Origin: Bradyrhizobium lablabi
GTDB lineage: Bacteria; Pseudomonadota; Alphaproteobacteria; Rhizobiales; Xanthobacteraceae
Assembly: GCF_018129385.1 (NCBI RefSeq)
Contig: NZ_JAFCLN010000001.1
Coordinates: forward strand, 1 to 64,000
Direction: 5' to 3'
DNA: 64,000 nt
Under the pieces are notes generated by a model. The model saw nothing but the letters and a program-made list of their open reading frames with translations, did no database searches and was not told the DNA's origin. The position numbers were made by a program, and so were the translations under genes. Positions 1-64,000 of the stretch are shown in pieces. The stretch's first letter is position 1; every line of letters starts with the position of its first letter.

Positions 1-353
1 TGGACGCGCTTGTTCAGCAGACGACTGAGCAAGGGCGTACGGCGAAGTCGTGTGGTCCTGGCGCCGCGACGCTGGCGCTAAGTCGGCGGCATATGCTGCC
101 GGCGATGGTGACAACAAGCCCGCTCACCAGGGAGAGCGCGATATAAGCCGTAAAGCCATTGCGCAGGGGATGTCGGAGTGTTCTCCGCTCACCTGTATGC
201 TCGTGTGCAGTTTTTTAATGCGCAAGCAGCGCACACGAGACCGCGGGTGCAGCGCGCACCCGGCATTCCCTGCTCCCTCTGCTTTAGGGGGACAACGAAT
301 TTACAAAGGCTCGGGCGCAAACTGCGTCGCGAGAACGTAGCCGCACATTCGCT
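1..353. other. Gene-poor left edge, repeat-like DNA
   Basis: No convincing gene. Two overlapping short frames on the plus strand (from about 50 and 178) cross the same stretch, and neither has a good ribosome binding site, a domain or a plausible composition. From memory, such frames resemble the low-quality small ORFs annotated many times in Bradyrhizobium-group genomes over a dispersed intergenic sequence, so this may be one copy of a degenerate multicopy element. That identification is unverified. Confidence 0.35.
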
Positions 354-456
354 CGTCGTCCCCCGCGGAGGCGGGGGACCCAGTATTCCAAGGCCTCTCG
401 GTTAAATCACGAACGTCGGCGTTTACTGGATACCCGCCTTCGCGGGTATGACGACG
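354..456. repeat. Palindromic intergenic repeat element
   Basis: The element begins CGTCGTC and ends GACGACG. Its two halves are each a small GC hairpin (CCCCCGC...GCGGGGG on the left, ACCCGC...GCGGGT on the right), and CCAGTA on the left matches TACTGG on the right. This is the architecture of the short palindromic repeats scattered between genes in Bradyrhizobium-type genomes. No coding content. Confidence 0.6.
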
Positions 457-640
457 CCGGGAATTGGCAGGCTGTAACCCCGTATCCCCCTTAACCTCGA
501 CCCAATAGGTCACCCATCCTGACCATCTTTTGGCATTGCGGCTCCACGCCTTTCTCGTCTAGAACGGCCTCGGGCGAGCCTTCCGGCAACGAACCGTCAA
601 CGGTTTTGGCCGAGGATTTTACGCTCAAAGGGCTTTGGCA
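457..640 (+). promoter_or_regulatory. Upstream region of the leuA leader
   Basis: No gene seen. This segment must hold the promoter of the leuA transcript unless transcription starts further left. A weak candidate is TTGCGG at 536 followed after 17 bases by CTAGAA; I give it little weight. A compact inverted repeat AACCGT-CA-ACGGTT lies at 592-605, just before the leader peptide ribosome binding site, and could be an operator or an RNA stem. Confidence 0.3.
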
Positions 641-763
641 ATGCTGATTCGCAGCGATTTGGTTGGAATTCGGGACGGGGCGGGCATCCGCACCCCTGCA
701 ATTCCGGCTGCGACCCTGCCGACCCTCCTTATTGGCGGGCTTCTGCTTCTTATCGGCCCCTGA
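641..763 (+). CDS. leuL: Leucine-rich leader peptide of leuA (LeuL-like)
   Basis: This 40-codon frame starts with ATG at 641, seven bases after an AAAGGG ribosome binding site (628-633), and ends with TGA at 761-763. Its last residues are TLPTLLIGGLLLLIGP: four consecutive leucine codons (740-751) and seven leucines in the last thirteen codons. The stop falls inside the left arm of a hairpin region that lies between the peptide and leuA. A short peptide loaded with codons for the pathway's end product, followed by alternative hairpins, is the classic signature of transcription attenuation of amino-acid biosynthesis genes. The call rests on sequence only; the peptide was translated by hand and is too short to appear in usual gene calls. 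Confidence 0.75.
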   Translation: MLIRSDLVGIRDGAGIRTPAIPAATLPTLLIGGLLLLIGP

Positions 764-822
764 GGGCCGTCTGGGCGGTTTGCGCCTGGGCACTCAGGGG
801 TTGCATGAGTTCGAGAAAACCC
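755..822 (+). promoter_or_regulatory. Candidate leuA attenuator hairpins
   Basis: Several mutually exclusive stems can be drawn. CCCCTGAG (757-764) pairs with CTCAGGGG (793-800), enclosing an inner stem (769-777 with 783-791, including G-U pairs). Alternatively GGCCC (755-759) pairs with GGGCC (764-768), or GGGTT (798-802) pairs with AACCC (818-822). The leader stop codon lies inside the first left arm, so ribosome position would choose between structures. There is no clear T-run after 800, so whether this ends transcription or works at translation is unresolved. Confidence 0.5.
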
Positions 823-867
823 TTCAGCGCCCGACGACATGGCGCACTACCCAAAGGAATTTTGCAG

Positions 868-2433
868 ATGGCCACCGCTAACAAGTCCGAAAAGGACCGC
901 GTAATCATTTTCGACACCACCCTGCGCGACGGCGAGCAATGCCCGGGCGCAACCATGACCTTCGAGGAAAAGCTCGAGGTCGCCGAGATGCTCGACGACA
1001 TGGGCGTCGACGTCATCGAGGCCGGTTTCCCCATCACCTCGGAAGGCGATTTTCAGGCGGTGAGCGAAATCGCCCGCCGCTCCAAGAACGCCGTGATCGC
1101 CGGCCTGTCGCGCGCCAATCCAAAGGACATCGACCGTTGCGCGGAAGCCGTGAAGTTCGCCCGCCGCGGCCGCGTCCACACCGTGATCGCGACCTCGCCG
1201 CTGCATATGCGCGTCAAGCTGAACATGACGCCGGAGCAGGTGCTGGAGCTCTCGATCGCCAACGTCACCCGCGCCCGCAACCAGATCGACGACGTCGAAT
1301 GGTCGGCCGAAGACGCCACCCGCAGCGAGATGGATTATCTCTGCCGCATCGTCGAGGCGGTCATCAAGGCCGGTGCCACCACGGTCAATATTCCCGATAC
1401 CGTCGGCTACACCACGCCGGAGGAATATGCGGTCTTCATGCGCACGCTGATCGAGCGGGTGCCGAATTCCGACAAGGCGGTATTCTCGGTTCACTGCCAT
1501 AACGACCTCGGCATGGCGGTCGCGAATTCGCTGGCCGGCATCTCCGGCGGCGCACGTCAGATCGAATGCACCGTCAACGGCATCGGTGAGCGCGCCGGCA
1601 ATGCCGCGCTCGAAGAAGTCGTAATGGCGATGAACGTTCGCAACGACAAATTCCCGTGGTGGAACAAGATCGACACCACCAAGCTCACGGCGGCTTCCAA
1701 GCTGGTGTCGGCGGCGACCTCGTTCCCGGTGCAGTACAACAAGGCGATCGTCGGCCGGAACGCGTTTGCCCATGAGAGCGGCATCCATCAGGACGGCGTG
1801 CTGAAGGATGCTTCGACGTACGAGATCATGAAGCCCGAGATGGTCGGCCTGAAGCAGTCGTCGCTGGTGCTCGGAAAGCATTCCGGCCGCCACGCCTTCG
1901 TGCACAAGCTGGAGGAGATGGGCTACAAGCTGGGCGCCAACCAGCTCGAGGATGCCTTCGCACGGATGAAGGCGCTCGCCGATCGCAAGAAGGACATCTA
2001 CGACGAGGACATCGAGGCGATCGTCGAAGGCGAAATGGCATCCTCGCACGACCGCATCAAGCTGGTGTCGCTGACGGTCATTGCCGGCACCCGCGGGCCG
2101 CAGCGCGCCACCATGAAGCTGGATGTCGACGGGGTGACCAGGATCGAGGAGGCCGAAGGCAACGGCCCGGTCGATGCGGTCTTCAACGCCATCAAGGCGC
2201 TGGTGCCGCATGAGGCGAAGCTGGAGCTCTATCAGGTCCACGCCGTCACCGAAGGCACCGACGCGCAGGCCGAAGTGTCGGTCCGCCTCGCCCATGAGGG
2301 CCGCTCGATGACGGCGCGCGCGGCAGATCCGGACACGCTGGTGGCCTCCGCAAAAGCCTATCTCGGCGCGCTCAACAAGATCGTCATGAAGCGCCAGCGC
2401 GACATGCCGGCGGCGACAGCCGCGGCAAGCTGA
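868..2433 (+). CDS. leuA: 2-isopropylmalate synthase
   Basis: LeuA condenses acetyl-CoA with 2-oxoisovalerate to 2-isopropylmalate, the first committed step of leucine synthesis, in the cytosol. The 521-residue product has the DRE-TIM barrel signature DTTLRDGEQCPGA near residue 16, the metal and catalytic motifs HCHNDLG and NGIGERAGN, and a C-terminal allosteric domain (from about residue 390) expected to bind leucine. An upstream in-frame ATG at 805 would add 21 residues without homology. The ATG at 868 has AAGGAA 10 bases before it and gives the family's usual length, so I chose it. The leader peptide and hairpins upstream suggest leucine-responsive attenuation in addition to feedback inhibition. 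The gene stands alone; a repeat follows it. Confidence 0.95.
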   Translation: MATANKSEKDRVIIFDTTLRDGEQCPGATMTFEEKLEVAEMLDDMGVDVIEAGFPITSEGDFQAVSEIARRSKNAVIAGLSRANPKDIDRCAEAVKFARRGRVHTVIATSPLHMRVKLNMTPEQVLELSIANVTRARNQIDDVEWSAEDATRSEMDYLCRIVEAVIKAGATTVNIPDTVGYTTPEEYAVFMRTLIERVPNSDKAVFSVHCHNDLGMAVANSLAGISGGARQIECTVNGIGERAGNAALEEVVMAMNVRNDKFPWWNKIDTTKLTAASKLVSAATSFPVQYNKAIVGRNAFAHESGIHQDGVLKDASTYEIMKPEMVGLKQSSLVLGKHSGRHAFVHKLEEMGYKLGANQLEDAFARMKALADRKKDIYDEDIEAIVEGEMASSHDRIKLVSLTVIAGTRGPQRATMKLDVDGVTRIEEAEGNGPVDAVFNAIKALVPHEAKLELYQVHAVTEGTDAQAEVSVRLAHEGRSMTARAADPDTLVASAKAYLGALNKIVMKRQRDMPAATAAAS

Positions 2434-2446
2434 CTATTCGAACACC

Positions 2447-2559
2447 GTCATTGCGAGCGCAGCGAAGCAATCCATGTCCCCACTCGGGGATAGATGGATT
2501 GCTTCGTCGCTCCAGCGCAAAATCGCTCCGCAATTTTGTCGCGGGCTCCTCGCAACGAC
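2447..2559. repeat. Palindromic intergenic repeat after leuA
   Basis: Outer ends GTCATTGCGAG (2447-2457) and CTCGCAACGAC (2549-2559) are near-perfect inverted copies. Inside, GAAGCAATCCAT pairs with ATGGATTGCTTC, and a second arm carries CAAAATCGCTCCGCAATTTTG. This is a well-formed cruciform-like element of the sort repeated across Bradyrhizobium chromosomes. A small frame crossing it is not a gene. The rest of 2434-2728 holds nothing else obvious beyond the likely dctP promoter. Confidence 0.65.
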
Positions 2560-2728
2560 GATTTCGCGGCGACAGGATGTCGCATTATTGCGCCGCAGCA
2601 AAGCTTAAAGATTTTGGCCCCTGCTAACGGGCAATGGCATTCCGGTCGGCTTCTCGCTATTCATTCGGCTGGCATACAAGTCCGGGGCCGCGCCAGCGCG
2701 CTCCGCAAAAAACAAAGCGGGAGGAATT

Positions 2729-3730
2729 ATGCGCAGATTGATTTTGGCCGCCGCGTCGGTCGCAGCCTTGGCTCTGGCCGGTCCGGCCTCGGCACAATCG
2801 CCGATCGTCATCAAGTTCAGCCACGTGGTCGCCACCAACACCCCGAAGGGGCTGGCTGCCGAAAAGTTCAAGGAGCTCGCCGAGAAATACACCAACGGCA
2901 AGGTGAAGGTCGAAGTCTATCCGAACTCGCAGCTCTACAAGGACAAGGAAGAGCTGGAAGCGCTCCAGCTCGGCGCCGTGCAGATGCTGGCCCCGTCGAA
3001 CGCCAAATTCGGCCCGATCGGCGTGAAGGAATTCGAGGTATTCGATCTGCCTTACATCCTTCCCGACCTCGCCACCGTGCGTAAGGTCACCGACGGTCCC
3101 CTCGGTCAGAGAATGCTGAAGCTGCTCGAGCCGAAGGGCATGATCGGTCTTGCCTACTGGGACAACGGCTTCAAGGAGATGAGCGCCAACAAGAAGCTGA
3201 TCTCGCCCGCTGATTATCGCGGCCTGAAATTCCGCATCCAGTCATCGAAGGTGCTGGAAGCCCAGTTCCGCGGGCTCGGCGTGGTGCCGCAGGTGATGGC
3301 GTTCTCGGAAGTCTACCAGGCGCTTCAGACCGGCGTGGTGGACGGGCAGGAGAACACCTGGTCGAACATCTATACCCAGAAGATGCACGAGGTGCAGAAG
3401 TACATCACCGTCACCAATCACGGCTACATCGGTTACATTGTGGTCGTGAACAAGAAGTTCTGGGACGGCCTGCCGGCTGATGTCCGCGAGCAGTGCGAAA
3501 AGGCGATGAAGGAAGCTACCGCCTACGGTAACGGCCAGTCGCAAAAGGAAAACGACGATGCGCTTGCCGAGATCGTCAAGACCGGCAAGAGCGAGATCAT
3601 CAAGCTGACACCCGAGCAGGATTCTGCGATGCGCAAGGCGATGGAGGGCGTCTACAAGGACGTCGCCGGCCGCGTCGGCCAGAAGCTGATCGACGAGTTC
3701 ATGAGCGCAGCCAAGGGCGCGACGAACTGA
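2729..3730 (+). CDS. dctP: TRAP transporter periplasmic solute-binding protein
   Basis: This 333-residue protein starts with a signal peptide ending about residue 23 (ASA-Q) and continues with the DctP fold: IVIKFSHVVATNTPKGLAAE, PNSQLYKDKEELEALQLGA and the YRGLKFRIQSSK segment, whose arginine normally pairs with the substrate carboxylate. It captures a C4-dicarboxylate or related organic acid in the periplasm for the DctQM membrane complex. GGGAGG lies at 2720-2725, just before the ATG. A 13-bp perfect stem follows the stop, which probably stabilises the binding-protein message relative to dctQM. The exact substrate cannot be read from sequence. Confidence 0.92.
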   Translation: MRRLILAAASVAALALAGPASAQSPIVIKFSHVVATNTPKGLAAEKFKELAEKYTNGKVKVEVYPNSQLYKDKEELEALQLGAVQMLAPSNAKFGPIGVKEFEVFDLPYILPDLATVRKVTDGPLGQRMLKLLEPKGMIGLAYWDNGFKEMSANKKLISPADYRGLKFRIQSSKVLEAQFRGLGVVPQVMAFSEVYQALQTGVVDGQENTWSNIYTQKMHEVQKYITVTNHGYIGYIVVVNKKFWDGLPADVREQCEKAMKEATAYGNGQSQKENDDALAEIVKTGKSEIIKLTPEQDSAMRKAMEGVYKDVAGRVGQKLIDEFMSAAKGATN

Positions 3731-3742
3731 GTTGATGCTATC

Positions 3743-3770
3743 GGGCTTCCGTGCCACGGCACGGAAGCCC
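3743..3770 (+). terminator. Strong stem-loop between dctP and dctQ
   Basis: GGGCTTCCGTGCC (3743-3755) is followed by AC and then its perfect complement GGCACGGAAGCCC (3758-3770). No T-run follows, so it is more likely an mRNA-stabilising or partial-termination element. That is a known way to raise binding-protein output above the membrane subunits. Confidence 0.6.
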
Positions 3771-3848
3771 TCGCATGTCCGGGGCACGGCGAAACAGGCC
3801 GCGAGGGAATGAAGGTGAGGCGACGAGGCCTGACCTGAAGGGGGGACA

Positions 3849-4427
3849 TTGATATTGCTTCGCATCCTCGACCGGCTTGAGGAGATATTGATCGCGACGC
3901 TGATGGCGCTCGCGACCACGATCATCTTCATCGCGGTGTGCCACCGTTATCTGCTCGGCGTTCCCTTCCTCTTCCCGATCCTGTTCCCGATCAACCTGTC
4001 CTGGGCGCAGGAGCTCTGCATCTACATGTTCGTCTGGGTCGCCAAGTTCGGCGCCGCCTACGGCGTGCGCACCGGCATCCATGTCGGCGTCGACGTCGTG
4101 GTCAACCAGGTCAAGTCGCCCTGGAAAAACGCGATCGTGCTGTTCGGCCTCTTGTGCGGCGCGTTCTTCACCGCCGTGATCGGCACCATGGGCGCAAAAT
4201 TCGTCTACGGTCTCTACCACACCGATCAGGTATCGCCCGACCTCGAGATCCCGAGCTGGTTCATCTACCTCTGCATTCCGCTCGGCTCTTACCTGATGTG
4301 CTTCCGCTTCCTCCAGGTCGCCTGGAATTACTTCTTCACCGGCGAGCTGCCGCATCACGACCACGCCCATGTCGAGGGTGTTGACGTCACGGAGCCCGGG
4401 ATCGGCGCCGGGGAGGTGACGCGATGA
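3849..4427 (+). CDS. dctQ: TRAP transporter small permease subunit
   Basis: This 192-residue membrane protein has four hydrophobic segments (roughly residues 10-32, 44-64, 88-110 and 130-155), matching the DctQ small subunit. Motifs include FVWVAKFGAAYGVRTGIHVG, typical of the DctQ second helix region. The start is a TTG after an AAGGGGGG ribosome binding site; no better ATG lies nearby in frame. The last codons overlap the dctM start (ATGA at 4424-4427), implying translational coupling. It partners DctM in the inner membrane and is driven by the sodium or proton gradient. Confidence 0.88.
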   Translation: MILLRILDRLEEILIATLMALATTIIFIAVCHRYLLGVPFLFPILFPINLSWAQELCIYMFVWVAKFGAAYGVRTGIHVGVDVVVNQVKSPWKNAIVLFGLLCGAFFTAVIGTMGAKFVYGLYHTDQVSPDLEIPSWFIYLCIPLGSYLMCFRFLQVAWNYFFTGELPHHDHAHVEGVDVTEPGIGAGEVTR

Positions 4428-5749
4428 CCTCGCTCTTCATCTTCGGACTGCTGATCCTGCTGATGCTGACCGGCATGCCGATCTCGATCGCGCTCGGCCT
4501 GACGGTGCTGACCTTCATCTACACGATGACGAATGTGCCGACCGAGTCGGTCGCGCTGAAGCTGTTCACCGGCATCGACAATTTCGAGATCATGGCGATC
4601 CCGTTCTTCATCCTCGCCGGTAATTTCCTCACCCACGGTGGCGTCGCCAGACGCATGATCAATTTCGCGACCTCCATGGTCGGGCATTGGTATGGAGGAC
4701 TGGGCCTCGCGGGCGTGATGGCTTGCGCGCTGTTCGCCGCCGTGTCCGGCTCGTCGCCCGCCACCGTGATCGCGATCGGCGCGATCATGATGCCGGCGAT
4801 GGTGAAAGCGGGATTCCCGAAACGTTTCGGCGCCGGCGTCATCACCACATCAGGAGCGCTCGGAATCCTGATCCCGCCCTCGATCGTAATGGTGATCTAT
4901 TGCGTGGCGACCGGGGGCAGCATCGCGCTCGATCCCGCCGGCCAGCGCGTGTCGTCGGCTTCCGTCGGCCAGATGTTCATGGCCGGCGTGATCCCCGGCC
5001 TGATGCTGGCGACGCTGCTCGGCATGACCACCTTCTATCGCGCCTGGCGCAACGATTATCCGCGCATGCCGAAGGCGAGCTGGGCCGAGCGCATCGTCGC
5101 CTTCCGCAAATGCATGTGGGGATTGCTGCTGATCTTCATCGTGCTCGGCGGCATCTATGCCGGCGTGTTCACGCCGACGGAAGCGGCCGCGATCAGCGCG
5201 GTCTACGCCTTTATCATCGCCGTGTTCGTCTACAAGGACATGTCGCTCAGGGACGTGCCGAAGGTGCTGCTCGGCTCGGCCAACATGAGCGCGATGATCC
5301 TCTATATCATCACCAACGCGGTGCTGTTCTCGTTCCTGATGGCGAACGAAAACATTCCGCAGCAGATCGCCAACTGGATCACCTCGGTCGGCGTCAACTG
5401 GATCATGTTCCTGCTGATCGTCAACATCCTGCTCCTGCTCGCCGGCAACTTCATGGAGCCGTCTTCGATCGTGCTGATCATGGCGCCGATCCTGTTTCCG
5501 GTGGCGGTCAAGCTCGGCATCCATCCGGTGCATCTCGGCATCCTGATGGTGGTCAACATGGAGGTCGGCATGTGCCACCCGCCGGTCGGCCTCAACCTCT
5601 ATGTGGCTTCCGGCATCGCCAAGATGGGCATCACGGAGCTGACGATCGCGGTGTGGCCGTGGCTGCTGACCATGCTGATCTTCCTCGGCATCGTCACCTA
5701 CATCCCCGAACTGTCGCTGTGGCTGCCGCGCGTGCTCGGCATGCTCTAA
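4424..5749 (+). CDS. dctM: TRAP transporter large permease subunit
   Basis: This 441-residue protein has about twelve hydrophobic segments and the DctM signatures MAIPFFILAGNFLTHGGVA near the N-terminus, SGSSPATVIAIGAIMMPAM, ALGILIPPSIVMVIYC and a C-terminal HPPVGLNLYV. It forms the transport path for the substrate delivered by DctP. It overlaps dctQ by four bases and ends the operon. No hairpin terminator is evident after its stop. Confidence 0.94.
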   Translation: MTSLFIFGLLILLMLTGMPISIALGLTVLTFIYTMTNVPTESVALKLFTGIDNFEIMAIPFFILAGNFLTHGGVARRMINFATSMVGHWYGGLGLAGVMACALFAAVSGSSPATVIAIGAIMMPAMVKAGFPKRFGAGVITTSGALGILIPPSIVMVIYCVATGGSIALDPAGQRVSSASVGQMFMAGVIPGLMLATLLGMTTFYRAWRNDYPRMPKASWAERIVAFRKCMWGLLLIFIVLGGIYAGVFTPTEAAAISAVYAFIIAVFVYKDMSLRDVPKVLLGSANMSAMILYIITNAVLFSFLMANENIPQQIANWITSVGVNWIMFLLIVNILLLLAGNFMEPSSIVLIMAPILFPVAVKLGIHPVHLGILMVVNMEVGMCHPPVGLNLYVASGIAKMGITELTIAVWPWLLTMLIFLGIVTYIPELSLWLPRVLGML

Positions 5750-5871
5750 CTTAAGGAAAGCTGAACGGCGCAAATAACATCTTCGTAAGGGTGCTCTGTC
5801 TGTCCAAACTGTAAGTTGATAAGGCAGGGACGCGCGCTCATCCTGATGCGGCCTTTCCAATGGAGGTTCGC

Positions 5872-6450
5872 ATGAGAAAATTCTGGATCGCCGGCGTCGC
5901 GGCGCTTGCCATCGCCGGTTCCACCGCCGTCTATGCCCAGCACTACCGTCACTGGGGCCACACGCGGCTGGCGCCGGAGGACCGCTTGGCATTCGCGGAC
6001 GCGCGGATCGCGGCGGTGCATGCCGGGCTGAAGCTGAATGCGGACCAGGAGAAGCTCTGGCCGCCGGTCGAGGCCGCGGTGCGGGATTTCGCCAAGCTGC
6101 GGATCGACCGCGCCAATGCGCGGATGAACGCTTCGCGCGACGGCGATGCGCAAAAGGAATCCGATCCGGTGACCCGCCTGCGCGAGCGGGCCGACAACAT
6201 GGCGGCGACGGCGGCTGCGATGAAGAAGATCGCCGATGCGGCCGATCCGCTCTACAAGACGCTCGATGAGGGCCAGAAGCGCCGCCTCGCCCTCCTGACC
6301 CGCACGGGACATCGCTTCGAGGGCGGCTGGCGGCACCGTCATTTCGAGCGCGGCATGGACCGCGACGGCGACGGCCGCGACCGCGGTTTTGAGCGGGATC
6401 GCTACGATCGCGACGGCGGCCCGGGCAGGGGCGGCGCCGAGCGGCTCTGA
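5872..6450 (+). CDS. Periplasmic LTXXQ (Spy/CpxP-like) protein
   Basis: The product is 192 residues long with a signal peptide (MRKFWIAGVAALAIAGSTAVYAQ). An in-frame ATG four codons earlier exists at 5860, but GGAGG at 5862-5866 points to the ATG at 5872. The mature part is helical and charged, with LNADQEKLWPPVEAAVRD and a second copy LDEGQKRRLALL, the two LTXXQ-type motifs of the Spy/CpxP family. The C-terminal 35 residues are a run of Arg/Asp/Gly repeats (RDGDGRDRG-like). Family members are periplasmic envelope-stress proteins, several with chaperone or metal-related roles. It lies alone, followed by a good terminator. Confidence 0.75.
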   Translation: MRKFWIAGVAALAIAGSTAVYAQHYRHWGHTRLAPEDRLAFADARIAAVHAGLKLNADQEKLWPPVEAAVRDFAKLRIDRANARMNASRDGDAQKESDPVTRLRERADNMAATAAAMKKIADAADPLYKTLDEGQKRRLALLTRTGHRFEGGWRHRHFERGMDRDGDGRDRGFERDRYDRDGGPGRGGAERL

Positions 6451-6482
6451 CCCGCGCCGGCCGTCAGGCAAAGGACAGGGAG

Positions 6483-6507
6483 AAGCCGCTGGAATCCGGC
6501 GGCTTTT
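6483..6507 (+). terminator. Rho-independent terminator after the LTXXQ gene
   Basis: AAGCCGC (6483-6489) pairs with GCGGCTT (6499-6505) around a nine-base loop, followed by further Ts. An A-rich left flank and T-rich right flank complete a typical terminator 32 bases after the stop codon. Confidence 0.75.
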
Positions 6508-6619
6508 CGCATTCCGGCGAACCCGCCAAATCGCGGGAAAAGTGCTCGCCCGTTGCTGGACATCGGGGAATCGCTTTGCTAAACGACGCCCCTCTGCGAA
6601 GGCTTTCCGGACCGGTTCC

Positions 6620-6695
<76 letters not shown>

Positions 6696-6784
6696 TCGCA
6701 AATCAATGACCTGGCGGATGCGGCGTCGCATAGAACGCGTACCGCTTGCCCACGACAACCTGACGCCGCTCGCTGCTTTCCCCG

Positions 6785-7765
6785 CTATGTGGTGGCGGGA
6801 GCGGCTTGTTCGGCGAGGATGCAGCGGGCCATCCGGCCCGCACCCAGCTCGACGGCGGGCGGCAAATCCTTGGTGCAACGCGGCTCCGCCGAGGCGCAGC
6901 GCGGCGCGAACGAGCAACTGGTTGGAGCCTTGTCGAGCGACGGCGGCGTCCCCGGGATCGTTCCCAGCCGCGCACCGCGCTTGGCCCCATGCGTGGTCGA
7001 GGCCAAGAGGCCGCGCGGGTAGGGATGCAGCGGCGAGCGAACGATCTGACTGAGCGTGCCGGTCTCGACGATCTGGCCGGCATACATCACCGCAACCCGG
7101 TCGCAGATTTCGATCGCGACGCCGATGTCGTGGGTCACGAAGATGACCGACATGCCGAACTCGCGCTGCAATTCGCGCAGCAGCAGCAGGATCTGGATCT
7201 GCACGGTGGCATCGAGCGCCGTGGTCGGCTCGTCCGCCAGCAGGATCTTCGGCTTGCACGACAGCGCCAGCGCAATCATCGCGCGCTGGCGCATGCCGCC
7301 GCTCATCTCGTGCGGGTAGGCGCCCAGCCGGCGTTTGGCCGACGGAATGCGTACCACCTCCAGCATCTCGAGCGCGCGCGCCATGGCCTCCGTCTGGCTC
7401 TTGCCTTCATGGCGCATCACGGTCTCGGCGATCTGCTTGCCGATGGTGTAGACCGGATCGAGCGCGAGCGCCGGCTCCTGAAAGATCATCGAGACCGTCT
7501 GGCCGCGAAAATCCGACAGCTCCTCGTCGTTCATCGCCAGCACGTCGCGTCCCAGCACCTTGACGCTGCCCGAAATCTGCGTGCGCTTCCTCGGCAACAA
7601 CCGCATCAGCGCGCGCAGGGTGACGCTCTTGCCGGAACCGGATTCGCCGAGCAGGCCGAGCACCTCGCCTTCACCGAGCGTGAGGGATAGATCGTTCACC
7701 GCATGCACCGTGCGCTCACCGGTGAAGCGGATGTTGAGGTGATCGATCTCGACGAGGTTGGTCAT
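6785..7765 (-). CDS. Oligopeptide/dipeptide-type ABC importer ATPase (DppD/OppD class)
   Basis: This 326-residue ATPase has Walker A LLGESGSGKSVTLRA (around residue 39), the signature MSGGMRQRAMIALAL, Walker B KILLADEPTTALD and the H-loop FVTHDIG. The C-terminus ends with the OppD/DppD extension (APTSCSFAPRC and further cysteines), a region that often holds a 4Fe-4S cluster in this subfamily. It is the last gene of a minus-strand operon whose order is binding protein, two permeases, ATPase, AtzG-like, amidase, then this ATPase. Its ATG overlaps the amidase stop (ATGA). With the DppF-type partner it would power import of a ureide, peptide or related amide; the substrate is inferred only from neighbours. 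Confidence 0.9.
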   Translation of the reverse strand: MTNLVEIDHLNIRFTGERTVHAVNDLSLTLGEGEVLGLLGESGSGKSVTLRALMRLLPRKRTQISGSVKVLGRDVLAMNDEELSDFRGQTVSMIFQEPALALDPVYTIGKQIAETVMRHEGKSQTEAMARALEMLEVVRIPSAKRRLGAYPHEMSGGMRQRAMIALALSCKPKILLADEPTTALDATVQIQILLLLRELQREFGMSVIFVTHDIGVAIEICDRVAVMYAGQIVETGTLSQIVRSPLHPYPRGLLASTTHGAKRGARLGTIPGTPPSLDKAPTSCSFAPRCASAEPRCTKDLPPAVELGAGRMARCILAEQAAPATT

Positions 7766-9171
7766 GACAGTTTAGGTACCCGCTGATGAAAATCGGTCGC
7801 GCGCTGGAAGGCCGCGCCGATCCTGATGATTCCGGCCTCGTCGAAGGAGCGGCCAACGATCTGCATGCCGACCGGCAGGCCGGCCTTGGTGAAGCCGGTT
7901 GGAATCGAGAGCGACGGCAGGCCCATATAGTTGATCGGGCGGGTAAAGCGCGTGATCCGCTGGATCACCGCCTCGGCATCGAGGCTGTTGCCGACGTCGC
8001 TCTCGGCGATGGTCGGCGCCGGCATCGGTGCGACCGGCGCGATCACGGCGTCGGTGCCGTCGACGGCGGCGAGATAGGCGGCCAGCGCCGGGCCGCGCCA
8101 GCGCATCGCCTCAAGATAGGAGACGGCCGGCACAGCGAGCCCGTTCTGCAACCGCATCAACACCTGCGCGCCGTAGTCCTGCGGCCGCTCGATCATCCAG
8201 CGCTTGTGATAGGCGGCAGCTTCGGTTGCCAGCACAAGCTGGCAGGCGGCGGTGAGCTGGCGCTGATCGGGCAGCTCGACCTTGACGATCTCGGCGCCTT
8301 CCCTCTTCAGCACCGCCAGCGTCTCGTCGAGCGCTCGCGCCACTTCGGGATCTAGATCATCGACGTAAAACGCCGTCGGTACGCCGATCTTCAGTCCCTT
8401 GATGGGCTGCTGCGCCGCCGCCATGTAGTCCGGCACCGCCAGATTCGACGAGGTCGGGTCGTCCGGGTCGGCGCCTGCCATCAATCCCGTCAATAACGCG
8501 CAATCCTCGACAGTCTGCGCAAGCGGACCGACCGTATCGAGCGACCAGGACAGCGGCATTGCACCAGCCCGGCTGACGCGGCCGACGGTCGTCTTCAATC
8601 CGGTGACACCACAGAAATGCGCGGGCATGCGGATCGAGCCGCCGGTGTCCGATCCCAGTGCCGCAAAGGTCAGGCGCGCCGCGACCGCGGAGCCCGAGCC
8701 CGACGACGAGCCGCCGGTGATGTGATCGGTATTCCAGGGATTGCGCACCGGTCCGTAATGCGGGTTATGTCCGGTCGGCCCGTAGGCGAATTCCACCATC
8801 TGGAGCGAGCCAAGCCGGACCGTGCCGGCATCTTTCAGGCGTTGCAGTGCGGTCGAGGTCGTGGTGGCGACGAAATCGCGGCGAATTTTCGATCCGCAAG
8901 TAACGACCTTGCCCTTGTCGTAATACATGTCCTTGTGCGCCAGCGGCACGCCGTGCAGTGCGCCCCTGGCGCCACTCTTCGCCAGGCCCGCGTCGGCCGC
9001 ATCGGCCGCCTTCAGCGCCGCTTCCGCCTCGATCGACATGAAGGCATTGAGCTTGGGGTCGAACTGCGAAATCCGCTTGAGGCAGGATTCCGTCACTTCG
9101 CGCGAAGACAGCTTCTTCTCCGCGATCGCGCTTGCGACCGCCGTCAGCGACATCAATGCGGGCTCGCTCAT
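7762..9171 (-). CDS. Amidase-signature hydrolase (AtzE/GatA-like)
   Basis: A 469-residue amidase-signature enzyme. The Ser-cisSer-Lys triad is visible as Lys80 (PLAHKDMYYD), Ser about 155 (TGGSSSGSGSAVAA) and nucleophile Ser179 (GSDTGGSIRMPA). Such enzymes hydrolyse C-N bonds of amides in the cytosol. It is translationally coupled (ATGA overlap) to the small DUF4089/AtzG-like protein just upstream, the arrangement known from AtzE-AtzG (1-carboxybiuret hydrolase) and analogous to GatA-GatC. Sitting inside an ABC importer operon next to allantoin-type genes, it probably acts on an imported amide or carbamoyl compound. The exact substrate is unknown. Confidence 0.88.
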   Translation of the reverse strand: MSEPALMSLTAVASAIAEKKLSSREVTESCLKRISQFDPKLNAFMSIEAEAALKAADAADAGLAKSGARGALHGVPLAHKDMYYDKGKVVTCGSKIRRDFVATTTSTALQRLKDAGTVRLGSLQMVEFAYGPTGHNPHYGPVRNPWNTDHITGGSSSGSGSAVAARLTFAALGSDTGGSIRMPAHFCGVTGLKTTVGRVSRAGAMPLSWSLDTVGPLAQTVEDCALLTGLMAGADPDDPTSSNLAVPDYMAAAQQPIKGLKIGVPTAFYVDDLDPEVARALDETLAVLKREGAEIVKVELPDQRQLTAACQLVLATEAAAYHKRWMIERPQDYGAQVLMRLQNGLAVPAVSYLEAMRWRGPALAAYLAAVDGTDAVIAPVAPMPAPTIAESDVGNSLDAEAVIQRITRFTRPINYMGLPSLSIPTGFTKAGLPVGMQIVGRSFDEAGIIRIGAAFQRATDFHQRVPKLS

Positions 9172-9365
9172 TGCGACACCTTCGCATTCTGGGCGAGCAG
9201 GAAGGTCGACGGCTCGAGCTCGAAGGGCAGGGTTCCGGCGATCGGCGCAAAGCCCTCGAAGGCGGGGCCGATGGAATTGGCGATGCGCGCCGCCACCTCA
9301 TTGTCGACGGGCACCCCCGCGACGTCACTCATCGCCTTGATCTCTTTCGCCGTGGGTCTTGTCAT
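9168..9365 (-). CDS. AtzG-like small partner subunit (DUF4089 type)
   Basis: A 65-residue protein whose true start is the ATG at 9365; a longer frame reaching upstream only reads through the ATPase gene antiphase. Content: two helical stretches, then a C-terminal LPFELEPSTFLLAQN segment, which resembles the DUF4089/AtzG proteins that bind and complete amidase-signature enzymes, as GatC does for GatA. Both its ends overlap neighbours by four bases (ATGA with the ATPase stop and with the amidase start), so it is almost certainly co-translated with the amidase. Recognition of the family is from memory of length, C-terminal motif and context. Confidence 0.65.
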   Translation of the reverse strand: MTRPTAKEIKAMSDVAGVPVDNEVAARIANSIGPAFEGFAPIAGTLPFELEPSTFLLAQNAKVSQ

Positions 9366-10414
9366 GCTGCGCTTGCTCCCGGTGCGCGGCTGTGCCCGGA
9401 GCCGGGAATGGCCATGTAGCACGCCGCTTCGTGGCCCATTGTATCGACTGCCGACAATTTTGGTGTGGCGTTCGAGCAGAGCGGCTCCGCGAACGGGCAT
9501 CTTGTGTGGAATCGGCAACCCGGCGGGGGATCGATCGGATTCGGCGGATCGCCGGAGATCGGCGGCGTCTTCGTGCGGTTGTCCGGATCGGAAGACGGCA
9601 TCGCCGCCAGCAAAGCGCGAGTGTAGGGATGGGCCGGCTCATCCCACACCTTGTCGACCGGGCCGAGCTCGACGACCTCACCGAGATACATCACCAGCAC
9701 GCGGTCGCTGATGTACCGGACGACGTTCAGATCATGACTGATGAAGAGATAGGTCAGTCCGAATTCGCGCTTGAGGTCGGCGAGCAAATTGAGCACCTGC
9801 GCTTCAACCGACTTGTCGAGTGCGGAGACCGCCTCGTCCAGGATCACCAGACGGGGCGACAGCGCGAGCGCACGAGCGATGTTGATGCGCTGGCGCTGGC
9901 CGCCGGAAATCTCGTGCGGATAGCGGTTGGCAAAAGTTTCCGGCCGCAGGCCCACCTTGCCGAGCAGCTCGCGCGCCAGCGTCCGCGCCGACCCATCTGC
10001 CATGCCATGCACTTTGGGGCCGAAGGCGATCGATTCCTCGATGGTGAGACGCGGATTGAGCGAGGCGTAGCTGTCCTGAAACACCATCTGCATGCCGCGG
10101 CGCAACTCGCGCAGTGACAGCGAGGGGCCAACCTGCATGCCGTCATAGATGATGTCGCCGGCATCGCTCTTCATCAGGTGCATCAACAGCCGCGCGGTGG
10201 TCGATTTGCCGCAACCGGATTCGCCGACGATGCCGACGGTCTCGCCCTTGAGCACGGAAAAGCTGACATTGTCGACCGCACGCACGGTCTTGCGCGCGCT
10301 GAAGAGATCGCCGCGCACGGGAAAATGCTTGGTCAGCCCGGTCACTTGCAACAGCGGCTGCGCGACGCCGCCGCGATCTTCCACCTGTTCCAGCAATGCA
10401 GTTGCTTCGCTCAT
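9362..10414 (-). CDS. Oligopeptide/dipeptide-type ABC importer ATPase (DppF/OppF class)
   Basis: A 350-residue ATPase starting at the ATG at 10414; a much longer frame continuing upstream is an artefact of antiphase reading through dppC. Walker A is GIVGESGCGKSTTARLL, the signature motif ISGGQRQRINIARALA, Walker B LVILDEAVSALD, the H-loop FISHDLN. The C-terminal PPGCRFHTRCPFA cysteine motif is typical of the Opp/Dpp ATPases. It starts two bases after the permease stop and ends in an ATGA overlap with the AtzG-like gene. It pairs with the ATPase at 6785-7765. Confidence 0.92.
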   Translation of the reverse strand: MSEATALLEQVEDRGGVAQPLLQVTGLTKHFPVRGDLFSARKTVRAVDNVSFSVLKGETVGIVGESGCGKSTTARLLMHLMKSDAGDIIYDGMQVGPSLSLRELRRGMQMVFQDSYASLNPRLTIEESIAFGPKVHGMADGSARTLARELLGKVGLRPETFANRYPHEISGGQRQRINIARALALSPRLVILDEAVSALDKSVEAQVLNLLADLKREFGLTYLFISHDLNVVRYISDRVLVMYLGEVVELGPVDKVWDEPAHPYTRALLAAMPSSDPDNRTKTPPISGDPPNPIDPPPGCRFHTRCPFAEPLCSNATPKLSAVDTMGHEAACYMAIPGSGHSRAPGASAA

Positions 10415-10416
10415 GT

Positions 10417-11304
10417 TCAGTTCCGGATATCCATGGCGCTGCGCATGCCGTCGCTCAGCAGGTTGAAGCAGATCGACACCGCGAAGATCATCACGCCGGG
10501 AAGGGCAGCGACCCACGGGTTGACATAGATCGCGGTGCGCAGCGTGTTGAGCATCAGGCCCCATTCCGGCTCCGGCGGCTTGGTGCCAAGGCCAAGGAAC
10601 GAGAGACCCGCGGCGAGGATCATCGAGACCGAGATCAGGCCGGTGGCGTAGACAAAGATCGGGCCGAGCACGTTGCCGAGCATGTGCACGCGCATGATAG
10701 TGAAAGGCCCGGCGCCGGAGGCCCGCGCGGCGTCGACGAAGTCCATGTTGCGCACGCCGGTGGTGACGCTTTCGGCAACGCGGGTGATCTGTGGCACGAA
10801 TACAATCGTCAGCGACACAATGGAGTTGACGATGCCGGCACCGAGCGCACCAGAGATCGCAATCGCCAGCAGCACGGAGGGGAAAGCGTAGAACACGTCG
10901 ATCGTGCGCATGATCGCGGTGTTGAGCCGGCCGCCGACATAGCCGGCGACAAGGCCGAGCGAGGTACCGATCACGAAGGCAAAAATCACCGGCAAGATGC
11001 CGATAACCAGTGACAACCGTCCGCCATAGATCAGCCGGGCCAGCATGTCGCGGCCGAGTTCGTCGGTGCCGAGCGGGTAGTTCGGCGTGCCGATATGGCG
11101 AAGGCGGCGGATCATCGAACCCTGATAGGGATCGGCGAGGCCGAGATAGGGTGCCAGCAGCGCCGACAGGAAGATCAGCAGCAGAATAGAAGCACAGGCC
11201 ATGCTGACCTTGTCGCGCGCGATGCGGCGGCCGACGGTCGCCCAATAGCCGCGCGCCTTGGTCGGCGGTGCGGCTTGCAGGGCGGCATCTGTGATCGCAC
11301 TCAT
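10417..11304 (-). CDS. ABC importer permease (DppC/OppC class)
   Basis: This 295-residue membrane protein has an N-terminal cytoplasmic stretch and six hydrophobic segments. The YPLGTDELGRDMLARLIYGG segment is the hallmark of DppC/OppC, and the EAA loop is visible as the VDAARASGAGPFTIMRVHML region that docks the ATPases. It pairs with the DppB-type permease four bases upstream in the same operon. Confidence 0.92.
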   Translation of the reverse strand: MSAITDAALQAAPPTKARGYWATVGRRIARDKVSMACASILLLIFLSALLAPYLGLADPYQGSMIRRLRHIGTPNYPLGTDELGRDMLARLIYGGRLSLVIGILPVIFAFVIGTSLGLVAGYVGGRLNTAIMRTIDVFYAFPSVLLAIAISGALGAGIVNSIVSLTIVFVPQITRVAESVTTGVRNMDFVDAARASGAGPFTIMRVHMLGNVLGPIFVYATGLISVSMILAAGLSFLGLGTKPPEPEWGLMLNTLRTAIYVNPWVAALPGVMIFAVSICFNLLSDGMRSAMDIRN

Positions 11305-11308
11305 GGCC

Positions 11309-12262
11309 TCAAGCCCGCTTGATGCGCGGATCGATCGCAGCCTGCGCCACGTCGACCAGCAGATTGAGGAACACGAAGAACAGCGCCAGCACCAGGATGG
11401 TGCCCTGCAACAGCGGCAGGTCGCGCTGGAAGATCGCGGAATTCAGCAACAGCCCGGAGCCAGGCCAGGAGAACACGGTCTCGATCAGGATCGAGCCGCC
11501 GAGCATGTAGCCGAGTTGCAGGCCCATCACCGCCAGCGCGGTCGGCGCTGCGTTCTTGACCACGTGCCTGAACACATGGGTCTCGCGCAGGCCTTTGGCT
11601 CGTAACGCCTCGACAAAGTCCTGGCTGAGGATGTCGCCGGTGAGGGCGCGCACGGTGCGGGTAACGATGCCCATCGGAATCACCGAGGTCGTGATGGCCG
11701 GCAGGATCAGATATTTGATGTGGTCCCAGTCCCACGCCCAGGCGCCGGAGCCGCCCGAGCCGGCGCCGACCGCCGGCAGCCAGTTGAGCTGCACCGAGAA
11801 GATGATGACCATCACCATGCCGAGCCAGTAATGCGGCACGGAAACACCGGCGATCGCGATCGAGGTCGCGACCTTGTCGATCCAGGTGTCGCGGAAATAG
11901 CCGGCGATCAGGCCGAATAACAGGCCGAGCGTGAAGCCGATCAGGGCCGCGGCAATCGCCAGCGTCACGGTGTTCTGCACCGCGCGCAACACTTCGCTCA
12001 GCACCGGCCGGCCGGTTGCGATCGAGGCGCCGAGATCGCCATGGATCGCGCGCCACAGCCATAGTCCGAACTGCACCGGCAGCGGGCGGTCGAAGCCGTA
12101 GGCTGCGCGCATTTGCGCGGCGAGTTCCTGCGACGCATCGGCCGGCAGCACCGCGACCAGCGGGTCGCCCGGCGTGATGTGCACGAGCAGGAAGCACACC
12201 AGCGCGACGCTGAGTACGATGGGGATGACATAGACGATACGGCGGAGGACGTAGGTGAGCAC
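11309..12262 (-). CDS. ABC importer permease (DppB/OppB class)
   Basis: This 317-residue permease opens with MLTYVLRRIVYVIPIVLSVA and the HITPGDPLVA motif characteristic of DppB/OppB. It has about six membrane segments, an ATPase-docking loop (DFVEALRAKGLRETHVFRHV) and the terminal IDPRIKRA. It forms the substrate channel with the DppC-type partner. The binding-protein gene lies upstream on the same strand, separated by a 189-base gap filled by a palindromic repeat. Confidence 0.92.
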   Translation of the reverse strand: MLTYVLRRIVYVIPIVLSVALVCFLLVHITPGDPLVAVLPADASQELAAQMRAAYGFDRPLPVQFGLWLWRAIHGDLGASIATGRPVLSEVLRAVQNTVTLAIAAALIGFTLGLLFGLIAGYFRDTWIDKVATSIAIAGVSVPHYWLGMVMVIIFSVQLNWLPAVGAGSGGSGAWAWDWDHIKYLILPAITTSVIPMGIVTRTVRALTGDILSQDFVEALRAKGLRETHVFRHVVKNAAPTALAVMGLQLGYMLGGSILIETVFSWPGSGLLLNSAIFQRDLPLLQGTILVLALFFVFLNLLVDVAQAAIDPRIKRA

Positions 12263-12278
12263 GGGTTACTCTCTTCTT

Positions 12279-12440
12279 CCTTCTCCCCTTGTGGGAGAAG
12301 GTGGCGCGCATGCAATGCGCGCCGGATGAGGGGTTCTATCCGCGGACGCAACTTTCTCAAATGAGAGGTCTGCATCCGCGGAGACAACCCCTCACCCGGC
12401 TTCGCTGCGCGAAGCCACCCTCTCCCACAAGGGGAGAGGG
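12279..12440. repeat. Palindromic repeat inside the ABC transporter operon
   Basis: CTTCTCCCCTTGTGGGAGAAGGTGGC-type sequence at the left is mirrored by GCCACCCTCTCCCACAAGGGG at the right. GGATGAGGGGTT and AACCCCTCACCC form further arms, and GGCGCGCATGCAATGCGCGCC and CGGCTTCGCTGCGCGAAGCC are internal hairpins. It fills most of the gap between the binding-protein gene and the first permease gene. Its position means it is transcribed with the operon and could lower downstream expression or stabilise the upstream message. Confidence 0.7.
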
Positions 12441-12451
12441 TGCATCAAACC

Positions 12452-14116
12452 TCACTGAGTCATCGTGATCGGCGAGAAGTCCACGAACCAGCTCTTCGGC
12501 TGCACAAAGCCCTTGATCTTCGGGCTCATGGCGCGCGGAGAGACGTCGTGGGCGACGTAGAGGAATGCCGCGTCGTCGACCGAGGCCGCGTGCAGTTCCG
12601 CCAGCGCCGCATCGCGTGCGGCGGGGTCAAAGGTCTGGCGCGCCTTGGTCACCAGCTCGTCGAATTTGGGATTGTTGATAAAACCCCAATTGTTCGAGAC
12701 CGGCGGCGCCATCGACGACTGGAGGAAGCGCACCAGCGCAAAGAACGGATCCATCGCCGCATAGGTCACGTTGGTGGCATGCGAGCCGTTGGCGGTCGGA
12801 TCCTTGGCGCCGCGCCGCCAGTTGGTGAACAGCGTGTTCCACTCGATGACGTCGAGCTGCACGTCGAAGAAGCACTCGGCCAGCGCCTGTTGCATATATT
12901 CGTTCATCGGCAGCGGCAGCATCTGGCCCGAGCCCGACGCCGAGGTCTGCGTCTTCACCGTCAGCTTCTTGTTCGGACCGTAGCCGGCTTCCTGCATCAG
13001 CTTCTTGGCAGCGGCCAGGTCATACTTGATCTCGAAGGTCGGCTTGCCGCGCCAGGGGTGGCCGGGCTCGAAGGTGCCGGTGGCCGGCACCATCAGGCCG
13101 GCGAGCAGGCCTTCCTTCAGGCCTTCGCGGTCGATGCAGAGATTGGCGGCCTTGCGGACACGGATGTCGTTCCAGGGCGAGCCTTCGACGCGCGAGAACT
13201 GCCAAGGCCAGACATGCGGCGACTCGTTCGCCTGAAGCACGAAGCCGCGCTGCTTGATTTCCTTCACCGCATCGGGCGCCGGCGCTTCCACCCAGTCGAC
13301 CTGGCCGGAGAGCAGCGCGGCAGTTCGGGCGTTGGCTTCCGGCATGGGCAGCAGCACCATCCTGTCGACCTTGGGCACGCGCGCCTTATCCCAATAGCCG
13401 TCGTTCTTGACGAGTTCGAGCCGCTCGCGCGGGGTGAATTTCGCCATCTTCCACGGGCCGGTGCCGGATGCGTCCCGCGCGAATGCCGCCCAGGCGGCCT
13501 GCGATTTGGCCTTGGCGTCGGCGCCTTCGGCGGCCTCATAGAGCTTCTGCCACTTGGCGGGGCTCGCCATGAACAGGTTGGTCAGGTTGATCGGCAGGAA
13601 GCTGTCCGGCTCCTTGGTGGTCAATTCCACCGTCAGGTCGTCGATCTTGCGGGCGGAAGCGAGCGTCGGCATGCGCGAGGCGGTGACGCCGACCTGGCTG
13701 GCGTCGAAATGCGGTGCGTCCTGCTTCAGCACCTTTTCGACGTTCCAGACCACCGCGTCGGCATTGAAGTCGCTGCCGTCATGGAATTTGACGCCGGGGC
13801 GGAGCTTGAAGACCCACTTCTTCTTGTCGGAATCGTCGACCTTCCATTCGGTCGAAAGGCCGGGGATCATCACACTGGCTTTGTCTTTCGACGACAAATC
13901 CCACGCGGTCAGACCGTCATACATGGTCAGGCCGGTAAAGCGGTTGCCCTCAAAGCCCTGGTCCGGCTGACCGAGGGTGCGCGGAATATCGGCAGCCGTC
14001 ATGCCGATTCGAAGCACGGTTTCGGCGCTCGCCACCTGCGGCAGCCCCACCGTGAGCGCCGTCGCCAGCATCCACGCGGCCTTGGTGAGCCGATTCCCCA
14101 GTTTCTTGTTACGCAT
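12452..14116 (-). CDS. Family 5 periplasmic binding protein of the ABC importer
   Basis: This 554-residue extracytoplasmic protein has a signal peptide ending around residue 31 (QVASA-E) and the SBP family 5 signature region WVFKLRPGVKFHDGSDFNAD. Family members (DppA, OppA and relatives) bind peptides, nickel chelates, glycosides, ureides and others. It heads the minus-strand operon that continues with both permeases and ATPases. It is clearly related to the divergent binding protein starting at 14315: both contain TEWKVDD, KKW and FHDGS segments at equivalent positions. The substrate is not readable; neighbours suggest a ureide or amide. Confidence 0.9.
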   Translation of the reverse strand: MRNKKLGNRLTKAAWMLATALTVGLPQVASAETVLRIGMTAADIPRTLGQPDQGFEGNRFTGLTMYDGLTAWDLSSKDKASVMIPGLSTEWKVDDSDKKKWVFKLRPGVKFHDGSDFNADAVVWNVEKVLKQDAPHFDASQVGVTASRMPTLASARKIDDLTVELTTKEPDSFLPINLTNLFMASPAKWQKLYEAAEGADAKAKSQAAWAAFARDASGTGPWKMAKFTPRERLELVKNDGYWDKARVPKVDRMVLLPMPEANARTAALLSGQVDWVEAPAPDAVKEIKQRGFVLQANESPHVWPWQFSRVEGSPWNDIRVRKAANLCIDREGLKEGLLAGLMVPATGTFEPGHPWRGKPTFEIKYDLAAAKKLMQEAGYGPNKKLTVKTQTSASGSGQMLPLPMNEYMQQALAECFFDVQLDVIEWNTLFTNWRRGAKDPTANGSHATNVTYAAMDPFFALVRFLQSSMAPPVSNNWGFINNPKFDELVTKARQTFDPAARDAALAELHAASVDDAAFLYVAHDVSPRAMSPKIKGFVQPKSWFVDFSPITMTQ

Positions 14117-14314
14117 CTAAGCCTTCCTTCTACTTTTGGGTGACTAATTCTTATGCAAATTCATGCAACGGCTGTGCCAAGCCAAGCCGCTCTGCGGCGC
14201 TTTGTCATTGTTCGCACAACTCCTTGCATGCAGGCATGCAATGCGGGCGTCTCTGCCTAATCTGGCATCGAGTTTGCAGCGCACACTCCGAAAACTTCCC
14301 ACGGAGCTTAATTC
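14117..14314. promoter_or_regulatory. Divergent promoter region with 18-bp palindromic operator candidate
   Basis: This 198-base interval separates two divergently transcribed binding-protein genes. It carries a perfect inverted repeat TTGCATGC-AG-GCATGCAA at 14224-14241 and two further direct half-sites ATGCAA at 14153-14158 and 14163-14168. The symmetry and position are what one expects of a dimeric repressor or activator controlling both directions. No regulator gene is adjacent; the LysR at 19544-20440 is the nearest one in the block, but the palindrome does not look like a typical LysR T-N11-A site. Confidence 0.55.
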
Positions 14315-15916
14315 ATGCGCAGTCGAAACTCGATGCTTCTTGCGGTCGCGGCGTTTGCCGTCGGCCTGTCCGCCTTGTCCGCCAAGGCCGAAACCGTGGT
14401 GCGCTACGGCATCTCGATGGCCGATATTCCGCTGACCACCGGTCAGCCCGACCGCGGCGCCGGGGCCTATCAGTTCTCGGCCTACACGATCTACGATCCG
14501 CTGGTGGCCTGGGAGATGGACGTTGCCGACCGGCCCGGCAAACTGGTGCCGGGGCTTGCCACCGAGTGGAAGGTCGACGATGCCGACAAGAAGAAGTGGA
14601 AGTTCACGCTCCGGAAGGGCGTCAAATTCCATGACGGCAGCGAGTTCAACGCCGACGCGGTGATCTGGAATCTCGACAAGGTGCTCAACGAAAAGGCACC
14701 GCAATTCGACAAGCGCCAAAGCGCGCAGGTCAGGACGCGCCTGCCGTCGGTCGCGAGTTGGGCAAAGGTCGACGATTACACTGTGGAGATCACCACCAAG
14801 ACGGTGGACTCGTTCTTTCCCTATCAGATGTTGTGGTTCCTGGTCTCCAGCCCGGCGCAATATGAAAAGCTCGGCAAGGATTGGGACAAGTTCGCCAGCC
14901 AGCCCTCCGGCACCGGCCCGTTCAAGCTGACCAAGCTGGTGCCGCGTGAGCTCGCCGAACTGTCGAAGAATCCAGACTACTGGGACAAGAAGCGGCTTCC
15001 GAAGGCCGACAAGATCGTGCTGATCCCGATGCCGGAAGCGCTCACCCGCACCAATGCGCTGCTGGCGGGGCAGGTTGATCTGATCGAGACGCCGGCGCCC
15101 GACGCCGTGCCGCAGCTCAAGGCCGCAGGCATGAAGATCGTCGACAACGTCACCCCGCATGTCTGGAACTATCATCTCAGCGTTCTGCCGGGCTCGCCCT
15201 GGACCGACATTCGCCTGCGCAAGGCGCTCAACCTCGCGATCGACCGCGAGGCGGTGGTCGGCCTGATGAACGGGCTCGCCAAGCCTGCCAAGGGCCAGGT
15301 CGACCCGTCGAGCCCGTGGTTCGGCAAGCCGACATTTGAACTGAAATACGATGTCGCCGCAGCAAAGAAGCTCGTGCAGGAAGCCGGCTACTCCAAGGAG
15401 AAGCCGCTGAAGACCACCTTCATCATCGCGCAGGGCGGCACCGGCCAGATGCTGTCGCTGCCGATGAACGAATTCCTCCAGCAAAGCTTCAAGGAGATCG
15501 GCATCGATATCGACTTCAAGGTGGTCGAGCTCGAGACGCTCTATACGCATTGGCGCAAGGGCGCGGCCGACGAGATGAACGCCGGCATCACCTCCAACAA
15601 CATCGCCTATGTCACCTCCGATCCGCTCTACGCCATCGTGCGGTTCTTCCACTCGGGCCAGGTCGCGCCGGTCGGCGTCAACTGGGGCGGCTACAAGAAC
15701 CCCAAGGTCGACGCATTGATCGACGAGGCCAAGCAGACCTTTGACGTGGCCAAGCAGGACGAACTGCTGGCGCAGGCGCATTCGCTGATCGTCGACGATG
15801 CGACACTGGTGTGGGTGGTGCACGATACCAACCCGCATGCGCTGTCGCCGAAGGTCAAGAAGTTCGTGCAGGCGCAGCACTGGTTCCAGGATTTGACGCA
15901 GATCGGGCTGGAATGA
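14315..15916 (+). CDS. Second family 5 periplasmic binding protein
   Basis: A 533-residue protein with a signal peptide (cleavage near AKA-E, residue 26) and SBP family 5 motifs including WKFTLRKGVKFHDGSEFNAD. It is a diverged paralogue of the protein encoded on the other side of the divergent promoter. It could deliver a second substrate to the same permease-ATPase set, since no other permeases accompany it. ACGGAG precedes the ATG. A strong hairpin terminator lies 80 bases after the stop. Confidence 0.9.
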   Translation: MRSRNSMLLAVAAFAVGLSALSAKAETVVRYGISMADIPLTTGQPDRGAGAYQFSAYTIYDPLVAWEMDVADRPGKLVPGLATEWKVDDADKKKWKFTLRKGVKFHDGSEFNADAVIWNLDKVLNEKAPQFDKRQSAQVRTRLPSVASWAKVDDYTVEITTKTVDSFFPYQMLWFLVSSPAQYEKLGKDWDKFASQPSGTGPFKLTKLVPRELAELSKNPDYWDKKRLPKADKIVLIPMPEALTRTNALLAGQVDLIETPAPDAVPQLKAAGMKIVDNVTPHVWNYHLSVLPGSPWTDIRLRKALNLAIDREAVVGLMNGLAKPAKGQVDPSSPWFGKPTFELKYDVAAAKKLVQEAGYSKEKPLKTTFIIAQGGTGQMLSLPMNEFLQQSFKEIGIDIDFKVVELETLYTHWRKGAADEMNAGITSNNIAYVTSDPLYAIVRFFHSGQVAPVGVNWGGYKNPKVDALIDEAKQTFDVAKQDELLAQAHSLIVDDATLVWVVHDTNPHALSPKVKKFVQAQHWFQDLTQIGLE

Positions 15917-15996
15917 TCTGGAGGAGGCTGCGCGCCTTCGGCGACCATGGTCACGCGGACTCAATGGTGTTGTCGCCGACGGAATGTTAAGAGGTC

Positions 15997-16024
15997 ACCG
16001 GTCCCGTAGCGACGGGACCGGTTT
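15997..16024 (+). terminator. Terminator after the second binding-protein gene
   Basis: ACCGGTCCCGT (15997-16007) and its perfect complement ACGGGACCGGT (16012-16022) enclose AGCG and run into TTT, then CTC. The 11-bp stem is strong and the T-run is short. It sits directly before the TTG start of the racemase-like gene, so that gene may depend on read-through. Confidence 0.6.
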
Positions 16025-16040
16025 CTCGCATGAGCTGACC

Positions 16041-16766
16041 TTGCGCATCCTTCTCATCAATCCGAACACGACCAGTGCTATCACCGAGCGCATGGCCGCC
16101 CACGTCGGAGCTATTGCCGGAAGCGCGGCGGCCTTCGTGCCGGTGACGGGAAAATTTGGCGCACGCTATATCTCCACCCGCGCCGCCGCGGCAATTGCCG
16201 CCCATGCCGCGCTCGAGGCGCTGGCCGAGCATGCCCACGGCTTTGATGCCGTCTATCTCGCCTGCTTCGGCGATCCGGGCCTTGCTGCCCTGAAGGAAGT
16301 CTCGCCGGTGCCGGTGATCGGCATGGCCGAAGCCTCCTGCATCGAGGCCGCGCGCGAGGGCAGGCGCTTCGGCATCGTCACCGGGGGCGCGCTCTGGAAG
16401 CCAATGCTGGAAGAGTTCGTCGCAACGCTTGGCCTGTCGCAGCAGCTTGCAGGCATCCGCACCGTTGCTCCGACCGGCGACCAGATCGCACGCGATCCGG
16501 AAGCGGCGCTGTCGCTGCTGGCGGAGGCCTGCACTGCCTGCGCCAGGGATGACGGCGCTGAGATCGTCATACTCGGCGGCGCCGCACTGGCCGGCCTCGC
16601 GCAGCGCATTCAGCCGCGCGTAGCCGTACCCCTGTTGTGTTCGGTCGAGGTCGGCGCGAGGGCCGTGATCGCCGCAGCCGCGGAGGAACGACGCAGCGAG
16701 CGGTGTGTGGTGAAACTCGTCAGTGTCGGCCTCAGCCCCGCGCTGACAAAACTGATCGGCGAATAG
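16041..16766 (+). CDS. Asp/Glu/hydantoin racemase family protein, second catalytic Cys missing
   Basis: About 241 residues if translation starts at TTG 16041, which gives the family's standard opening (M)RILLINPNTT. The frame is open back to ATG 15984, but those 19 residues come from the terminator region. Members racemise hydantoins, allantoin (HpxA) or amino acids using two cysteines. The first is present (YLACFGDPG, about residue 78). The second, normally in an LGC-type motif, is replaced: the sequence reads VILGGAALAGLA, with GGC where TGC is expected. It may therefore be a non-racemising member. Neighbouring allantoinase and AllC-type genes suggest a role with a ureide. Confidence 0.72.
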   Translation: MRILLINPNTTSAITERMAAHVGAIAGSAAAFVPVTGKFGARYISTRAAAAIAAHAALEALAEHAHGFDAVYLACFGDPGLAALKEVSPVPVIGMAEASCIEAAREGRRFGIVTGGALWKPMLEEFVATLGLSQQLAGIRTVAPTGDQIARDPEAALSLLAEACTACARDDGAEIVILGGAALAGLAQRIQPRVAVPLLCSVEVGARAVIAAAAEERRSERCVVKLVSVGLSPALTKLIGE

Positions 16767-16772
16767 GGCGGC

Positions 16773-17186
16773 TTACGCCAGCTCGAACACGATGTCCTGC
16801 GCGCCCTGCCAGAGAGTCATCTTGCCGAGCGCAGTCAGGTTCTCGCGGCCCTTGGTGATCGTCAGAAAATGATTGCCGGCGAGCTGCCCGACCTTGCTGG
16901 CAAAACGCACGCCGCCATAGGCGAGCAAGATTTCCGTTTCGCTGATGCCGCCGGGATAGACGATGATGTCGCCAGGCGCCGGGAAGCTCGTGTGGTTCTC
17001 GTAGGTCAATCCAAGATCGAGATCACCGAGGGGAATCCAGCAGCCTTCGCCGCTCCATCGCACATGGATGATCTTGCTCCGGAACGGCAGCATGCTCCTG
17101 AATTTCGCGCAGGTGTTCGGCGCAAGCTCCTGCTCGAGCTTCGCTTCGAATTCATAAGGGCCAGCCTTGATGCGGATGTTCGTCAT
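16773..17186 (-). CDS. DUF3830 family protein (cyclophilin-like fold)
   Basis: 137 residues from ATG 17186, which has GGAAG five bases upstream; the longer open frame adds residues without support. The sequence MTNIRIKAGPYEFEAKLEQE, the ...HVRWSGEGCWIPLGD segment and PAPGDIIVYPGG match my recollection of DUF3830, small beta-rich proteins with a cyclophilin-like barrel and no established activity. It is transcribed against the racemase-like gene (stops six bases apart) and divergently from the allantoinase-like gene, inside a ureide catabolism cluster. An active-site or accessory role on a cyclic ureide is an inference. Confidence 0.65.
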   Translation of the reverse strand: MTNIRIKAGPYEFEAKLEQELAPNTCAKFRSMLPFRSKIIHVRWSGEGCWIPLGDLDLGLTYENHTSFPAPGDIIVYPGGISETEILLAYGGVRFASKVGQLAGNHFLTITKGRENLTALGKMTLWQGAQDIVFELA

Positions 17187-17268
17187 GATCTTCCGTTCGT
17201 GCGGCAGAATGCCGTTCACGTCAAGAGATAGCTGGATCGCGAAAACGGGTTGTGCCATTGATTGATCG

Positions 17269-18204
17269 ATGACCTCGTCCAACTACCCGCGCGATCTCAG
17301 GGGCTATGGCCGCACTCCGCCGGACCCGAAGTGGCCGGGCGGGGCACGCGTGGCGGTTCAGTTCGTCGTTAACTTCGAAGAGGGCGGCGAGAACAATGTT
17401 CTGCACGGAGACGCCGGCTCCGAGGCGTTCCTGTCGGACGTATTGGGCGCGCAATCCTGGCCGGGCCGGCGTCATCCTAACGTCGAGTCGATGTTCGAAT
17501 ACGGCTCGCGCGCCGGTTTTTGGCGGCTATGGCGGGGCTTCACGCAGCGAAATATCAGGCCGACCGTCTACGGCGTGGCGACGGCGCTGATGCGCAATCC
17601 CGACTGCGTCGCGGCGATGCGCGAAGCCGACTGGGATATCGCTTCCCACGGCCTGAAATGGGTCGAGCACAAGGACATGAGCGAGACGGAGGAGCGCGCG
17701 GCGATCAGGGAGGCCGTTCGCGTCCACACCGAGGCGACCGGGCAAAGGCCGGTTGGATGGTACACCGGGCGCACGTCCGAGAACACGCTGAAGCTCGTCA
17801 TCGAACAGGGCGGCTTCCTTTATTCCTCGGACTCCTACGCCGACGACTTGCCGTACTGGGTGAGGTATCGCGCCGAACCGCATCTGATCATTCCTTACAC
17901 CCTCGATGCCAACGACATGCGCTTCATCAATACGCAAGGCTTTGGCGGCGGGGAGGAGTTCTTCCAGTACCTCAAGGACAGTTTTGACGTGCTCTACGCC
18001 GAGGGCGAAACGGCGCCGAAGATGATGTCGATCGGGCTGCATTGCCGGCTGGTCGGCCGGCCCGGACGGTTCGCTGCGCTGGCGCGCTTTCTGGACTATA
18101 TAGCCAGTCACGATCACGTCTGGGTGCCGACGCGGCGGCAGATTGCCGAGCATTGGCATAGCGAGCATCGGGCACTGGCGGACGCCGCGCCTGAGATCAG
18201 CTAG
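17269..18204 (+). CDS. puuE: PuuE-type allantoinase (polysaccharide deacetylase family)
   Basis: This 311-residue protein is of the NodB/polysaccharide-deacetylase superfamily in its PuuE branch. PuuE enzymes open the hydantoin ring of allantoin to give allantoate without the metal centre of AllB. Visible features: YPRDLRGYGRTPPDPKWPGG at the N-terminus, SMFEYGSRAGFWRL, DIASHGLKWVEH (deacetylase-motif equivalent), GWYTGRTSENT and a C-terminal HDHVWVPTRRQIAEHW. All are features of the allantoinase branch rather than of chitin or peptidoglycan deacetylases. Its stop codon overlaps the stop of the convergent AllC-type gene. Together they would convert allantoin to ureidoglycine or ureidoglycolate and ammonia. 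Confidence 0.82.
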   Translation: MTSSNYPRDLRGYGRTPPDPKWPGGARVAVQFVVNFEEGGENNVLHGDAGSEAFLSDVLGAQSWPGRRHPNVESMFEYGSRAGFWRLWRGFTQRNIRPTVYGVATALMRNPDCVAAMREADWDIASHGLKWVEHKDMSETEERAAIREAVRVHTEATGQRPVGWYTGRTSENTLKLVIEQGGFLYSSDSYADDLPYWVRYRAEPHLIIPYTLDANDMRFINTQGFGGGEEFFQYLKDSFDVLYAEGETAPKMMSIGLHCRLVGRPGRFAALARFLDYIASHDHVWVPTRRQIAEHWHSEHRALADAAPEIS

Positions 18205-19454
18205 CTGCGCATCTTCGGCGCGAAATGCTCGATCACGTCGAGCAGCACATTGGCGCCCGATGTGACATCTTCAAGCGTGACATGCTCGTCCGGGTGATGA
18301 CTGACGCCGCCGCGGCAGCGCACGAAGATCATGCCGATATCGGTGATCCCGGCGATGGCCATGCCGTCATGGCCGGCGCCGCTCGGCAGGGACAGCGTGC
18401 GGTAGCCCTGCCGGGCAATCGCGGCTGACACCTGCGCCTGTAGCCAGTCCGCGCAAGGTGCGCTGCCTTGCTCGTGCGTTACATCGATCTGTGGCACGAG
18501 CCCCCGGTCCTTCGCGATTCTTTCGATCGTACGCAGGGCCAGCGAGACCGCCTCGCGGCGATGTTCGTCGGAAGCGCTGCGCATGTCGACCGTGAATGTG
18601 CTGCGTCCGGGAATGACGTTGCCGGCGCCGGGTTCGGCGCGGATGACGCCGACGGTTCCGAACAGGCCGGTGTCGTTCCGGCACTGGCTCTCGATCGCGA
18701 CGATGCATTCGGCCGCGCCCGCGAGCGCGTCGCGCCGCATGGCCATCGGGACCGTGCCCGCGTGTCCGGCCATGCCCTCGAGCGTGACAAGCAAACGTGT
18801 CGCCCCGCTGATGGCGGTGACCACGCCGACCGGCAGGCCTTCGGCCTCCAGCACCGGACCTTGCTCGATGTGCAGTTCGAGATAGGCGAGAAAATCGGAC
18901 GGCGCGCGCGCCGCGGCGCCAACTTGCTGCGGATCGAGCCCGAAACGTTGCAGCGCCTCCGGCATGCTGATTCCGTCGCGATCGCGCGACGACAGCACAG
19001 CCTCGTTGAACGTGCCGGCAACAGCACGGCTGCCCAGCAGGGTGGAATTGAAGCGAACGCCTTCCTCGTCGGCGAAACCGATCACCTCGATCGCGAACGG
19101 CAGCCGTTTGCCCCGGCGCCTGAGGTCGGCGACGCAGGCGATCGCCGTGATCACGCCAAGCGGACCATCCCATTTTCCGGCATTGCGGACGGTGTCGTAG
19201 TGCGAGCCAAGCAGCAGGGCAGGGAGGTTCGGCCGGTCGCCTTCGTAGCGGCCGACCACATTGCCGATCGCGTCCATGCGCGCGGCCATCCCGGCCTCTT
19301 CCATCCACGACCGGATCAGGTCAGCCGCCTGCATGTGCTCCGGCGACAGGAAGACGCGCGTAAGATCGATGCTGCTTTCGGAGATCGAAGCCAGCCGTTC
19401 AATGTGCGCGACGATGCTTTCGCCGAGCATGGTGTCGATCACCGTCGGAGTCAT
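18201..19454 (-). CDS. Allantoate amidohydrolase / N-carbamoyl-L-amino-acid hydrolase (AllC-type)
   Basis: 417 residues from the ATG at 19454, which follows AAGGGC; an earlier ATG at 19490 would add 12 residues. M20 metallopeptidase family: metal ligands and catalytic segments are GSHYDTVRNAGKWDG, FADEEGVRFN, LELHIEQGP, and near the C-terminus PSGAGHDGMAIA and SHHPDE. Such enzymes release ammonia and CO2 from allantoate or cleave N-carbamoyl amino acids. The neighbouring PuuE-type gene favours allantoate. It ends in a CTAG shared with the convergent stop of puuE. A LysR gene lies upstream on the same strand. Confidence 0.85.
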   Translation of the reverse strand: MTPTVIDTMLGESIVAHIERLASISESSIDLTRVFLSPEHMQAADLIRSWMEEAGMAARMDAIGNVVGRYEGDRPNLPALLLGSHYDTVRNAGKWDGPLGVITAIACVADLRRRGKRLPFAIEVIGFADEEGVRFNSTLLGSRAVAGTFNEAVLSSRDRDGISMPEALQRFGLDPQQVGAAARAPSDFLAYLELHIEQGPVLEAEGLPVGVVTAISGATRLLVTLEGMAGHAGTVPMAMRRDALAGAAECIVAIESQCRNDTGLFGTVGVIRAEPGAGNVIPGRSTFTVDMRSASDEHRREAVSLALRTIERIAKDRGLVPQIDVTHEQGSAPCADWLQAQVSAAIARQGYRTLSLPSGAGHDGMAIAGITDIGMIFVRCRGGVSHHPDEHVTLEDVTSGANVLLDVIEHFAPKMRS

Positions 19455-19543
19455 GCCCTTGGTGGTGCCGTATTCCGACGAATTGGGCAAGTGCCGGAGT
19501 TGCCCGGATGGCCTTCCGTCGCACCGCTGCGCAAAAGTGACAC

Positions 19544-20440
19544 CTAAATTCGTTTGGGCGCCTTGCTCAGGATGGCGCGATGTAAGGCGCGCGCCGCGGG
19601 TGATAACTCTCTGCCGCTGCGCCAGATGACATATAGTTTCCGTTCAATCACCGGACCAGTCAGCTTCCGAAAGGTCAGAACCGGATGGTTGGCATCGGGC
19701 CATGCGAGACCGGGCAGGGGAGCTACTCCGACGCCCGCCTCAACCATGGCAAGGAGCGTCGCCGGATGTTCGGCTTCGTACAGCGGCGCCCCTTTGACAG
19801 GAGCCGAAATGGCTCGATCCATTTCGAGCCTGATACCTGTACCGGCTGCCATCACAATCAGTCCGGCCGCAGAGCCGTCTTCCCAAGTTACGGTCTTTCT
19901 GGCCGCGAGCACGTCATCGCGACGCATAACCAGGGCGAAGCTGTCGGTCAGCAGGAGCCTGGCTTCCAGTTCCGGATCATCGCCCGGCACATTGGCGATG
20001 CCGAGTTCGATGTCTCCATTGCGCAGCGAGTGAATGAGTTGATGGCGCGAGGTCTCCTTGATCGTCACATTGACCAGTGGATGCTCGATTTTGAAGGCGG
20101 CAAGGATTTTAGGCATCAATCGCAGTGCAACCGACGGGACACAGGCCATCGTCACGTGGCCGCGCCGGTGCTCGCGCAGGTCCTGGAGATCCTCCAGTTG
20201 GTGATCGAGGTCTCCCAATACGCGCTGAATGCCTGGCAGGAACTCGACGCCTACCTTGCTGAGCTGAAGACTTCGAGTAGTCCGATCGAGAAGCCGGACC
20301 TTGAGTTCATCTTCCAGTTGGCGGATCGCCTGGCTCACCGCAGACTGCGACATGCCGAGTGCGCGGGCCGCGCCGCTGAAGCTGCCCGTTTGCACGACCA
20401 TTACGAACGCGCGCAATTGACGAAGGTCATTTATCTGCAT
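19544..20440 (-). CDS. LysR-family transcriptional regulator
   Basis: This 298-residue regulator has an N-terminal winged helix-turn-helix (residues 1-65: LRAFVMVVQTGSFSGAARAL, MSQSAVSQAIRQLEDEL) and the LysR co-inducer domain (from about residue 92). It is divergent from the ABC-rut cluster that begins at 20553 and lies upstream of the AllC-type gene on the same strand, so it may control either or both. Direct repeats GCTAATAA at 20442 and 20472 in the divergent gap are candidate binding sites. The effector is unknown; a ureido acid or pyrimidine intermediate would fit. Confidence 0.93.
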   Translation of the reverse strand: MQINDLRQLRAFVMVVQTGSFSGAARALGMSQSAVSQAIRQLEDELKVRLLDRTTRSLQLSKVGVEFLPGIQRVLGDLDHQLEDLQDLREHRRGHVTMACVPSVALRLMPKILAAFKIEHPLVNVTIKETSRHQLIHSLRNGDIELGIANVPGDDPELEARLLLTDSFALVMRRDDVLAARKTVTWEDGSAAGLIVMAAGTGIRLEMDRAISAPVKGAPLYEAEHPATLLAMVEAGVGVAPLPGLAWPDANHPVLTFRKLTGPVIERKLYVIWRSGRELSPAARALHRAILSKAPKRI

Positions 20441-20552
20441 GGCTAATAAATATATCTATTTTTCCCGTATTGCTAATAAGAAATCCGATGGCTACCGTTT
20501 TCCTTGCCGGCAGTGAAGTGGCGGAAAAAGGGCCGCCGATGGAGGGCAGAGC
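20441..20552. promoter_or_regulatory. AT-rich divergent promoter with paired GCTAATAA repeats
   Basis: The gap between lysR and the binding-protein gene is strikingly AT-rich against its surroundings. GCTAATAA occurs at 20442-20449 and 20472-20479, exactly 30 bases apart, which is about three helical turns and places both on one face of the DNA. A GGAGGG ribosome binding site (20541-20546) precedes the binding-protein start. Confidence 0.5.
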
Positions 20553-21563
20553 ATGATCAGCAGGCGCAATTTGATGAAGTACTCGCTCATTGCGGCAACG
20601 GCCCCCGCCTTGAGAATCAACACTCCTGCTGTTGCGGCGGGCAGCAAGGTGGTCATATCCGAAGCCCTCAGGCTTGGCATGTACGCATCTCTTTACGTTG
20701 CCGCGGACAAAGGGCTGTTTGCCAAGCACGGCCTCGATGCCGAGATTTCGTCGGCGGGCGGGATCGCATTGCCGGTTCCAATTCTCTTGTCGGCGCGAGC
20801 GCAGATCGGTGTGACCAGTCCGGGTATGTCGGTCAACGCTGTCCGCGAAGGCGGCAAGGTCAAGAACATCGCCAAAATCGTCGGCGGCGTCTCGATGTGG
20901 GGCATGGCGCGCCCTGACAGCAAGATCAAAACCGTCGATGATCTGCGCGGCAAGACCATCGCAACTCTGAAATTTCCTTCCTCAACCATCCAGGTGCCGA
21001 CCTTCGCCATGAAGACGGTGGGGAAATTCGAGCCGAAAGAGGCGGGTGTGACCTTCCTCGAACTTCCCGCAGGAGCGCAGGCTGCCGCGGTCAAGGACGG
21101 CAGGGCCGACATCGCAACAGCGTTCGAATGGGATATCAGCATCGGGGCCGAGCAATTCGGCCTCGTACCCGTGCTGTCGTTCGCCGATGTACTCGGCCCG
21201 GTCTGCTTCACCACCGCGATGGCCACCGAAGATGTGATCGCCAAGAGCCCGGATCTCGTACAGGGTTTCTGCAACGCGCTGGCCGAGGGCCAGAAGTTGA
21301 TGCATCAAAACCACGCGGTCTTCACGGAAGTGGCGGAAAAATATTTCCCGCGCGTACCTCCTTCCGTGATCGCGAATGCGACCAAAAATTTCTTCGATTC
21401 GAAGACGGCCGTTCCCACCAACCCTGTTATTACGCAAGAGGAATGGGACAGGGCGATGCAACTCGAACAGGGCGGGGGCGCGATCAAGGGAACGCTGCCG
21501 TTTGCCCAAATGGTCGACAACAGCTTCGCCGAAAAGGCGACGAAGCAGTTCGGGCTGTCATAA
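20553..21563 (+). CDS. NitT/TauT-type ABC transporter substrate-binding protein
   Basis: A 336-residue periplasmic protein with a twin-arginine type leader ([20 protein letters not shown]). The mature part has the SsuA/ThiY-like SBP organisation: [20 protein letters not shown], then [12 protein letters not shown] and [18 protein letters not shown]. The family includes binding proteins for sulfonates, nitrate, thiamine-pyrimidine precursors and nucleobase-like compounds. Its stop overlaps the rutB homologue (TAATG), and permease and ATPase genes lie further down the same operon. Import of a pyrimidine or ureido compound is therefore the best guess. Confidence 0.88.
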
Positions 21564-22291
21564 TGACGACGGTTGATACGGCCTCGAACGGCCGGCGATA
21601 TGTGACATTGCCGGCTCGTCCCGAGCCGCTTCGTCTTGCGGTTGAGGAGACCGCGGTCGTCGTCGTTGACATGCAAAATGCCTACGCCTCGCCCAAGGGA
21701 TATCTGGACCTTGCGGGGTTCGATATTTCCGGCGCGAAAGGAGCGATTGATGCGATCCGGGAGACTCTTGTTGTAGCCCGGCAAGCCGGTCTCGCTGTGA
21801 TCTTCTTTCAGAACGGTTGGGACAGGGACTACGTCGAAGCCGGAACGCCGCAATCGCCGAATTGGCACAAGTCAAATGCATTGAAGACCATGCGCAAGCG
21901 GCCCGAGCTTCAGGGCCAGCTTCTGGCGAAGGGCGGATGGGACTATGCGTTGGTCGACGAGCTGACGCCACAGCCCGGCGACATCGTGGTGCCGAAAACG
22001 CGCTACAGCGGATTCTTCAACAGCCAGTTCGACAGCATTCTGCGCGCCCGTGGAATCCGCAATCTCGTCTTCTGCGGGATCGCGACAAACGTCTGCGTCG
22101 AATCCACGCTTCGCGACGGGTTTCATCTCGAATATTTCGGCGTGATGCTCGAGGATGCCACGCATCAGGCGGGCCCCGAATTTCTTCAGAAGGCAACCGT
22201 CTTCAACGTCGAGACATTTTTCGGCTGGGTTTCGACCACCGGTGATTTCCGGCGCGCCTTCGCGCAAGCCGAAACCAGCTCCAGCAAGTGA
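21563..22291 (+). CDS. rutB: Ureidoacrylate amidohydrolase-like protein (RutB)
   Basis: 242 residues of the isochorismatase-like hydrolase family. The Asp-Lys-Cys triad is visible: Asp in [12 protein letters not shown], Lys in [10 protein letters not shown] and Cys in [11 protein letters not shown]. The N-terminal [10 protein letters not shown] segment and overall length match RutB (about 230 residues), which cleaves ureidoacrylate (or its peracid) to aminoacrylate and carbamate. It overlaps the binding-protein stop by one base and is followed by rutC and, two genes on, rutD. No RutA oxygenase lies in the window to supply the usual substrate. Confidence 0.82.
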
Positions 22292-22302
22292 GGCAGCAAA
22301 TC

Positions 22303-22689
22303 ATGACCAACCGTGCGATTATTCCAACCGGAACGCAGCCGCCCCTCGCCCCCTATTCTCCGGGCATCATGGCCGACAACGCAATTTACGTGTCGGGAAC
22401 CCTGGCCTTCGACAAGGACAACAATGTCGTTCACAAGGGCGATGCTGCTGCGCAGACACGGCATATCCTGGAGACGATCAAGGGCGTTCTCGAGACGGCA
22501 GGATCCAGTCTCACCGACGTCACCTTCAACCACATCTTCATTACGGATTGGGCGAACTATGGCTCCGTCAACAAGGTCTATGCCGAATATTTCCCCGGCG
22601 AAAAGCCCGCGCGCTATTGCATCCAGTGCGGATTGGTGAAGCCCGACGCATTGGTCGAAATTGCGTCGATCGCTCACAAGAGGTCCTGA
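22303..22689 (+). CDS. rutC: RidA-family aminoacrylate deaminase-like protein (RutC)
   Basis: 128 residues from ATG 22303; a GTG at 22288 is also in frame but would overlap rutB. The length equals that of RutC. RidA/YjgF fold features: [40 protein letters not shown], and the conserved arginine and glutamate in [20 protein letters not shown]. RutC-type proteins act on the aminoacrylate intermediate and limit its toxicity. Position right after rutB supports RutC over a generic RidA. Confidence 0.82.
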
Positions 22690-22690
22690 C

Positions 22691-23488
22691 GTGGCGGCTG
22701 TCGATGCGGCGCCGGAAGTCGCTGCCAGGAGCGGGTATGTTATGCCGGCCGCTCTGCGGATTGGCCTGTTACAAGTCGCGCTCCTGGCCGCGTTGTTGAT
22801 CGGCTGGGAGTTGGCAATCCGCTTCGAGTGGATCGCCGTCTATATCTACGGACAGCCCAGCGGCATCTTCGCCAAGGCGGCGCTTTTGCTGGCAAATGGC
22901 GAACTGCTCCGCGATGCCGGCATCACGGCCTGGGAGGGAATTGCCGGCTTTCTGCTTGGGACGATCATCGGGAGCTTCATTGGTCTGTCTCTTTGGCTGT
23001 TCCCTACAGCCGCTTCCGTATTGCGCCCCTATCTGATCGCTCTCAACGGCCTGCCCAAGATCGCCCTCGCGCCGCTGATAATCGTTTGGTTCGGGATTGG
23101 AATATCGTCCAAGATTGCGATTGCCGCGATCATTACCCTGATCGTTTCGGTCATCACCGCGCTTCAGGGAGCCAGGGAGGTCGATGCAGATCTCGTCAAG
23201 CTAATGCGCTCTCTTGGCGCCGGACGCTGGAGGACATGGCGTACGGTCATCGTTCCAGGTTCGATGCCGTGGATAGTGGCAGCCTTCAGGCTGAATGTCG
23301 GCTTCGCATTGATTGGCGCCGTCGTCGGCGAGTATATCGCCTCGAAGGAAGGCCTCGGCTACATGATCTACTATGCCGGCGTGCTCTATGACCTCAACGC
23401 GGTCTGGGTCGGAATCGCGGCGTTGATGGCCGTCGCGCTGCTCATGTACGGCGCGATCGATCTGATCGAGCGGTATCTGCGTCCCTGA
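22691..23488 (+). CDS. NitT/TauT-type ABC transporter permease
   Basis: 265 residues from GTG 22691, one base after the rutC stop and preceded by AGAGG. It has six hydrophobic segments. The ATPase-docking loop is ALQGAREVDADLVKLMRSLG with ...WRTWRTVIVPGSMPW, and GYMIYYAGVLYDLNAVWVGI near the end is typical of SsuC/TauC/ThiX permeases. It forms the importer with the binding protein at 20553 and the ATPase at 24305; rutB and rutC homologues are interleaved. Confidence 0.9.
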   Translation: MAAVDAAPEVAARSGYVMPAALRIGLLQVALLAALLIGWELAIRFEWIAVYIYGQPSGIFAKAALLLANGELLRDAGITAWEGIAGFLLGTIIGSFIGLSLWLFPTAASVLRPYLIALNGLPKIALAPLIIVWFGIGISSKIAIAAIITLIVSVITALQGAREVDADLVKLMRSLGAGRWRTWRTVIVPGSMPWIVAAFRLNVGFALIGAVVGEYIASKEGLGYMIYYAGVLYDLNAVWVGIAALMAVALLMYGAIDLIERYLRP

Positions 23489-23516
23489 TCAACACAAACC
23501 AGAACGAGCAGAGCCA

Positions 23517-24308
23517 ATGCCTTTCGCAAGCGGCACCGGTGCCGACATCTATTACGAGTCTCACGGCCAGGGCACACCTATCGTGCTTTCGGCCGGCATG
23601 GGCGGGAGTGGTCTGTTCTGGACGCCTCAGCTCACCGCGCTTGCGGCAAATCACACGGTTATACTTTACGACCACGTGGGCACCGGGCGCAGCTCACGAT
23701 GTGAACGAACGATCACGGGAATGGCGGACGATATCGTCGCCGTCATGGATCATGCGGGGCTGGATGCCGCGCACATTGTCGGTCATGCCATCGGCGGCAT
23801 CGTCGGACTTGAGCTCGCCAGCCATCATCCGCAGCGATTGCGCAGCCTGGTTGTTGTCAATGGCTGGGGCAGGGCGGATCCCTTCCTCAGGCGCTGTTTT
23901 GAAATAAGAAAGCAGATACTGAATCAGTCCGGACCAAAAGCCTATGTGCGGGCGCAACCTTTATTCCTGTATCCGCCATCCTGGATTTCCGAGAACATTG
24001 TCCAGCTTGAGGCGGAAGAGGAGAAGATCCTGGCGCACTTTCCGCCGATCGCCACAATGAATCAGCGGATCGACATGTTTCTGGATTTCGACGTTGGCAA
24101 GCGCTCGGCGGCTATACGTGTGCCGACGCTTCTCGCTTCGGCAAAGGACGATGCTCTGGTCCCGGCTTATCTTACGCATGAGCTCGCAAAGGTAATTCCC
24201 GGGGCCAGGGTCCATGAAGTTGCATGGGGCGCGCACGCTTATACCGTCGTCACCCCCGACGTCTTCAACCGCACGCTCCTCGAATTTTGCGCAGAGGTTG
24301 ACCGATGA
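23517..24308 (+). CDS. rutD: Alpha/beta hydrolase, aminoacrylate hydrolase-like (RutD)
   Basis: This 263-residue alpha/beta hydrolase closely follows the RutD pattern: GMGGSGLFWTPQLTAL, YDHVGTGRSS, VNGWGRADPFLRRCFEIRK and AQPLFLYPPSWI. The nucleophile elbow reads VGHAIGGIVG, with Ala where most hydrolases carry Ser; E. coli RutD has the same kind of substitution (GHALG, from memory), so this supports the assignment rather than inactivity. RutD-type enzymes speed the conversion of aminoacrylate to malonic semialdehyde and ammonia. The stop overlaps the ATPase start (ATGA). Confidence 0.82.
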   Translation: MPFASGTGADIYYESHGQGTPIVLSAGMGGSGLFWTPQLTALAANHTVILYDHVGTGRSSRCERTITGMADDIVAVMDHAGLDAAHIVGHAIGGIVGLELASHHPQRLRSLVVVNGWGRADPFLRRCFEIRKQILNQSGPKAYVRAQPLFLYPPSWISENIVQLEAEEEKILAHFPPIATMNQRIDMFLDFDVGKRSAAIRVPTLLASAKDDALVPAYLTHELAKVIPGARVHEVAWGAHAYTVVTPDVFNRTLLEFCAEVDR

Positions 24309-25120
24309 ACGCATCCAAGCAGCTCCGCCTTCAAGCCGCTCCCGTCGAACGTCCGGTAACGCTCCGCGCGGAAGATATCGTTGTGACGTTCAAGACTCGC
24401 GATCATGTGGTGGAAGCGATCCGCAAAGTGGATTTCGAGCTCTATCAGGGCGAAACGCTTGCGATCGTCGGGCCTTCCGGTTGCGGCAAGTCGACGCTAT
24501 TCAATGTCATCGCCGGACTGCTTCCTCCTACGCGAGGTCATGTCGAGGTCGCAGGTCGCAGGGTGGACGATGCGACAGGGCACGTCGGTTACATGTTGCA
24601 GAAGGACCTGCTTCTTCCCTGGCGAACAGTCATCGAAAATGTCGTCCTTGGTCTTGAGGTGCGCAACGTCCCGAAAGCCCGGTCTTACGAGATCGCGCGG
24701 GAACTGATCCAGGCTTACGGTCTGGCGGGTTTCGAGAATGCGAAGCCGTCGTCGCTTTCGGGCGGAATGCGTCAGCGTGTGGCTATCATGCGAACGCTGG
24801 CCTTCGATCCGGAAGTGATATTGCTGGACGAGCCATTTTCGGCGCTTGATTTCCAGACACGTCTGTTGTTGCAGGTTGAGGTCTCTCGTATCATCCGCGA
24901 CCGCGGCAAGAGCGCGATCCTGGTAACGCACGATATCGGCGAAGCAATTGCGATGGCGGACCGGGTTCTCGTCCTGACCGGCCGCCCTGCGACGGTCAAG
25001 GCATTCCACAAGATCGACTTGCCGAGAACGGGGCGCGACCCGGCTTCACTACGAACGGACCCCGCATTCCATGTCTATTTCGCGAAGATCTGGGCCGACC
25101 TGGAAATGCCTCAGCTTTAG
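24305..25120 (+). CDS. NitT/TauT-type ABC transporter ATPase
   Basis: A 271-residue ATPase with Walker A IVGPSGCGKSTLFNVI, Q-loop MLQKDLLLPWRT, signature LSGGMRQRVAIMRTLA, Walker B VILLDEPFSALD and H-loop LVTHDIGEAIAMADR. The Q-loop and D-loop sequences are those of the SsuB/TauB/NrtD group. It ends the importer-rut operon, coupled to rutD by a four-base overlap. After it comes a non-coding gap with a tRNA-like fragment. Confidence 0.92.
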   Translation: MNASKQLRLQAAPVERPVTLRAEDIVVTFKTRDHVVEAIRKVDFELYQGETLAIVGPSGCGKSTLFNVIAGLLPPTRGHVEVAGRRVDDATGHVGYMLQKDLLLPWRTVIENVVLGLEVRNVPKARSYEIARELIQAYGLAGFENAKPSSLSGGMRQRVAIMRTLAFDPEVILLDEPFSALDFQTRLLLQVEVSRIIRDRGKSAILVTHDIGEAIAMADRVLVLTGRPATVKAFHKIDLPRTGRDPASLRTDPAFHVYFAKIWADLEMPQL

Positions 25121-25159
25121 AGTTCCGTCTGCGCAGTTGCTCCGAAGGGCCCATCGTCG

Positions 25160-25210
25160 CGTCCGGGTTCGAGCCCCGGTCGCGCCGGCTATCGCAAAAT
25201 CAAACACTTG
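25160..25210 (+). repeat. Degenerate tRNA 3'-end-like sequence (candidate att remnant)
   Basis: CCGGG-TTCGAGC-CCCGG (25163-25179) is a perfect T-arm, followed by TCGCGCC, a discriminator-like G and GCT instead of CCA. No acceptor partner (GGCGCGA), D-arm or anticodon arm exists upstream, so this is not a functional tRNA. It is in the same orientation as tRNA-Lys at 6620-6695, and both the T-arm and the flank beyond the 3' end are similar (ATCGCAAATCAA after tRNA-Lys, ATCGCAAAATCAA here). A complete tRNA at one end and a 3' fragment at the other is the geometry of an integrated island. The rest of 25121-25410 holds no gene. Confidence 0.5.
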
Positions 25211-25410
25211 TCGTGGTGCCGACGCGAACTGCTGTGCCGCGCGTTCAACGCCATAGTTCCCGTTCGATGGCGGCGCAATGCTGCGCCGACCACATCACAG
25301 CGTTCAAATTCGAAACATTGCGGCAAACATGGGAATACGCCGCGCCCATTAGCGTGCAAGTCGTGGGAAAGGGCACCCTCATGGCATTGGGCGCCGTGGG
25401 AGCGACAATC

Positions 25411-28038
25411 ATGTTGAAGTCAGCGATGTCAGGACTTGTCGGTTTCTGCGCGCGCTACCCTTGGAGGATATTCATCCTCGGGCTGTTGATCGCTGCCGCG
25501 GCCGTCGCCTTCGACCTCACGCATTTCTCGATCACAACGAATACGGAAAACCTCATCGCCAGTGATCTGCCCTGGCGGCAGCGTCAGGCCGATTTCGTCA
25601 AGACCTTTCCGCAGAAGGAAATCCTGGTGGTCGTGGCGGCGCCGACGCCGGAAGATTCCGAGCAGGCGGCCAGTGCATTGGAGAGGCAGCTCGGCAAACG
25701 GCCGGACCTGTTCCGGTCGGTCGCCCAGTCGGATGGCGGAAAATTCTTTCAGCAAAATGGTCTCCTGTTCGAGCCGCTGCCAAAGCTCAAGGAATCGATG
25801 GCGGGACTGTCGAGCGCCGACATCCTGGTCGGCACGCTGGCGGCCGATCCGAGCCTGCGTGGCGCCATGAAGGCGCTTGGCTTTGCCGCTGACGGCGTGC
25901 AAGGCGGCGACTTGAAGCTCGACCAGCTTGTCTGGCCGCTCTCGCTTGCCGGCAAGACGCTCGGCGATGTGCTCGCCGGCAGGCCGGCAACGTTCTCCTG
26001 GCAGACGCTGGTGCAGGGCGCGCCGCCGCAAGCCGAGCAGTTGCGTCATTTCATCGAGGTGCAGCCGGTGCTGGATTATTCGGCGCTACAGCCGGGCCGC
26101 AAGGCGACGGACGGCATTCGGCATGCGGTTAGCGACCTGAAGCTTGCGGAGAAATTCGGTGCGACCGTGCAATTGACCGGCGTGGTGCCCCTGAACGACG
26201 ACCAGTTTTCGGTGATCAGGCAAAGCGCGCTGCGCGACACCCTGACCGCCCTGTTCGGGACGCTGATTGTGCTGTGGCTGGCGCTGCGCTCGTGGAAGAT
26301 TGTCGCCGCCGTCGCCTTCAGCGTGATCGTCGGCCTTGCCACCACGGCTGCGCTTGGCCTCGCGCTGGTCGGCGCCTTCAACCTGCTCTCGATCGCCTTC
26401 TTCGTTCTGTTCGTCGGTCTCGGTGTCGACTTCGGGATCCAGTTCAGCGTGCGTTACCGTTCGGAGCGGCATGAGCACGACGACCTGCACGAGGCGCTGA
26501 GAAAGGCTGCGCGCGAGGTGGCTGCGCCCCTTACATTGGCCGCGGCGGCCACCGCCGTCGCCTTCTTCTCGTTCCTGCCGACGCCCTACAAGGGATTGTC
26601 CGAGCTTGGCCTGATCGCCGGATGCGGCATGCTGGTCGCCTTCCTGTGCAGCGTCACCCTGGTGCCGGCGGTGCTGGCGCTGCTCTCTCCGCCGGGCGAG
26701 GCGGTGCCCGTCGGGTTCGCCAGACTGGCCGCGCTTGACGATTTTCTACAGCGGCACCGCATCGTCGTCATCACCGGCACTTTCGCTGTGGTTCTCGCGG
26801 GAACGCCGCTGCTGTCCCGCCTGCCGTTCGACTTCAACCCGATCAACTTGCAGGATCAGAAGGCCCCGTCGGTGGTGGCCTATCGCGAGTTGCAGGGAAA
26901 TCCGCTGACCAGCGGGACAGAGGCGGAAGTCGTCGCCGGATCGCTTGGCGATGCCGATGCCATCGCCGGACGTCTGGCGGCATTGCCGCAAGTGCTGCGT
27001 ACGCTGACGCTCAACAGCTTCGTACCCGCCGATCAGGATCAGAAGATTTCCGTCGTCAAGAGCGCCGCAACCCGTCTTCGTGGCGCGCTCGATCCGAAAC
27101 GCGATCCCGCGCCTTCGGACAAGGATAATGTCGATGCGATCCGCGCCACGGCGGCGAATCTTCTGAAGGCTGCCGGCACTGCGACCGGGCCGGGCGCTGA
27201 CGCCGCGCGAAGCGTTTCCGGCCTGCTGACGCGCCTGGCTCAATCCGACCCGGCAACGCGCAAGCGCGCCGAAGCCGCCGTCGTTCCATCGTTGAACCAC
27301 GATCTGGAACGGCTGCGGAACAGCCTCGATCCGCAGCCTGTGACCATCAAGGACCTTCCGCAGAACCTCGTTCGCGACTGGCTGCTGCCTGACGGACGTG
27401 CCCGCGTGCAGGCGCTGCCGAAAGGCGACGTCAGCAATGTCGGCGTACTCCGAAATTTCGCAACATCCGTCCTGTCGGTCGAACCATCTGCGACCGGCCC
27501 CGCAATCAGTCTCTACGAGTCCGGCAAAACGGTCATCGAAGCGTTCGCCGAAGCGGGCATCGTCGCGCTGGTCGCCATCGCAGTGCTGCTCCTGATCGCA
27601 TTGCGGCGGGTGACGGATGTCCTCCTGACGCTGATACCGCTGTTGCTGGCCGGCGCCGTTACGCTGGAGATATGTGCGCTGACGGGCACGGTGCTCAATT
27701 TCGCCAACATCATCGCGCTGCCGCTGCTGCTCGGCGTGGGCGTCGCGTTCAAGATCTATTACATCCTCGCCTGGCGCGAAGGCAAAACGGGGTTGCTGCA
27801 ATCCAGCCTGACGCGCGCGGTGATCTTCAGTGCGATGACCAATGCAGTGGCGTTCGGCAGCATGTGGTCGTCCAGCTACCCCGGGATGTCCAGCATGGGC
27901 AAGATGATGGCGCTCGCGCTGCTGTGCACGATGGCTGCGGCCGTGCTGTTCCAGCCGGTTTTGATGGGACCGCCGCGCCAGGTAAGGGGAACTGCCGGCG
28001 CGCCGGCCAGGAATCTGGTGTCTGACGTCGCGGAGTAA
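25411..28038 (+). CDS. hpnN: Hopanoid transporter of the MMPL/RND family (HpnN)
   Basis: A roughly 875-residue inner-membrane RND-type protein with two homologous halves. Each half has one membrane helix, a large periplasmic domain and a cluster of helices. Start choice: ATG 25411 (MLKSAMSGLVGFCARYPWRI) preceded by GGGAG; the frame stays open to 25213, and ATGs at 25381 and 25426 are alternatives. Motifs include FVGLGVDFGIQFSVRYRSER in the first half and FANIIALPLLLGVGVAFKIY in the second, matching HpnN, which moves hopanoids to the outer membrane. No other hopanoid gene lies nearby, so it is detached from the hpn cluster. Confidence 0.82.
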   Translation: MLKSAMSGLVGFCARYPWRIFILGLLIAAAAVAFDLTHFSITTNTENLIASDLPWRQRQADFVKTFPQKEILVVVAAPTPEDSEQAASALERQLGKRPDLFRSVAQSDGGKFFQQNGLLFEPLPKLKESMAGLSSADILVGTLAADPSLRGAMKALGFAADGVQGGDLKLDQLVWPLSLAGKTLGDVLAGRPATFSWQTLVQGAPPQAEQLRHFIEVQPVLDYSALQPGRKATDGIRHAVSDLKLAEKFGATVQLTGVVPLNDDQFSVIRQSALRDTLTALFGTLIVLWLALRSWKIVAAVAFSVIVGLATTAALGLALVGAFNLLSIAFFVLFVGLGVDFGIQFSVRYRSERHEHDDLHEALRKAAREVAAPLTLAAAATAVAFFSFLPTPYKGLSELGLIAGCGMLVAFLCSVTLVPAVLALLSPPGEAVPVGFARLAALDDFLQRHRIVVITGTFAVVLAGTPLLSRLPFDFNPINLQDQKAPSVVAYRELQGNPLTSGTEAEVVAGSLGDADAIAGRLAALPQVLRTLTLNSFVPADQDQKISVVKSAATRLRGALDPKRDPAPSDKDNVDAIRATAANLLKAAGTATGPGADAARSVSGLLTRLAQSDPATRKRAEAAVVPSLNHDLERLRNSLDPQPVTIKDLPQNLVRDWLLPDGRARVQALPKGDVSNVGVLRNFATSVLSVEPSATGPAISLYESGKTVIEAFAEAGIVALVAIAVLLLIALRRVTDVLLTLIPLLLAGAVTLEICALTGTVLNFANIIALPLLLGVGVAFKIYYILAWREGKTGLLQSSLTRAVIFSAMTNAVAFGSMWSSSYPGMSSMGKMMALALLCTMAAAVLFQPVLMGPPRQVRGTAGAPARNLVSDVAE

Positions 28039-28081
28039 ACGGCCGCGCGAGGGAAGGATGCCGTGGCGCCGCGAAGCTGCG

Positions 28082-30976
28082 TCAATGGACGGCGAGGGAG
28101 CCCGGACGCTGCGAAGCCAACTCGGCAAGCAAGTCTGCGGCCGCCCGGTATCCGCGCGTGCGAAACCCCTCGCTGAACCGGGCAAGGATCGGAGCCAGCA
28201 TGCCGTGCGCTTCCTTGCGGCGATCCTGTCGCCGCCACAGCCTCGCCAGGCTAACCGCGGTGCGCAGTTCGTAACCCAACGCTCCCTGTGTTCGGGCCAG
28301 TTCGAGCGATTGCAGGAGGGTATTTTCTGCCTGCAAGAGATCCATGTTGTCGCCGGACGTCAGCAGTTCCCCTCGGAGCCGCAACATGTCGGACATTTCC
28401 ATCCCGAAATTGCAGGACTCCCCTTCGTCAATAGCTCGCTCGATCACCTGTAACGCTTCATTGGGCCGGTTTGCCGCCGCCAGCGCCCGTGCAAGCGGGA
28501 TATTGAATCCGGACGCGCCGTTGAATCGATTGCTGTGCATTTTCTCGACCGAGCCTTGCAACAGGGCCAGCGCAGCATCGACCTCGCCTCGCTCCAGCAA
28601 CGCGGTGCCTTTCAGGGCGTCGCCGAAAATTTGCAGCGAACCGAGATTGTACCTGCGGGTTTCCGTGCGCAGCCGTTCGATATGCTCCTCAAATTCGTCA
28701 AGCTCCTGATTCCAGTAGAATACGGCGTACGCCCACAGCAGTGCGCGGCAGAGCTTTATCGGTTGATCGACGGCCGCAACATCGGCGAGGGCGGCGCGGG
28801 CGGTTTCCATGGCCTGATCGAAGTACCCTTGAAGCCAAAGGATGCGTGCCAGGGTGATCTGGGCGCGCCTGGGATAATCGAAAGTCAGGCTGCGATGGAC
28901 ATCCGCTTCCAGTCCCGAATGCAGCAAGGCTGCTTCGATATGCGAACGAGAGGCGGCAACATCGCCGAAGAAATGGTAGGAGATGCTGAGGGATACTCGC
29001 ATGCGAGCCAGTGCTGCCAAATCGTCGCTTTGCCCGGCGACGGTCTCGCCGCGCCTTGCTATGTTCAGTGACTCATCAATCCTGCCGGTGAACAGTTGCA
29101 GCCAATGCAGCCGGTCGAGCAGACGGAGCTGGCGGCGTGTGTCGCCGATTTTCTCGGCAAGTGCGAGCGCCCGCCACAGAGTGGTTGAGGTCGCTTCGTC
29201 AATTTGTCCCGACAGCATCCGTGCCGATCCAAGGGCGGCATGAAGCGCGAGATCATGCCGCTCGCTTCCGCTCACGGCACCGATCGCTTCGATGGCGCGC
29301 ATCGACCATAGTTCGCACTCGGCGAGGAACGACAATTCGAAGAACAGGGGGATCGATGCGGCAGCGAGCGCGACCCCTACCGTGCGATCTCCGCGCTCCG
29401 AGAAGCACCATGTCAGCGCGCTCCTGACGCTGCCGAACTGATCGGCGACCGCCGGGAGACTCTCGTCCGGGTTGTCACCGAGGCGCTCGAGCAATTCCAG
29501 GAAATAGCAGGCATGGCGGCGCGCCATCATTTCGGCCTTGCCGCCTGCGGCGAGCTTTTCCTGGGCGAATGCGCGCGTTACGTCGAGCAACCGGTATCGC
29601 GCCGACGGTTTGCTCGAGTCCAATGTCAGCATCGATTTGGCGACGAGGCTGGCAAGTGCGGCCATGACGGCATGGTCGTCGGTCTCTTCCGTCCTGGCGA
29701 TCGCGCGAGCCGCTTCGAGGGTAAAGCCGCCGAAAAAGACCGACAGCCGGCAAAGAACCTCGCGTTCCTGTTGGGAAAGCAGATCGTAACTCCACTCGAT
29801 GGTCGCGCGCAGCGTGCGATGTCGCGGAACCGCCGTGCGCCTTCCTTCCCACAGCATATTGAACTGCTTGTCCAGGAACTCGATCATCGGCGTGACGCCG
29901 TAGACACCGATACGGCCGGCAGCAAGTTCGATCGCAAGTGCGATGCCGTCGAGCCGCCGGCAGATCGTGCCGACATCGGTCGCGCTCGCATCGGTCAGCT
30001 CGAACCCGCCGCCGCTGGCGATCGCGCGGGCAACGAAGAGCTTGACCGCAGGGAAGGCGAGTGCCTCGACGGCCGTGAGAGGTTGGCCTTCCGGCGGATA
30101 CGCCAGCGGCAGCAGGCGGTGAATGTGCTCGCCTTCCACCCGCAGCGATTCCCGGCTTGTGGCCAGGACGTGCAACTGCGGAGCTTCCCTGTACAGCCGC
30201 TCGACCAGCGCCGCCGTTGTATCGATGACATGCTCGCAGCAATCCAGGATCAGCAGCATTTGCTTGTCGCGCAAAAATGCCGCGAGGCTGTCCGTGGGGT
30301 CGCTGGATCGCGCCGGCAGTCCGAGCGCCGATGCGACGATGCCGGGAACGAGCGTCGCATCACGGATCGCATCGAGGTCGATGAACCGGACGTGGCCGGC
30401 GAACTTATCCAGCAAGGCGCGACCGGCCGAAATGGCGACCGTGGTCTTGCCGATGCCGCCCGGTCCGACGATGGTGACAAATCGGCTGCCGGTCAGCTTT
30501 TCCGATATTTCGCTGACGGTCTGATCGCGACCGACCATCTCGATCTGGCGCGCGGGCAGATTGTCGGATTTCTCCGTGACGGGAACCGGCCTTGCGACAT
30601 CATGCCGCGCGACGTCTCCTACGAAGCAATAGCCGTGTCCGGAGACCGTAGTCAGATATCTGGCGCCGGCCTCGCCGTCGCCGAGTGCCTTCCGGAGCGA
30701 TGCGACGTGCACCCGAAGGCTGCCCTCGTCGACGTTAATGCCGGGCCACACCCGAGCGATCAGATCGTTCTTGCTGACGATGGTGCCTGCCTGCTCGACC
30801 AGCGCTACCAGAATATCGAAGGCGCGGGTAGAAAGAGGAAGCGGATGTCCGTCCTTCTCGAGCCGCCGTTGTTTGGCGTACAGGCGGAATGGGCCAAACG
30901 AAACGTCCCCCTGTACGCTGGGATCCGCGACAGGCCGACGAACAATGCCCTGTACGCGGTCGTCCATGATTGGCAC
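28082..30976 (-). CDS. Winged-helix / NB-ARC ATPase / TPR-type regulator
   Basis: 964 residues in three parts. Residues 24-120 form an OmpR/PhoB-type winged helix (FGPFRLYAKQRRL, STRAFDILVALVE, LRVHVASLRKALGD, GHGYCFVG). Residues about 145-450 are a STAND-type ATPase with Walker A GPGGIGKTT (171-179) and Walker B LLILDCCEH (about 241-249). The remainder is helical repeat sequence of TPR style. This is the AfsR-like architecture: ATP switch and repeat sensor controlling a DNA-binding domain. It is followed on the same strand by an SDR gene. A shorter relative lies at 48937-50466. The signal and targets are unknown. Confidence 0.85.
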   Translation of the reverse strand: MPIMDDRVQGIVRRPVADPSVQGDVSFGPFRLYAKQRRLEKDGHPLPLSTRAFDILVALVEQAGTIVSKNDLIARVWPGINVDEGSLRVHVASLRKALGDGEAGARYLTTVSGHGYCFVGDVARHDVARPVPVTEKSDNLPARQIEMVGRDQTVSEISEKLTGSRFVTIVGPGGIGKTTVAISAGRALLDKFAGHVRFIDLDAIRDATLVPGIVASALGLPARSSDPTDSLAAFLRDKQMLLILDCCEHVIDTTAALVERLYREAPQLHVLATSRESLRVEGEHIHRLLPLAYPPEGQPLTAVEALAFPAVKLFVARAIASGGGFELTDASATDVGTICRRLDGIALAIELAAGRIGVYGVTPMIEFLDKQFNMLWEGRRTAVPRHRTLRATIEWSYDLLSQQEREVLCRLSVFFGGFTLEAARAIARTEETDDHAVMAALASLVAKSMLTLDSSKPSARYRLLDVTRAFAQEKLAAGGKAEMMARRHACYFLELLERLGDNPDESLPAVADQFGSVRSALTWCFSERGDRTVGVALAAASIPLFFELSFLAECELWSMRAIEAIGAVSGSERHDLALHAALGSARMLSGQIDEATSTTLWRALALAEKIGDTRRQLRLLDRLHWLQLFTGRIDESLNIARRGETVAGQSDDLAALARMRVSLSISYHFFGDVAASRSHIEAALLHSGLEADVHRSLTFDYPRRAQITLARILWLQGYFDQAMETARAALADVAAVDQPIKLCRALLWAYAVFYWNQELDEFEEHIERLRTETRRYNLGSLQIFGDALKGTALLERGEVDAALALLQGSVEKMHSNRFNGASGFNIPLARALAAANRPNEALQVIERAIDEGESCNFGMEMSDMLRLRGELLTSGDNMDLLQAENTLLQSLELARTQGALGYELRTAVSLARLWRRQDRRKEAHGMLAPILARFSEGFRTRGYRAAADLLAELASQRPGSLAVH

Positions 30977-30999
30977 GCCCTTTCAGGGTTTTGCCCAGA

Positions 31000-31893
31000 C
31001 TATCCGATGATCGCTGGCTTGAGAACATCTTCGAGCCCGATGCGCCGTAGCAGTTCCGCACGGGCGCGATCGGCCACCTCGTCCACCACCGCGGCCCCGC
31101 CATCGTCAGGGCCGAAATGGATCCGCAACGGGCGCTGGCCAAATGGCATCTCCACAACCTTCGCGATGATGCGTGCGACACCTTGCGGGTCGGCGTCGCG
31201 CGGGGAGAGTTCGGCGAGCCCGCCGAGCGCAATTTCGCTGATGTCGGCGGTTGGGCCGTCGGCGTATTCTTCTGCCGTCACGGCGTCGCGGGGGCGGCCG
31301 GAGCGAACATAATGTCCGGGGCCCAACGCGCCGGGAACGACGATCGCGGTCTCGATGCCCCAGCGCGCGAGTTCTCCGGCATAGCTTAGCGCGAGCGCAT
31401 CCAGGGCAGCTTTTGAAGAGGCGTAGGTTCCCAGAAAAGGCACTGCGCCGCCACGCGCCGTGCTGGAGGAGATCCACACCAGCAAGCCGCGTCCCTGCTT
31501 GCGCAGTTGCGGCAAGGCCGCGCGGTTGACACGCTGCGTGCTGAGCACGTTGGTGTCGTACAGTTCCGCGAGTTGCTCCGGCGTGAAGGCTTCCGCCGGC
31601 CCGTAGACGATTTGTCCGGCACTGTGCACGATCACATCGAGCCGGCCGTTATCGGCGATGATCCGTTCGATCGCCGAATTGACGGAAGTGTCTGAAGAAA
31701 CGTCGAGCTCGATGGCCCGCAGATCGAGGCCGTCGCGCTTCGCTAGCCCTTCGATTTCCCCGATACGGCCGGCGTTCCGGCCCTTCGTTTCACGCATCGA
31801 TGCGTAGACCGAATGCCCCGCCCGTGCCAGTTCGATGCATGTGTTTCTTCCGATGCCGTTCGCGGCCCCCGTAACGACGACGACTTTGCGCAT
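31000..31893 (-). CDS. Short-chain dehydrogenase/reductase
   Basis: A 297-residue SDR. The NAD(P)-binding motif TGAANGIGRN sits at the N-terminus, the structural NxAG equivalent reads VHSAGQI, and the catalytic residues are Ser in WISSSTARGG and Tyr-x-x-x-Lys in GTYASSKAALDAL. Length and C-terminal extension place it among the larger classical SDRs. It is transcribed in the same direction as the downstream regulator (24-base gap), with SDR first, so the two may share a transcript. The substrate is unknown. Confidence 0.88.
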   Translation of the reverse strand: MRKVVVVTGAANGIGRNTCIELARAGHSVYASMRETKGRNAGRIGEIEGLAKRDGLDLRAIELDVSSDTSVNSAIERIIADNGRLDVIVHSAGQIVYGPAEAFTPEQLAELYDTNVLSTQRVNRAALPQLRKQGRGLLVWISSSTARGGAVPFLGTYASSKAALDALALSYAGELARWGIETAIVVPGALGPGHYVRSGRPRDAVTAEEYADGPTADISEIALGGLAELSPRDADPQGVARIIAKVVEMPFGQRPLRIHFGPDDGGAAVVDEVADRARAELLRRIGLEDVLKPAIIG

Positions 31894-32292
31894 CCCATCC
31901 CCTGATTACTTTCGGATTCCGTTCGGTCCGGCAGTGGTCTGGCGGCACAACCAGATCGCTTGGTGATGTCAGATCGCTGCCTGTGAGCGAAGAATGCCTC
32001 TGGCTTAGGGCGTGCTCGCTGCCGGGTCTTTCGGACCTCTCGATGCAATTTTCACAACGCACGATTTTTTCAAATTGCCCGCATTCGGTCAGGGAGAGGC
32101 TTGCCTGAGCGCACTCGTCATCCAATGCGGCCCGGTGTGGAACGGTCGCGTCCGTCGGATGCGTGCCTTCCTGAAAATTCCGGTGAGTTTGAGAAGCGCG
32201 CGGCTCCGGCCGACGGCTACAAGCGCAGCGTTGGCACGTGTTTGCCGGGCCGGAAGCCGGTGGCATGGAACTCACGACGCCTAGGAGATGCA
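31894..32292. promoter_or_regulatory. Divergent intergenic region, SDR and catalase-like genes
   Basis: About 400 bases without a gene. A plus-strand frame is open from 32101 into the catalase-like gene, but the ribosome binding site and the membrane-anchor start favour 32293, so that extension is not coding. The region contains a short AT-rich tract (TTTTTTCAAATT near 32066) that may mark a promoter. I find no convincing repeat or RNA. Confidence 0.4.
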
Positions 32293-33348
32293 ATGAACCA
32301 GCCAAGCCAATTGCCGCGCTCGGGTTTTGGATCACTCGTCCTGATCGCTGCCGTGCTCGGAGGTGGCGCGGCTGCCTTCGCGTATACAGCCGGATGGCTG
32401 TCGCCCCATCGGCTGACGCCGGAAAAGATGGTGGAAGCGTTGACCCCGCCGGGCGTCGATCCGCTCGGCCACCGGCGCAATCATGCCAAGGGAATTTGCT
32501 TCACCGGCGTCTTCGAGTCGAACGGTAACGGCGTGCCGCTTTCGACCGCGAGGGTCTTTGCGGCGGGCCGATATCCGGCGCTCGGCCGCTTCAACCTCGG
32601 CACTCCCAATCCGGGTGCGGCCGATGGCACGGTACGGGTGCGCGGCATGGGCCTGTTGATCTCGTCGGACGACGGCCGCGAATGGCGGACGGCGATGATC
32701 AATCCGCCGGTCTTTCCGGTTTCCACGCCACAGGCATTCTACGGCCTTCTGCATGCCTCGGGCAGCAAGGACCCCAACGCCATGAAAGCCTTCGCGGCGG
32801 CCAATCCGGAAATCGCTGCATTTGCTGACTGGGCCAAGACAGCGCCCTGGACCGCGAGCTATGCGGAAGAGCCGTATCATGGCCTCAACAGCTTCATCTT
32901 TACCGACGGCGGCGGCAACGACCATGCGGTGCGATGGGCGCTGGAGCCTGCCGCGCAGCCGGTCCCGATCTCGCAGGATGAGCTCGAGAAGCGCGGCCCG
33001 AACTACCTCGAAAAGGAGATTGCGGAACGCGTGCGCGACACAGGTCCGCAACGATGGAACATGGTGGTGACGGTGGCCGATCCCGGCGACCAGACCGCCG
33101 ATCCGAGCAAGGCCTGGCCGCAGGGACGCCGGACAGTGACGGTCGGAACGCTGATCGTGCAAAGGATCGAGGCCGAGCGCAACGGCCCCTGCCGCGACAT
33201 CAACTTCGATCCGACCGTGCTGCCGCCGGGCATCCGCGTATCTGACGATCCGTTCCCGGCCGCGCGTTCGTCGGTCTACCGAAAGTCCTACGATCTGCGC
33301 ACGGCCGAGGCCAAGGACTATCCGCGAACCGAGGTAGCCAAGCCATGA
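32293..33348 (+). CDS. Membrane-anchored catalase-family peroxidase (SrpA-like)
   Basis: 351 residues from ATG 32293 with GGAGA five bases upstream. Residues 12-33 form a single membrane anchor (FGSLVLIAAVLGGGAAAFAY). The rest is a minimal catalase fold: distal-side histidine in RRNHAKGICFTG, RVFAAGRYPALGRFNLGTP, and the proximal heme Arg-x-x-x-Tyr in ARSSVYRKSYDL near the C-terminus. Small catalases of this type act as peroxidases on the outer face of the inner membrane. The gene overlaps the cytochrome b561 gene by four bases, so the cytochrome probably passes electrons from the quinol pool to it. Confidence 0.85.
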   Translation: MNQPSQLPRSGFGSLVLIAAVLGGGAAAFAYTAGWLSPHRLTPEKMVEALTPPGVDPLGHRRNHAKGICFTGVFESNGNGVPLSTARVFAAGRYPALGRFNLGTPNPGAADGTVRVRGMGLLISSDDGREWRTAMINPPVFPVSTPQAFYGLLHASGSKDPNAMKAFAAANPEIAAFADWAKTAPWTASYAEEPYHGLNSFIFTDGGGNDHAVRWALEPAAQPVPISQDELEKRGPNYLEKEIAERVRDTGPQRWNMVVTVADPGDQTADPSKAWPQGRRTVTVGTLIVQRIEAERNGPCRDINFDPTVLPPGIRVSDDPFPAARSSVYRKSYDLRTAEAKDYPRTEVAKP

Positions 33349-33965
33349 CCAGCCTTCCTCACCGTTTCACCCTGCTTCAGCGCTTGCTGCACTGGCTGAT
33401 GGCCGTCTGCATCATCGCCATGTTTTTCATCGGCGTGGGCATGGTATCGACCGTCACTCCGAAATATCTGCCGCTGATTTCGATCCACAAGACGCTGGGC
33501 GTTACGCTCCTGGTCCTGGTGCTGATCCGGCTGGCGCTGCGGCTGTACTACGGAGCTCCGCCGCTGCCCGTCGACCTGCCGGCGACGATCAAGCTTGGAG
33601 CGTACCTGTCTCACGTCGCGCTGTATGGCCTGATGATCGTCATGCCGCTGCTTGGTGTGAGCATGCTTTGGGCCGCCGCCTATCCGGTCGTGCTTGCCGG
33701 CGGCATTCAAATTCCCCCGCTGCTGCCGCAGAGCGATGGCGTGCACACGCTGCTCTGGAACGCGCATTTCTATCTTGCCTTTGCGTTCTTTGCGCTGGTG
33801 CTGCTGCATGTCGCCGCCGCGCTGTTCCATGCCTTGATCCGGCGCGACGGCGTGTTCGAGACCATCTCGCCCGTGTCGTTGGCGGCCAGGGCGACCCCGG
33901 CCGAACGAGATACGCATGCCCGGCCGGCGGTGAACGTGCAAACCGAAAAGTATTCTCGCGGGTGA
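33345..33965 (+). CDS. Cytochrome b561
   Basis: A 206-residue four-helix membrane cytochrome. Heme-ligand histidines appear in HRFTLLQRLLHWLMA, ISIHKTLGV and LLHVAAALFHALI. It starts in an ATGA overlap with the catalase-like gene, a pairing found in several proteobacteria. It most likely oxidises ubiquinol and reduces its periplasmic heme partner. The last 35 residues are a polar cytoplasmic tail. No terminator is evident before dps. Confidence 0.9.
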   Translation: MTSLPHRFTLLQRLLHWLMAVCIIAMFFIGVGMVSTVTPKYLPLISIHKTLGVTLLVLVLIRLALRLYYGAPPLPVDLPATIKLGAYLSHVALYGLMIVMPLLGVSMLWAAAYPVVLAGGIQIPPLLPQSDGVHTLLWNAHFYLAFAFFALVLLHVAAALFHALIRRDGVFETISPVSLAARATPAERDTHARPAVNVQTEKYSRG

Positions 33966-34032
33966 GAAAGACCGCTGCCGTGAACCAGCTCTAGAAACTT
34001 CGCAACATCCAACCTCGCAAGGAAAACCAAAA

Positions 34033-34533
34033 ATGACCAAAGCCGATCTGCAAAGCCCGACCGATCTCGGAACGGGCGCCAATCGGGATATCCCTGCCGC
34101 GCTGAGGGCCCTGCTCGCGGATGTTTTCGCGCTTTACCTGAAGACCAAGAATTTTCACTGGCACATGTCGGGTCCGCATTTCCGCGACTACCACCTGCTG
34201 CTGGATGAGCAGTCCGACCAGATTTTTGCCATGACCGACGACATCGCGGAGCGCGCACGCAAGATCGGCGGAACGACGCTGCGGTCGATCGGCCATATCG
34301 CACGCGAGCAGCGTATCCTCGACAACGATGCCGACTATGTCGACCCGCAGGACATGCTGGCGGAGCTGCGTAGCGACAACCAGCAACTGACGCGGGAAAT
34401 GCGGCGGGTGCACGAGCTCTGCGACGAATATAGCGACGTCGCGACAGCGAGCCTGCTGGAGAACTGGATCGATGAGACCGAACGCCGCGTCTGGTTCCTC
34501 TATGAAGCCGGCCGTACGGGCCCGCATGCATGA
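34033..34533 (+). CDS. dps: Dps-family DNA-protecting ferritin-like protein
   Basis: A 166-residue ferritin-like four-helix protein. The Dps dinuclear site is recognisable: YLKTKNFHWHMSGPHFRDYH followed by LLDEQSDQIFAMTDDIAERA, supplying the His, Asp and Glu ligands at the dimer interface. Dps dodecamers oxidise and store iron with hydrogen peroxide and can coat DNA in starvation and oxidative stress. Its position next to the catalase-like/cytochrome pair makes a peroxide-defence group. AAGGAAAA precedes the ATG. Confidence 0.92.
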   Translation: MTKADLQSPTDLGTGANRDIPAALRALLADVFALYLKTKNFHWHMSGPHFRDYHLLLDEQSDQIFAMTDDIAERARKIGGTTLRSIGHIAREQRILDNDADYVDPQDMLAELRSDNQQLTREMRRVHELCDEYSDVATASLLENWIDETERRVWFLYEAGRTGPHA

Positions 34534-34541
34534 GATGACGT

Positions 34542-35192
34542 ATGCGGTCCGACGTTGTGGCAACGATGAGCGGCCTGTCGGAGCTATCGCCGGAGCATGG
34601 CGCCACCGAGCGCCTGCTGCTGCGTGAGTTCTCGCATCGGATCAACAACGAACTCGCCTCCGTCATCGGCCTGGTCTCGGCGGCGGCGAGCCGTTGCCGC
34701 GACGATCAAGCCAGGGTCACCCTGACGTCGATCCAGGACCGTCTGAAGAATTTTGCCCGCATTCATCATTCGTTGCAGGCGCCGGAATACACCACGATGG
34801 TCGATCCGGCAGCCTATCTCCAGCAGCTTTGCCAGGCCATCAGCAGCTCAATGCTGGCGGGCGAGGGGATCGAACTGTTGCTCTCCGTCCATCCGCTGCG
34901 GATGGACTCCGAGCGCTGCTGGCTGCTGGGCATGATCGTGTTTGAACTGATCGCTGGCGCCGCGCACCACGTCTTCGATGGCAAGCCCGGTGCGATTCGG
35001 CTCGAGATATGGGCAACCGACTCATCGATCGAATGCTGCATCAGGGATAACGGTGCATCCACCGGCCTCCCGCCTGCGGAAGCCAGCCTGTCAATCGTTG
35101 AAGCGCTTGCCGCCAGCCTGCACGGAACGGTCGAGATGAAGCGCGCTCCGGACGGCACCAAAACGATCGTCAAACTCCCGCATAGCGCCTGA
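34542..35192 (+). CDS. Short HWE/HisKA_2-type kinase-like protein with altered N-box
   Basis: A 216-residue soluble protein with no sensor domain. The phosphoacceptor helix reads [20 protein letters not shown] (His32), the HisKA_2/HWE pattern. The ATPase half is small. The N-box is [18 protein letters not shown], with Gly139 where the Mg-ligating Asn is expected; the G1 box DNGASTG (169-175) is present. It may be a pseudokinase or a histidine phosphotransferase fed by another kinase. An internal ATG at 34566 is an alternative start. It lies eight bases after dps, suggesting co-expression with stress genes. Confidence 0.7.
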
Positions 35193-35230
35193 CTCGTTCC
35201 GAAGCCTGGATTTTAGAAACGGAGCCCGAC

Positions 35231-35704
35231 ATGACAGAAACTCGCCCGCCATTGCCGCCATTCACCCGTGAGACCGCCATCCAGAAGGTGCGCAGCGCCG
35301 AGGACGGCTGGAATTCCTGCGATCCGAAACGCGTCTCGCTGGTTTACACGCCGGACAGCTATTGGCGAAACCGGTCGGAGTTCTGCCACGGCCGAGAGGA
35401 GATCGTCGCGTTCCTCACGCGCAAATGGGCGAAGGAACTCGACTACCGTCTCATCAAGGAGCTGTGGGCATTCACCGACAATCGCATCGCTGTGCGCTTC
35501 GCCTACGAATGGCACGACGATTCCGGCAACTGGTTTCGCTCCTACGGCAACGAGAATTGGGAGTTTGCCGACAACGGGCTGATGCAGCGGCGCTTTGCCT
35601 GCATCAACGACTTGCCGATCAAGGAGTCCGATTGCAAGTGCCATTGGGATCGCTCCGGTCCGCGGCCCAAGGATCATCCGGGGCTTTCCGATCTCGGACT
35701 TTGA
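35231..35704 (+). CDS. NTF2-like protein, DUF1348 family
   Basis: A 157-residue protein of the NTF2/SnoaL fold in its DUF1348 branch: [40 protein letters not shown], and [20 protein letters not shown] are conserved in this group. Function is not established for the family; the fold often forms a cone-shaped pocket used by enzymes or binding proteins. GGAG precedes the ATG. A strong terminator follows 35 bases after the stop, ending this transcription unit. Confidence 0.85.
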
Positions 35705-35738
35705 CGGCGCGCACGTTCACCTCTTCGAATACAAATGG

Positions 35739-35775
35739 CTGAGGCCCGGGCTGGCAAACCTGGGCCTCAGTTTTT
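35739..35775 (+). terminator. Rho-independent terminator
   Basis: CTGAGGCCCGGG (35739-35750) pairs with CCTGGGCCTCAG (35759-35770), one G-U pair, loop CTGGCAAA, followed by five Ts. A textbook terminator for the DUF1348 unit. The remaining 225 bases to the hdeD-like gene hold no other feature I can support. Confidence 0.9.
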
Positions 35776-36000
35776 GCTCCGTTCGCACCTTGCACGCGCT
35801 TGCCGCTCGACCGTGATCGGCCGTCTCCATGTCCGTTCATTTCTGAAAGAGCCGTCCGCTCCTGCAAGACGACCGGGCCTGCCCGGCCATAATGTGCCGC
35901 GCAGGATTCACAGTCGACTTCGGCTGCGTCACCAGCCGGAGCCATCTCGCAAGACAGTTGGCCGCGAGCCGGTCAAGCGAGATCATTGAAAGGGTCGCCG

Positions 36001-36591
36001 ATGACGGATGCAGTCAATGTGAAGCCGACGCTGGGAACGGCCATCCACGCCATATCGGGCAAATGGGGCTGGTTCGTTGCCCTCGGTGTCGGCGAACTGA
36101 TCCTCGGCGGGATCGCATCGGCCAACCTGATGGCCGCCAATCTGGCGTCGGTGCTGGTGATCGGCGCGGCGATGGTCGTAGCCGGCATTTTCCAGATCAT
36201 TCATGCCTTCACGGCGCGGGGCCTGCGCGGCTTTTTGTTCTGGCAGCTCGCGGGCATCGTCTATGCAGCGGCGGGCGCCATCATCCTTTACGATCCGGTC
36301 TTTGCTTCGCTCACGCTGTCGCTGACAGTCGGCGTTTTCATGGTAGCCGCTGGCGTGATGCGGATATGGGCCGGCTTCCATGCTAGGCCGATGACCGGCT
36401 GGCGCTGGATCGTGGCGGCCGGTGTCTTGTCCTTTTGCGTCGGCGTCGTGATCGTCGCACTTTGGCCTGCGATCGGGCTGTGGCTGCTTGGCGCGATGCT
36501 GGTGGTCGACTTGATCTTCCAGGGGTGGGGATTGATCGCATTCGGCGTGGGCCTCAAGGCGCGCGCCTCCCGCCATTCGGACGCGGCATAG
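36001..36591 (+). CDS. HdeD-like acid-resistance membrane protein
   Basis: A 196-residue integral membrane protein with six hydrophobic segments, arranged as three tandem helix pairs (GELILGGIASANLMAANLAS, AGIVYAAAGAIILYDPVFA, GVLSFCVGVVIVALWPAI), the DUF308/HdeD pattern. HdeD is linked to acid resistance in E. coli at high cell density. ATG 36001 was chosen; five codons of open frame precede it. It is followed four bases later by fdhD, so the two are probably co-transcribed. Confidence 0.82.
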   Translation: MTDAVNVKPTLGTAIHAISGKWGWFVALGVGELILGGIASANLMAANLASVLVIGAAMVVAGIFQIIHAFTARGLRGFLFWQLAGIVYAAAGAIILYDPVFASLTLSLTVGVFMVAAGVMRIWAGFHARPMTGWRWIVAAGVLSFCVGVVIVALWPAIGLWLLGAMLVVDLIFQGWGLIAFGVGLKARASRHSDAA

Positions 36592-36594
36592 ATC

Positions 36595-37428
36595 ATGATC
36601 CCGTCGACATTCACGCGTCACGAGGAGATCGCATGGCGCGGCGGCAGCGCGACGGCGACGTCGCGCCTGGTCGCGGAAGAGGCCGCCGTGGCGCTGAGCT
36701 ATAACGGATCGACCCATGCCGTGATGATGGCGACTCCCGCCGACCTCGAGGATTTTGGCATCGGCTTTACCCTCACCGAAGGCATCGTCGAACGCGCCGG
36801 CGATATCGAAAGCGTCGAGGTCATTTCAAACGAACTCGGTATCGAGGTGCGGATGTGGCTCAATGGCGATCGCGCAGCTTCGCTGGCGGCGCGGCGGCGC
36901 GCCATGAGCGGTCCCGTCGGCTGCGGGCTATGCGGTATCGAAAGTCTCGAACAGGCGCGGCGGGCACCGCTCCAGGTGGCAAGTGGCGCCGCGTTCCACG
37001 CGCGGGACCTGCTCTCCGCCATGCAGTCGCTGGCACCGCTTCAGATTCTCAATCAGCAGACGCGATCCATGCATGCGGCGGCCTTTTGGCATCCGTCGAT
37101 GGGCATCGGGCCGGTACGCGAAGACGTCGGCCGGCACAACGCGCTCGACAAGCTCGCCGGCGCGATTGTCGGCTGGGGCCTGCCGGCCTCGGAAGGCGCG
37201 GTGCTGCTGACCAGCCGTGTTTCGGTGGAGATGGTCCAGAAGGCGGCGATGATCGGAGCCGGTGTGGTCATCGCCGTTTCGGCGCCGACGACACTCGCCA
37301 TCCGGACCGCGGAGGAAGCCGGCATCACCTTGCTGGCGATCGCGCGCGATGACGGATACGGCGTCTTCACACACCCGCATCGCATCGTCCTGCCCAAGAC
37401 CGCCCCAAGGCCGCAGCGCGCCGCGTAG
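36595..37428 (+). CDS. fdhD: Formate dehydrogenase accessory sulfurtransferase
   Basis: A 277-residue FdhD protein. The sulfur-carrying cysteines are in GPVGCGLCGIES (Cys110 and Cys113), and later REDVGRHNALDKLAGA and LTSRVSVEMVQKAAMIGAGV are FdhD hallmarks. FdhD transfers sulfur from IscS to the bis-MGD cofactor of formate dehydrogenases. Its likely client in this window is the FdhF/YdeP-like molybdoenzyme at 46609-48921. The gene sits between hdeD and fumC on the plus strand. Confidence 0.93.
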   Translation: MIPSTFTRHEEIAWRGGSATATSRLVAEEAAVALSYNGSTHAVMMATPADLEDFGIGFTLTEGIVERAGDIESVEVISNELGIEVRMWLNGDRAASLAARRRAMSGPVGCGLCGIESLEQARRAPLQVASGAAFHARDLLSAMQSLAPLQILNQQTRSMHAAAFWHPSMGIGPVREDVGRHNALDKLAGAIVGWGLPASEGAVLLTSRVSVEMVQKAAMIGAGVVIAVSAPTTLAIRTAEEAGITLLAIARDDGYGVFTHPHRIVLPKTAPRPQRAA

Positions 37429-37526
37429 CGTGAATCGCGCAAAATCGTTCGTATCGGGAAGCTTGCGAGCAGCCTTCGGGCGTAATGTTGAACTGCGGGG
37501 CGTACCATCAGGCGGAGAAGCAAGTG

Positions 37527-38972
37527 ATGAGCGGCGTTCGCAAGGAAACGGATAGCCTGGGTGAGGTCGACGTCCCCGCCGACAAGCTGTGGGGCGCGCA
37601 AACCCAGCGGTCGCTCGAACATTTCAGCATCGGCAAGGATCTGATGCCGCGCGAGATGATCGAGGCCTATGCCATCCTCAAGAAGGCCGCCGCCAATGCC
37701 AACCATGCCGGCAAACGCCTCGACAGCACGCGTCACAAGCTGATCGTCGAGGTTTGCGAGGAGATCCTCGCGGGACAGCATCACGACATGTTTCCGCTGC
37801 ACGTCTGGATGACGGGCAGCGGCACCCAGTTCAACATGAACGTCAACGAGGTGATCTCGAATCGTTGCTGCCAGCTCGCGGGAACGCCCCTTGGCAGCAA
37901 GGCGCCGGTTCATCCGAACGACCACGTCAACATGTCGCAATCGTCGAACGACAGCTTTCCGTCGGCGATGTATATCGCCGCGGCGGTCAATGTGACACGA
38001 CGTTTGCTCCCTGCGGTGCAGGCGCTGCGCGATGCGATCGACAGCAAGGCGCGCGAGTGGGACGGCATCGTCAAGATCGGCCGCACCCATATGCAGGATG
38101 CAACACCCGTCACGCTCGGTCAGGAATGGTCGGGCTATGCCGGGATGCTCGCGGACGATCTGGACCGCATCGACGATGCGCTCAAGGGCGTCTATCGGCT
38201 GGCGCTGGGCGGAACGGCCGTCGGCACCGGCATCAATGCGGCGCCGGGCTTTGCCGAGGCAGCGGCCGCGGAAATAGCGGATATCACCGGGCTGACATTC
38301 GTCACTGCGCCAAACAAGTTCACCGTGCAAGGCGCGCACGACGCGCTGGTGCAGCTTTCCGGAACGTTCCGTACGCTGGCGGTCTCGCTCTACAAGATCG
38401 CCAACGATATCCGCCTGATGTCCTGCGGTCCGCGCGCCGGATTTGCCGAGCTGATCATTCCGTCGAACGAGCCGGGCTCCTCGATCATGCCGGGCAAGGT
38501 CAATCCGACCCAGGCCGAGGCGCTGACGATGATCGCCGTGCAGGTGATGGCGAACGATGTCGCGGTCGGGTTCGGCGGCGCCAGCGGCTATCTGGAGATG
38601 AACGTCTACAAGCCGCTGATGATCCACAACATCACGCAGTCGATCGCCATCCTCGCTGACGGCTGCGCCAACTTCCGCCGTTTCCTGGTTGAAGGCACGG
38701 AGCCGAACCGAAAGAAGATCGCCGAATATCTGGAGCGCTCGCTGATGTTGGTCACCGCGCTGGCGCCGGTGATCGGCTACGACAAGGCTTCCCGGATCGC
38801 ACACCACGCGCTGGATCACGACCTCTCGCTCAAGGCGGCCGCACTGAAGCTCGGCTACGTCAGCGAGGCTGAATTCGACCGGATCGTCGATCCTGCCAAG
38901 ATGGTCAAGCCCTATGTCGCCAGCGAGGCGGCGGCAGGGAAAGACAAGCAAGTCATGGAGAGCGCAAGATGA
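37527..38972 (+). CDS. fumC: Class II fumarate hydratase
   Basis: A 481-residue class II fumarase, iron-independent and therefore tolerant of oxidants. The family signature [13 protein letters not shown] is near residue 317, and [20 protein letters not shown] and [20 protein letters not shown] are the other active-site regions. It interconverts fumarate and malate. The frame is open to 37485, but the ATG at 37527 gives the standard N-terminus. It overlaps the first cupin gene by four bases and lies three genes before mqo, making a fumarate-malate-oxaloacetate unit. Confidence 0.93.
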
Positions 38973-39358
38973 TCCGTTGCGTCAAATTGTGGACCGGTGC
39001 TGACCGCAAGTCGCACTTCGAGGAAGGAGCAATCGATCTCGAGCCCGGCGCAAGGGGCGACGCGCTCAGCGGAAAGTTTTCGATCAGTTCGGCCGCGCTC
39101 CATCAGACCGGCAAGGACCCGGTGCTGGGATGGCACACCGACGCCGTGCGGCAGCTTCTCATCACATTGAGCGGCGCCGTCGAGTTCGAAACGCCCGATG
39201 GTCGTTTCACGCTGTGCCAGGGCGATGTGCTCTACACCGAGGACACCGGCGGAACCGGCCACAACTGGCGCATGCTGGGCGAGGAGCCCTGGCGCCGTCT
39301 TTACGCGGTCCTCGATCCCGGTGCCGTCGTCCCGTTCCGGCCGACCGCCGCCCGGTAA
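38969..39358 (+). CDS. Small cupin protein, first of a tandem pair
   Basis: A 129-residue single-domain cupin: an [20 protein letters not shown] first motif and a [18 protein letters not shown] second motif. Only some of the usual metal ligands are evident (one His in each motif), so metal binding is uncertain. It is about 45 percent identical by eye to the next gene and opens with the same MIRCV(K/R)(L/I)WTG. ATGA overlap with fumC shows translational coupling. No function is known to me; a regulatory or stabilising role for fumarase is only a guess. Confidence 0.8.
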
Positions 39359-39385
39359 ACACACAAGCACGACAGGAGTCCGACG

Positions 39386-39790
39386 ATGATCAGATGTGTG
39401 CGCATTTGGACGGGTGACGATGAAAATTCCTATTTCGAGGAAGGCGTCATCGAGCTTGCTGCTGGGCAGGGCAGCGAATGGCTGAGCACAAATGTCGATG
39501 TGGCGACCATCTCGTTCCAGGAGACCGAATCCGGCGGTGCCTTTTCATGGCACACCGCACCGGTGCGGCAGCTCGTCGTCACCATGAGCGGGACGCTCGA
39601 TTTCCAGACCCGCGGCGGCCAGCATTTCCTGCTGCACCCCGGCGACATCCTGCTTGCCGAAGATACCGCCGGCTCCGGCCATAGCTGGAAGCTGACGGAC
39701 GATTCCTCATGGCGGCGCGCGTATCTGGTGCTCAAGCCGAATGCGCCGGTGCCGTACCGCGCACGCAAGCGGCAGCCGGCCGCGGTCTAG
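39386..39790 (+). CDS. Small cupin protein, second of a tandem pair
   Basis: A 134-residue paralogue of the preceding cupin, 27 bases downstream. It shares the MIRCVRIWTGDDENSYFEEG start, the FSWHTAPVRQLVVTMSGTLD cupin motif 1 and GDILLAEDTAGSGHSWKL motif 2. The two copies have diverged mainly in the first half. Retention of both between fumC and mqo suggests that the pair works as a heteromer or on two related ligands; this is inference. Confidence 0.8.
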   Translation: MIRCVRIWTGDDENSYFEEGVIELAAGQGSEWLSTNVDVATISFQETESGGAFSWHTAPVRQLVVTMSGTLDFQTRGGQHFLLHPGDILLAEDTAGSGHSWKLTDDSSWRRAYLVLKPNAPVPYRARKRQPAAV

Positions 39791-39820
39791 ACGTCGTCTC
39801 GAAAGCCAAAGGAGATTGCA

Positions 39821-41365
39821 ATGACTTCAGCCGTCAATAGCGAACCGGATGTAGTGCTGATCGGTGCCGGCATCATGAGCGCCACCCTTGGCACCTTCCT
39901 GAAGGAGCTCGAGCCCTCGCTCACCATCTCGACGTTCGAAACACTGGAGGACTGCGGGCTCGAAAGCTCGGAGGCCTGGAACAACGCCGGCACCGGCCAC
40001 GCTGCCAATTGCGAAATGAATTATACGCCGCAGCGCGCCGACGGCAGCGTCGACATCTCCCGCGCGCTGGAAGTCAATGTCGAGTTCGATCTCTCGCGGC
40101 AGTTCTGGTCCCACCTCGTTGGGAAGGGCGCGATAGCGGATCCGCGCGCCTTCATCCATCCGTGTCCGCATATGAGCTTCGTGCATGATGCCGCCAATAT
40201 CGGCTTCCTGCGCAAGCGGTTCGACGCGATGTCGGCCCATCACTGCTATGAGGGCATGGAATACACCGAAGACCGCAACAAGCTGGGCGAATGGACGCCG
40301 CTGGTCGTGGAGGGCCGAAGCGCGGACGAACCGGTCGCCGCGACACGCATCATCAGCGGCACCGACGTAGATTACGGCGCCTTGACCCGTCTTCTGGTCA
40401 GCCATCTGGCCGCGCAGCCCGGATGCCAGGTGCACTACAAGAACCGTGTCATCGATCTCGTTCGAGAGGAGGAGAAAGGACGCTGGCTGGTCAAGGTCCA
40501 GGATCTTGACAGCGGCGAGGTACACGCCGTGAAGGCCAAATTCGTGTTCATCGGCGCCGGCGGCGGCGCGCTGCCGCTGCTCCAGAAGTCCGGCATTCCC
40601 GAAGGCAAGGGCTATGGCGGCTTCCCGGTCAGCGGAATCTGGCTGCGCTGCGACGATCCGGAGATCAGCAAGCGTCACCATGCGAAGGTTTACGGCAAGG
40701 CCGCCGTCGGTTCACCGCCGATGTCGGTCCCGCACCTCGACACGCGCATCATCGGCGGACAGCGTTCGCTGCTGTTCGGTCCATATGCCGGCTTCTCCAG
40801 CAAGTTCCTCAAGCACGGATCGCTGCTCGATCTGTTCGAATCGGTGAGGCCTGCCAACATCAAGCCGCTGCTCTCGGTTGCGCGCGACAATTTCGACCTC
40901 ACCGAATACCTGGTGGGTCAGCTCCTGCAATCGGAGAGCCATCGGCTGGCGACGCTGGACGAATATTTCCCCAACGCTGATCCGAAGGACTGGAAGCTAC
41001 AGGTCGCCGGGCAGCGGGTGCAGATCATCAAGCCTGACGTCAAGCGCGGCGGCCTGCTGGAGTTCGGCACGGAGCTGGTCGGCGCATCCGATCAATCCCT
41101 GGTGGCGTTGCTCGGCGCCTCGCCGGGCGCATCCACTGCCGCCTTCATCGCGATCGAGGTGCTGGAGAAATGCTTTGCGGGCCAACTGACGGCGAGCGGT
41201 TGGCTGCCGAAGCTGAAGCAGATCATCCCATCTTACGGCGTGTCGCTGATCAAAGATGCGGAGCTGACCCGGCAAATCCGCGCAAGGACTGCCGAGGTCC
41301 TCAAGATCGACAATGCGACAAGCCCGTCGGCCACATCGGCGGTGCGCTCCAGGGTCGATGCCTGA
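39821..41365 (+). CDS. mqo: Malate:quinone oxidoreductase
   Basis: A 514-residue FAD enzyme of the Mqo family. The FAD-binding start is DVVLIGAGIMSATLGTFLKE, and ESSEAWNNAGTGHAANCEMN, GYGGFPVSGIWLRC and LLFGPYAGFSSKFLK are conserved. It oxidises malate to oxaloacetate at the membrane and passes electrons directly to quinone, without NAD. AAGGAGA precedes the ATG. With fumC upstream and quinol oxidase genes downstream it could form a short electron path from fumarate-derived malate to oxygen. Confidence 0.95.
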   Translation: MTSAVNSEPDVVLIGAGIMSATLGTFLKELEPSLTISTFETLEDCGLESSEAWNNAGTGHAANCEMNYTPQRADGSVDISRALEVNVEFDLSRQFWSHLVGKGAIADPRAFIHPCPHMSFVHDAANIGFLRKRFDAMSAHHCYEGMEYTEDRNKLGEWTPLVVEGRSADEPVAATRIISGTDVDYGALTRLLVSHLAAQPGCQVHYKNRVIDLVREEEKGRWLVKVQDLDSGEVHAVKAKFVFIGAGGGALPLLQKSGIPEGKGYGGFPVSGIWLRCDDPEISKRHHAKVYGKAAVGSPPMSVPHLDTRIIGGQRSLLFGPYAGFSSKFLKHGSLLDLFESVRPANIKPLLSVARDNFDLTEYLVGQLLQSESHRLATLDEYFPNADPKDWKLQVAGQRVQIIKPDVKRGGLLEFGTELVGASDQSLVALLGASPGASTAAFIAIEVLEKCFAGQLTASGWLPKLKQIIPSYGVSLIKDAELTRQIRARTAEVLKIDNATSPSATSAVRSRVDA

Positions 41366-41408
41366 GCAGTCGCAAGCCGGCACCCGTGGGCGCCGGCAAC
41401 CGACTGTG

Positions 41409-42095
41409 ATGAGTTGCGCAATGGCGATGGAAGCGGCATCCCCGGGACTGGCGGCGAACGGGCAGGTGAGCGCGGATGCGCCGGAGCAATCGCTCGCCGT
41501 TGCCTGTCTGCTGACCATGTCGGGTGGCTTCCTTGATGCCTTCAGTTGGCTTTCACTCGGCGGTGTCTTTGCCAATTCGCAGACCGGCAATGTCGTTTTC
41601 CTCGGGATGAATCTCGCGCTGGGCAACTGGCATCAGGCGGCCCATCATGTTCCGCCCATCCTTGCCTTCCTCGCGGGAGCGTGGGTGGCGCGCCGCGCCA
41701 AAGCGCCACTGCTCTGCCTGACCGCCGAGATCGTCGGGCTCACGGCCGTCATGCTGTTGCTGCTGCTTCACCGCCTGCCGGGACCGCTCGCGATTATCGG
41801 AATGTCCTTTGGAGTTGCGCTTCAGACTGCCAGCTTCCGCCAGGTCGAGCATTGGAAATACATTTCGGTCACCGTGACCGGAAATTTCCTTCGCGCCGTG
41901 GAGCAGTTGACATCGACGGGCGATCGTGAGGCGGCGCGTGGCGCAAGGACGATGCTCACGATATGCCTGATGTTCCTGCTCGGCGCCGTTACCGGCGGCT
42001 TTACAACGGTCCGCCTTGGCGCGAGCAGCCTCATCGTACCGCTCGCGCTCCTCGTGACGGCACTGTGGCTGTGCGGCCGGCCCCGCCTTCGCTGA
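41409..42095 (+). CDS. DUF1275 (YoaK-like) membrane protein
   Basis: About 228 residues with six hydrophobic segments and the DUF1275 signatures LTMSGGFLDAFSWL, FANSQTGNVVFLG and YISVTVTGNFLRAVEQL. Function in the family is not established. The start is uncertain: ATGs at 41358 (overlapping the mqo stop), 41409 and 41421 are in frame; 41409 is chosen provisionally. It lies between mqo and cydA on the same strand. Confidence 0.8.
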   Translation: MSCAMAMEAASPGLAANGQVSADAPEQSLAVACLLTMSGGFLDAFSWLSLGGVFANSQTGNVVFLGMNLALGNWHQAAHHVPPILAFLAGAWVARRAKAPLLCLTAEIVGLTAVMLLLLLHRLPGPLAIIGMSFGVALQTASFRQVEHWKYISVTVTGNFLRAVEQLTSTGDREAARGARTMLTICLMFLLGAVTGGFTTVRLGASSLIVPLALLVTALWLCGRPRLR

Positions 42096-42224
42096 CGCAA
42101 CCCCGAGCGGTCAACCAACCATGCGGATTCGCAAGGCTGCATTCCATTCCGGAAGCCGGCCGCGCCGGACGCAGCTAGCGTCGGTGCCGATCGACTTTCG
42201 GGCCATGGGGCCGGGAGAATTTTG

Positions 42225-43637
42225 ATGGACGCCACCGCATTGCTTCTGTCGCGAATCCAGTTCGGGTTCACGATCTCGTTTCACATCATCTTTCCGGCCT
42301 TCACCATCGGCCTCGCCGCATGGCTCACGGTGCTGGAAGCTCTGCATTTGCGCACCGGCAAGCAGGTCTATCAGGTACTGTTCGAGTTCTGGCTGAAGAT
42401 TTTCGGCATTGCCTTCGGCCTCGGCGTCGTCTCGGGCGTCGTGATGGGATTCCAGTTCGGCACGAACTGGAGCGAACTGTCAAAGATGTCGGGTCCGATC
42501 CAGGGGCCGCTGCTGTCGTATGAGACGTTTACCGCCTTCATGCTGGAAGCGAGTTTCTTCGGCATTCTCGTCTTCGGCAGAAATCGCGTTCGTCCGGGCT
42601 TCTATCTCTTCTCCGTGGCGATGGTGGCGCTGGGCACGACGCTCTCGGCGTTCTGGATCATGATCAACAATAGCTGGATGCAGGTGCCGGTCGGCTATGT
42701 CGAGCAGAACGGCGTTTTTGTTCCCGTCGACTGGCTGAAGATCATCTTCAACCAGGTCGCCATGGTGCGCTTCGTGCACATGCTGCTCGCCGCCTATCTC
42801 ACCAGCGCCTTCTGCGTCGCGGCGACCGGGGCGTGGTACGCGCTGCGCAACATCCATTATGCAGAGGCCCGCGTGATGCTGCGCATGGGCCTGTTCCTTG
42901 CAGCGGTCCTGCTGCCGGTGCAGCTCGCGTTCGGGCATTTCGTCGGCGACTACGTGCACGACCATCAGCCGGCCAAATTCGCGGCAATCGAGGCGCGCTG
43001 GCATGACGAGCAGCCGGCCAGCGAAGTGATCATCGCGATTCCCGACGAGGCGACCCAATCGAACCGCTACGAGTTCAAGATCCCCGTGCTCGGCAGCATC
43101 ATCGCGAGCATGAGCACGACCTCCAAAGAGGTCGGGCTGACCTCGTTCCCGCCGGAGGACCGGCCGCCGGTGCTGATCCCCTTCATGACTTTCCGCGTCA
43201 TGGTCGGCTGCGGCCTGATCATGCTTGGGCTGGCGTGGTTCGGCTCCTGGTTGATCTATCGCAATCGGCTTCAGCAAACCCGCTGGCTGTTGTGGGGTAT
43301 CTTCTTCAGCTTCCCGCTGCCCTTCATTGCGACGCTCGCCGGCTGGTACACTGCCGAAATCGGCCGCCAGCCCTGGGTCGTCTATGGCGTGCTGCGTACC
43401 GCAAAAGCCATGACGCCGTTCCTGACGGCGCATGCGGCTGCGACCACGCTGATCCTGTTCGCCGCGGTCTACGCCTTCATCTTCTCGTTCGGCATCTACT
43501 TCATCTACCGGCTGCTGCGCGCCGGTCCCGTCGGCTCGCTGGCCGCGGTTCCGACCGGCGCCGTACCAAACCGGCCGATGTCGCTGGCCGATCCGACATC
43601 CGTCTCGCAGCGTCATTTCGTTCAGCCAGGAGAATAG
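42225..43637 (+). CDS. cydA: Cytochrome bd/CIO-type quinol oxidase subunit I
   Basis: A 470-residue membrane protein with about nine helices. Heme-ligand regions are SRIQFGFTISFHIIFPAFTI (distal helix), MLEASFFGILVFGRNRV and NNSWMQVPVGY; GWYTAEIGRQPWVVYGVLRT is the conserved quinol-side loop. The short Q-loop region and lack of the long C-terminal Q-loop insertion of E. coli CydA place it in the cyanide-insensitive oxidase (CIO) group. It oxidises quinol and reduces oxygen without proton pumping. GGGAGAA precedes ATG 42225. Confidence 0.93.
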   Translation: MDATALLLSRIQFGFTISFHIIFPAFTIGLAAWLTVLEALHLRTGKQVYQVLFEFWLKIFGIAFGLGVVSGVVMGFQFGTNWSELSKMSGPIQGPLLSYETFTAFMLEASFFGILVFGRNRVRPGFYLFSVAMVALGTTLSAFWIMINNSWMQVPVGYVEQNGVFVPVDWLKIIFNQVAMVRFVHMLLAAYLTSAFCVAATGAWYALRNIHYAEARVMLRMGLFLAAVLLPVQLAFGHFVGDYVHDHQPAKFAAIEARWHDEQPASEVIIAIPDEATQSNRYEFKIPVLGSIIASMSTTSKEVGLTSFPPEDRPPVLIPFMTFRVMVGCGLIMLGLAWFGSWLIYRNRLQQTRWLLWGIFFSFPLPFIATLAGWYTAEIGRQPWVVYGVLRTAKAMTPFLTAHAAATTLILFAAVYAFIFSFGIYFIYRLLRAGPVGSLAAVPTGAVPNRPMSLADPTSVSQRHFVQPGE

Positions 43638-43639
43638 CG

Positions 43640-44626
43640 ATGGTCACGTTCTGGGTCGCATTGCTGGCGATCAGCATTTTGATCTACCTGCTGCTCGACG
43701 GTTTTGATCTCGGCGTCGGCATATTGTCCCTGTTGCCGAACAGCGAGGCGCGGCGGCGGGCGATGCTGGGTGCGATCGCGCCGTTCTGGGACGGCAACGA
43801 GACCTGGCTGGTAGTGGCGGGCGTGATCCTGTGGGGCGCCTTTCCCGTGGTGTATGCCACCGTGCTCTCCGCATTCTACATCCCCGTCATCTTCATGCTG
43901 CTGGGCCTGATCCTGCGCGGCGTCGCCTTCGAATTCCGCAACAAGTCGGAACGGTCGCGCTGGGTCTGGAATCTCGCCTTTGGAGGCGGCTCATTGGTCG
44001 CGACTTTCATGCAAGGCGTGATGGTCGGATCGCTCGTGCAGGGCTTGCCGATGATCAACGGCGAATATGCCGGCGGCACGTTCGGCTGGTTCAGCGTGTT
44101 CTCGGTGCTGTGCGGCATCGGCCTTTGTCTTGGCTATGCGTTGCTCGGCGCCTGCTGGCTGGTGCGCAAGTGCGGTGGAGCCGTTCGGGACCTCGCGCGC
44201 CGCCAGATCCCCGTGCTCGCGATCGGCGTGCTGCTGTTCCTGGTAACCGTGTTCAGCCACGCGCTGCTGGAAAACCTGCCGATCCTCCATCGCTGGATCG
44301 ACCGTCCCTATCTGTTCGTCTTCCCTGCCATCGGTGCGGGAGCTGCCTGCGTGCTGGCATCGAGCATCCTGCGGCATGACGACTACTGGCCGTTCCACAT
44401 GGTCTCGCTGATCTTCGTTATGGCATTCGGTACGCTTGCGCTGTCGTTCTGGCCATACATGGTGCCGTTCGCCATCACCATCGACGAGGCGGCGGCGCCT
44501 CATTCCAGCCTGGCCTTCATGTTCTGGGGCGAGGGGCTGTTCGTCTTCCCCTTGATGCTGCTCTACACCGCGACCGGCTTCCGGGTCTTCAAGGGCAAGT
44601 TCACCTCTGCGCCGGGCCAATACTGA
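43640..44626 (+). CDS. cydB: Cytochrome bd/CIO-type quinol oxidase subunit II
   Basis: A 328-residue, eight-helix subunit II. Conserved stretches are LLLDGFDLGVGILSLL, GAIAPFWDGNETWLVVAGV, FPVVYATVLSAFYIP and the C-terminal FMFWGEGLFVFPLMLLYT. It starts two bases after the cydA stop, with AGGAGA upstream; a longer open frame that begins inside cydA is not used. No cydX-like small subunit was found between cydB and the next gene. Confidence 0.94.
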   Translation: MVTFWVALLAISILIYLLLDGFDLGVGILSLLPNSEARRRAMLGAIAPFWDGNETWLVVAGVILWGAFPVVYATVLSAFYIPVIFMLLGLILRGVAFEFRNKSERSRWVWNLAFGGGSLVATFMQGVMVGSLVQGLPMINGEYAGGTFGWFSVFSVLCGIGLCLGYALLGACWLVRKCGGAVRDLARRQIPVLAIGVLLFLVTVFSHALLENLPILHRWIDRPYLFVFPAIGAGAACVLASSILRHDDYWPFHMVSLIFVMAFGTLALSFWPYMVPFAITIDEAAAPHSSLAFMFWGEGLFVFPLMLLYTATGFRVFKGKFTSAPGQY

Positions 44627-44635
44627 CACGGGCTC

Positions 44636-44938
44636 ATGGTCACGCTGATCAACATCTTTACCGTCGATCCGGTCAATCAGCAGCGGGCGATCGATCTGCT
44701 CGCTCGCGCGACGGACGAATTCGTCAGCCGGGCGTCCGGCTTCGTTTCCTCCACGCTTCACCGCAGCCTCGATGGCACGAAAGTGACGATGGTCGCGCAG
44801 TGGCGGAGTGCAGAGGATTATGAGGCGATGCGTCGGGATCCACGACCTCGCCCGTTGCTGGAGGAGGCGCTCACGATCGCGAAATTCGAACCGGGCATGT
44901 ATGAGATCGTCCGCGAATTCTTTCCGAATCCCGGGTAG
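44636..44938 (+). CDS. Antibiotic biosynthesis monooxygenase (ABM) domain protein
   Basis: A 100-residue dimeric alpha-beta barrel protein: VTLINIFTVDPVNQQRAIDL, PGFVSSTLHRS-like segment (SGFVSSTLHRSLDGTKVTMV) and AQWRSAEDYEAMRRDP are the ABM pattern. Members include quinol monooxygenases and heme-related enzymes, so a role with quinones or heme near the quinol oxidase is possible but unproven. It starts nine bases after cydB and is followed by a GC hairpin (44941-44957). Confidence 0.85.
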   Translation: MVTLINIFTVDPVNQQRAIDLLARATDEFVSRASGFVSSTLHRSLDGTKVTMVAQWRSAEDYEAMRRDPRPRPLLEEALTIAKFEPGMYEIVREFFPNPG

Positions 44939-44940
44939 AG

Positions 44941-44957
44941 GCGCCCCGCCGGGGCGC
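44941..44957 (+). terminator. Hairpin at the end of the cyd-ABM unit
   Basis: GCGCCCC (44941-44947), loop GCC, GGGGCGC (44951-44957), followed by ATCATTAT. A short strong stem with a poor T-run; probably the end of the plus-strand unit, facing the minus-strand terminator at 45057-45085. Confidence 0.5.
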
Positions 44958-45056
44958 ATCATTATCCCTGGCTGCCGTCAGCCGGCGGCCTGGAGCAGGA
45001 CGTTTTCCAGCGTGCCGTCGAGGTAACGGCCGACAGCCGTCACGCTTTCGTCTGAT

Positions 45057-45085
45057 GCAAATAGGGGCGCCGGCAATGGCGCCCC
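45057..45085 (-). terminator. Terminator of the oxalate decarboxylase-like gene
   Basis: On the minus strand GGGGCGCC (45085-45078), loop ATTGCC, GGCGCCCC (45071-45064), then TATTTGC. It lies 25 bases after the stop of the bicupin gene at 45110. Confidence 0.65.
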
Positions 45086-45109
45086 TTGTGGTTCCGGATA
45101 TTGGCCGCC

Positions 45110-46354
45110 TCAGGATTTCGGCATGACGCCCGGGCTGTTGTTCGGCCACCGGGCGATTACGTTTTCATCCACGTTGAAGTGCTGGGCGACCAGCGCGGGC
45201 GGCGTGTGCGTCAGCCAGTTGGAGAGTGAGACCTCCTCGTAACGCGGGGCGCGGAACACACCGACGAGCTGTAGCTCGCTGTCGCCGATGTTTTCGATAT
45301 AGTGCCCGAGATTGCGCGGCACGTAGCCGATATCACCCGCCGAAAAATTCGTCGTGAGCGCATTGGGTCCGGTATTGAACACGGTCATCCGCGCCTTGCC
45401 CTTGATGTAGTACTGCCACTCGTCTGCGTTCGGATGCCAGTGCATTTCCCTGACGCCGCCGGGCGGCACCGTCACGAGGGCAGACGCGACAGTGGTCGCC
45501 ACCTTGAAGTTGGTGCTGTCGGCAACACGGATGGTTCCGCCCCCGTTTGCCTTGACTGGGGCTGAACTGCCGAGCGGATAGATGAAGGGGTAGGGCGGAG
45601 CGTCGGCGTTCTTCGCGATTGCGGCACGGTCGGCGGCGAGGTCGCCGGGCACAGTGCCCTGGAAAATCCAGAGATCGTGCAGCGGGATTTTGGCGAAGGT
45701 TTCAGCCGGCACTCCAAAATTCTTCGCCAGCACTTCCGGCGGCGTGTGGGCGAACCAGTCCGTCACCAGCAGCGTGTTGAACTCGCTGGCGTGGCCGTCG
45801 TCAAAGCAGATCACGAATTCGCAGCCGTCGGGGCCAAGACCTTGCAAGGAATGCGGCGCGCCTGCCGGGAAGTACCAGAGGTCCCCCGCCTTGACGTCAG
45901 CGGCGTAGGGACGGCCCTGGTTGTCGAGCACGGTGATGCGGCAGGTGCCGTAGGTCATGATCGCCCATTCCGCCGCCTGGTGCCAATGCAGCTCGCGGAT
46001 GCCGCCGGCGGAAAGCCGCATGTTAACGCCGGAGATTTCCTTCGAGATGGCGAAATCGGCGACGGTTACCTGGCGGGCCCAGCCGCCGTTCTGGATGCGC
46101 CTGGACGCCGTGTTGAACGAGGACCAGTTCAGCGGCAGGCCGCCGACATCAGTTGGCGGCGGCGTCTGCACGTCGGGAAATTGTTTGGCGAGCGCCGGGT
46201 TCTGCGGGCCGGGATCGGTCAGGCTGCTCGGGGTCTTGGCGTTGACGGCGCCCTGCGCCGGCTCGTCCGGATTGCCGAAGGTCGCCGCGTGCGCAGAGCC
46301 GACCATGGCGGCGCCGGCTGCCGATAGTGCCAGCATGTCGCGTCGAGAGAACAT
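45110..46354 (-). CDS. oxdC: Oxalate decarboxylase-like bicupin (OxdC), exported
   Basis: 414 residues from ATG 46354 (AGGAG upstream). The leader MFSRRDMLALSAAGAAMVGS is a twin-arginine signal, so the enzyme is probably folded and exported. Both cupins carry the Mn-site pattern: GGIRELHWHQAAEW with a later GAPHSL, and GGVREMHWHPNADEW with LGHYIEN. The lid that is SENS in Bacillus OxdC (from memory) reads SEFN here (about 190-193): the catalytic Glu is kept, neighbours differ. OxdC converts oxalate to formate and CO2 and consumes a proton. It is divergent from a formate dehydrogenase-like gene. Confidence 0.85.
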   Translation of the reverse strand: MFSRRDMLALSAAGAAMVGSAHAATFGNPDEPAQGAVNAKTPSSLTDPGPQNPALAKQFPDVQTPPPTDVGGLPLNWSSFNTASRRIQNGGWARQVTVADFAISKEISGVNMRLSAGGIRELHWHQAAEWAIMTYGTCRITVLDNQGRPYAADVKAGDLWYFPAGAPHSLQGLGPDGCEFVICFDDGHASEFNTLLVTDWFAHTPPEVLAKNFGVPAETFAKIPLHDLWIFQGTVPGDLAADRAAIAKNADAPPYPFIYPLGSSAPVKANGGGTIRVADSTNFKVATTVASALVTVPPGGVREMHWHPNADEWQYYIKGKARMTVFNTGPNALTTNFSAGDIGYVPRNLGHYIENIGDSELQLVGVFRAPRYEEVSLSNWLTHTPPALVAQHFNVDENVIARWPNNSPGVMPKS

Positions 46355-46608
46355 CTTGGTTGCTCCTGAAATGTTTCGGAACGAGCCGTGCTCGTTACGA
46401 CAGGGCTCGTGCTGCGAATTTAGGTTTGCCGCGCCAAACCAGCTTCCGCGAATGGCGACCGTTTTGCCGGAACGCACTGCCGGGTTCCTGCGGGCTGCCC
46501 ATAGCCCTGACCTGTGCAATTGAGAAAATCGAGCACCGATTTGAAAAGACGCTTCCGGCGCTGCCCGCCTTAATTGGCAGGAGCATCCTCCCATCAAGAG
46601 ATTTTTCA
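46355..46608. promoter_or_regulatory. Divergent promoter region between oxdC and the molybdoenzyme gene
   Basis: A gap of 254 bases between two divergent starts, so it should hold both promoters. The plus-strand frame is open through it from 46327, but the translated residues have no homology to the family and the ATG at 46609 fits. GGCAGGAGC lies at 46577-46585, too far from the ATG to be its ribosome binding site. No clear operator was seen. Confidence 0.4.
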
Positions 46609-48921
46609 ATGACCACCAAATCCGTTCGTCCCTACCGTGAGCCGGCTGGTGGCTGGGGGGCGCTCAAGGCCCTCAGCGAAGCGTTGCTGGTGCAGCGGAT
46701 ACCGGTCAAGGGCGCGGCAACACTCGCCCGCATGAACCAGCCGCAGGGTTTTGATTGTCCCGGCTGCGCGTGGCCGGACCCAAAACATACCTCGTCATTC
46801 GAGTTCTGCGAAAACGGCGGCAAGGCCGTCGCCTGGGAAGCGACGTCAAAGCGCTGCACGCCGGAATTCTTTGCCGAGCATACCGTCACCGAGCTGGAGA
46901 GCTGGGGAGATTATGAGCTCGAAATGGTCGGGCGCGTCACCCATCCAATGGCCTATGACGCGGCTTCCGACCGCTACCTGCCGGTGCCGTGGAGCGAGGC
47001 GTTCGACATGATCGGCCGCCACCTGAAGGCGCTGCCAGATCCGAACATGGCGGATTTCTATACGTCCGGCCGCACCTCGAACGAGGCCGCCTTCCTCTAC
47101 CAGGTTTTCGTGCGCGAATACGGCACCAACAATTTCCCCGATTGTTCGAACATGTGCCATGAGGCGACCAGTGTCGGCCTGCCGCAATCCCTCGGCGTCG
47201 GCAAGGGGACCGTGCTGCTGGAGGATTTTGACACGACCGATTGCATCTTCATCTTCGGCCAGAATCCCGGCACCAACAGTCCGCGCATGATGACGAGCTT
47301 GCGCAACGCAGCCCGCCGCGGCGCGTCGATCATCTCCTTCAATCCATTTCGCGAGCGCGCGCTGGAGCGCTTTCAGGCGCCGCAGTCTCCGGTCGAGATG
47401 GTCACGCTGTCGTCGACGACGATCAGCTCAAAACTGTTCCAGGTGCGCGTCGGCGGCGACGTCGCCGCGCTCAAGGGCATCATGAAGGTCCTGGTCGAAA
47501 CGGACGAGGCCGCCCGTGCGGCCGATCAGCCGGCCGTTCTGGATTGGGATTTCATCCGCGGGCATACTGTCGGCGTCGAGGCCCTGATCGACGATCTCAA
47601 GCGCACCCAATGGCCCGACATCGAGCGCCAGTCGGGCCTGACGCGCGAAGACCTCGAATACGCCGCCAACGCCTATATGAAATCGGAACGCGCCATCATC
47701 GTCTACGGCATGGGCGTCACGCAGCACGAGCGCGGCGCGCACAATGTGCAACAGATGGCCAATCTGGCGCTGCTGCGCGGCAATGTCGGCCGCGAGGGCG
47801 CCGGCGTCTGTCCGGTTCGCGGCCATTCCAATGTGCAGGGCGACCGCACGGTCGGCATCACCGAGATTCCCTCTGCGGAATTTCTCGGCCGGCTTGAGCG
47901 CCGGTTCGGCTTCAAGCCGCCGACGGCGCCTGGGCACAACGTCGTCACCGCGCTGGAGGCGATGATCCGCGGCGAAGTGAAAGTCTTCTTTGCGATGGGC
48001 GGCAATTTCGCCGCCGCCATTCCCGACTGGCAGTTGACGCGCAAGGCGCTGCGCAATCTCGATCTGACCGTCCACGTCTCCACCAAGCTCAACCGCAGCC
48101 ATCTCGTCCACGGCAAGAACGCCCTGATCCTGCCTTGCCTCGGTCGCACCGAAATCGACATCCAGGCCGGCGGCCCGCAGTCCATCACCGTGGAAGACTC
48201 GATGTCGATGGTGCATGCCTCCGGCGGCCGCAACAAGCCGGCTTCCGAGCACCTCCTCAGCGAGGTGGCGATCATCGCCGGCGTCGCCAAAGCAACGCTC
48301 GGCGACCGCACGGTGGTAGAATGGGACAAGTTCGTCGGCGAATACGATCTCATCCGCGATGCGATCGAGGCGGTGTTCCCTATCTTCCAGGGCTACAACG
48401 CGCGCATCCGCGTTCCCGGCGGCTTCCATCTCACCTCAACCGCACGCGAGCGCATCTGGGCGACGCCGTCGGGCAAGGCCAATTTCCTGGTCTTTGAAGG
48501 CTGCGGCGAGGATCCGCCGCAGTGCGGCGAGAATTCGCTGTGGCTCAGCACGATCCGCAGCCACGACCAGTACAACACCACGCTCTATTCCATGTCCGAC
48601 CGCTATCGCGGCGTGTTCGGCCAGCGCGACGTCGTGTTCCTCAACGAATACGAAATGAAGAAGCGCGGCCTGCAAGACGGCGATCGTGTCGACCTGATCA
48701 CGGAATCGACCGACGGCGTCGAACGTGCGGTGCGCAATTTCCGCGTGGTCGGCTATTCCTTCCCGACCGGCTGCTGCGCGGCGTATTACCCGGAGACCAA
48801 TCCGCTGGTGCCGCTTTATGCCCGCGACCCCATGAGTTTTACGCCGTCCTACAAGGGAATCCCGGTCCGGCTGGTGCGCTCTGCGGCTTCCGAGGCGGAC
48901 GTGCCGTCCGACCACGCATAG
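46609..48921 (+). CDS. FdhF/YdeP-like molybdopterin oxidoreductase
   Basis: A 770-residue bis-MGD family enzyme of the YdeP branch. Features: N-terminal QGFDCPGCAWPDP with Cys50 and Cys53 (two cysteines rather than the full four-Cys iron-sulfur site), TSGRTSNEAAFLYQVFVREY, the Mo-ligand region DCSNMCHEATSVGL, and a C-terminal molydop-binding domain (MSDRYRGVFGQRDVVFLN). YdeP is linked to acid resistance in E. coli and resembles formate dehydrogenase H. Divergent pairing with oxdC and an fdhD gene at 36595 suggest that it oxidises formate derived from oxalate; this is inference. Confidence 0.88.
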   Translation: MTTKSVRPYREPAGGWGALKALSEALLVQRIPVKGAATLARMNQPQGFDCPGCAWPDPKHTSSFEFCENGGKAVAWEATSKRCTPEFFAEHTVTELESWGDYELEMVGRVTHPMAYDAASDRYLPVPWSEAFDMIGRHLKALPDPNMADFYTSGRTSNEAAFLYQVFVREYGTNNFPDCSNMCHEATSVGLPQSLGVGKGTVLLEDFDTTDCIFIFGQNPGTNSPRMMTSLRNAARRGASIISFNPFRERALERFQAPQSPVEMVTLSSTTISSKLFQVRVGGDVAALKGIMKVLVETDEAARAADQPAVLDWDFIRGHTVGVEALIDDLKRTQWPDIERQSGLTREDLEYAANAYMKSERAIIVYGMGVTQHERGAHNVQQMANLALLRGNVGREGAGVCPVRGHSNVQGDRTVGITEIPSAEFLGRLERRFGFKPPTAPGHNVVTALEAMIRGEVKVFFAMGGNFAAAIPDWQLTRKALRNLDLTVHVSTKLNRSHLVHGKNALILPCLGRTEIDIQAGGPQSITVEDSMSMVHASGGRNKPASEHLLSEVAIIAGVAKATLGDRTVVEWDKFVGEYDLIRDAIEAVFPIFQGYNARIRVPGGFHLTSTARERIWATPSGKANFLVFEGCGEDPPQCGENSLWLSTIRSHDQYNTTLYSMSDRYRGVFGQRDVVFLNEYEMKKRGLQDGDRVDLITESTDGVERAVRNFRVVGYSFPTGCCAAYYPETNPLVPLYARDPMSFTPSYKGIPVRLVRSAASEADVPSDHA

Positions 48922-48936
48922 GCGCCTCGTTCTCGT

Positions 48937-50466
48937 CTAATTGCCGAGGTCGAAGCCGTATTCGTGCGCCCTGCTCGCGATGCCGTCGAATTCGCCGCGT
49001 TGCCGCAGCTTGTCGAGCGCATAGGCCCGGGTCGAGTTGAGGAGCCGGTAGCGCGGGGCGCGGTCGCCGAGGTCGGACGAAATCATCGATTTGGCGACCA
49101 GCTTATCGACCACATCGAGGCTGCGCGAAGGGTCCGCCAGTCCGTGGCGCGCGATTTCGAGCGCGGCCTCGAGGGTGAAGAATTCCTTGAAGATCGAGAG
49201 ATATCGCAGCGCCGCCTGCTCGTCCTCGCTTAGCAGATTGTAGCTCCAGTCGATCGTCGCGCCGATGGTCTGATGGCGCGGCATTGCCGTGCGCCGGCCG
49301 CGCCAGCGCAGCCAATAGCCCGACTCGAGCGACCAGGCGACCTCGGCAAACCCCAGGGTCTGCACCTGCGCAGCGGCAACGTTGATCGCGAGCGCAAGCC
49401 CGTCCAGCTTGCGGCAGATCCGCGTCACGACGAGAGCGTCGGCGTCGGTCAGTTCGAACTGATGCCCGCTCGCCACGACCCGCTTGACGAAAAGGCGAGG
49501 CGCGGCAAACGAGAGGACGCGCTCGGCCGTCAATCCTTCGTCATCCGTCGGGCAGTCGAGGCCGGACAGCCGGTACACGTGCTCGCCGTCGATTCTGAGC
49601 ATCTCCCTGCTGGTCGCAAGAACACTCACCTGCGGCGCCATTCGGAGAATCCTCTCGATCAAGCCGGCGGCCGGCTCGATCAGATGTTCGCAATTGTCGA
49701 AGATCAGCAGCGCGCGCCGCTCCCTCAGGAATTCGAGCATATCAGGCGTCGGATCGTGCGCCTGCACCGGTAATCCGAACGTGGAGGCCAGCGCGCCAGG
49801 CAGGAGCTGCGGGTCGCCGATCTCGCCGAGGTCCAGCCAGTAGATGTCGCCCGCGAAAGTGGCAAGCTGCGAAGACGCGACGGCGATGGCAGTCGTCGTC
49901 TTTCCGACGCCCCCCGGGCCGTGGATGGTGACGAACCGTTGGGTCTCCAGCAAGCTCGTTATCCTGCTGACGGCATCGCTGCGGCCGATCGTCTCATCTA
50001 GCTGGAACGGAAGCCGCCGCGACGCGTGATCCGCGCGCACCTCGATGGCCCGCCCGGCTCCAGCGGCCGGCGCGACACGGGTGGGTGCCACCAGACAGTA
50101 TCCTCTTCCGGCGACGGTCTTGATGTAGCTGGCATCGCCAATTTCATCGCCGAGCGCCTTGCGCAGCCCGGCCACATGTACCCGCAAGGCAGTTTCATCG
50201 ACCGTGATGCCCGGCCAGGCGCGCGCCATCAGCTCACTCTTGCTGACAACGTCGCCCTGCCGCTCTGCGAGCAGGATCAGGATTTCGAGCGATCGGCCGC
50301 CGAGCTGAAGCGGCTGACCGGTCTTGACCAGGAGACGCCGGCGCGGAAAGAGCTGGTAGGGGCCAAAGGAAAAGGAAGGTTCGGCACCGGCGTCCCGTGC
50401 CGAACCGAATGGGACCATCGCCGCCGTCGTCGAAACCTTTCGAGCTGTGACGGTGGCTGCGGTCAT
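48937..50466 (-). CDS. Winged-helix / NB-ARC ATPase regulator, short form
   Basis: 509 residues from ATG 50466; a longer open frame upstream crosses the receiver gene in another frame and is rejected. Residues 32-128 are an OmpR/PhoB-type winged helix (FGPYQLFPRRRLL, LRVHVAGLRKALGD, GRGYCLVAP). Residues 155-480 form a STAND ATPase with Walker A GPGGVGKTT (183-191) and Walker B LLIFDNCEH (about 253-261). It matches the 964-residue protein at 28082-30976 over this part but stops after the ATPase and lacks the TPR region. It lies eight bases after a receiver-domain gene, so the pair is probably co-transcribed. Confidence 0.83.
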   Translation of the reverse strand: MTAATVTARKVSTTAAMVPFGSARDAGAEPSFSFGPYQLFPRRRLLVKTGQPLQLGGRSLEILILLAERQGDVVSKSELMARAWPGITVDETALRVHVAGLRKALGDEIGDASYIKTVAGRGYCLVAPTRVAPAAGAGRAIEVRADHASRRLPFQLDETIGRSDAVSRITSLLETQRFVTIHGPGGVGKTTTAIAVASSQLATFAGDIYWLDLGEIGDPQLLPGALASTFGLPVQAHDPTPDMLEFLRERRALLIFDNCEHLIEPAAGLIERILRMAPQVSVLATSREMLRIDGEHVYRLSGLDCPTDDEGLTAERVLSFAAPRLFVKRVVASGHQFELTDADALVVTRICRKLDGLALAINVAAAQVQTLGFAEVAWSLESGYWLRWRGRRTAMPRHQTIGATIDWSYNLLSEDEQAALRYLSIFKEFFTLEAALEIARHGLADPSRSLDVVDKLVAKSMISSDLGDRAPRYRLLNSTRAYALDKLRQRGEFDGIASRAHEYGFDLGN

Positions 50467-50474
50467 GACAAGCC

Positions 50475-50855
50475 CTACATCGTCTGCTTGCCGAGCGCCG
50501 TCTGAATGCAACCGAGCAGATCGTCTCGTCCAAACGGCTTGGACAGGAAGCAGACGCCGCCGGCGCGTAACGCTCTTTCGCGAACGCGCTTGTCGGGGAA
50601 GGCGGTGACGAAAATGGTCGGGAGCTGACGGCCCATGGCGATCAGTTTGCCGTGCAGTTCGAGACCATTCATGCCAGGCATCTGGACATCCAGGATCAAG
50701 CAAGATGCATCGGACAGCTTGTCGGACCTCAGAAACGCGTCGGCCGACTCAAACGTAAGGGGGGAGTATCCGAACGATTCAACCATGCCACCCATTGCGA
50801 ACCTTACCGATTCGTCGTCGTCCACGATTGCGATCAAGGGTTCATCGTTCAACAC
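50475..50855 (-). CDS. Stand-alone response-regulator receiver domain
   Basis: A 126-residue single receiver domain with acidic pocket AIVDDDESV, phospho-acceptor Asp56 (LILDVQMPGMNG), the conserved Thr in FVTAF and Lys in LSKPFGRDDL. The sequence is FixJ-like. No output domain follows. It is divergent from a sensor kinase and shares a transcript with the short STAND regulator, so it may act as a phosphate sink or as a partner that gates that regulator. Confidence 0.9.
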   Translation of the reverse strand: MLNDEPLIAIVDDDESVRFAMGGMVESFGYSPLTFESADAFLRSDKLSDASCLILDVQMPGMNGLELHGKLIAMGRQLPTIFVTAFPDKRVRERALRAGGVCFLSKPFGRDDLLGCIQTALGKQTM

Positions 50856-51045
50856 GCTCTCCTATGTTCTCAGATTGGCAACGGTCGGCAGGCGAATCCA
50901 TTGACGAAGTCGCACTCTAGTTGCCGAAATCGCCATCGGAATTAACCAAACGATCGCTCGACTTTCGTTTCGTTTAGGTGCGTTGCCGCATTTCGTGGTT
51001 TTTGTTAAGGAAGGAACCTGCCTCGCGAATGGGGGAGGCCGGCAG
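50856..51045. promoter_or_regulatory. Divergent promoter region between two signalling units
   Basis: A gap of 190 bases holding the promoters of the receiver/STAND pair (minus) and the kinase/FixJ-like pair (plus). GGAGG at 51034-51038 sets the kinase start at GTG 51046. No inverted repeat stands out. Confidence 0.4.
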
Positions 51046-52554
51046 GTGCACGGGACGCTCGAACGGCGTCGATCCGGCCTGATTTTCTTCGGGCGACGCG
51101 AACAGATGAGACAGGGCCTTTATGATCGTGAGAGTGCGCGTGTGCCCTTCACGATCGGTATTTTTGTCCTTGCCATCGTCATCTTCGCGATCGACGCCAA
51201 GACGCCGCTCGAAGTCTCGGTCTGCGTTCTGTACGTGTTCGTCGTGCTGCTCGCGTCCGTCGCCTATCGCTGGACCGGCATCGTGCTGGTCGGCTTGGGT
51301 TGCGAGATCCTGACTCTGACAGCCCACCTGATTTCTCCGGGCGATCCCTGGGCGCACTGGTCGCTGCTCGACCGCGCCATCAGCGTCGTCGGCATCGCGA
51401 TGTCGACCTTGCTGGTCGTGCGCAACCGCGTTGCGACTGACGCGCTTCGGGAGAGCGAAGCCTATCTCGCCGAAGCGCAGCAATTGAGCCGTACCGGAAG
51501 CATCGGCTGGCGCGATCCGCGCGCGGAGCAATTCTGGTCGCGCGAGACGTACCGCATCTATCAATATGAGCCGGATGCGGCGAAGCCGACCTTTGCGATG
51601 ATGATCGCGCGCACCCATCCGGAAGACCGCAAGCTCGTCGAGCAGACGATCGATACGGCGTTCCGAAACCGGGCCGGCTTCGAATTGGAGTATCGCTTGC
51701 TGATGCCCGACGGCACGACGCGGTTTGTCCAGCTTGTGACGCGGGCCGAAGACCAGGCTGGCCGCGTCAGTTTCGTCGGCGCCGTGATGGACATTACCGC
51801 TGCACGGCGGTCGGCGGACGAATTGCAGCGCGTGCAGTCCGATTTTGCGCGCGTCTCGCGGGCGACGACGATGGGCCAGCTCGTGGCGTCCATCGCCCAT
51901 GAGATCAATCAGCCGCTGACGGGCGTCGTCACCAACAGCCACACCGTCCTTCACTGGCTCAACGACCGCACCTTGAATCTCGACAAGGCGCGCGTGACAT
52001 CGGAACGGATATTGCGCGACGGTGAGCGTGCGAGCGGCGTGATCCGGCGCATCCAGGGCTTGCTGACGAAGACCCCGCTGCAAACGGGGGACATCGACAT
52101 CAACGGCCTGATCGGCGAAGTCGTGGAGCTCCTGCAAACCGAATTACGCTCGCGCGACGTCGCCGTTCAAACCGAGCTTGCGCCGGCGCTTCCGCGTTTT
52201 CCCGGTGATTCCATCCAGCTTCAGCAAGTCCTCCTGAATCTCGCAATTAACGGCGCCGACGCCATGTCGGACGTGACTGGCAGTCCCAAACTCCTGCTCA
52301 TCGGTTCGCGTCTCGAGTCAGACGGCGACGGACTGATATTCGTGCGCGATCACGGCACCGGCCTCGATCAGGAAACGATAGACAAGATCTTCGATCCGTT
52401 TTTTTCGACCAAGGCAAAGGGCATGGGAATGGGGCTGGCGATCTGCCGCTCCATCGTCGAGGCGCACGGCGGCCGCCTGTGGGCGTCGCCGGCCGAACCG
52501 CACGGCGCGCTGTTCCAGTTTACCTTGCCCGGTAAGGCGGACGCCGACGCATGA
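51046..52554 (+). CDS. PAS-domain sensor histidine kinase
   Basis: 502 residues if started at GTG 51046 (GGAGG seven bases upstream); the open frame extends back to ATG 50983, and ATG 51106 is a further option. Order: about three membrane helices (residues 35-125), a PAS domain (roughly 135-255: SRTGSIGWRDPRAEQFWSRE, YRLLMPDGTTRFVQLV), HisKA with His285 in SIAHEINQPLTGVV, and an HATPase with N-box NLAINGADAM and DHGTGLDQ. The layout matches the FixL/NodV-like kinases that work with FixJ-family regulators. It overlaps the next gene by four bases. Confidence 0.88.
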   Translation: MHGTLERRRSGLIFFGRREQMRQGLYDRESARVPFTIGIFVLAIVIFAIDAKTPLEVSVCVLYVFVVLLASVAYRWTGIVLVGLGCEILTLTAHLISPGDPWAHWSLLDRAISVVGIAMSTLLVVRNRVATDALRESEAYLAEAQQLSRTGSIGWRDPRAEQFWSRETYRIYQYEPDAAKPTFAMMIARTHPEDRKLVEQTIDTAFRNRAGFELEYRLLMPDGTTRFVQLVTRAEDQAGRVSFVGAVMDITAARRSADELQRVQSDFARVSRATTMGQLVASIAHEINQPLTGVVTNSHTVLHWLNDRTLNLDKARVTSERILRDGERASGVIRRIQGLLTKTPLQTGDIDINGLIGEVVELLQTELRSRDVAVQTELAPALPRFPGDSIQLQQVLLNLAINGADAMSDVTGSPKLLLIGSRLESDGDGLIFVRDHGTGLDQETIDKIFDPFFSTKAKGMGMGLAICRSIVEAHGGRLWASPAEPHGALFQFTLPGKADADA

Positions 52555-53201
52555 GCGAGGAATCACCCATCGTCACCGTCATCGACGACGATGAGTCGGT
52601 GCGCGAATCCATTCAGGGACTACTGGAAACCGCGGCGCTTCGCGTCGAAGCCTTCACCTCGCCGCGCGAGTATCTTCAGGCGAGGCGAAAGGACGATCCG
52701 AGCTGCATCATCCTGGACGTGCGCATGCCGGGATCGAGCGGGCTCGACTTTCAGCGCGAGATGGCTGCGGCGGGACTGCAAGCTCCGATCATCTTCATCA
52801 CAGGCTACGCCGACGTGCATATGTCCGTGCAGGCGATGAAGGCCGGCGCAGTGGAATTCCTCACGAAGCCCTATCGCGATCAGGACCTGCTGGAAGCGGT
52901 GCTGGCGGCCATCGAGAAGGACCGGCAGCGGCGAACGGACAAACGTGCGCTGGATGACATCCAGCGGCGGTTCGAGGCGCTGACGTCGCGCGAGCGGCAG
53001 GTCATGGCCTTGACGGTCTCGGGCCTTCAGACCAAGCAAATCGCCGGCGCGGCCGGCATCAGTGAAGTAACGGTCAGAGTCCACCGTCGCGAGATCATGC
53101 GCAAGATGAACGCAAGATCATTGGCCGATCTGGTGAAGATGGGGGAAGCGCTGCGGAGCCGGGGGGTGTTGCTTGCTCCGGAGACTTCCTTCGACGAGTA
53201 G
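52551..53201 (+). CDS. FixJ-family response regulator
   Basis: 216 residues: receiver domain with VIDDDESVRESI, Asp56 in IILDVRMPGSSG, Lys in FLTKPYRDQDL, then a LuxR-type helix-turn-helix (LTSRERQVMALTVSGLQTKQ, about residues 143-200). Coupled to the kinase by an ATGA overlap, so they form a two-component pair. A short AGCCTC/GAGGCT hairpin at its stop lies between it and the convergent thioesterase gene. Confidence 0.93.
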   Translation: MSEESPIVTVIDDDESVRESIQGLLETAALRVEAFTSPREYLQARRKDDPSCIILDVRMPGSSGLDFQREMAAAGLQAPIIFITGYADVHMSVQAMKAGAVEFLTKPYRDQDLLEAVLAAIEKDRQRRTDKRALDDIQRRFEALTSRERQVMALTVSGLQTKQIAGAAGISEVTVRVHRREIMRKMNARSLADLVKMGEALRSRGVLLAPETSFDE

Positions 53202-53203
53202 CC

Positions 53204-53620
53204 TCACGCGGAGGCTGCTTCGGGGGCCGTCACGCCAAACCGCTTCTCGAACCTGGCGACGTCGACGACGCCGCGCCGATGGGTGCCATCGCCAATCTTG
53301 CGGTCGCCGTCCCAGGCTTCGACTTCGAATAGCACGCTCTTTTCTTCCACCCTGGCGACGCGCGCGACCGTGCGGACGGTGCGGCCGATCGGCGTTGCCG
53401 CCAGATGCCGGACGTTGACCATCATCCCGACGCTGACATAGCCGGCCGGCAAGTATGGCCGGATCGCCACCGTCGCCGCCATCTCCATATGCAGGATCAT
53501 GTCGGGGGTGCCATAGACGGCGGGCATGCCAGGCAGAACGAAGCCGACCGTCATCTCGGGCGTAACGGTGACCCTCTTTTCCGCGGTCATGCCGACGGTC
53601 ACCTTGTCAAGCAGACTCAT
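53204..53620 (-). CDS. FlK-like (hotdog) thioesterase
   Basis: A 138-residue hotdog protein. The triad known from fluoroacetyl-CoA thioesterase FlK appears at Thr38 (YGTPDMI), Glu46 (HMEMAATVA) and His72 (VRHLAATPIG), with the same spacing as Thr42/Glu50/His76 of FlK (from memory). It hydrolyses acyl-CoA esters in the cytosol; fluoroacetyl-CoA specificity cannot be assumed. Its start overlaps the end of the RND pump gene by 14 bases on the same strand, suggesting coupling to the pump. Confidence 0.85.
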   Translation of the reverse strand: MSLLDKVTVGMTAEKRVTVTPEMTVGFVLPGMPAVYGTPDMILHMEMAATVAIRPYLPAGYVSVGMMVNVRHLAATPIGRTVRTVARVARVEEKSVLFEVEAWDGDRKIGDGTHRRGVVDVARFEKRFGVTAPEAASA

Positions 53621-56600
53621 GATGCAGCCTCGTATCCGGTTCGGCCGCCGGCGGGCTCGACGCCTCGGCCACATGCGGCTTGGGTTTGGAAAATTTGGGT
53701 CTGGAAAGCCATGCGCCGAGGCGGTCGAGGTAGAGATAGACCACGGGCGTGGTGTAAAGCGTCAGGATCTGCGACAGCATCAGTCCGCCGACGATGGTAT
53801 AGCCGAGCGGCTGGCGCAGCTCCGAGCCGGTACCGGTGCCGACCATCAGCGGCACGCCGCCGAGCAGCGCGGCCATCGTCGTCATCAGGATCGGACGGAA
53901 GCGCAGCGTGCAGGCCTGGTAGATGGCGTCCGCCGGGCTCAGGCCGTGCTGGCGCTGCACTTCAAGGGCAAAGTCGATCAGCATGATGCCATTCTTCTTG
54001 ACGATGCCGATCAACAGAATGATGCCGATGATGGCGATCACGCTGAGATCCATGTGCACGGCCATCAAGAGAAGCAGCGCGCCGATGCCGGCGGACGGCA
54101 AGGTCGACAGGATCGTGACGGGGTGGATCAGGCTTTCATAGAGCACGCCAAGGATGATGTAGATCACGACCAGCGCCACGCCGATCAATAGCGGCGTGCC
54201 CTTCAGCGACGACTGGAACGCCTGCGCATTGCCCTGGAACGAGGTCGCCAGCGAGGCCGGCTTGCCGGTGTCCTTTTCCATCTTCTGGATATCAGCCACC
54301 GCATCGCCCAGCGCCACGCCGGGCTTCAGGTTGAACGAGATGGTGACGGACGGAAACATGCTCTGGTGGTTGATCAGGATCGGCGCCGGTTTGATCACGG
54401 TGTGAACCAGATCGCTCAGCGGCACCTGCTTGCCGCTGGACGAGTTCACGTAAATATCCCGCAACGCCTCGGGCCCGTACTGGAAGCGCGGATCGACCTC
54501 CAGAATGACGTGATACTGGTTCAGCGAGGTGAACATGGTGGAGACGATGCGCTGACCGAAGGCGTCGTCGAGCGTGTTGTCGATCGTCGAGGGCAGGATG
54601 CCGAAACTCGAGGCGACCTCGCGATCGACCGTCACCTCCAGCTTCGGGCCGGCATTGGCCTGGTCGCTGGCGACATCGGTGACGCCGTCGAGCTTGCGGA
54701 TCTTTTCGAGGTAGATATCAGCCCAATGGGTCAGTTCGTTGGAATCGGCATCCGTCAGCGTGTACTGATATTGCGTCTTCGACAGCCGCGCGCCGATGGT
54801 GATGTCCTGCGCCGCCTGCATGTAAAGGGTGATGCCCTGGATATGGGCGAGCTTCGGCTTGAGCCGATTGATGATCTCATCGGCGCTCGCCTTGCGTTCC
54901 GGCTTGGGTTTCAGGATGACAAAGACGCGACCCTGATTGAGTGTCGCCGTCGGCCCGCCCGGGCCGATATAGCTGGCGACGGATTGGATGGCGGGATCTT
55001 GCAGCAGCACATTGACCAGCGCCTGCTGACGCTCGGACATCGCGGGAAAGGAAATGTCCTGCGAGGCCTCGGTGATGCCGACGATCTGCCCGGTATCCTG
55101 CTGCGGGAAAAAGCCCTTCGGAATGATCACATAGAGATAGCCCGTCAGCGCGATGGTCGAGAGCATCACCATCAGTGTCGCAAAGCGGTGACGCAGCACG
55201 ACCCGCAGGCCGCGCGCGTATAGCGCGAGCAGGGCGTCAAAGCCGTGCTCGAACGCGAGATAAAGCCTGTTGTGCTTCTTGCGCGATTCATCCTTCAACA
55301 GGCGCGCGCACATCATCGGCGTCAGCGTCAGCGATATGATCAGCGAGAGCAGCAGCGAGGCGGTGATCGTGATCGCAAATTCCTGGAACAGCTTTCCGAC
55401 ATAGCCTCCCATCAGGAACAGCGGAATGAACACGGCGATCAGCGACAGCGTGATGGAAACGATGGTGAAGCCGATTTCGGCCGATCCCTTCAGCGCCGCC
55501 TGCATCGGCGTCGGGCCTTCCTCGAGATGGCGCACGATGTTCTCGATTACGACCACGGCATCGTCGACCACGAAGCCGACGGCGATCGAGAGCGCCATCA
55601 GGGAGAGATTGTCGAGGCTGTAGCCGAGCGCGTAAAGGACAGCGAAGGTGCCGACCAGCGACAGCGGCACGGTCACCGCGGGGATGATGGTGGCCCAGAA
55701 ATTCCGCAGGAACACGAAGATCACCATCACCACCAGCGCGACGGTCAGCATCAGGGTGAACTGAACGTCGGCGACGGAGGCGCGAATGGTTTGGGTCCGG
55801 TCCGCGGCGATCGCTACCTTGATCGCCGGCGGCACGGAGGCTTGCAGCTTTGGCAATAGTTCCTTGATCCGGTCGACGGTTTCGATGACGTTCGCGCCCG
55901 GCACACGCTGCACCGCCAGGATGATCGCGGGCTGCTTGTCATACCAGCCGGCCAGCAAATCGTTCTCCGGCGCGTCGATCGCATATCCGATATCGCGAAT
56001 GCGCACCGGCGAACCGTTGCGGTAGGCGATGATGAGACTTTCGTAGGCCGAGGGCTTCAGCAACTGATCGTTGGTATTGAGCGTGTAGGTGACGCGCGGG
56101 CTGTTGAGCGTTCCCTTTGGCTGGTCGACATTGGCGGCGGCAATTACGCTGCGGACGTCTTCCAGGCTGATGCCGCGGGCAGCGAGCGCCTGCGGATTGA
56201 CCCGGACGCGGATGGCCGGCTTTTGCTGGCCGCCGATTCCGACGAGACCCACGCCCGGGATTTGCGAGATCTTCGGCAGCAGGATGTTTTCGGCATAGGC
56301 GTCGACCGTGGTCAGCGGCAGTGAATCGGAGGAGAGCGCGATCAGCATGATCGGTGTCTCCGCGGGATTCACTTTCCGGATCGTCGGCGGGTAGGGGATG
56401 TTGGGCGGCAAATAGGGGCTCGCCGCGTTAATCGCCGCCAGCACATCGGTGGCCGCGCTGTCGACGGTGCGCGAGAGCTCGAACTGCACGGTGAGCTGCG
56501 CCACGCCCAGCGCACTGGAGGAGGTGAGCTGGGTGACGCCGGGAATCTGGCTCAATTGCTGTTCGAGCGGCGTGGCGACAGAGGAGGCGATGGTCTGCGG

Positions 56601-56765
56601 ATCAGCCCCGGGCAGTTGCGCCGAGATCTGGATGGTCGGGTAGTTGACGTTCGGCAGCGCACCGACCGGCAGCAACGGATAGGTCGCAAGCCCGCACAAC
56701 AGCAAGCCCGCCATCAGCAGGGCGGTCGCGATCGGCCGCAGGATGAAGGGCGCCGAGAGGTTCAT
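53607..56765 (-). CDS. RND efflux pump inner-membrane transporter (MdtB/MdtC-like)
   Basis: A 1052-residue HAE1-type RND pump from ATG 56765; the frame stays open upstream through the adaptor gene but is not used there. Twelve membrane helices and two large periplasmic loops are evident. MNLSAPFILRPIATALLMAG, SALGVAQLTVQFEL, GFVVDDAVVVIENIVRHLEE (with the proton-relay Asp pair) and GIVKKNGIMLIDFALEVQR are family motifs of the MdtB/MdtC/MuxB branch. It exports toxic compounds with the adaptor encoded just upstream. No outer-membrane channel gene is adjacent. Confidence 0.93.
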   Translation of the reverse strand: MNLSAPFILRPIATALLMAGLLLCGLATYPLLPVGALPNVNYPTIQISAQLPGADPQTIASSVATPLEQQLSQIPGVTQLTSSSALGVAQLTVQFELSRTVDSAATDVLAAINAASPYLPPNIPYPPTIRKVNPAETPIMLIALSSDSLPLTTVDAYAENILLPKISQIPGVGLVGIGGQQKPAIRVRVNPQALAARGISLEDVRSVIAAANVDQPKGTLNSPRVTYTLNTNDQLLKPSAYESLIIAYRNGSPVRIRDIGYAIDAPENDLLAGWYDKQPAIILAVQRVPGANVIETVDRIKELLPKLQASVPPAIKVAIAADRTQTIRASVADVQFTLMLTVALVVMVIFVFLRNFWATIIPAVTVPLSLVGTFAVLYALGYSLDNLSLMALSIAVGFVVDDAVVVIENIVRHLEEGPTPMQAALKGSAEIGFTIVSITLSLIAVFIPLFLMGGYVGKLFQEFAITITASLLLSLIISLTLTPMMCARLLKDESRKKHNRLYLAFEHGFDALLALYARGLRVVLRHRFATLMVMLSTIALTGYLYVIIPKGFFPQQDTGQIVGITEASQDISFPAMSERQQALVNVLLQDPAIQSVASYIGPGGPTATLNQGRVFVILKPKPERKASADEIINRLKPKLAHIQGITLYMQAAQDITIGARLSKTQYQYTLTDADSNELTHWADIYLEKIRKLDGVTDVASDQANAGPKLEVTVDREVASSFGILPSTIDNTLDDAFGQRIVSTMFTSLNQYHVILEVDPRFQYGPEALRDIYVNSSSGKQVPLSDLVHTVIKPAPILINHQSMFPSVTISFNLKPGVALGDAVADIQKMEKDTGKPASLATSFQGNAQAFQSSLKGTPLLIGVALVVIYIILGVLYESLIHPVTILSTLPSAGIGALLLLMAVHMDLSVIAIIGIILLIGIVKKNGIMLIDFALEVQRQHGLSPADAIYQACTLRFRPILMTTMAALLGGVPLMVGTGTGSELRQPLGYTIVGGLMLSQILTLYTTPVVYLYLDRLGAWLSRPKFSKPKPHVAEASSPPAAEPDTRLHHESA

Positions 56766-57937
56766 GGGATGGCGTCCTGCACGGAGCTTTGGAGATCGGC
56801 CTCCTGCGCGGCCTTGCCGTGCAATTGCTTCACGGGACTGCCTTCCTTGAGGCGGTACTGTCCGTCGACCACAACAACTTCGCCGGACTTCAAGCCCTGG
56901 TCGATCAGCGCCTGCCCGTCGCTGATTTGCGCGACGTGAACGGCACGCAATTCGGCGGTCTCGTCCGGCTTCACGACGTAGACATAGGCGCTGTTCTGCC
57001 CCTGCTGCACGGCCGAGCCGGCGACGGTGATGGCGTTCTTGCGCGTCTCCAGCAGCAGGCGCGCATTGACGAGCTGTCCCGGCCACAGCCGATGTTCGTG
57101 ATTGGGAAATTCCGCCTTGAGCTGAATGGTGCCGGTTGTGCCCGATATCTCGTTGTCGACCAGCAGCAGCTTGCCCTCGTCGAGCTTGATCTTGTTGTCC
57201 TGGCTGTAGGCGATGACCTTCATCGGCCCCTTTGCCATTCGCTCCTGGATGGCGGGCAGATCCGATTGCGGCAGGGTGAACAGCAGCGAGATCGGCTCGA
57301 TCTGTGTGACGACGACGAGCCCGTTCGGATCGGTCGGATGGATTACATTGCCGATATCGATCTGCCGAACGCCGGTGACGCCGGGGATGGCGGAGGTCAG
57401 GCGCGTGTAGCTGAGCTGCACATTGGCTTGGTCGATCTGGGCCTGGTCTGCCTGCACCGCGGCCTGCAATTGCGCGACCTGCGCCTTCTGGGTGTCAACC
57501 AGTTGCGGCGTCGCGTATCCCTTGGCGCCGAGCTGCGTGTATCTGGAAAGATTGGCTTCGGCGTTGGTGAGCTGGGCCTGATCGCGGTCGCGGTTGGCGG
57601 TGAGCTGCTCGATCTGGGCCTGATAGGGACGGGGATCGATCTCCGCCAGCAAATCGCCGGCCTTGACGGTCTGTCCTTCCTTGAAGGTGATCTTGACCAG
57701 TTGCCCCTGAATCTGGCTGCGCACCACGTCGGTGTTGTAGGCGATCACGGTGCCGATGCCGCGCAGGTAGATCGGCACGTCCTTGCCAGTGACGGTGCTC
57801 GCGACCACCGGCACGGCCGCGACCGGCGCGGGTGCTGCCGCCTCGGCCACCGGCAATTTTCTCCAGTAAAAAAAGCCGCCGCCCACCGCCGTGGCGACGA
57901 CAAGGGCGGCCAACGCGATGATGATGCTCCGTTTCAC
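56762..57937 (-). CDS. RND efflux periplasmic adaptor (membrane fusion protein, MdtA-like)
   Basis: This 391-residue adaptor has an N-terminal membrane segment (IIIALAALVVATAVGGGFFY), a lipoyl-like beta domain (VRSQIQGQLVKITFKEGQTV), an alpha-helical hairpin rich in Gln and Ala (about residues 110-170) and beta-barrel domains. It links the inner-membrane pump to an outer-membrane channel. The stop overlaps the pump start (ATGA). It is the first gene of the pump-thioesterase unit. Confidence 0.92.
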   Translation of the reverse strand: MKRSIIIALAALVVATAVGGGFFYWRKLPVAEAAAPAPVAAVPVVASTVTGKDVPIYLRGIGTVIAYNTDVVRSQIQGQLVKITFKEGQTVKAGDLLAEIDPRPYQAQIEQLTANRDRDQAQLTNAEANLSRYTQLGAKGYATPQLVDTQKAQVAQLQAAVQADQAQIDQANVQLSYTRLTSAIPGVTGVRQIDIGNVIHPTDPNGLVVVTQIEPISLLFTLPQSDLPAIQERMAKGPMKVIAYSQDNKIKLDEGKLLLVDNEISGTTGTIQLKAEFPNHEHRLWPGQLVNARLLLETRKNAITVAGSAVQQGQNSAYVYVVKPDETAELRAVHVAQISDGQALIDQGLKSGEVVVVDGQYRLKEGSPVKQLHGKAAQEADLQSSVQDAIP

Positions 57938-57966
57938 GCTAGTGTTTCCTCTGGGAAAGCGCGGCT

Positions 57967-58500
57967 TCAGGGATTGCCGGGATTGTTGCTCGAACTCGAG
58001 CTGTCCGGCGGATTTGGGCCAGTGACAGGCGCAACCGCGCTGATGCCGGCGCCGCCGAGTTCGGTTGCGCCCAGCGGAATCCCGACGCGCCCCGCCGATG
58101 ATGATGAAGGCAACGGAGAGGAAGGAATCTGGCTGTCGGCGCAGGAGAGCAGTGCGTTACGCGAAAGCCCGCCGCCATCGAACAGCGACGTCGATGAGGA
58201 GGTGCTGCCTGAGCCGGTGCAGGCCGTCATCCCCTGGCCCTGCGAGGGAAAAACCGGGCTGATGCCGGGTTTCGTGATTTCCGTCGCGCCGAGTGGAATG
58301 CCTGCCGGCTGGTTGGATCGCGCCGCAAGCGGCGATGTTGCGCCCATGCCGGTCGGCGGCGTGCCTTGTGAGATGACTTGCCCGGAGACCGGCATCGGCC
58401 ATGCGGTGCCGATCATCAACGATGCAAGCAGGAAGGCAATTGCCGTGATGCGCAACATCGCTTGTCGCGCGCTGGTGTTCGAAAGAAATTGTTCCCGCAT
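57967..58500 (-). CDS. Secreted low-complexity protein with duplicated motif
   Basis: About 177 residues from ATG 58500, which has GGAG eight bases upstream; an ATG at 58536 is also in frame. A signal peptide or anchor (MLRITAIAFLLASLMIGTAW) is followed by a Ser/Pro/Gly-rich chain without recognised domain. Two copies of a motif occur: GIPLGATEITKPGISPV (about 67-83) and GIPLGATELGGAGISAV (about 140-156), separated by a Ser-rich linker with two cysteines. I do not recognise the family. It lies 29 bases upstream of the efflux adaptor on the same strand and could be part of that unit. Confidence 0.65.
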   Translation of the reverse strand: MREQFLSNTSARQAMLRITAIAFLLASLMIGTAWPMPVSGQVISQGTPPTGMGATSPLAARSNQPAGIPLGATEITKPGISPVFPSQGQGMTACTGSGSTSSSTSLFDGGGLSRNALLSCADSQIPSSPLPSSSSAGRVGIPLGATELGGAGISAVAPVTGPNPPDSSSSSNNPGNP

Positions 58501-58634
58501 CTGCCGTGCTCCGGCCAGGTTGTCCTGATCGGACAATAGAGAGCTGCGGGAATGCCGGTATTTCCAGATTGCACGTGCCGCTGTCTGGACGCACGAACAG
58601 CGAACTTATCGAGCGGAGGAGAGACGAAATCGCG

Positions 58635-58991
58635 TTATCGACGCAGCGCAGCCCGCGCATTGGCGAGCTGCTCATGGCACGTCGCGGAGTCGGCCATGCG
58701 ATCCGCGGCGCGGGCCCGGTCGAGGGCATCCAGCGCAAACTCGAAGCGGGCTCCGGCCCGTCCCTCCGTCGCCGCCAGCGAACGGGGCGTCGGCTGGTAG
58801 TTGCGGGTCGCGTTGAGGCTTTCAGTCTTCCAGCCGTCCGCGCCAGCCTGCCTTTCGATCGCCGCATCCACCTCGGCCTGAACGCCAGCGATCGTCTCGG
58901 TGCAGGGGCCGGCATGAACCGGAGAGGCCGCCAACAGCAATGCGACGCAGGCCGCGTAGCACTTCACGATCCTTCTCACGATAATCCTCAT
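58635..58991 (-). CDS. Small exported protein of unknown function
   Basis: A 118-residue protein with a signal peptide (cleavage near VHA-G, residue 27) and two cysteines in the mature chain (CTETI near the start, CHEQL near the end) that could form a disulfide. The mature part is helical, rich in Ala, Arg and Glu (IAGVQAEVDAAIERQAGADG). No family recognised. Its ribosome binding site is weak. It is separated from the previous secreted-protein gene by 134 bases on the same strand. The 229-base gap to mdcA (58992-59220) holds no other gene I can support. Confidence 0.6.
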   Translation of the reverse strand: MRIIVRRIVKCYAACVALLLAASPVHAGPCTETIAGVQAEVDAAIERQAGADGWKTESLNATRNYQPTPRSLAATEGRAGARFEFALDALDRARAADRMADSATCHEQLANARAALRR

Positions 58992-59220
58992 CGGTGGCTG
59001 AACGTCTCAAATATCGGTCGCGCGGTGGTGACATAAGCCAGGGGCACGAGTCTTTCGCGAAAGAACGGTTCACGCGCAGTTGAACCGCTGCACCATCTAC
59101 GGATCGGCCGAAAGGACGTGCAAAGTGGAAAGCAGGCTTGCTTGCCGAAATACCCGGACGGGTTTCGTCCCTAGGTTGGCATCATCCAAACCCGGAGTGA
59201 TCGGACAGGGTGCTTTCCAC

Positions 59221-60903
59221 ATGTTGATGTCCATTGACGCGGAAACCAGGACGACGGCGGCGACATGGCAGCGTCACCGCGAAGCACGCGACGCCCGCAT
59301 CGAGGCCGGTTCGCGATTGGCGCGCGGCAAGATCGTCGAAGCACGCGACGCCACGCGTTTGATGGAAGCCGTCATTCGGCCCGGTGATCGCGTCTGCCTG
59401 GAAGGTGACAACCAGAAGCAGGCGGATTTGCTCAGCGGCGCGCTGCTCGCGGTCGATCTTGCCAAGGTGCACGACCTGCACATGGTGCAGTCCGGCGTCG
59501 TGCTGCCCGAACATCTCGACCTGTTCGACCACGGCGTGGCGAAAAAGCTCGACTACGCCTATTCAGGCCCGCAATCGGCGCGCATCGCGCGCATGCTGTT
59601 TGGCGGCAAGATCGAGCTCGGCGCCGTTCACACCTATCTGGAACTGTTCGCCCGCTACTTCATCGACCTGACGCCGCATGTCGCATTGATCGCGGCCGTC
59701 AGCGCCGACCGGGAGGGCAACCTCTACACCGGCCCGAACACCGAGGATACGCCGACCGTCGTGGAGGCGACCGCCTTCAAGGATGGTGTCGTGATCGCCC
59801 AGGTCAACGAGATCGTGGACCGGGTTCCGCGCGTCGACATTCCCGCCGACCGCGTGCATTTCATTGTCAAATCCGAAAAGCCGTTCTTTGTCGAGCCGCT
59901 GTTTACGCGCGATCCGGCGGCGATCACCGAAGGCCAGATCCTGACCGCGATGCTCGCGATCAAGGGCATCTATGCGCCCTACGGCGTGCAGCGGCTGAAT
60001 CACGGGATCGGCTTCAGCACCGCCGCCATCGAGCTGCTGTTGCCGACTTTCGGCGAGAAGCTCGGCCTGAAGGGCAAGATCGCCACACACTTCGCGCTCA
60101 ATCCGCATCCCGCGTTGATCCCCGCGATTGAGGCTGGCTGGGTGCAGCAAATCCATTCCTTCGGTTCGGAGGTGGGCATGGATGATTACATCCGCGCCCG
60201 GTCCGACATCTACTTCACCGGGCCGGACGGCTCGCTGCGTTCGAATCGGGCGTTCTGCCAGACGGCCGGCCTTTACGCCTGCGACATGTTCATCGGCTCC
60301 ACCTTGCAGATCGACTTGCAGGGCAATTCCTCGACCGTCACCACCTCGCGCATTGCCGGCTTCGGCGGCGCGCCGAACATGGGCGCGGATGCGCGCGGGC
60401 GCCGCCATCCGAGCGAGCCCTGGCTGAAGGCAGGCAGCGAAGCCGATCCCGACAGCCCGGCGGCGCTGCGCCGCGGCCGCAAGCTGGTGGTGCAGATCGG
60501 CGAGACGTTTGGCGACAAGAACGTGCCGCTGTTCGTCGAAAAGCTCGATGCGCTCGAGCTCGCCGAAAAGCTGAAGCTCGAGCTGGCCCCCATCATGATC
60601 TACGGCGACGACGTTACGCACATCGTCACCGAGGAAGGGATCGCGAACCTGCTGTTGTGCCGGAACGCCCATGAGCGCGAGCAGGCGATCCGGGGCGTTG
60701 CCGGCTACACCGACGTCGGCCGCCGGCGCGATCGTAATGCAGTCGAGCTGCTGCGTCAGCGCGGCGTGATCCGCCGCCCGGAAGACCTCGGCATCAACCC
60801 GCTGGATGCGGACCGCAGCATGCTGGCCGCGCGCTCCATCAAGGATCTGGTGCGCTGGTCGGGCGGCCTCTACGCGCCGCCGTCGAAATTCAGGAACTGG
60901 TGA
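59221..60903 (+). CDS. mdcA: Malonate decarboxylase alpha subunit (acetyl-S-ACP:malonate ACP transferase)
   Basis: A roughly 560-residue MdcA protein; the frame is open to 59080 but family similarity starts near ATG 59221 (ATG 59227 is a close alternative). MdcA swaps acetate for malonate on the acyl-carrier subunit. Segments such as RPGDRVCLEGDNQKQADLL, the Asn/Thr-rich YTGPNTEDTPTVVEAT and FGSEVGMDDYIRARSDIYFT match the family. It opens the operon mdcA-C-D-E-G-B. No ribosome binding site of quality was seen, and no regulator lies upstream in the window. Confidence 0.9.
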   Translation: MLMSIDAETRTTAATWQRHREARDARIEAGSRLARGKIVEARDATRLMEAVIRPGDRVCLEGDNQKQADLLSGALLAVDLAKVHDLHMVQSGVVLPEHLDLFDHGVAKKLDYAYSGPQSARIARMLFGGKIELGAVHTYLELFARYFIDLTPHVALIAAVSADREGNLYTGPNTEDTPTVVEATAFKDGVVIAQVNEIVDRVPRVDIPADRVHFIVKSEKPFFVEPLFTRDPAAITEGQILTAMLAIKGIYAPYGVQRLNHGIGFSTAAIELLLPTFGEKLGLKGKIATHFALNPHPALIPAIEAGWVQQIHSFGSEVGMDDYIRARSDIYFTGPDGSLRSNRAFCQTAGLYACDMFIGSTLQIDLQGNSSTVTTSRIAGFGGAPNMGADARGRRHPSEPWLKAGSEADPDSPAALRRGRKLVVQIGETFGDKNVPLFVEKLDALELAEKLKLELAPIMIYGDDVTHIVTEEGIANLLLCRNAHEREQAIRGVAGYTDVGRRRDRNAVELLRQRGVIRRPEDLGINPLDADRSMLAARSIKDLVRWSGGLYAPPSKFRNW

Positions 60904-60914
60904 GGAACACCGCA

Positions 60915-61232
60915 ATGGAAGACCTCAATTTTCAGCACAAGGCCCGCGCGCGGGCTGGCGGCAGCAGGAAGAGCGCGATCATCGGCGTGGTGGCTTCCGG
61001 CAATCTGGAAGTGCTGGCCGAGCGTGTATTGCCGGACGGCGAATGCCGGCTCGAGATCAAGACCGCGGCCGTCGGCTTCGGCGACGTCTGGCAGGCCGTC
61101 GTCGCCGATTTCGTCGAGCGATATTCCCCGGGCGGACTGAAATTCTCCATCAATGACGGCGGCGCGCGCCCCGATACCGTTTCGCTGCGCCTGGCGCAGG
61201 CCGTTCGTTTGATCGAGGAGGACGGCCAATGA
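60915..61232 (+). CDS. mdcC: Malonate decarboxylase acyl-carrier protein (delta subunit)
   Basis: 105 residues from ATG 60915, with GAGGAA before it; the open frame five codons longer overlaps mdcA. MdcC carries the 2'-(5''-phosphoribosyl)-3'-dephospho-CoA group on a serine in the GVVASGNLEVLAE motif (Ser about residue 29). Its length is normal. It overlaps mdcD by four bases. Confidence 0.9.
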   Translation: MEDLNFQHKARARAGGSRKSAIIGVVASGNLEVLAERVLPDGECRLEIKTAAVGFGDVWQAVVADFVERYSPGGLKFSINDGGARPDTVSLRLAQAVRLIEEDGQ

Positions 61233-62173
61233 CCGCGCCGATCAAGCATGGCGTGCAATTCCCGGCAGAGCGGGCACGCACGACCAGCTTCAATGAAGCA
61301 TCCGCACGAATGCGGCTCGAGCTGTTGCTCGATGCCGGCAGCTTCCTCGAATTCATCGGGCCCGAACAGCGCGAAGTCAGCCCGCACCTGAAGATATTCG
61401 ACCTTCCCGAGCAGTTCGACGACGGCATCGTCGTTGGGCGCGGCCGGCTCGACGGCGCGCCGGTGTTGGTCGCGGCGCAGGAAGGCCGTTTCATGGGCGG
61501 CGCCTTCGGCGAGGTGCATGGTGCGAAGCTGGTCGGACTGTTGCGGGCGGCGCGGGAAATCGAATCGATCCCGGTGCTTATTCTGTTCGACACCGGAGGT
61601 GTCCGGCTTCAGGAGGCGAATGCAGGCGAGCTTGCGATTGCGGAGATCATGCGGGCGGTGATGGAAGCGCGCACCGCAGGCGTCAAGGTCATCGGCCTGA
61701 TCGGCGGACGTTCGGGCTGCTATGGCGGCGGCGGATTGATCGCGGGCTGCTGTTCGGCACTGGCGGTGTCCGAGCCGGGCCGCATCGCGGTATCAGGGCC
61801 GGAAGTGATCGAGACCAATCGCGGCGTGGAGGAATTCGACTCGCGCGACCGCGCGCTGGTCTGGCGCACCATGGGCGGCAAGCACCGCCGGCTACTCGGC
61901 GCCGCAGACGTTTTTACCGATGACACCGTGCAAGGCTTTCGCGACGCCGCGTTGCGACTGCTCGATGTGGTCGGGCCGTACGGTCTCGACAAGCTGAAGG
62001 CCGAGCAGATCCGCCTCGCAGACCGCCTGAGGAGTTTTGGCGCCTGCGAGGATGCCGTCGATATCTGGACGGCCGAGGGCATCGTCCATGCTGAAGACGT
62101 GCCTGAACTGCCTGCCGACCAGTTCATTGCGCTTGCCGACAATATCGGGAGGACCAGCCGTGACGCTCGATGA
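61229..62173 (+). CDS. mdcD: Malonate decarboxylase beta subunit
   Basis: A 314-residue protein of the carboxyltransferase/crotonase-like fold. VLILFDTGGVRLQEANAGEL and GLIGGRSGCYGGGGLIAGCC are the MdcD active-site loops. With MdcE it decarboxylates malonyl-S-ACP to acetyl-S-ACP without biotin. Coupled to mdcC by ATGA; it overlaps mdcE by 14 bases. Confidence 0.93.
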   Translation: MTAPIKHGVQFPAERARTTSFNEASARMRLELLLDAGSFLEFIGPEQREVSPHLKIFDLPEQFDDGIVVGRGRLDGAPVLVAAQEGRFMGGAFGEVHGAKLVGLLRAAREIESIPVLILFDTGGVRLQEANAGELAIAEIMRAVMEARTAGVKVIGLIGGRSGCYGGGGLIAGCCSALAVSEPGRIAVSGPEVIETNRGVEEFDSRDRALVWRTMGGKHRRLLGAADVFTDDTVQGFRDAALRLLDVVGPYGLDKLKAEQIRLADRLRSFGACEDAVDIWTAEGIVHAEDVPELPADQFIALADNIGRTSRDAR

Positions 62174-62882
62174 AGTTCTCGCCTCGCTGTTTCCCGAAGG
62201 CCATGATGTGAAGAACGACGGCGGCGTCGTGTCCGGGTCGGCGACGCTGCGATCCGGTAACAAGGCGCTCGTGATCGGAGTGGCAGATCGCGCTCCGCTT
62301 GGGGTCGACGAAGCCATCCGGCTGTCACGCCATGTGCTGGATTCCCTCAGCGAAGGAAGTGGCCCGATCCTCGTGCTGGTCGACAGCGACAGCCAGCGCA
62401 TGAGCAAACGCGATGAGCTGCTCGGCCTCAACGAGTTTCTCGCCCATCTCGCCAAGACGCTGATCTATGCGGACATGAATCGCCGGCCGGCCATCGGCAT
62501 CCTTTACGGCCATTCGGCTGCCGGGGCGCTTCTCGCCACCGGACTTGCCACCCGCGTGCTGGTGGGCGTGCCCGGCGCCACGCCGGCGGTGATGGATCTG
62601 CCTTCGATGTCCAAGGTCACCAAGCTGTCGATGGAAGCCCTACAGGAGAAGGCCAAATCCACACCGGTGTTTGCGCCGGGGCTGTCGAATCTGTCCCGAA
62701 TGGGCGCGGTTCATGTGACCTGGAACGATGCCGTTCCGCTCGCTGATCAGCTCGACACCTTGTTGCTCAACATGCCCGATGTGCACGACCGGCGGGACGT
62801 CATCGGCAAGGAGCGTGGCGGCCGCATGAAGGCGGCCGAAATTGCGGAGCGGGTCCGTGACCTTGCCTTGCACTCCCAGTGA
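62160..62882 (+). CDS. mdcE: Malonate decarboxylase gamma subunit
   Basis: 240 residues from GTG 62160, inside the end of mdcD; this length equals the family's. Key segments: GPILVLVDSDSQRMSKRDEL, IGILYGHSAAGALLATGLAT and VPGATPAVMDLPSMSKVTKL. It partners MdcD to form the decarboxylase core. The 26-base overlap with mdcG is typical of tightly packed operons. Confidence 0.92.
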   Translation: MTLDEVLASLFPEGHDVKNDGGVVSGSATLRSGNKALVIGVADRAPLGVDEAIRLSRHVLDSLSEGSGPILVLVDSDSQRMSKRDELLGLNEFLAHLAKTLIYADMNRRPAIGILYGHSAAGALLATGLATRVLVGVPGATPAVMDLPSMSKVTKLSMEALQEKAKSTPVFAPGLSNLSRMGAVHVTWNDAVPLADQLDTLLLNMPDVHDRRDVIGKERGGRMKAAEIAERVRDLALHSQ

Positions 62883-63537
62883 GCGTCCGGCCGGACGGCA
62901 CGATCTCGTGTTCGTCAGCCCAAAGGGCTGGCGCACGATGCTGGCCGCGCGCGACGATCTTGCTGAGGATGCTCTGATAGCGCGCTGGCCCGAGCAAGGG
63001 TGGCCGACGATCCGGCGGCGTGCCATGCCGGGTGAGCCGTCTGGCGTTGCGCTCGGCCTTCCGCTGCCGCCCTCAGCCGGAAAGAAGCGGCTCTGCTTTC
63101 TCTTGCAAGCCGGCGACGTCCTTTCGGTTGTCCGGCCGCCTTCGCTCGATGACGTGCGCCGGTCGGCGCCGCCTGCCTGGCAGCTCACGCTAGACCGCCT
63201 CGGCGAACTCGCTTTCCGGCATTCGATAGAGGCCCGGGTGTTCGGCAGCCTCGCCTGGTGCGCGCTCACCGGGCTGGACTACCTCACCGGCCGCTCCGAC
63301 CTCGACGTGCTGCTGGATGTCCGCCGCGATACCGATCTCGATTGCCTGGCCGCTGACGTTGCCGCCGTCGAAGCCGATGCGCCCATGCGCATCGACGGCG
63401 AATTGAAGCGCCACGATGGCGCCGCGGTGAATTGGCGCGAGTTTCACGCCGGCGCAAGTGACGTGCTGGTGAAGCACATCGACGGCGTCTCCTTGCTCGA
63501 TCGGCGCGACTTCATGTCTGGAGGAGCGCTCCGATGA
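62857..63537 (+). CDS. mdcG: Phosphoribosyl-dephospho-CoA transferase
   Basis: About 226 residues; GTG 62857 is chosen, TTG 62863 is an alternative, and the open frame reaches 62842. A nucleotidyltransferase motif is visible as VFGSLAWCALTGLDYLTGRS followed by DLDVLLDV (the Asp-x-Asp pair). MdcG attaches the prosthetic group made by MdcB to the serine of MdcC. It overlaps mdcB by four bases. Confidence 0.88.
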   Translation: MTLPCTPSERPAGRHDLVFVSPKGWRTMLAARDDLAEDALIARWPEQGWPTIRRRAMPGEPSGVALGLPLPPSAGKKRLCFLLQAGDVLSVVRPPSLDDVRRSAPPAWQLTLDRLGELAFRHSIEARVFGSLAWCALTGLDYLTGRSDLDVLLDVRRDTDLDCLAADVAAVEADAPMRIDGELKRHDGAAVNWREFHAGASDVLVKHIDGVSLLDRRDFMSGGALR

Positions 63538-64000
63538 CGGCCGTTCTGGCATATGACGCGCAGCTTGCTGTTACGCCGCAAGTGCAGACAGACGGAGACG
63601 TCCGCCCGATTGGCGACATTGCTGCCGACTGCCTTCTCCTTGAACTGGAGACGTTTCCAAAACCCGGTCTCGTCAGCCATATCGACAATGGCAGCCATGA
63701 CGACATGGATGTCGGCACGTTTCGCGCGAGCGCGGCGGCGATCAAGCCTTACTTGCAACAGCTCGCCGACGTGGCCGCGCAGGGCTGCGACGTTGGAGAG
63801 CTGAGGGCGATCGGCATGGAGGCGGAAGGCGCCATGTTCGCGGCCACCTCCGGCATCAACACCCATCGCGGCGCCATCTTCGGTCTCGGCCTGTTATGCG
63901 CCGCGGCCGGCGCAAGAGCGGGCGGACTGGTCGAGCCCGGGCTTTCGCTGGGCGAGGTCGTCGCGCGCCGGTGGGGCCGCAGCATCCTCGATGGCCCGGT
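63534..64000 (+). CDS. mdcB: Triphosphoribosyl-dephospho-CoA synthase, partial (runs off window)
   Basis: An open frame of 155 codons from ATG 63534 (GAGGAG upstream, ATGA overlap with mdcG) to the window edge without a stop. The translation contains LELETFPKPGLVSHIDNGSH, FRASAAAIKPYL, EGAMFAATSGINTHRGAIFG and GLLCAAAGA, the CitG/MdcB pattern. It makes the prosthetic-group precursor from dephospho-CoA and ATP. The family is about 280-300 residues long, so just over half is here. The gene order A-C-D-E-G-B is intact. Confidence 0.9.
   Translation, partial: MTAVLAYDAQLAVTPQVQTDGDVRPIGDIAADCLLLELETFPKPGLVSHIDNGSHDDMDVGTFRASAAAIKPYLQQLADVAAQGCDVGELRAIGMEAEGAMFAATSGINTHRGAIFGLGLLCAAAGARAGGLVEPGLSLGEVVARRWGRSILDGP

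Follow-up and report, generated by a model that had tools for sequence, protein, structure and literature searches.

The region upstream of leuA in the stretch of Bradyrhizobium lablabi DNA analysed here (64,000 nt in total, hereafter the window) contains an element which is probably a cis-acting, leucine-responsive translational attenuator of leuA, the gene for the committed step of leucine synthesis. Comparison between genomes supports a leader peptide with a run of leucine codons, a hairpin (P1-P3) and, outside the genus, a base stem (P0) in which the leucine codons pair with the Shine-Dalgarno (SD) sequence of leuA. Judged from these sequences, the element is real and class-wide, and the comparative evidence marks it as functional. 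The initial annotation of the region had proposed attenuation-type control of leuA, and an alignment of leuA upstream regions from relatives, the comparison it suggested, supports this with a conserved Leu run and compensatory changes in the main stem.

Leader peptide, spacer and leuA

All the features described here lie on the forward strand. The leader open reading frame (641-763; 40 codons, ATG start, MLIRSDLVGIRDGAGIRTPAIPAATLPTLLIGGLLLLIGP, TGA stop at 761-763) encodes a peptide with the leucine-rich C-terminus LLLLIGP-stop, and is preceded by a ribosome binding site, AAAGGG, at 627-632, 8 nt before the ATG. The 40-codon peptide with its own ribosome binding site and the four consecutive leucine codons, all described previously, are indeed present; the latter, CTT CTG CTT CTT at 740-751, double as the left strand of P0. 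No family in NCBIfam or Pfam matched the leader peptide. The leader stop is followed by an untranslated spacer of 104 nt and by leuA itself (868-2433), which profile matches identify as 2-isopropylmalate synthase with the LeuA_dimer allosteric domain, its product passing the curated cut-offs of NF002087 and TIGR00973. The right strand of P0 (853-867) consists of the leuA SD sequence, AAAGGA at 853-858, and the start-proximal segment.

Conservation and distribution of the element

The close set comprises the best 80 leuA loci from a scan of genome contigs, the titles of which are mostly Bradyrhizobium, with a few Afipia and Hyphomicrobiales and one labelled Frankia. Together with the window this gives 81 loci, 79 of which have enough upstream DNA (that of L009 and L039 is too short). 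A leader with the Leu run is kept in all 79, window included, each time with an ATG start and with the TGA stop inside P1, and AGGG precedes the leader ATG in the aligned close loci. The close-set alignment (A1, without the duplicate L014) is nearly invariant from the last Leu codons through the 3' strand of P1, and a second alignment (A2) holds the 46 distinct sequences of the 79. The ratio pN/pS in the close set is 0.84 for the body of the leader against 0.39 for its last 12 codons, which also hold the RNA stem.

Beyond the close set, LeuA was located at E-values up to 1e-100 in 133/150 genomes of the order and 75/80 genomes of the family, and the upstream DNA of 80 of these loci, 40 per search, makes up the wider set. 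Of these 80 genomes, 79 carry the motif ahead of leuA, the exception being L157. One wider locus (L083) has the same sequence as a close one (L037); the 158 rows of genus and order hold 156 distinct sequences, and the 215 rows that include the class hold 213. Four genomes of one family of the order (f24; G023, G069, G105 and G136) have neither a LeuA of this type at E-values up to 1e-100 nor a match to the motif. Two wider loci (L111 and L113) have TGG in place of the TGA stop, so that their leader extends to ..PWGP-stop, with the P1 pairing retained. The alignment A3 omits these two loci as well as L086 and L089, which are near-duplicates by eye, and includes just three cores from the close set.

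A covariance model built from 78 cores (R2) took the place of an earlier, narrow model (R1), which had matched 31/385 class genomes. A search of 289 class genomes with R2 yielded 81 matches, and 77 of them lie directly upstream of LeuA on the same strand, at a distance of 47-421 nt (median 78); one of the remaining matches is on a contig other than that of LeuA, and three are in genomes in which LeuA was not detected. With strict filters, under which LeuA was identified at E-values up to 1e-120 in 136 class genomes, 77 of these have an R2 match upstream and 59 do not. Every one of the 61 genomes with a match among 398 phylum genomes is labelled as the same class or closer, and the sole other match in the window's own genome has an E-value of 3.9. 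The match in Paracoccus denitrificans reaches only 17.7 bits (E-value 0.0095). From the class, 73 loci were eligible, 60 were fetched and 57 were analysed, L172, L188 and L220 being left out since the stop pattern is missing. Two class loci, L180 and L191, have a 118-aa open frame between the leader and leuA.

The element thus precedes leuA in 77 of the 136 class genomes with this type of LeuA at the thresholds used, yet it fits no Rfam family. The covariance models of Rfam 15, at gathering level, identified only a tRNA in the window and nothing at the leuA locus, and a search of positions 500-900 gave only two matches, both sub-threshold and unrelated. The element seems to be a control element of wide distribution whose way of working would be unusual and testable, and the covariance model can be used for its annotation.

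The hairpin P1-P3

The hairpin starts with P1, in which CCCCUGAG (757-764), containing the last codons of the leader and its stop codon, pairs with CUCAGGGG (793-800) in 8 perfect pairs in the window. It continues with P2 (GCC at 766-768, partner 789-791) and P3 (UGGGC at 772-776, partner 784-788), the 3' strands of P3 and P2 adjoining each other at 784-791. Covariation identifies P1 and P2, and covariation together with folding identifies P3 and the joint 3' segment. The placement of the leader stop codon within the left arm of the stem 757-764/793-800 was already part of the initial annotation, and both the pairing and compensatory changes in it were found. In the order alignment, 96.6% of the P1-P3 cells are paired (shuffled 87.7), 97 cells are double-changed (shuffled 28.7; slid controls at most 43) and the covariation score is 0.311 (shuffled 0.159; slid controls at most 0.101). 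None of 500 shuffles, which ignore relatedness, reaches the P1-P3 values in any of the three measures.

The near-invariant sequence of the close set leaves P1 with no covariation to score there, and the first four C-G pairs of P1 are invariant in the order alignment and variable in the class. Across all loci, P1 (CCCC or CCUC plus the next codon) has 7/7 pairs in 210/215 (79/79 close, 78/79 wider and 53/57 class), while 2.3% of shuffled 7-mers find a 7/7 partner in order and class. The 3' strand mostly follows the stop codon: UCA is the partner in 183/201 loci with UGA, CUA or UUA in 6/8 loci with UAG, and UUA in 2/4 loci with UAA. Similarly, CCUC stands opposite GAGG in 4 of the 5 loci which have it.

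A hairpin of this kind could be the binding site of a regulatory protein, with translation of the leader being incidental. The near-invariance in the close set of the core after the stop, and the conservation of the unpaired A3 columns 33 (G) and 35 (C), each at least 90%, would suit such a protein. Against it, all 79 close leaders retain their start codon, their Leu run and the place of their stop, and P3 is free to vary in sequence in the order alignment; protein binding is quite improbable.

Search for a terminator

Compared with a classical attenuator, the leader with its Leu run is present, while the GC-rich terminator hairpin with a U-run is missing in the genus and order. None of the 158 loci of genus and order has 5 T in the 8 nt following P1 (maximum 4), so the earlier remark that no clear T-run follows the stem is true of the window and of all these loci. 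Likewise, no T-run follows the hairpin P4 (described below) in any of the 79 close loci. A terminator consensus scan of positions 400-900 gave two weak sites, at 508-524 and 642-656 (shuffle mean 0.8), and none at P1 or P4.

Were leuA controlled by transcriptional attenuation of the classical kind, an intrinsic terminator, either P1 or the 3:4 hairpin, would form unless stalled ribosomes prevented it. The leader peptide, the regulatory codons and the mutually exclusive predicted stems would all be in agreement with this. However, intrinsic termination is unlikely because of the missing U-run after P1 in 158/158 loci, on which ground a terminator at P1 was ruled out for the genus and order, and it leaves the covariation of the SD region described below unexplained. 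On the other hand, 5/57 loci of the class have a T-rich stretch behind P1, with 5 or more T in a window of 8 nt, and L220, outside the 57, has TTTCTTTTTC at this place; because of such loci we rate intrinsic termination slightly higher than otherwise. The initial annotation held that the mechanism, be it termination or translation, may be unusual, and the missing U-run points to translation over intrinsic termination.

The 104-nt untranslated spacer of the window and the lack of a U-run would also be suited to Rho-dependent attenuation, whether translation of the leader or its stop governs the access of Rho to the spacer or a masked leuA start leads to Rho-dependent polarity. Rho is compatible with masking of the SD and would possibly act downstream of it. 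This explanation is rather unlikely, considering that the spacer varies widely in length and sequence and that the covarying SD stem would be left unexplained.

Pairing of the leucine codons with the leuA Shine-Dalgarno sequence

In the predicted fold of the window, the part of P0 pairing 743-746 with 864-867 has a probability of 0.96 at both 28 °C and 37 °C, and the part pairing 747-751 with 855-859 has 0.39-0.50 at 37 °C and less than 0.25 at 28 °C. The pairing was assessed across genomes with a swap test, in which each genome's Leu run is paired with its own SD region and with the SD regions of other genomes, the permutations ignoring phylogeny. The native combinations are more stable both in the order (79 loci; -13.6 vs -12.1 kcal/mol, z -5.6) and in the class (57 loci; -13.9 vs -10.9 kcal/mol, z -8.3), with 0/5000 permutations as low in either case, and control segments in order and class give z between -1.6 and 0.1. 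In Paracoccus denitrificans, nine perfect pairs join UCCUUCUUC of the Leu run to GAAGAAGGA before leuA. For the close set the test gives no support to the pairing of Leu run and SD (z -1.1). One of its control segments, located 19-45 nt ahead of the SD, reaches z -5.3, which may be either a confounding effect of two clades or a real contact. Because of these two values, the genus alone neither proves nor excludes P0.

The predicted accessibility of the SD was compared before and after cutting the 5' end past the Leu run or at the stop. Covering the Leu run raises it from 0.25 to 0.44 in the order (47 loci up and 9 down of 79). The class starts at 0.37 and reaches 0.57 if the sequence is cut where the run ends and 0.54 if it is cut at the stop, the latter cut raising the value in 34 of the 57 loci and lowering it in 14. 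The close set goes from 0.41 to 0.44 with the Leu run and to 0.50 with the stop region (35 up and 12 down of 79); in this model, the rise tracks the stop region and hardly the Leu run.

The predicted probability of the SD pairing with the Leu segment is also higher for native than for shuffled segments: 0.50 vs 0.27 in the order, 0.40 vs 0.23 in the class, and 0.16 vs 0.08 in the close set, where synonymous variants give 0.10. The native value exceeds the mean of the shuffles in 49/79 order, 28/57 class and 30/79 close loci (33/79 against synonymous variants), and exceeds every shuffle in 18/79 order loci (12 shuffles) and 10/57 class loci (20 shuffles). The effect is a mean effect resting on part of the loci. 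In some class loci (within L164-L223), the SD pairs with codons further upstream.

Choice of codons in the leader

All 158 loci of genus and order have CTT at codon -4, and 146 of them have CTT or CTC at codon -5. Among the 57 class loci, codon -4 is taken by CTT in 52 and by CTA in 5, and 31 have CGA (Arg) at codon -5, the run then reading Leu-Arg-Leu (for example in L174, L184 and L204). From the codons, this use of CGA at -5 and CTA at -4 would be a thinner leucine sensor, a point against the mechanism favoured below. Of the 2604 Leu codons that the leuA genes of the 80 close loci contain, only 0.5% are CTT, compared with 6/141 in four genes of the window. Rarity is an unlikely reason for its choice, as TTA and CTA are rarer still in those leuA genes, yet hardly used in the Leu run, and CTC, which is decoded by the same tRNA as CTT, is absent at codon -4 in the 158 loci; the CTA found at this codon in five class loci is a counterpoint.

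The place of the last leader codon is taken by CCC in all 158 leaders of genus and order, the codon after it being TGG in L111 and L113. One explanation for this would be sensing by the nascent peptide, as in TnaC, with the peptide arresting the ribosome at the Pro codon and stop in response to a metabolite. The Pro is however not conserved in the class, since 5/57 loci have CTC (Leu) as the last codon, four of them with a compensating change in P1, and the leader of Paracoccus ends in Arg. In addition, the body of the peptide drifts, as its pN/pS indicates, and CCC is explained by RNA pairing. A TnaC-like arrest peptide was consequently rejected as a candidate, and we consider it highly improbable.

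Alternative pairings and proposed mechanism

Two further pairings compete with P1-P3 in the predicted fold of the window: a small hairpin, 754-759/764-769, which has the stop codon in and next to its loop (probability about 0.77 at 37 °C and 0.35 at 28 °C), and a long 2:3 pairing of AGGGGUU (796-802) with AACCCUU (818-824; 0.71-0.77 at 37 °C and 0.32-0.35 at 28 °C). The fold is predicted to have two competing global states of similar weight, P1-P3 with a hairpin at 827-845 leading at 28 °C (0.65) and the small hairpin with the 2:3 pairing leading at 37 °C (0.77). The two competing stems described in the initial annotation are therefore both predicted, the third stem being slightly longer than claimed (796-802/818-824), but covariation supports only P1-P3. 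ACCC occurs within 40 nt after P1 in 53/79 close loci (shuffled mean 22.4). The hairpin P4 (GCGCC/GGCGC, 827-831/841-845) comes from the consensus fold of 78 rows, in 8 of which the pair 831-841 changes from C-G to U-A. Masking of the SD by the CCU at 820-823 had only a weak effect in the first accessibility scan of the close set, and was dropped as the main model.

In the translational attenuator that we favour, a ribosome would read through the Leu codons when leucine is sufficient, finish the leader and depart, after which P1-P3 and P0 would form and mask the start of leuA. A shortage of Leu-tRNA would stall the ribosome on Leu codons -7 to -4, where it would cover the anti-SD strand and, given a footprint of normal size, also the foot of P1. 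With the anti-SD strand covered, the leuA start would be free and translation of leuA would be on. In the genus of the window, for which the SD contact is weak, the 2:3 pairing and P4 probably constitute a second switching layer, and masking might have a Rho-dependent consequence. Our confidence in this mechanism is slightly lowered because the rise in accessibility in the close set follows the stop region.

Comparison with known systems

The leader of the enterobacterial leu operon is a classical attenuator, with a run of Leu codons in the leader peptide and alternative stems. The present element shares the Leu-run leader peptide and the alternative stems, and differs in having no U-run after P1, no Rfam match and a proposed action on translation. 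The erm leaders are translational attenuators in which stalling of a ribosome in the leader opens the start of the gene that follows. A stalled leader ribosome would do the same here, with the difference that the signal would be a shortage of Leu-tRNA and that the stalled codons would themselves be the masking strand.

By analogy, the closest known system appears to be the LEU element upstream of actinobacterial leuA, described as having a Leu-run leader, internal helices, a pseudoknot, and a base stem between the Leu codons and the leuA SD (Seliverstov et al. 2005, PMC1262725). Both elements have the Leu-codon leader and the internal helices, both are located upstream of leuA (77/81 class matches here), and the base stem has its counterpart in P0, with z -5.6 in the order, z -8.3 in the class and no support in the close set (z -1.1). 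The parts of PMC1262725 drawn on here describe no terminator for leuA either. The folding used here excludes pseudoknots. The likeness, which rests on the published description, is one of outline of design between Actinobacteria and Alphaproteobacteria; in the latter, P1 is highly conserved and contains the leader stop codon. As far as these parts of the paper go, its authors favoured a binding protein, whereas ribosome stalling is favoured here; for the LEU element too, stalling would be a simple explanation in place of protein binding, and one that can be tested. Earlier mutations in the leuA leader of S. coelicolor, as cited in the same source (PMC1262725), behaved unlike classical attenuation; if the analogy holds, this report would also count against reading the present element as a translational attenuator.

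A branched-chain amino acid leader peptide from the same class precedes a different gene, ilvB (Vitreschak et al. 2004, as cited in the text of PMC1273637). The literature searched, the scope of which left older subscription papers on attenuation outside, contained no description of the present element in Alphaproteobacteria; Vitreschak 2004 and Lopatovskaya 2010 may hold earlier predictions. Searching by term, leuA was absent from the main text of the B. japonicum papers on start sites and small ORFs (PMC4842269 and PMC5082802), and was not mentioned where the main text was searched among PMC10117765, PMC1273637, PMC2864571, PMC6429828, PMC2573895 and PMC4833913.

Taken more broadly, and held tentatively, though with a fair chance of being wrong, the comparison may indicate a class-wide regulator that Rfam does not contain, whose leucine-sensing codons would be the very nucleotides masking the leuA start, so that a stalled ribosome would open the gene without a terminator. 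The design would then be shared by alphaproteobacterial and actinobacterial leuA, through either ancient descent or convergence.

Flanking features

A candidate promoter region (528-564) consists of the blocks TTTTGGCATTGCG (528-540) and TTTCTCGTCTAGAA (551-564), which are largely conserved in the 79 aligned close loci; a scan with the sigma-70 consensus identified no promoter-like site, including at these blocks. Upstream of the putative promoter, the inverted repeat TAGGTCA-N7-TGACC (506-524, arms at 508-512 and 520-524), also largely conserved in the 79 close loci, is a candidate operator. Another inverted repeat, AACCGT-CA-ACGGTT at 592-605, lies between the putative promoter and the leader, and the close set conserves all of it but position 601. 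Downstream of leuA, in the same orientation, lie genes for a TRAP transporter (2729-5749 of the window): dctP, a small permease with a weak match, and dctM. Palindromic intergenic stretches, which by eye resemble dispersed repeats, are found at about 350-460 and 2440-2560.
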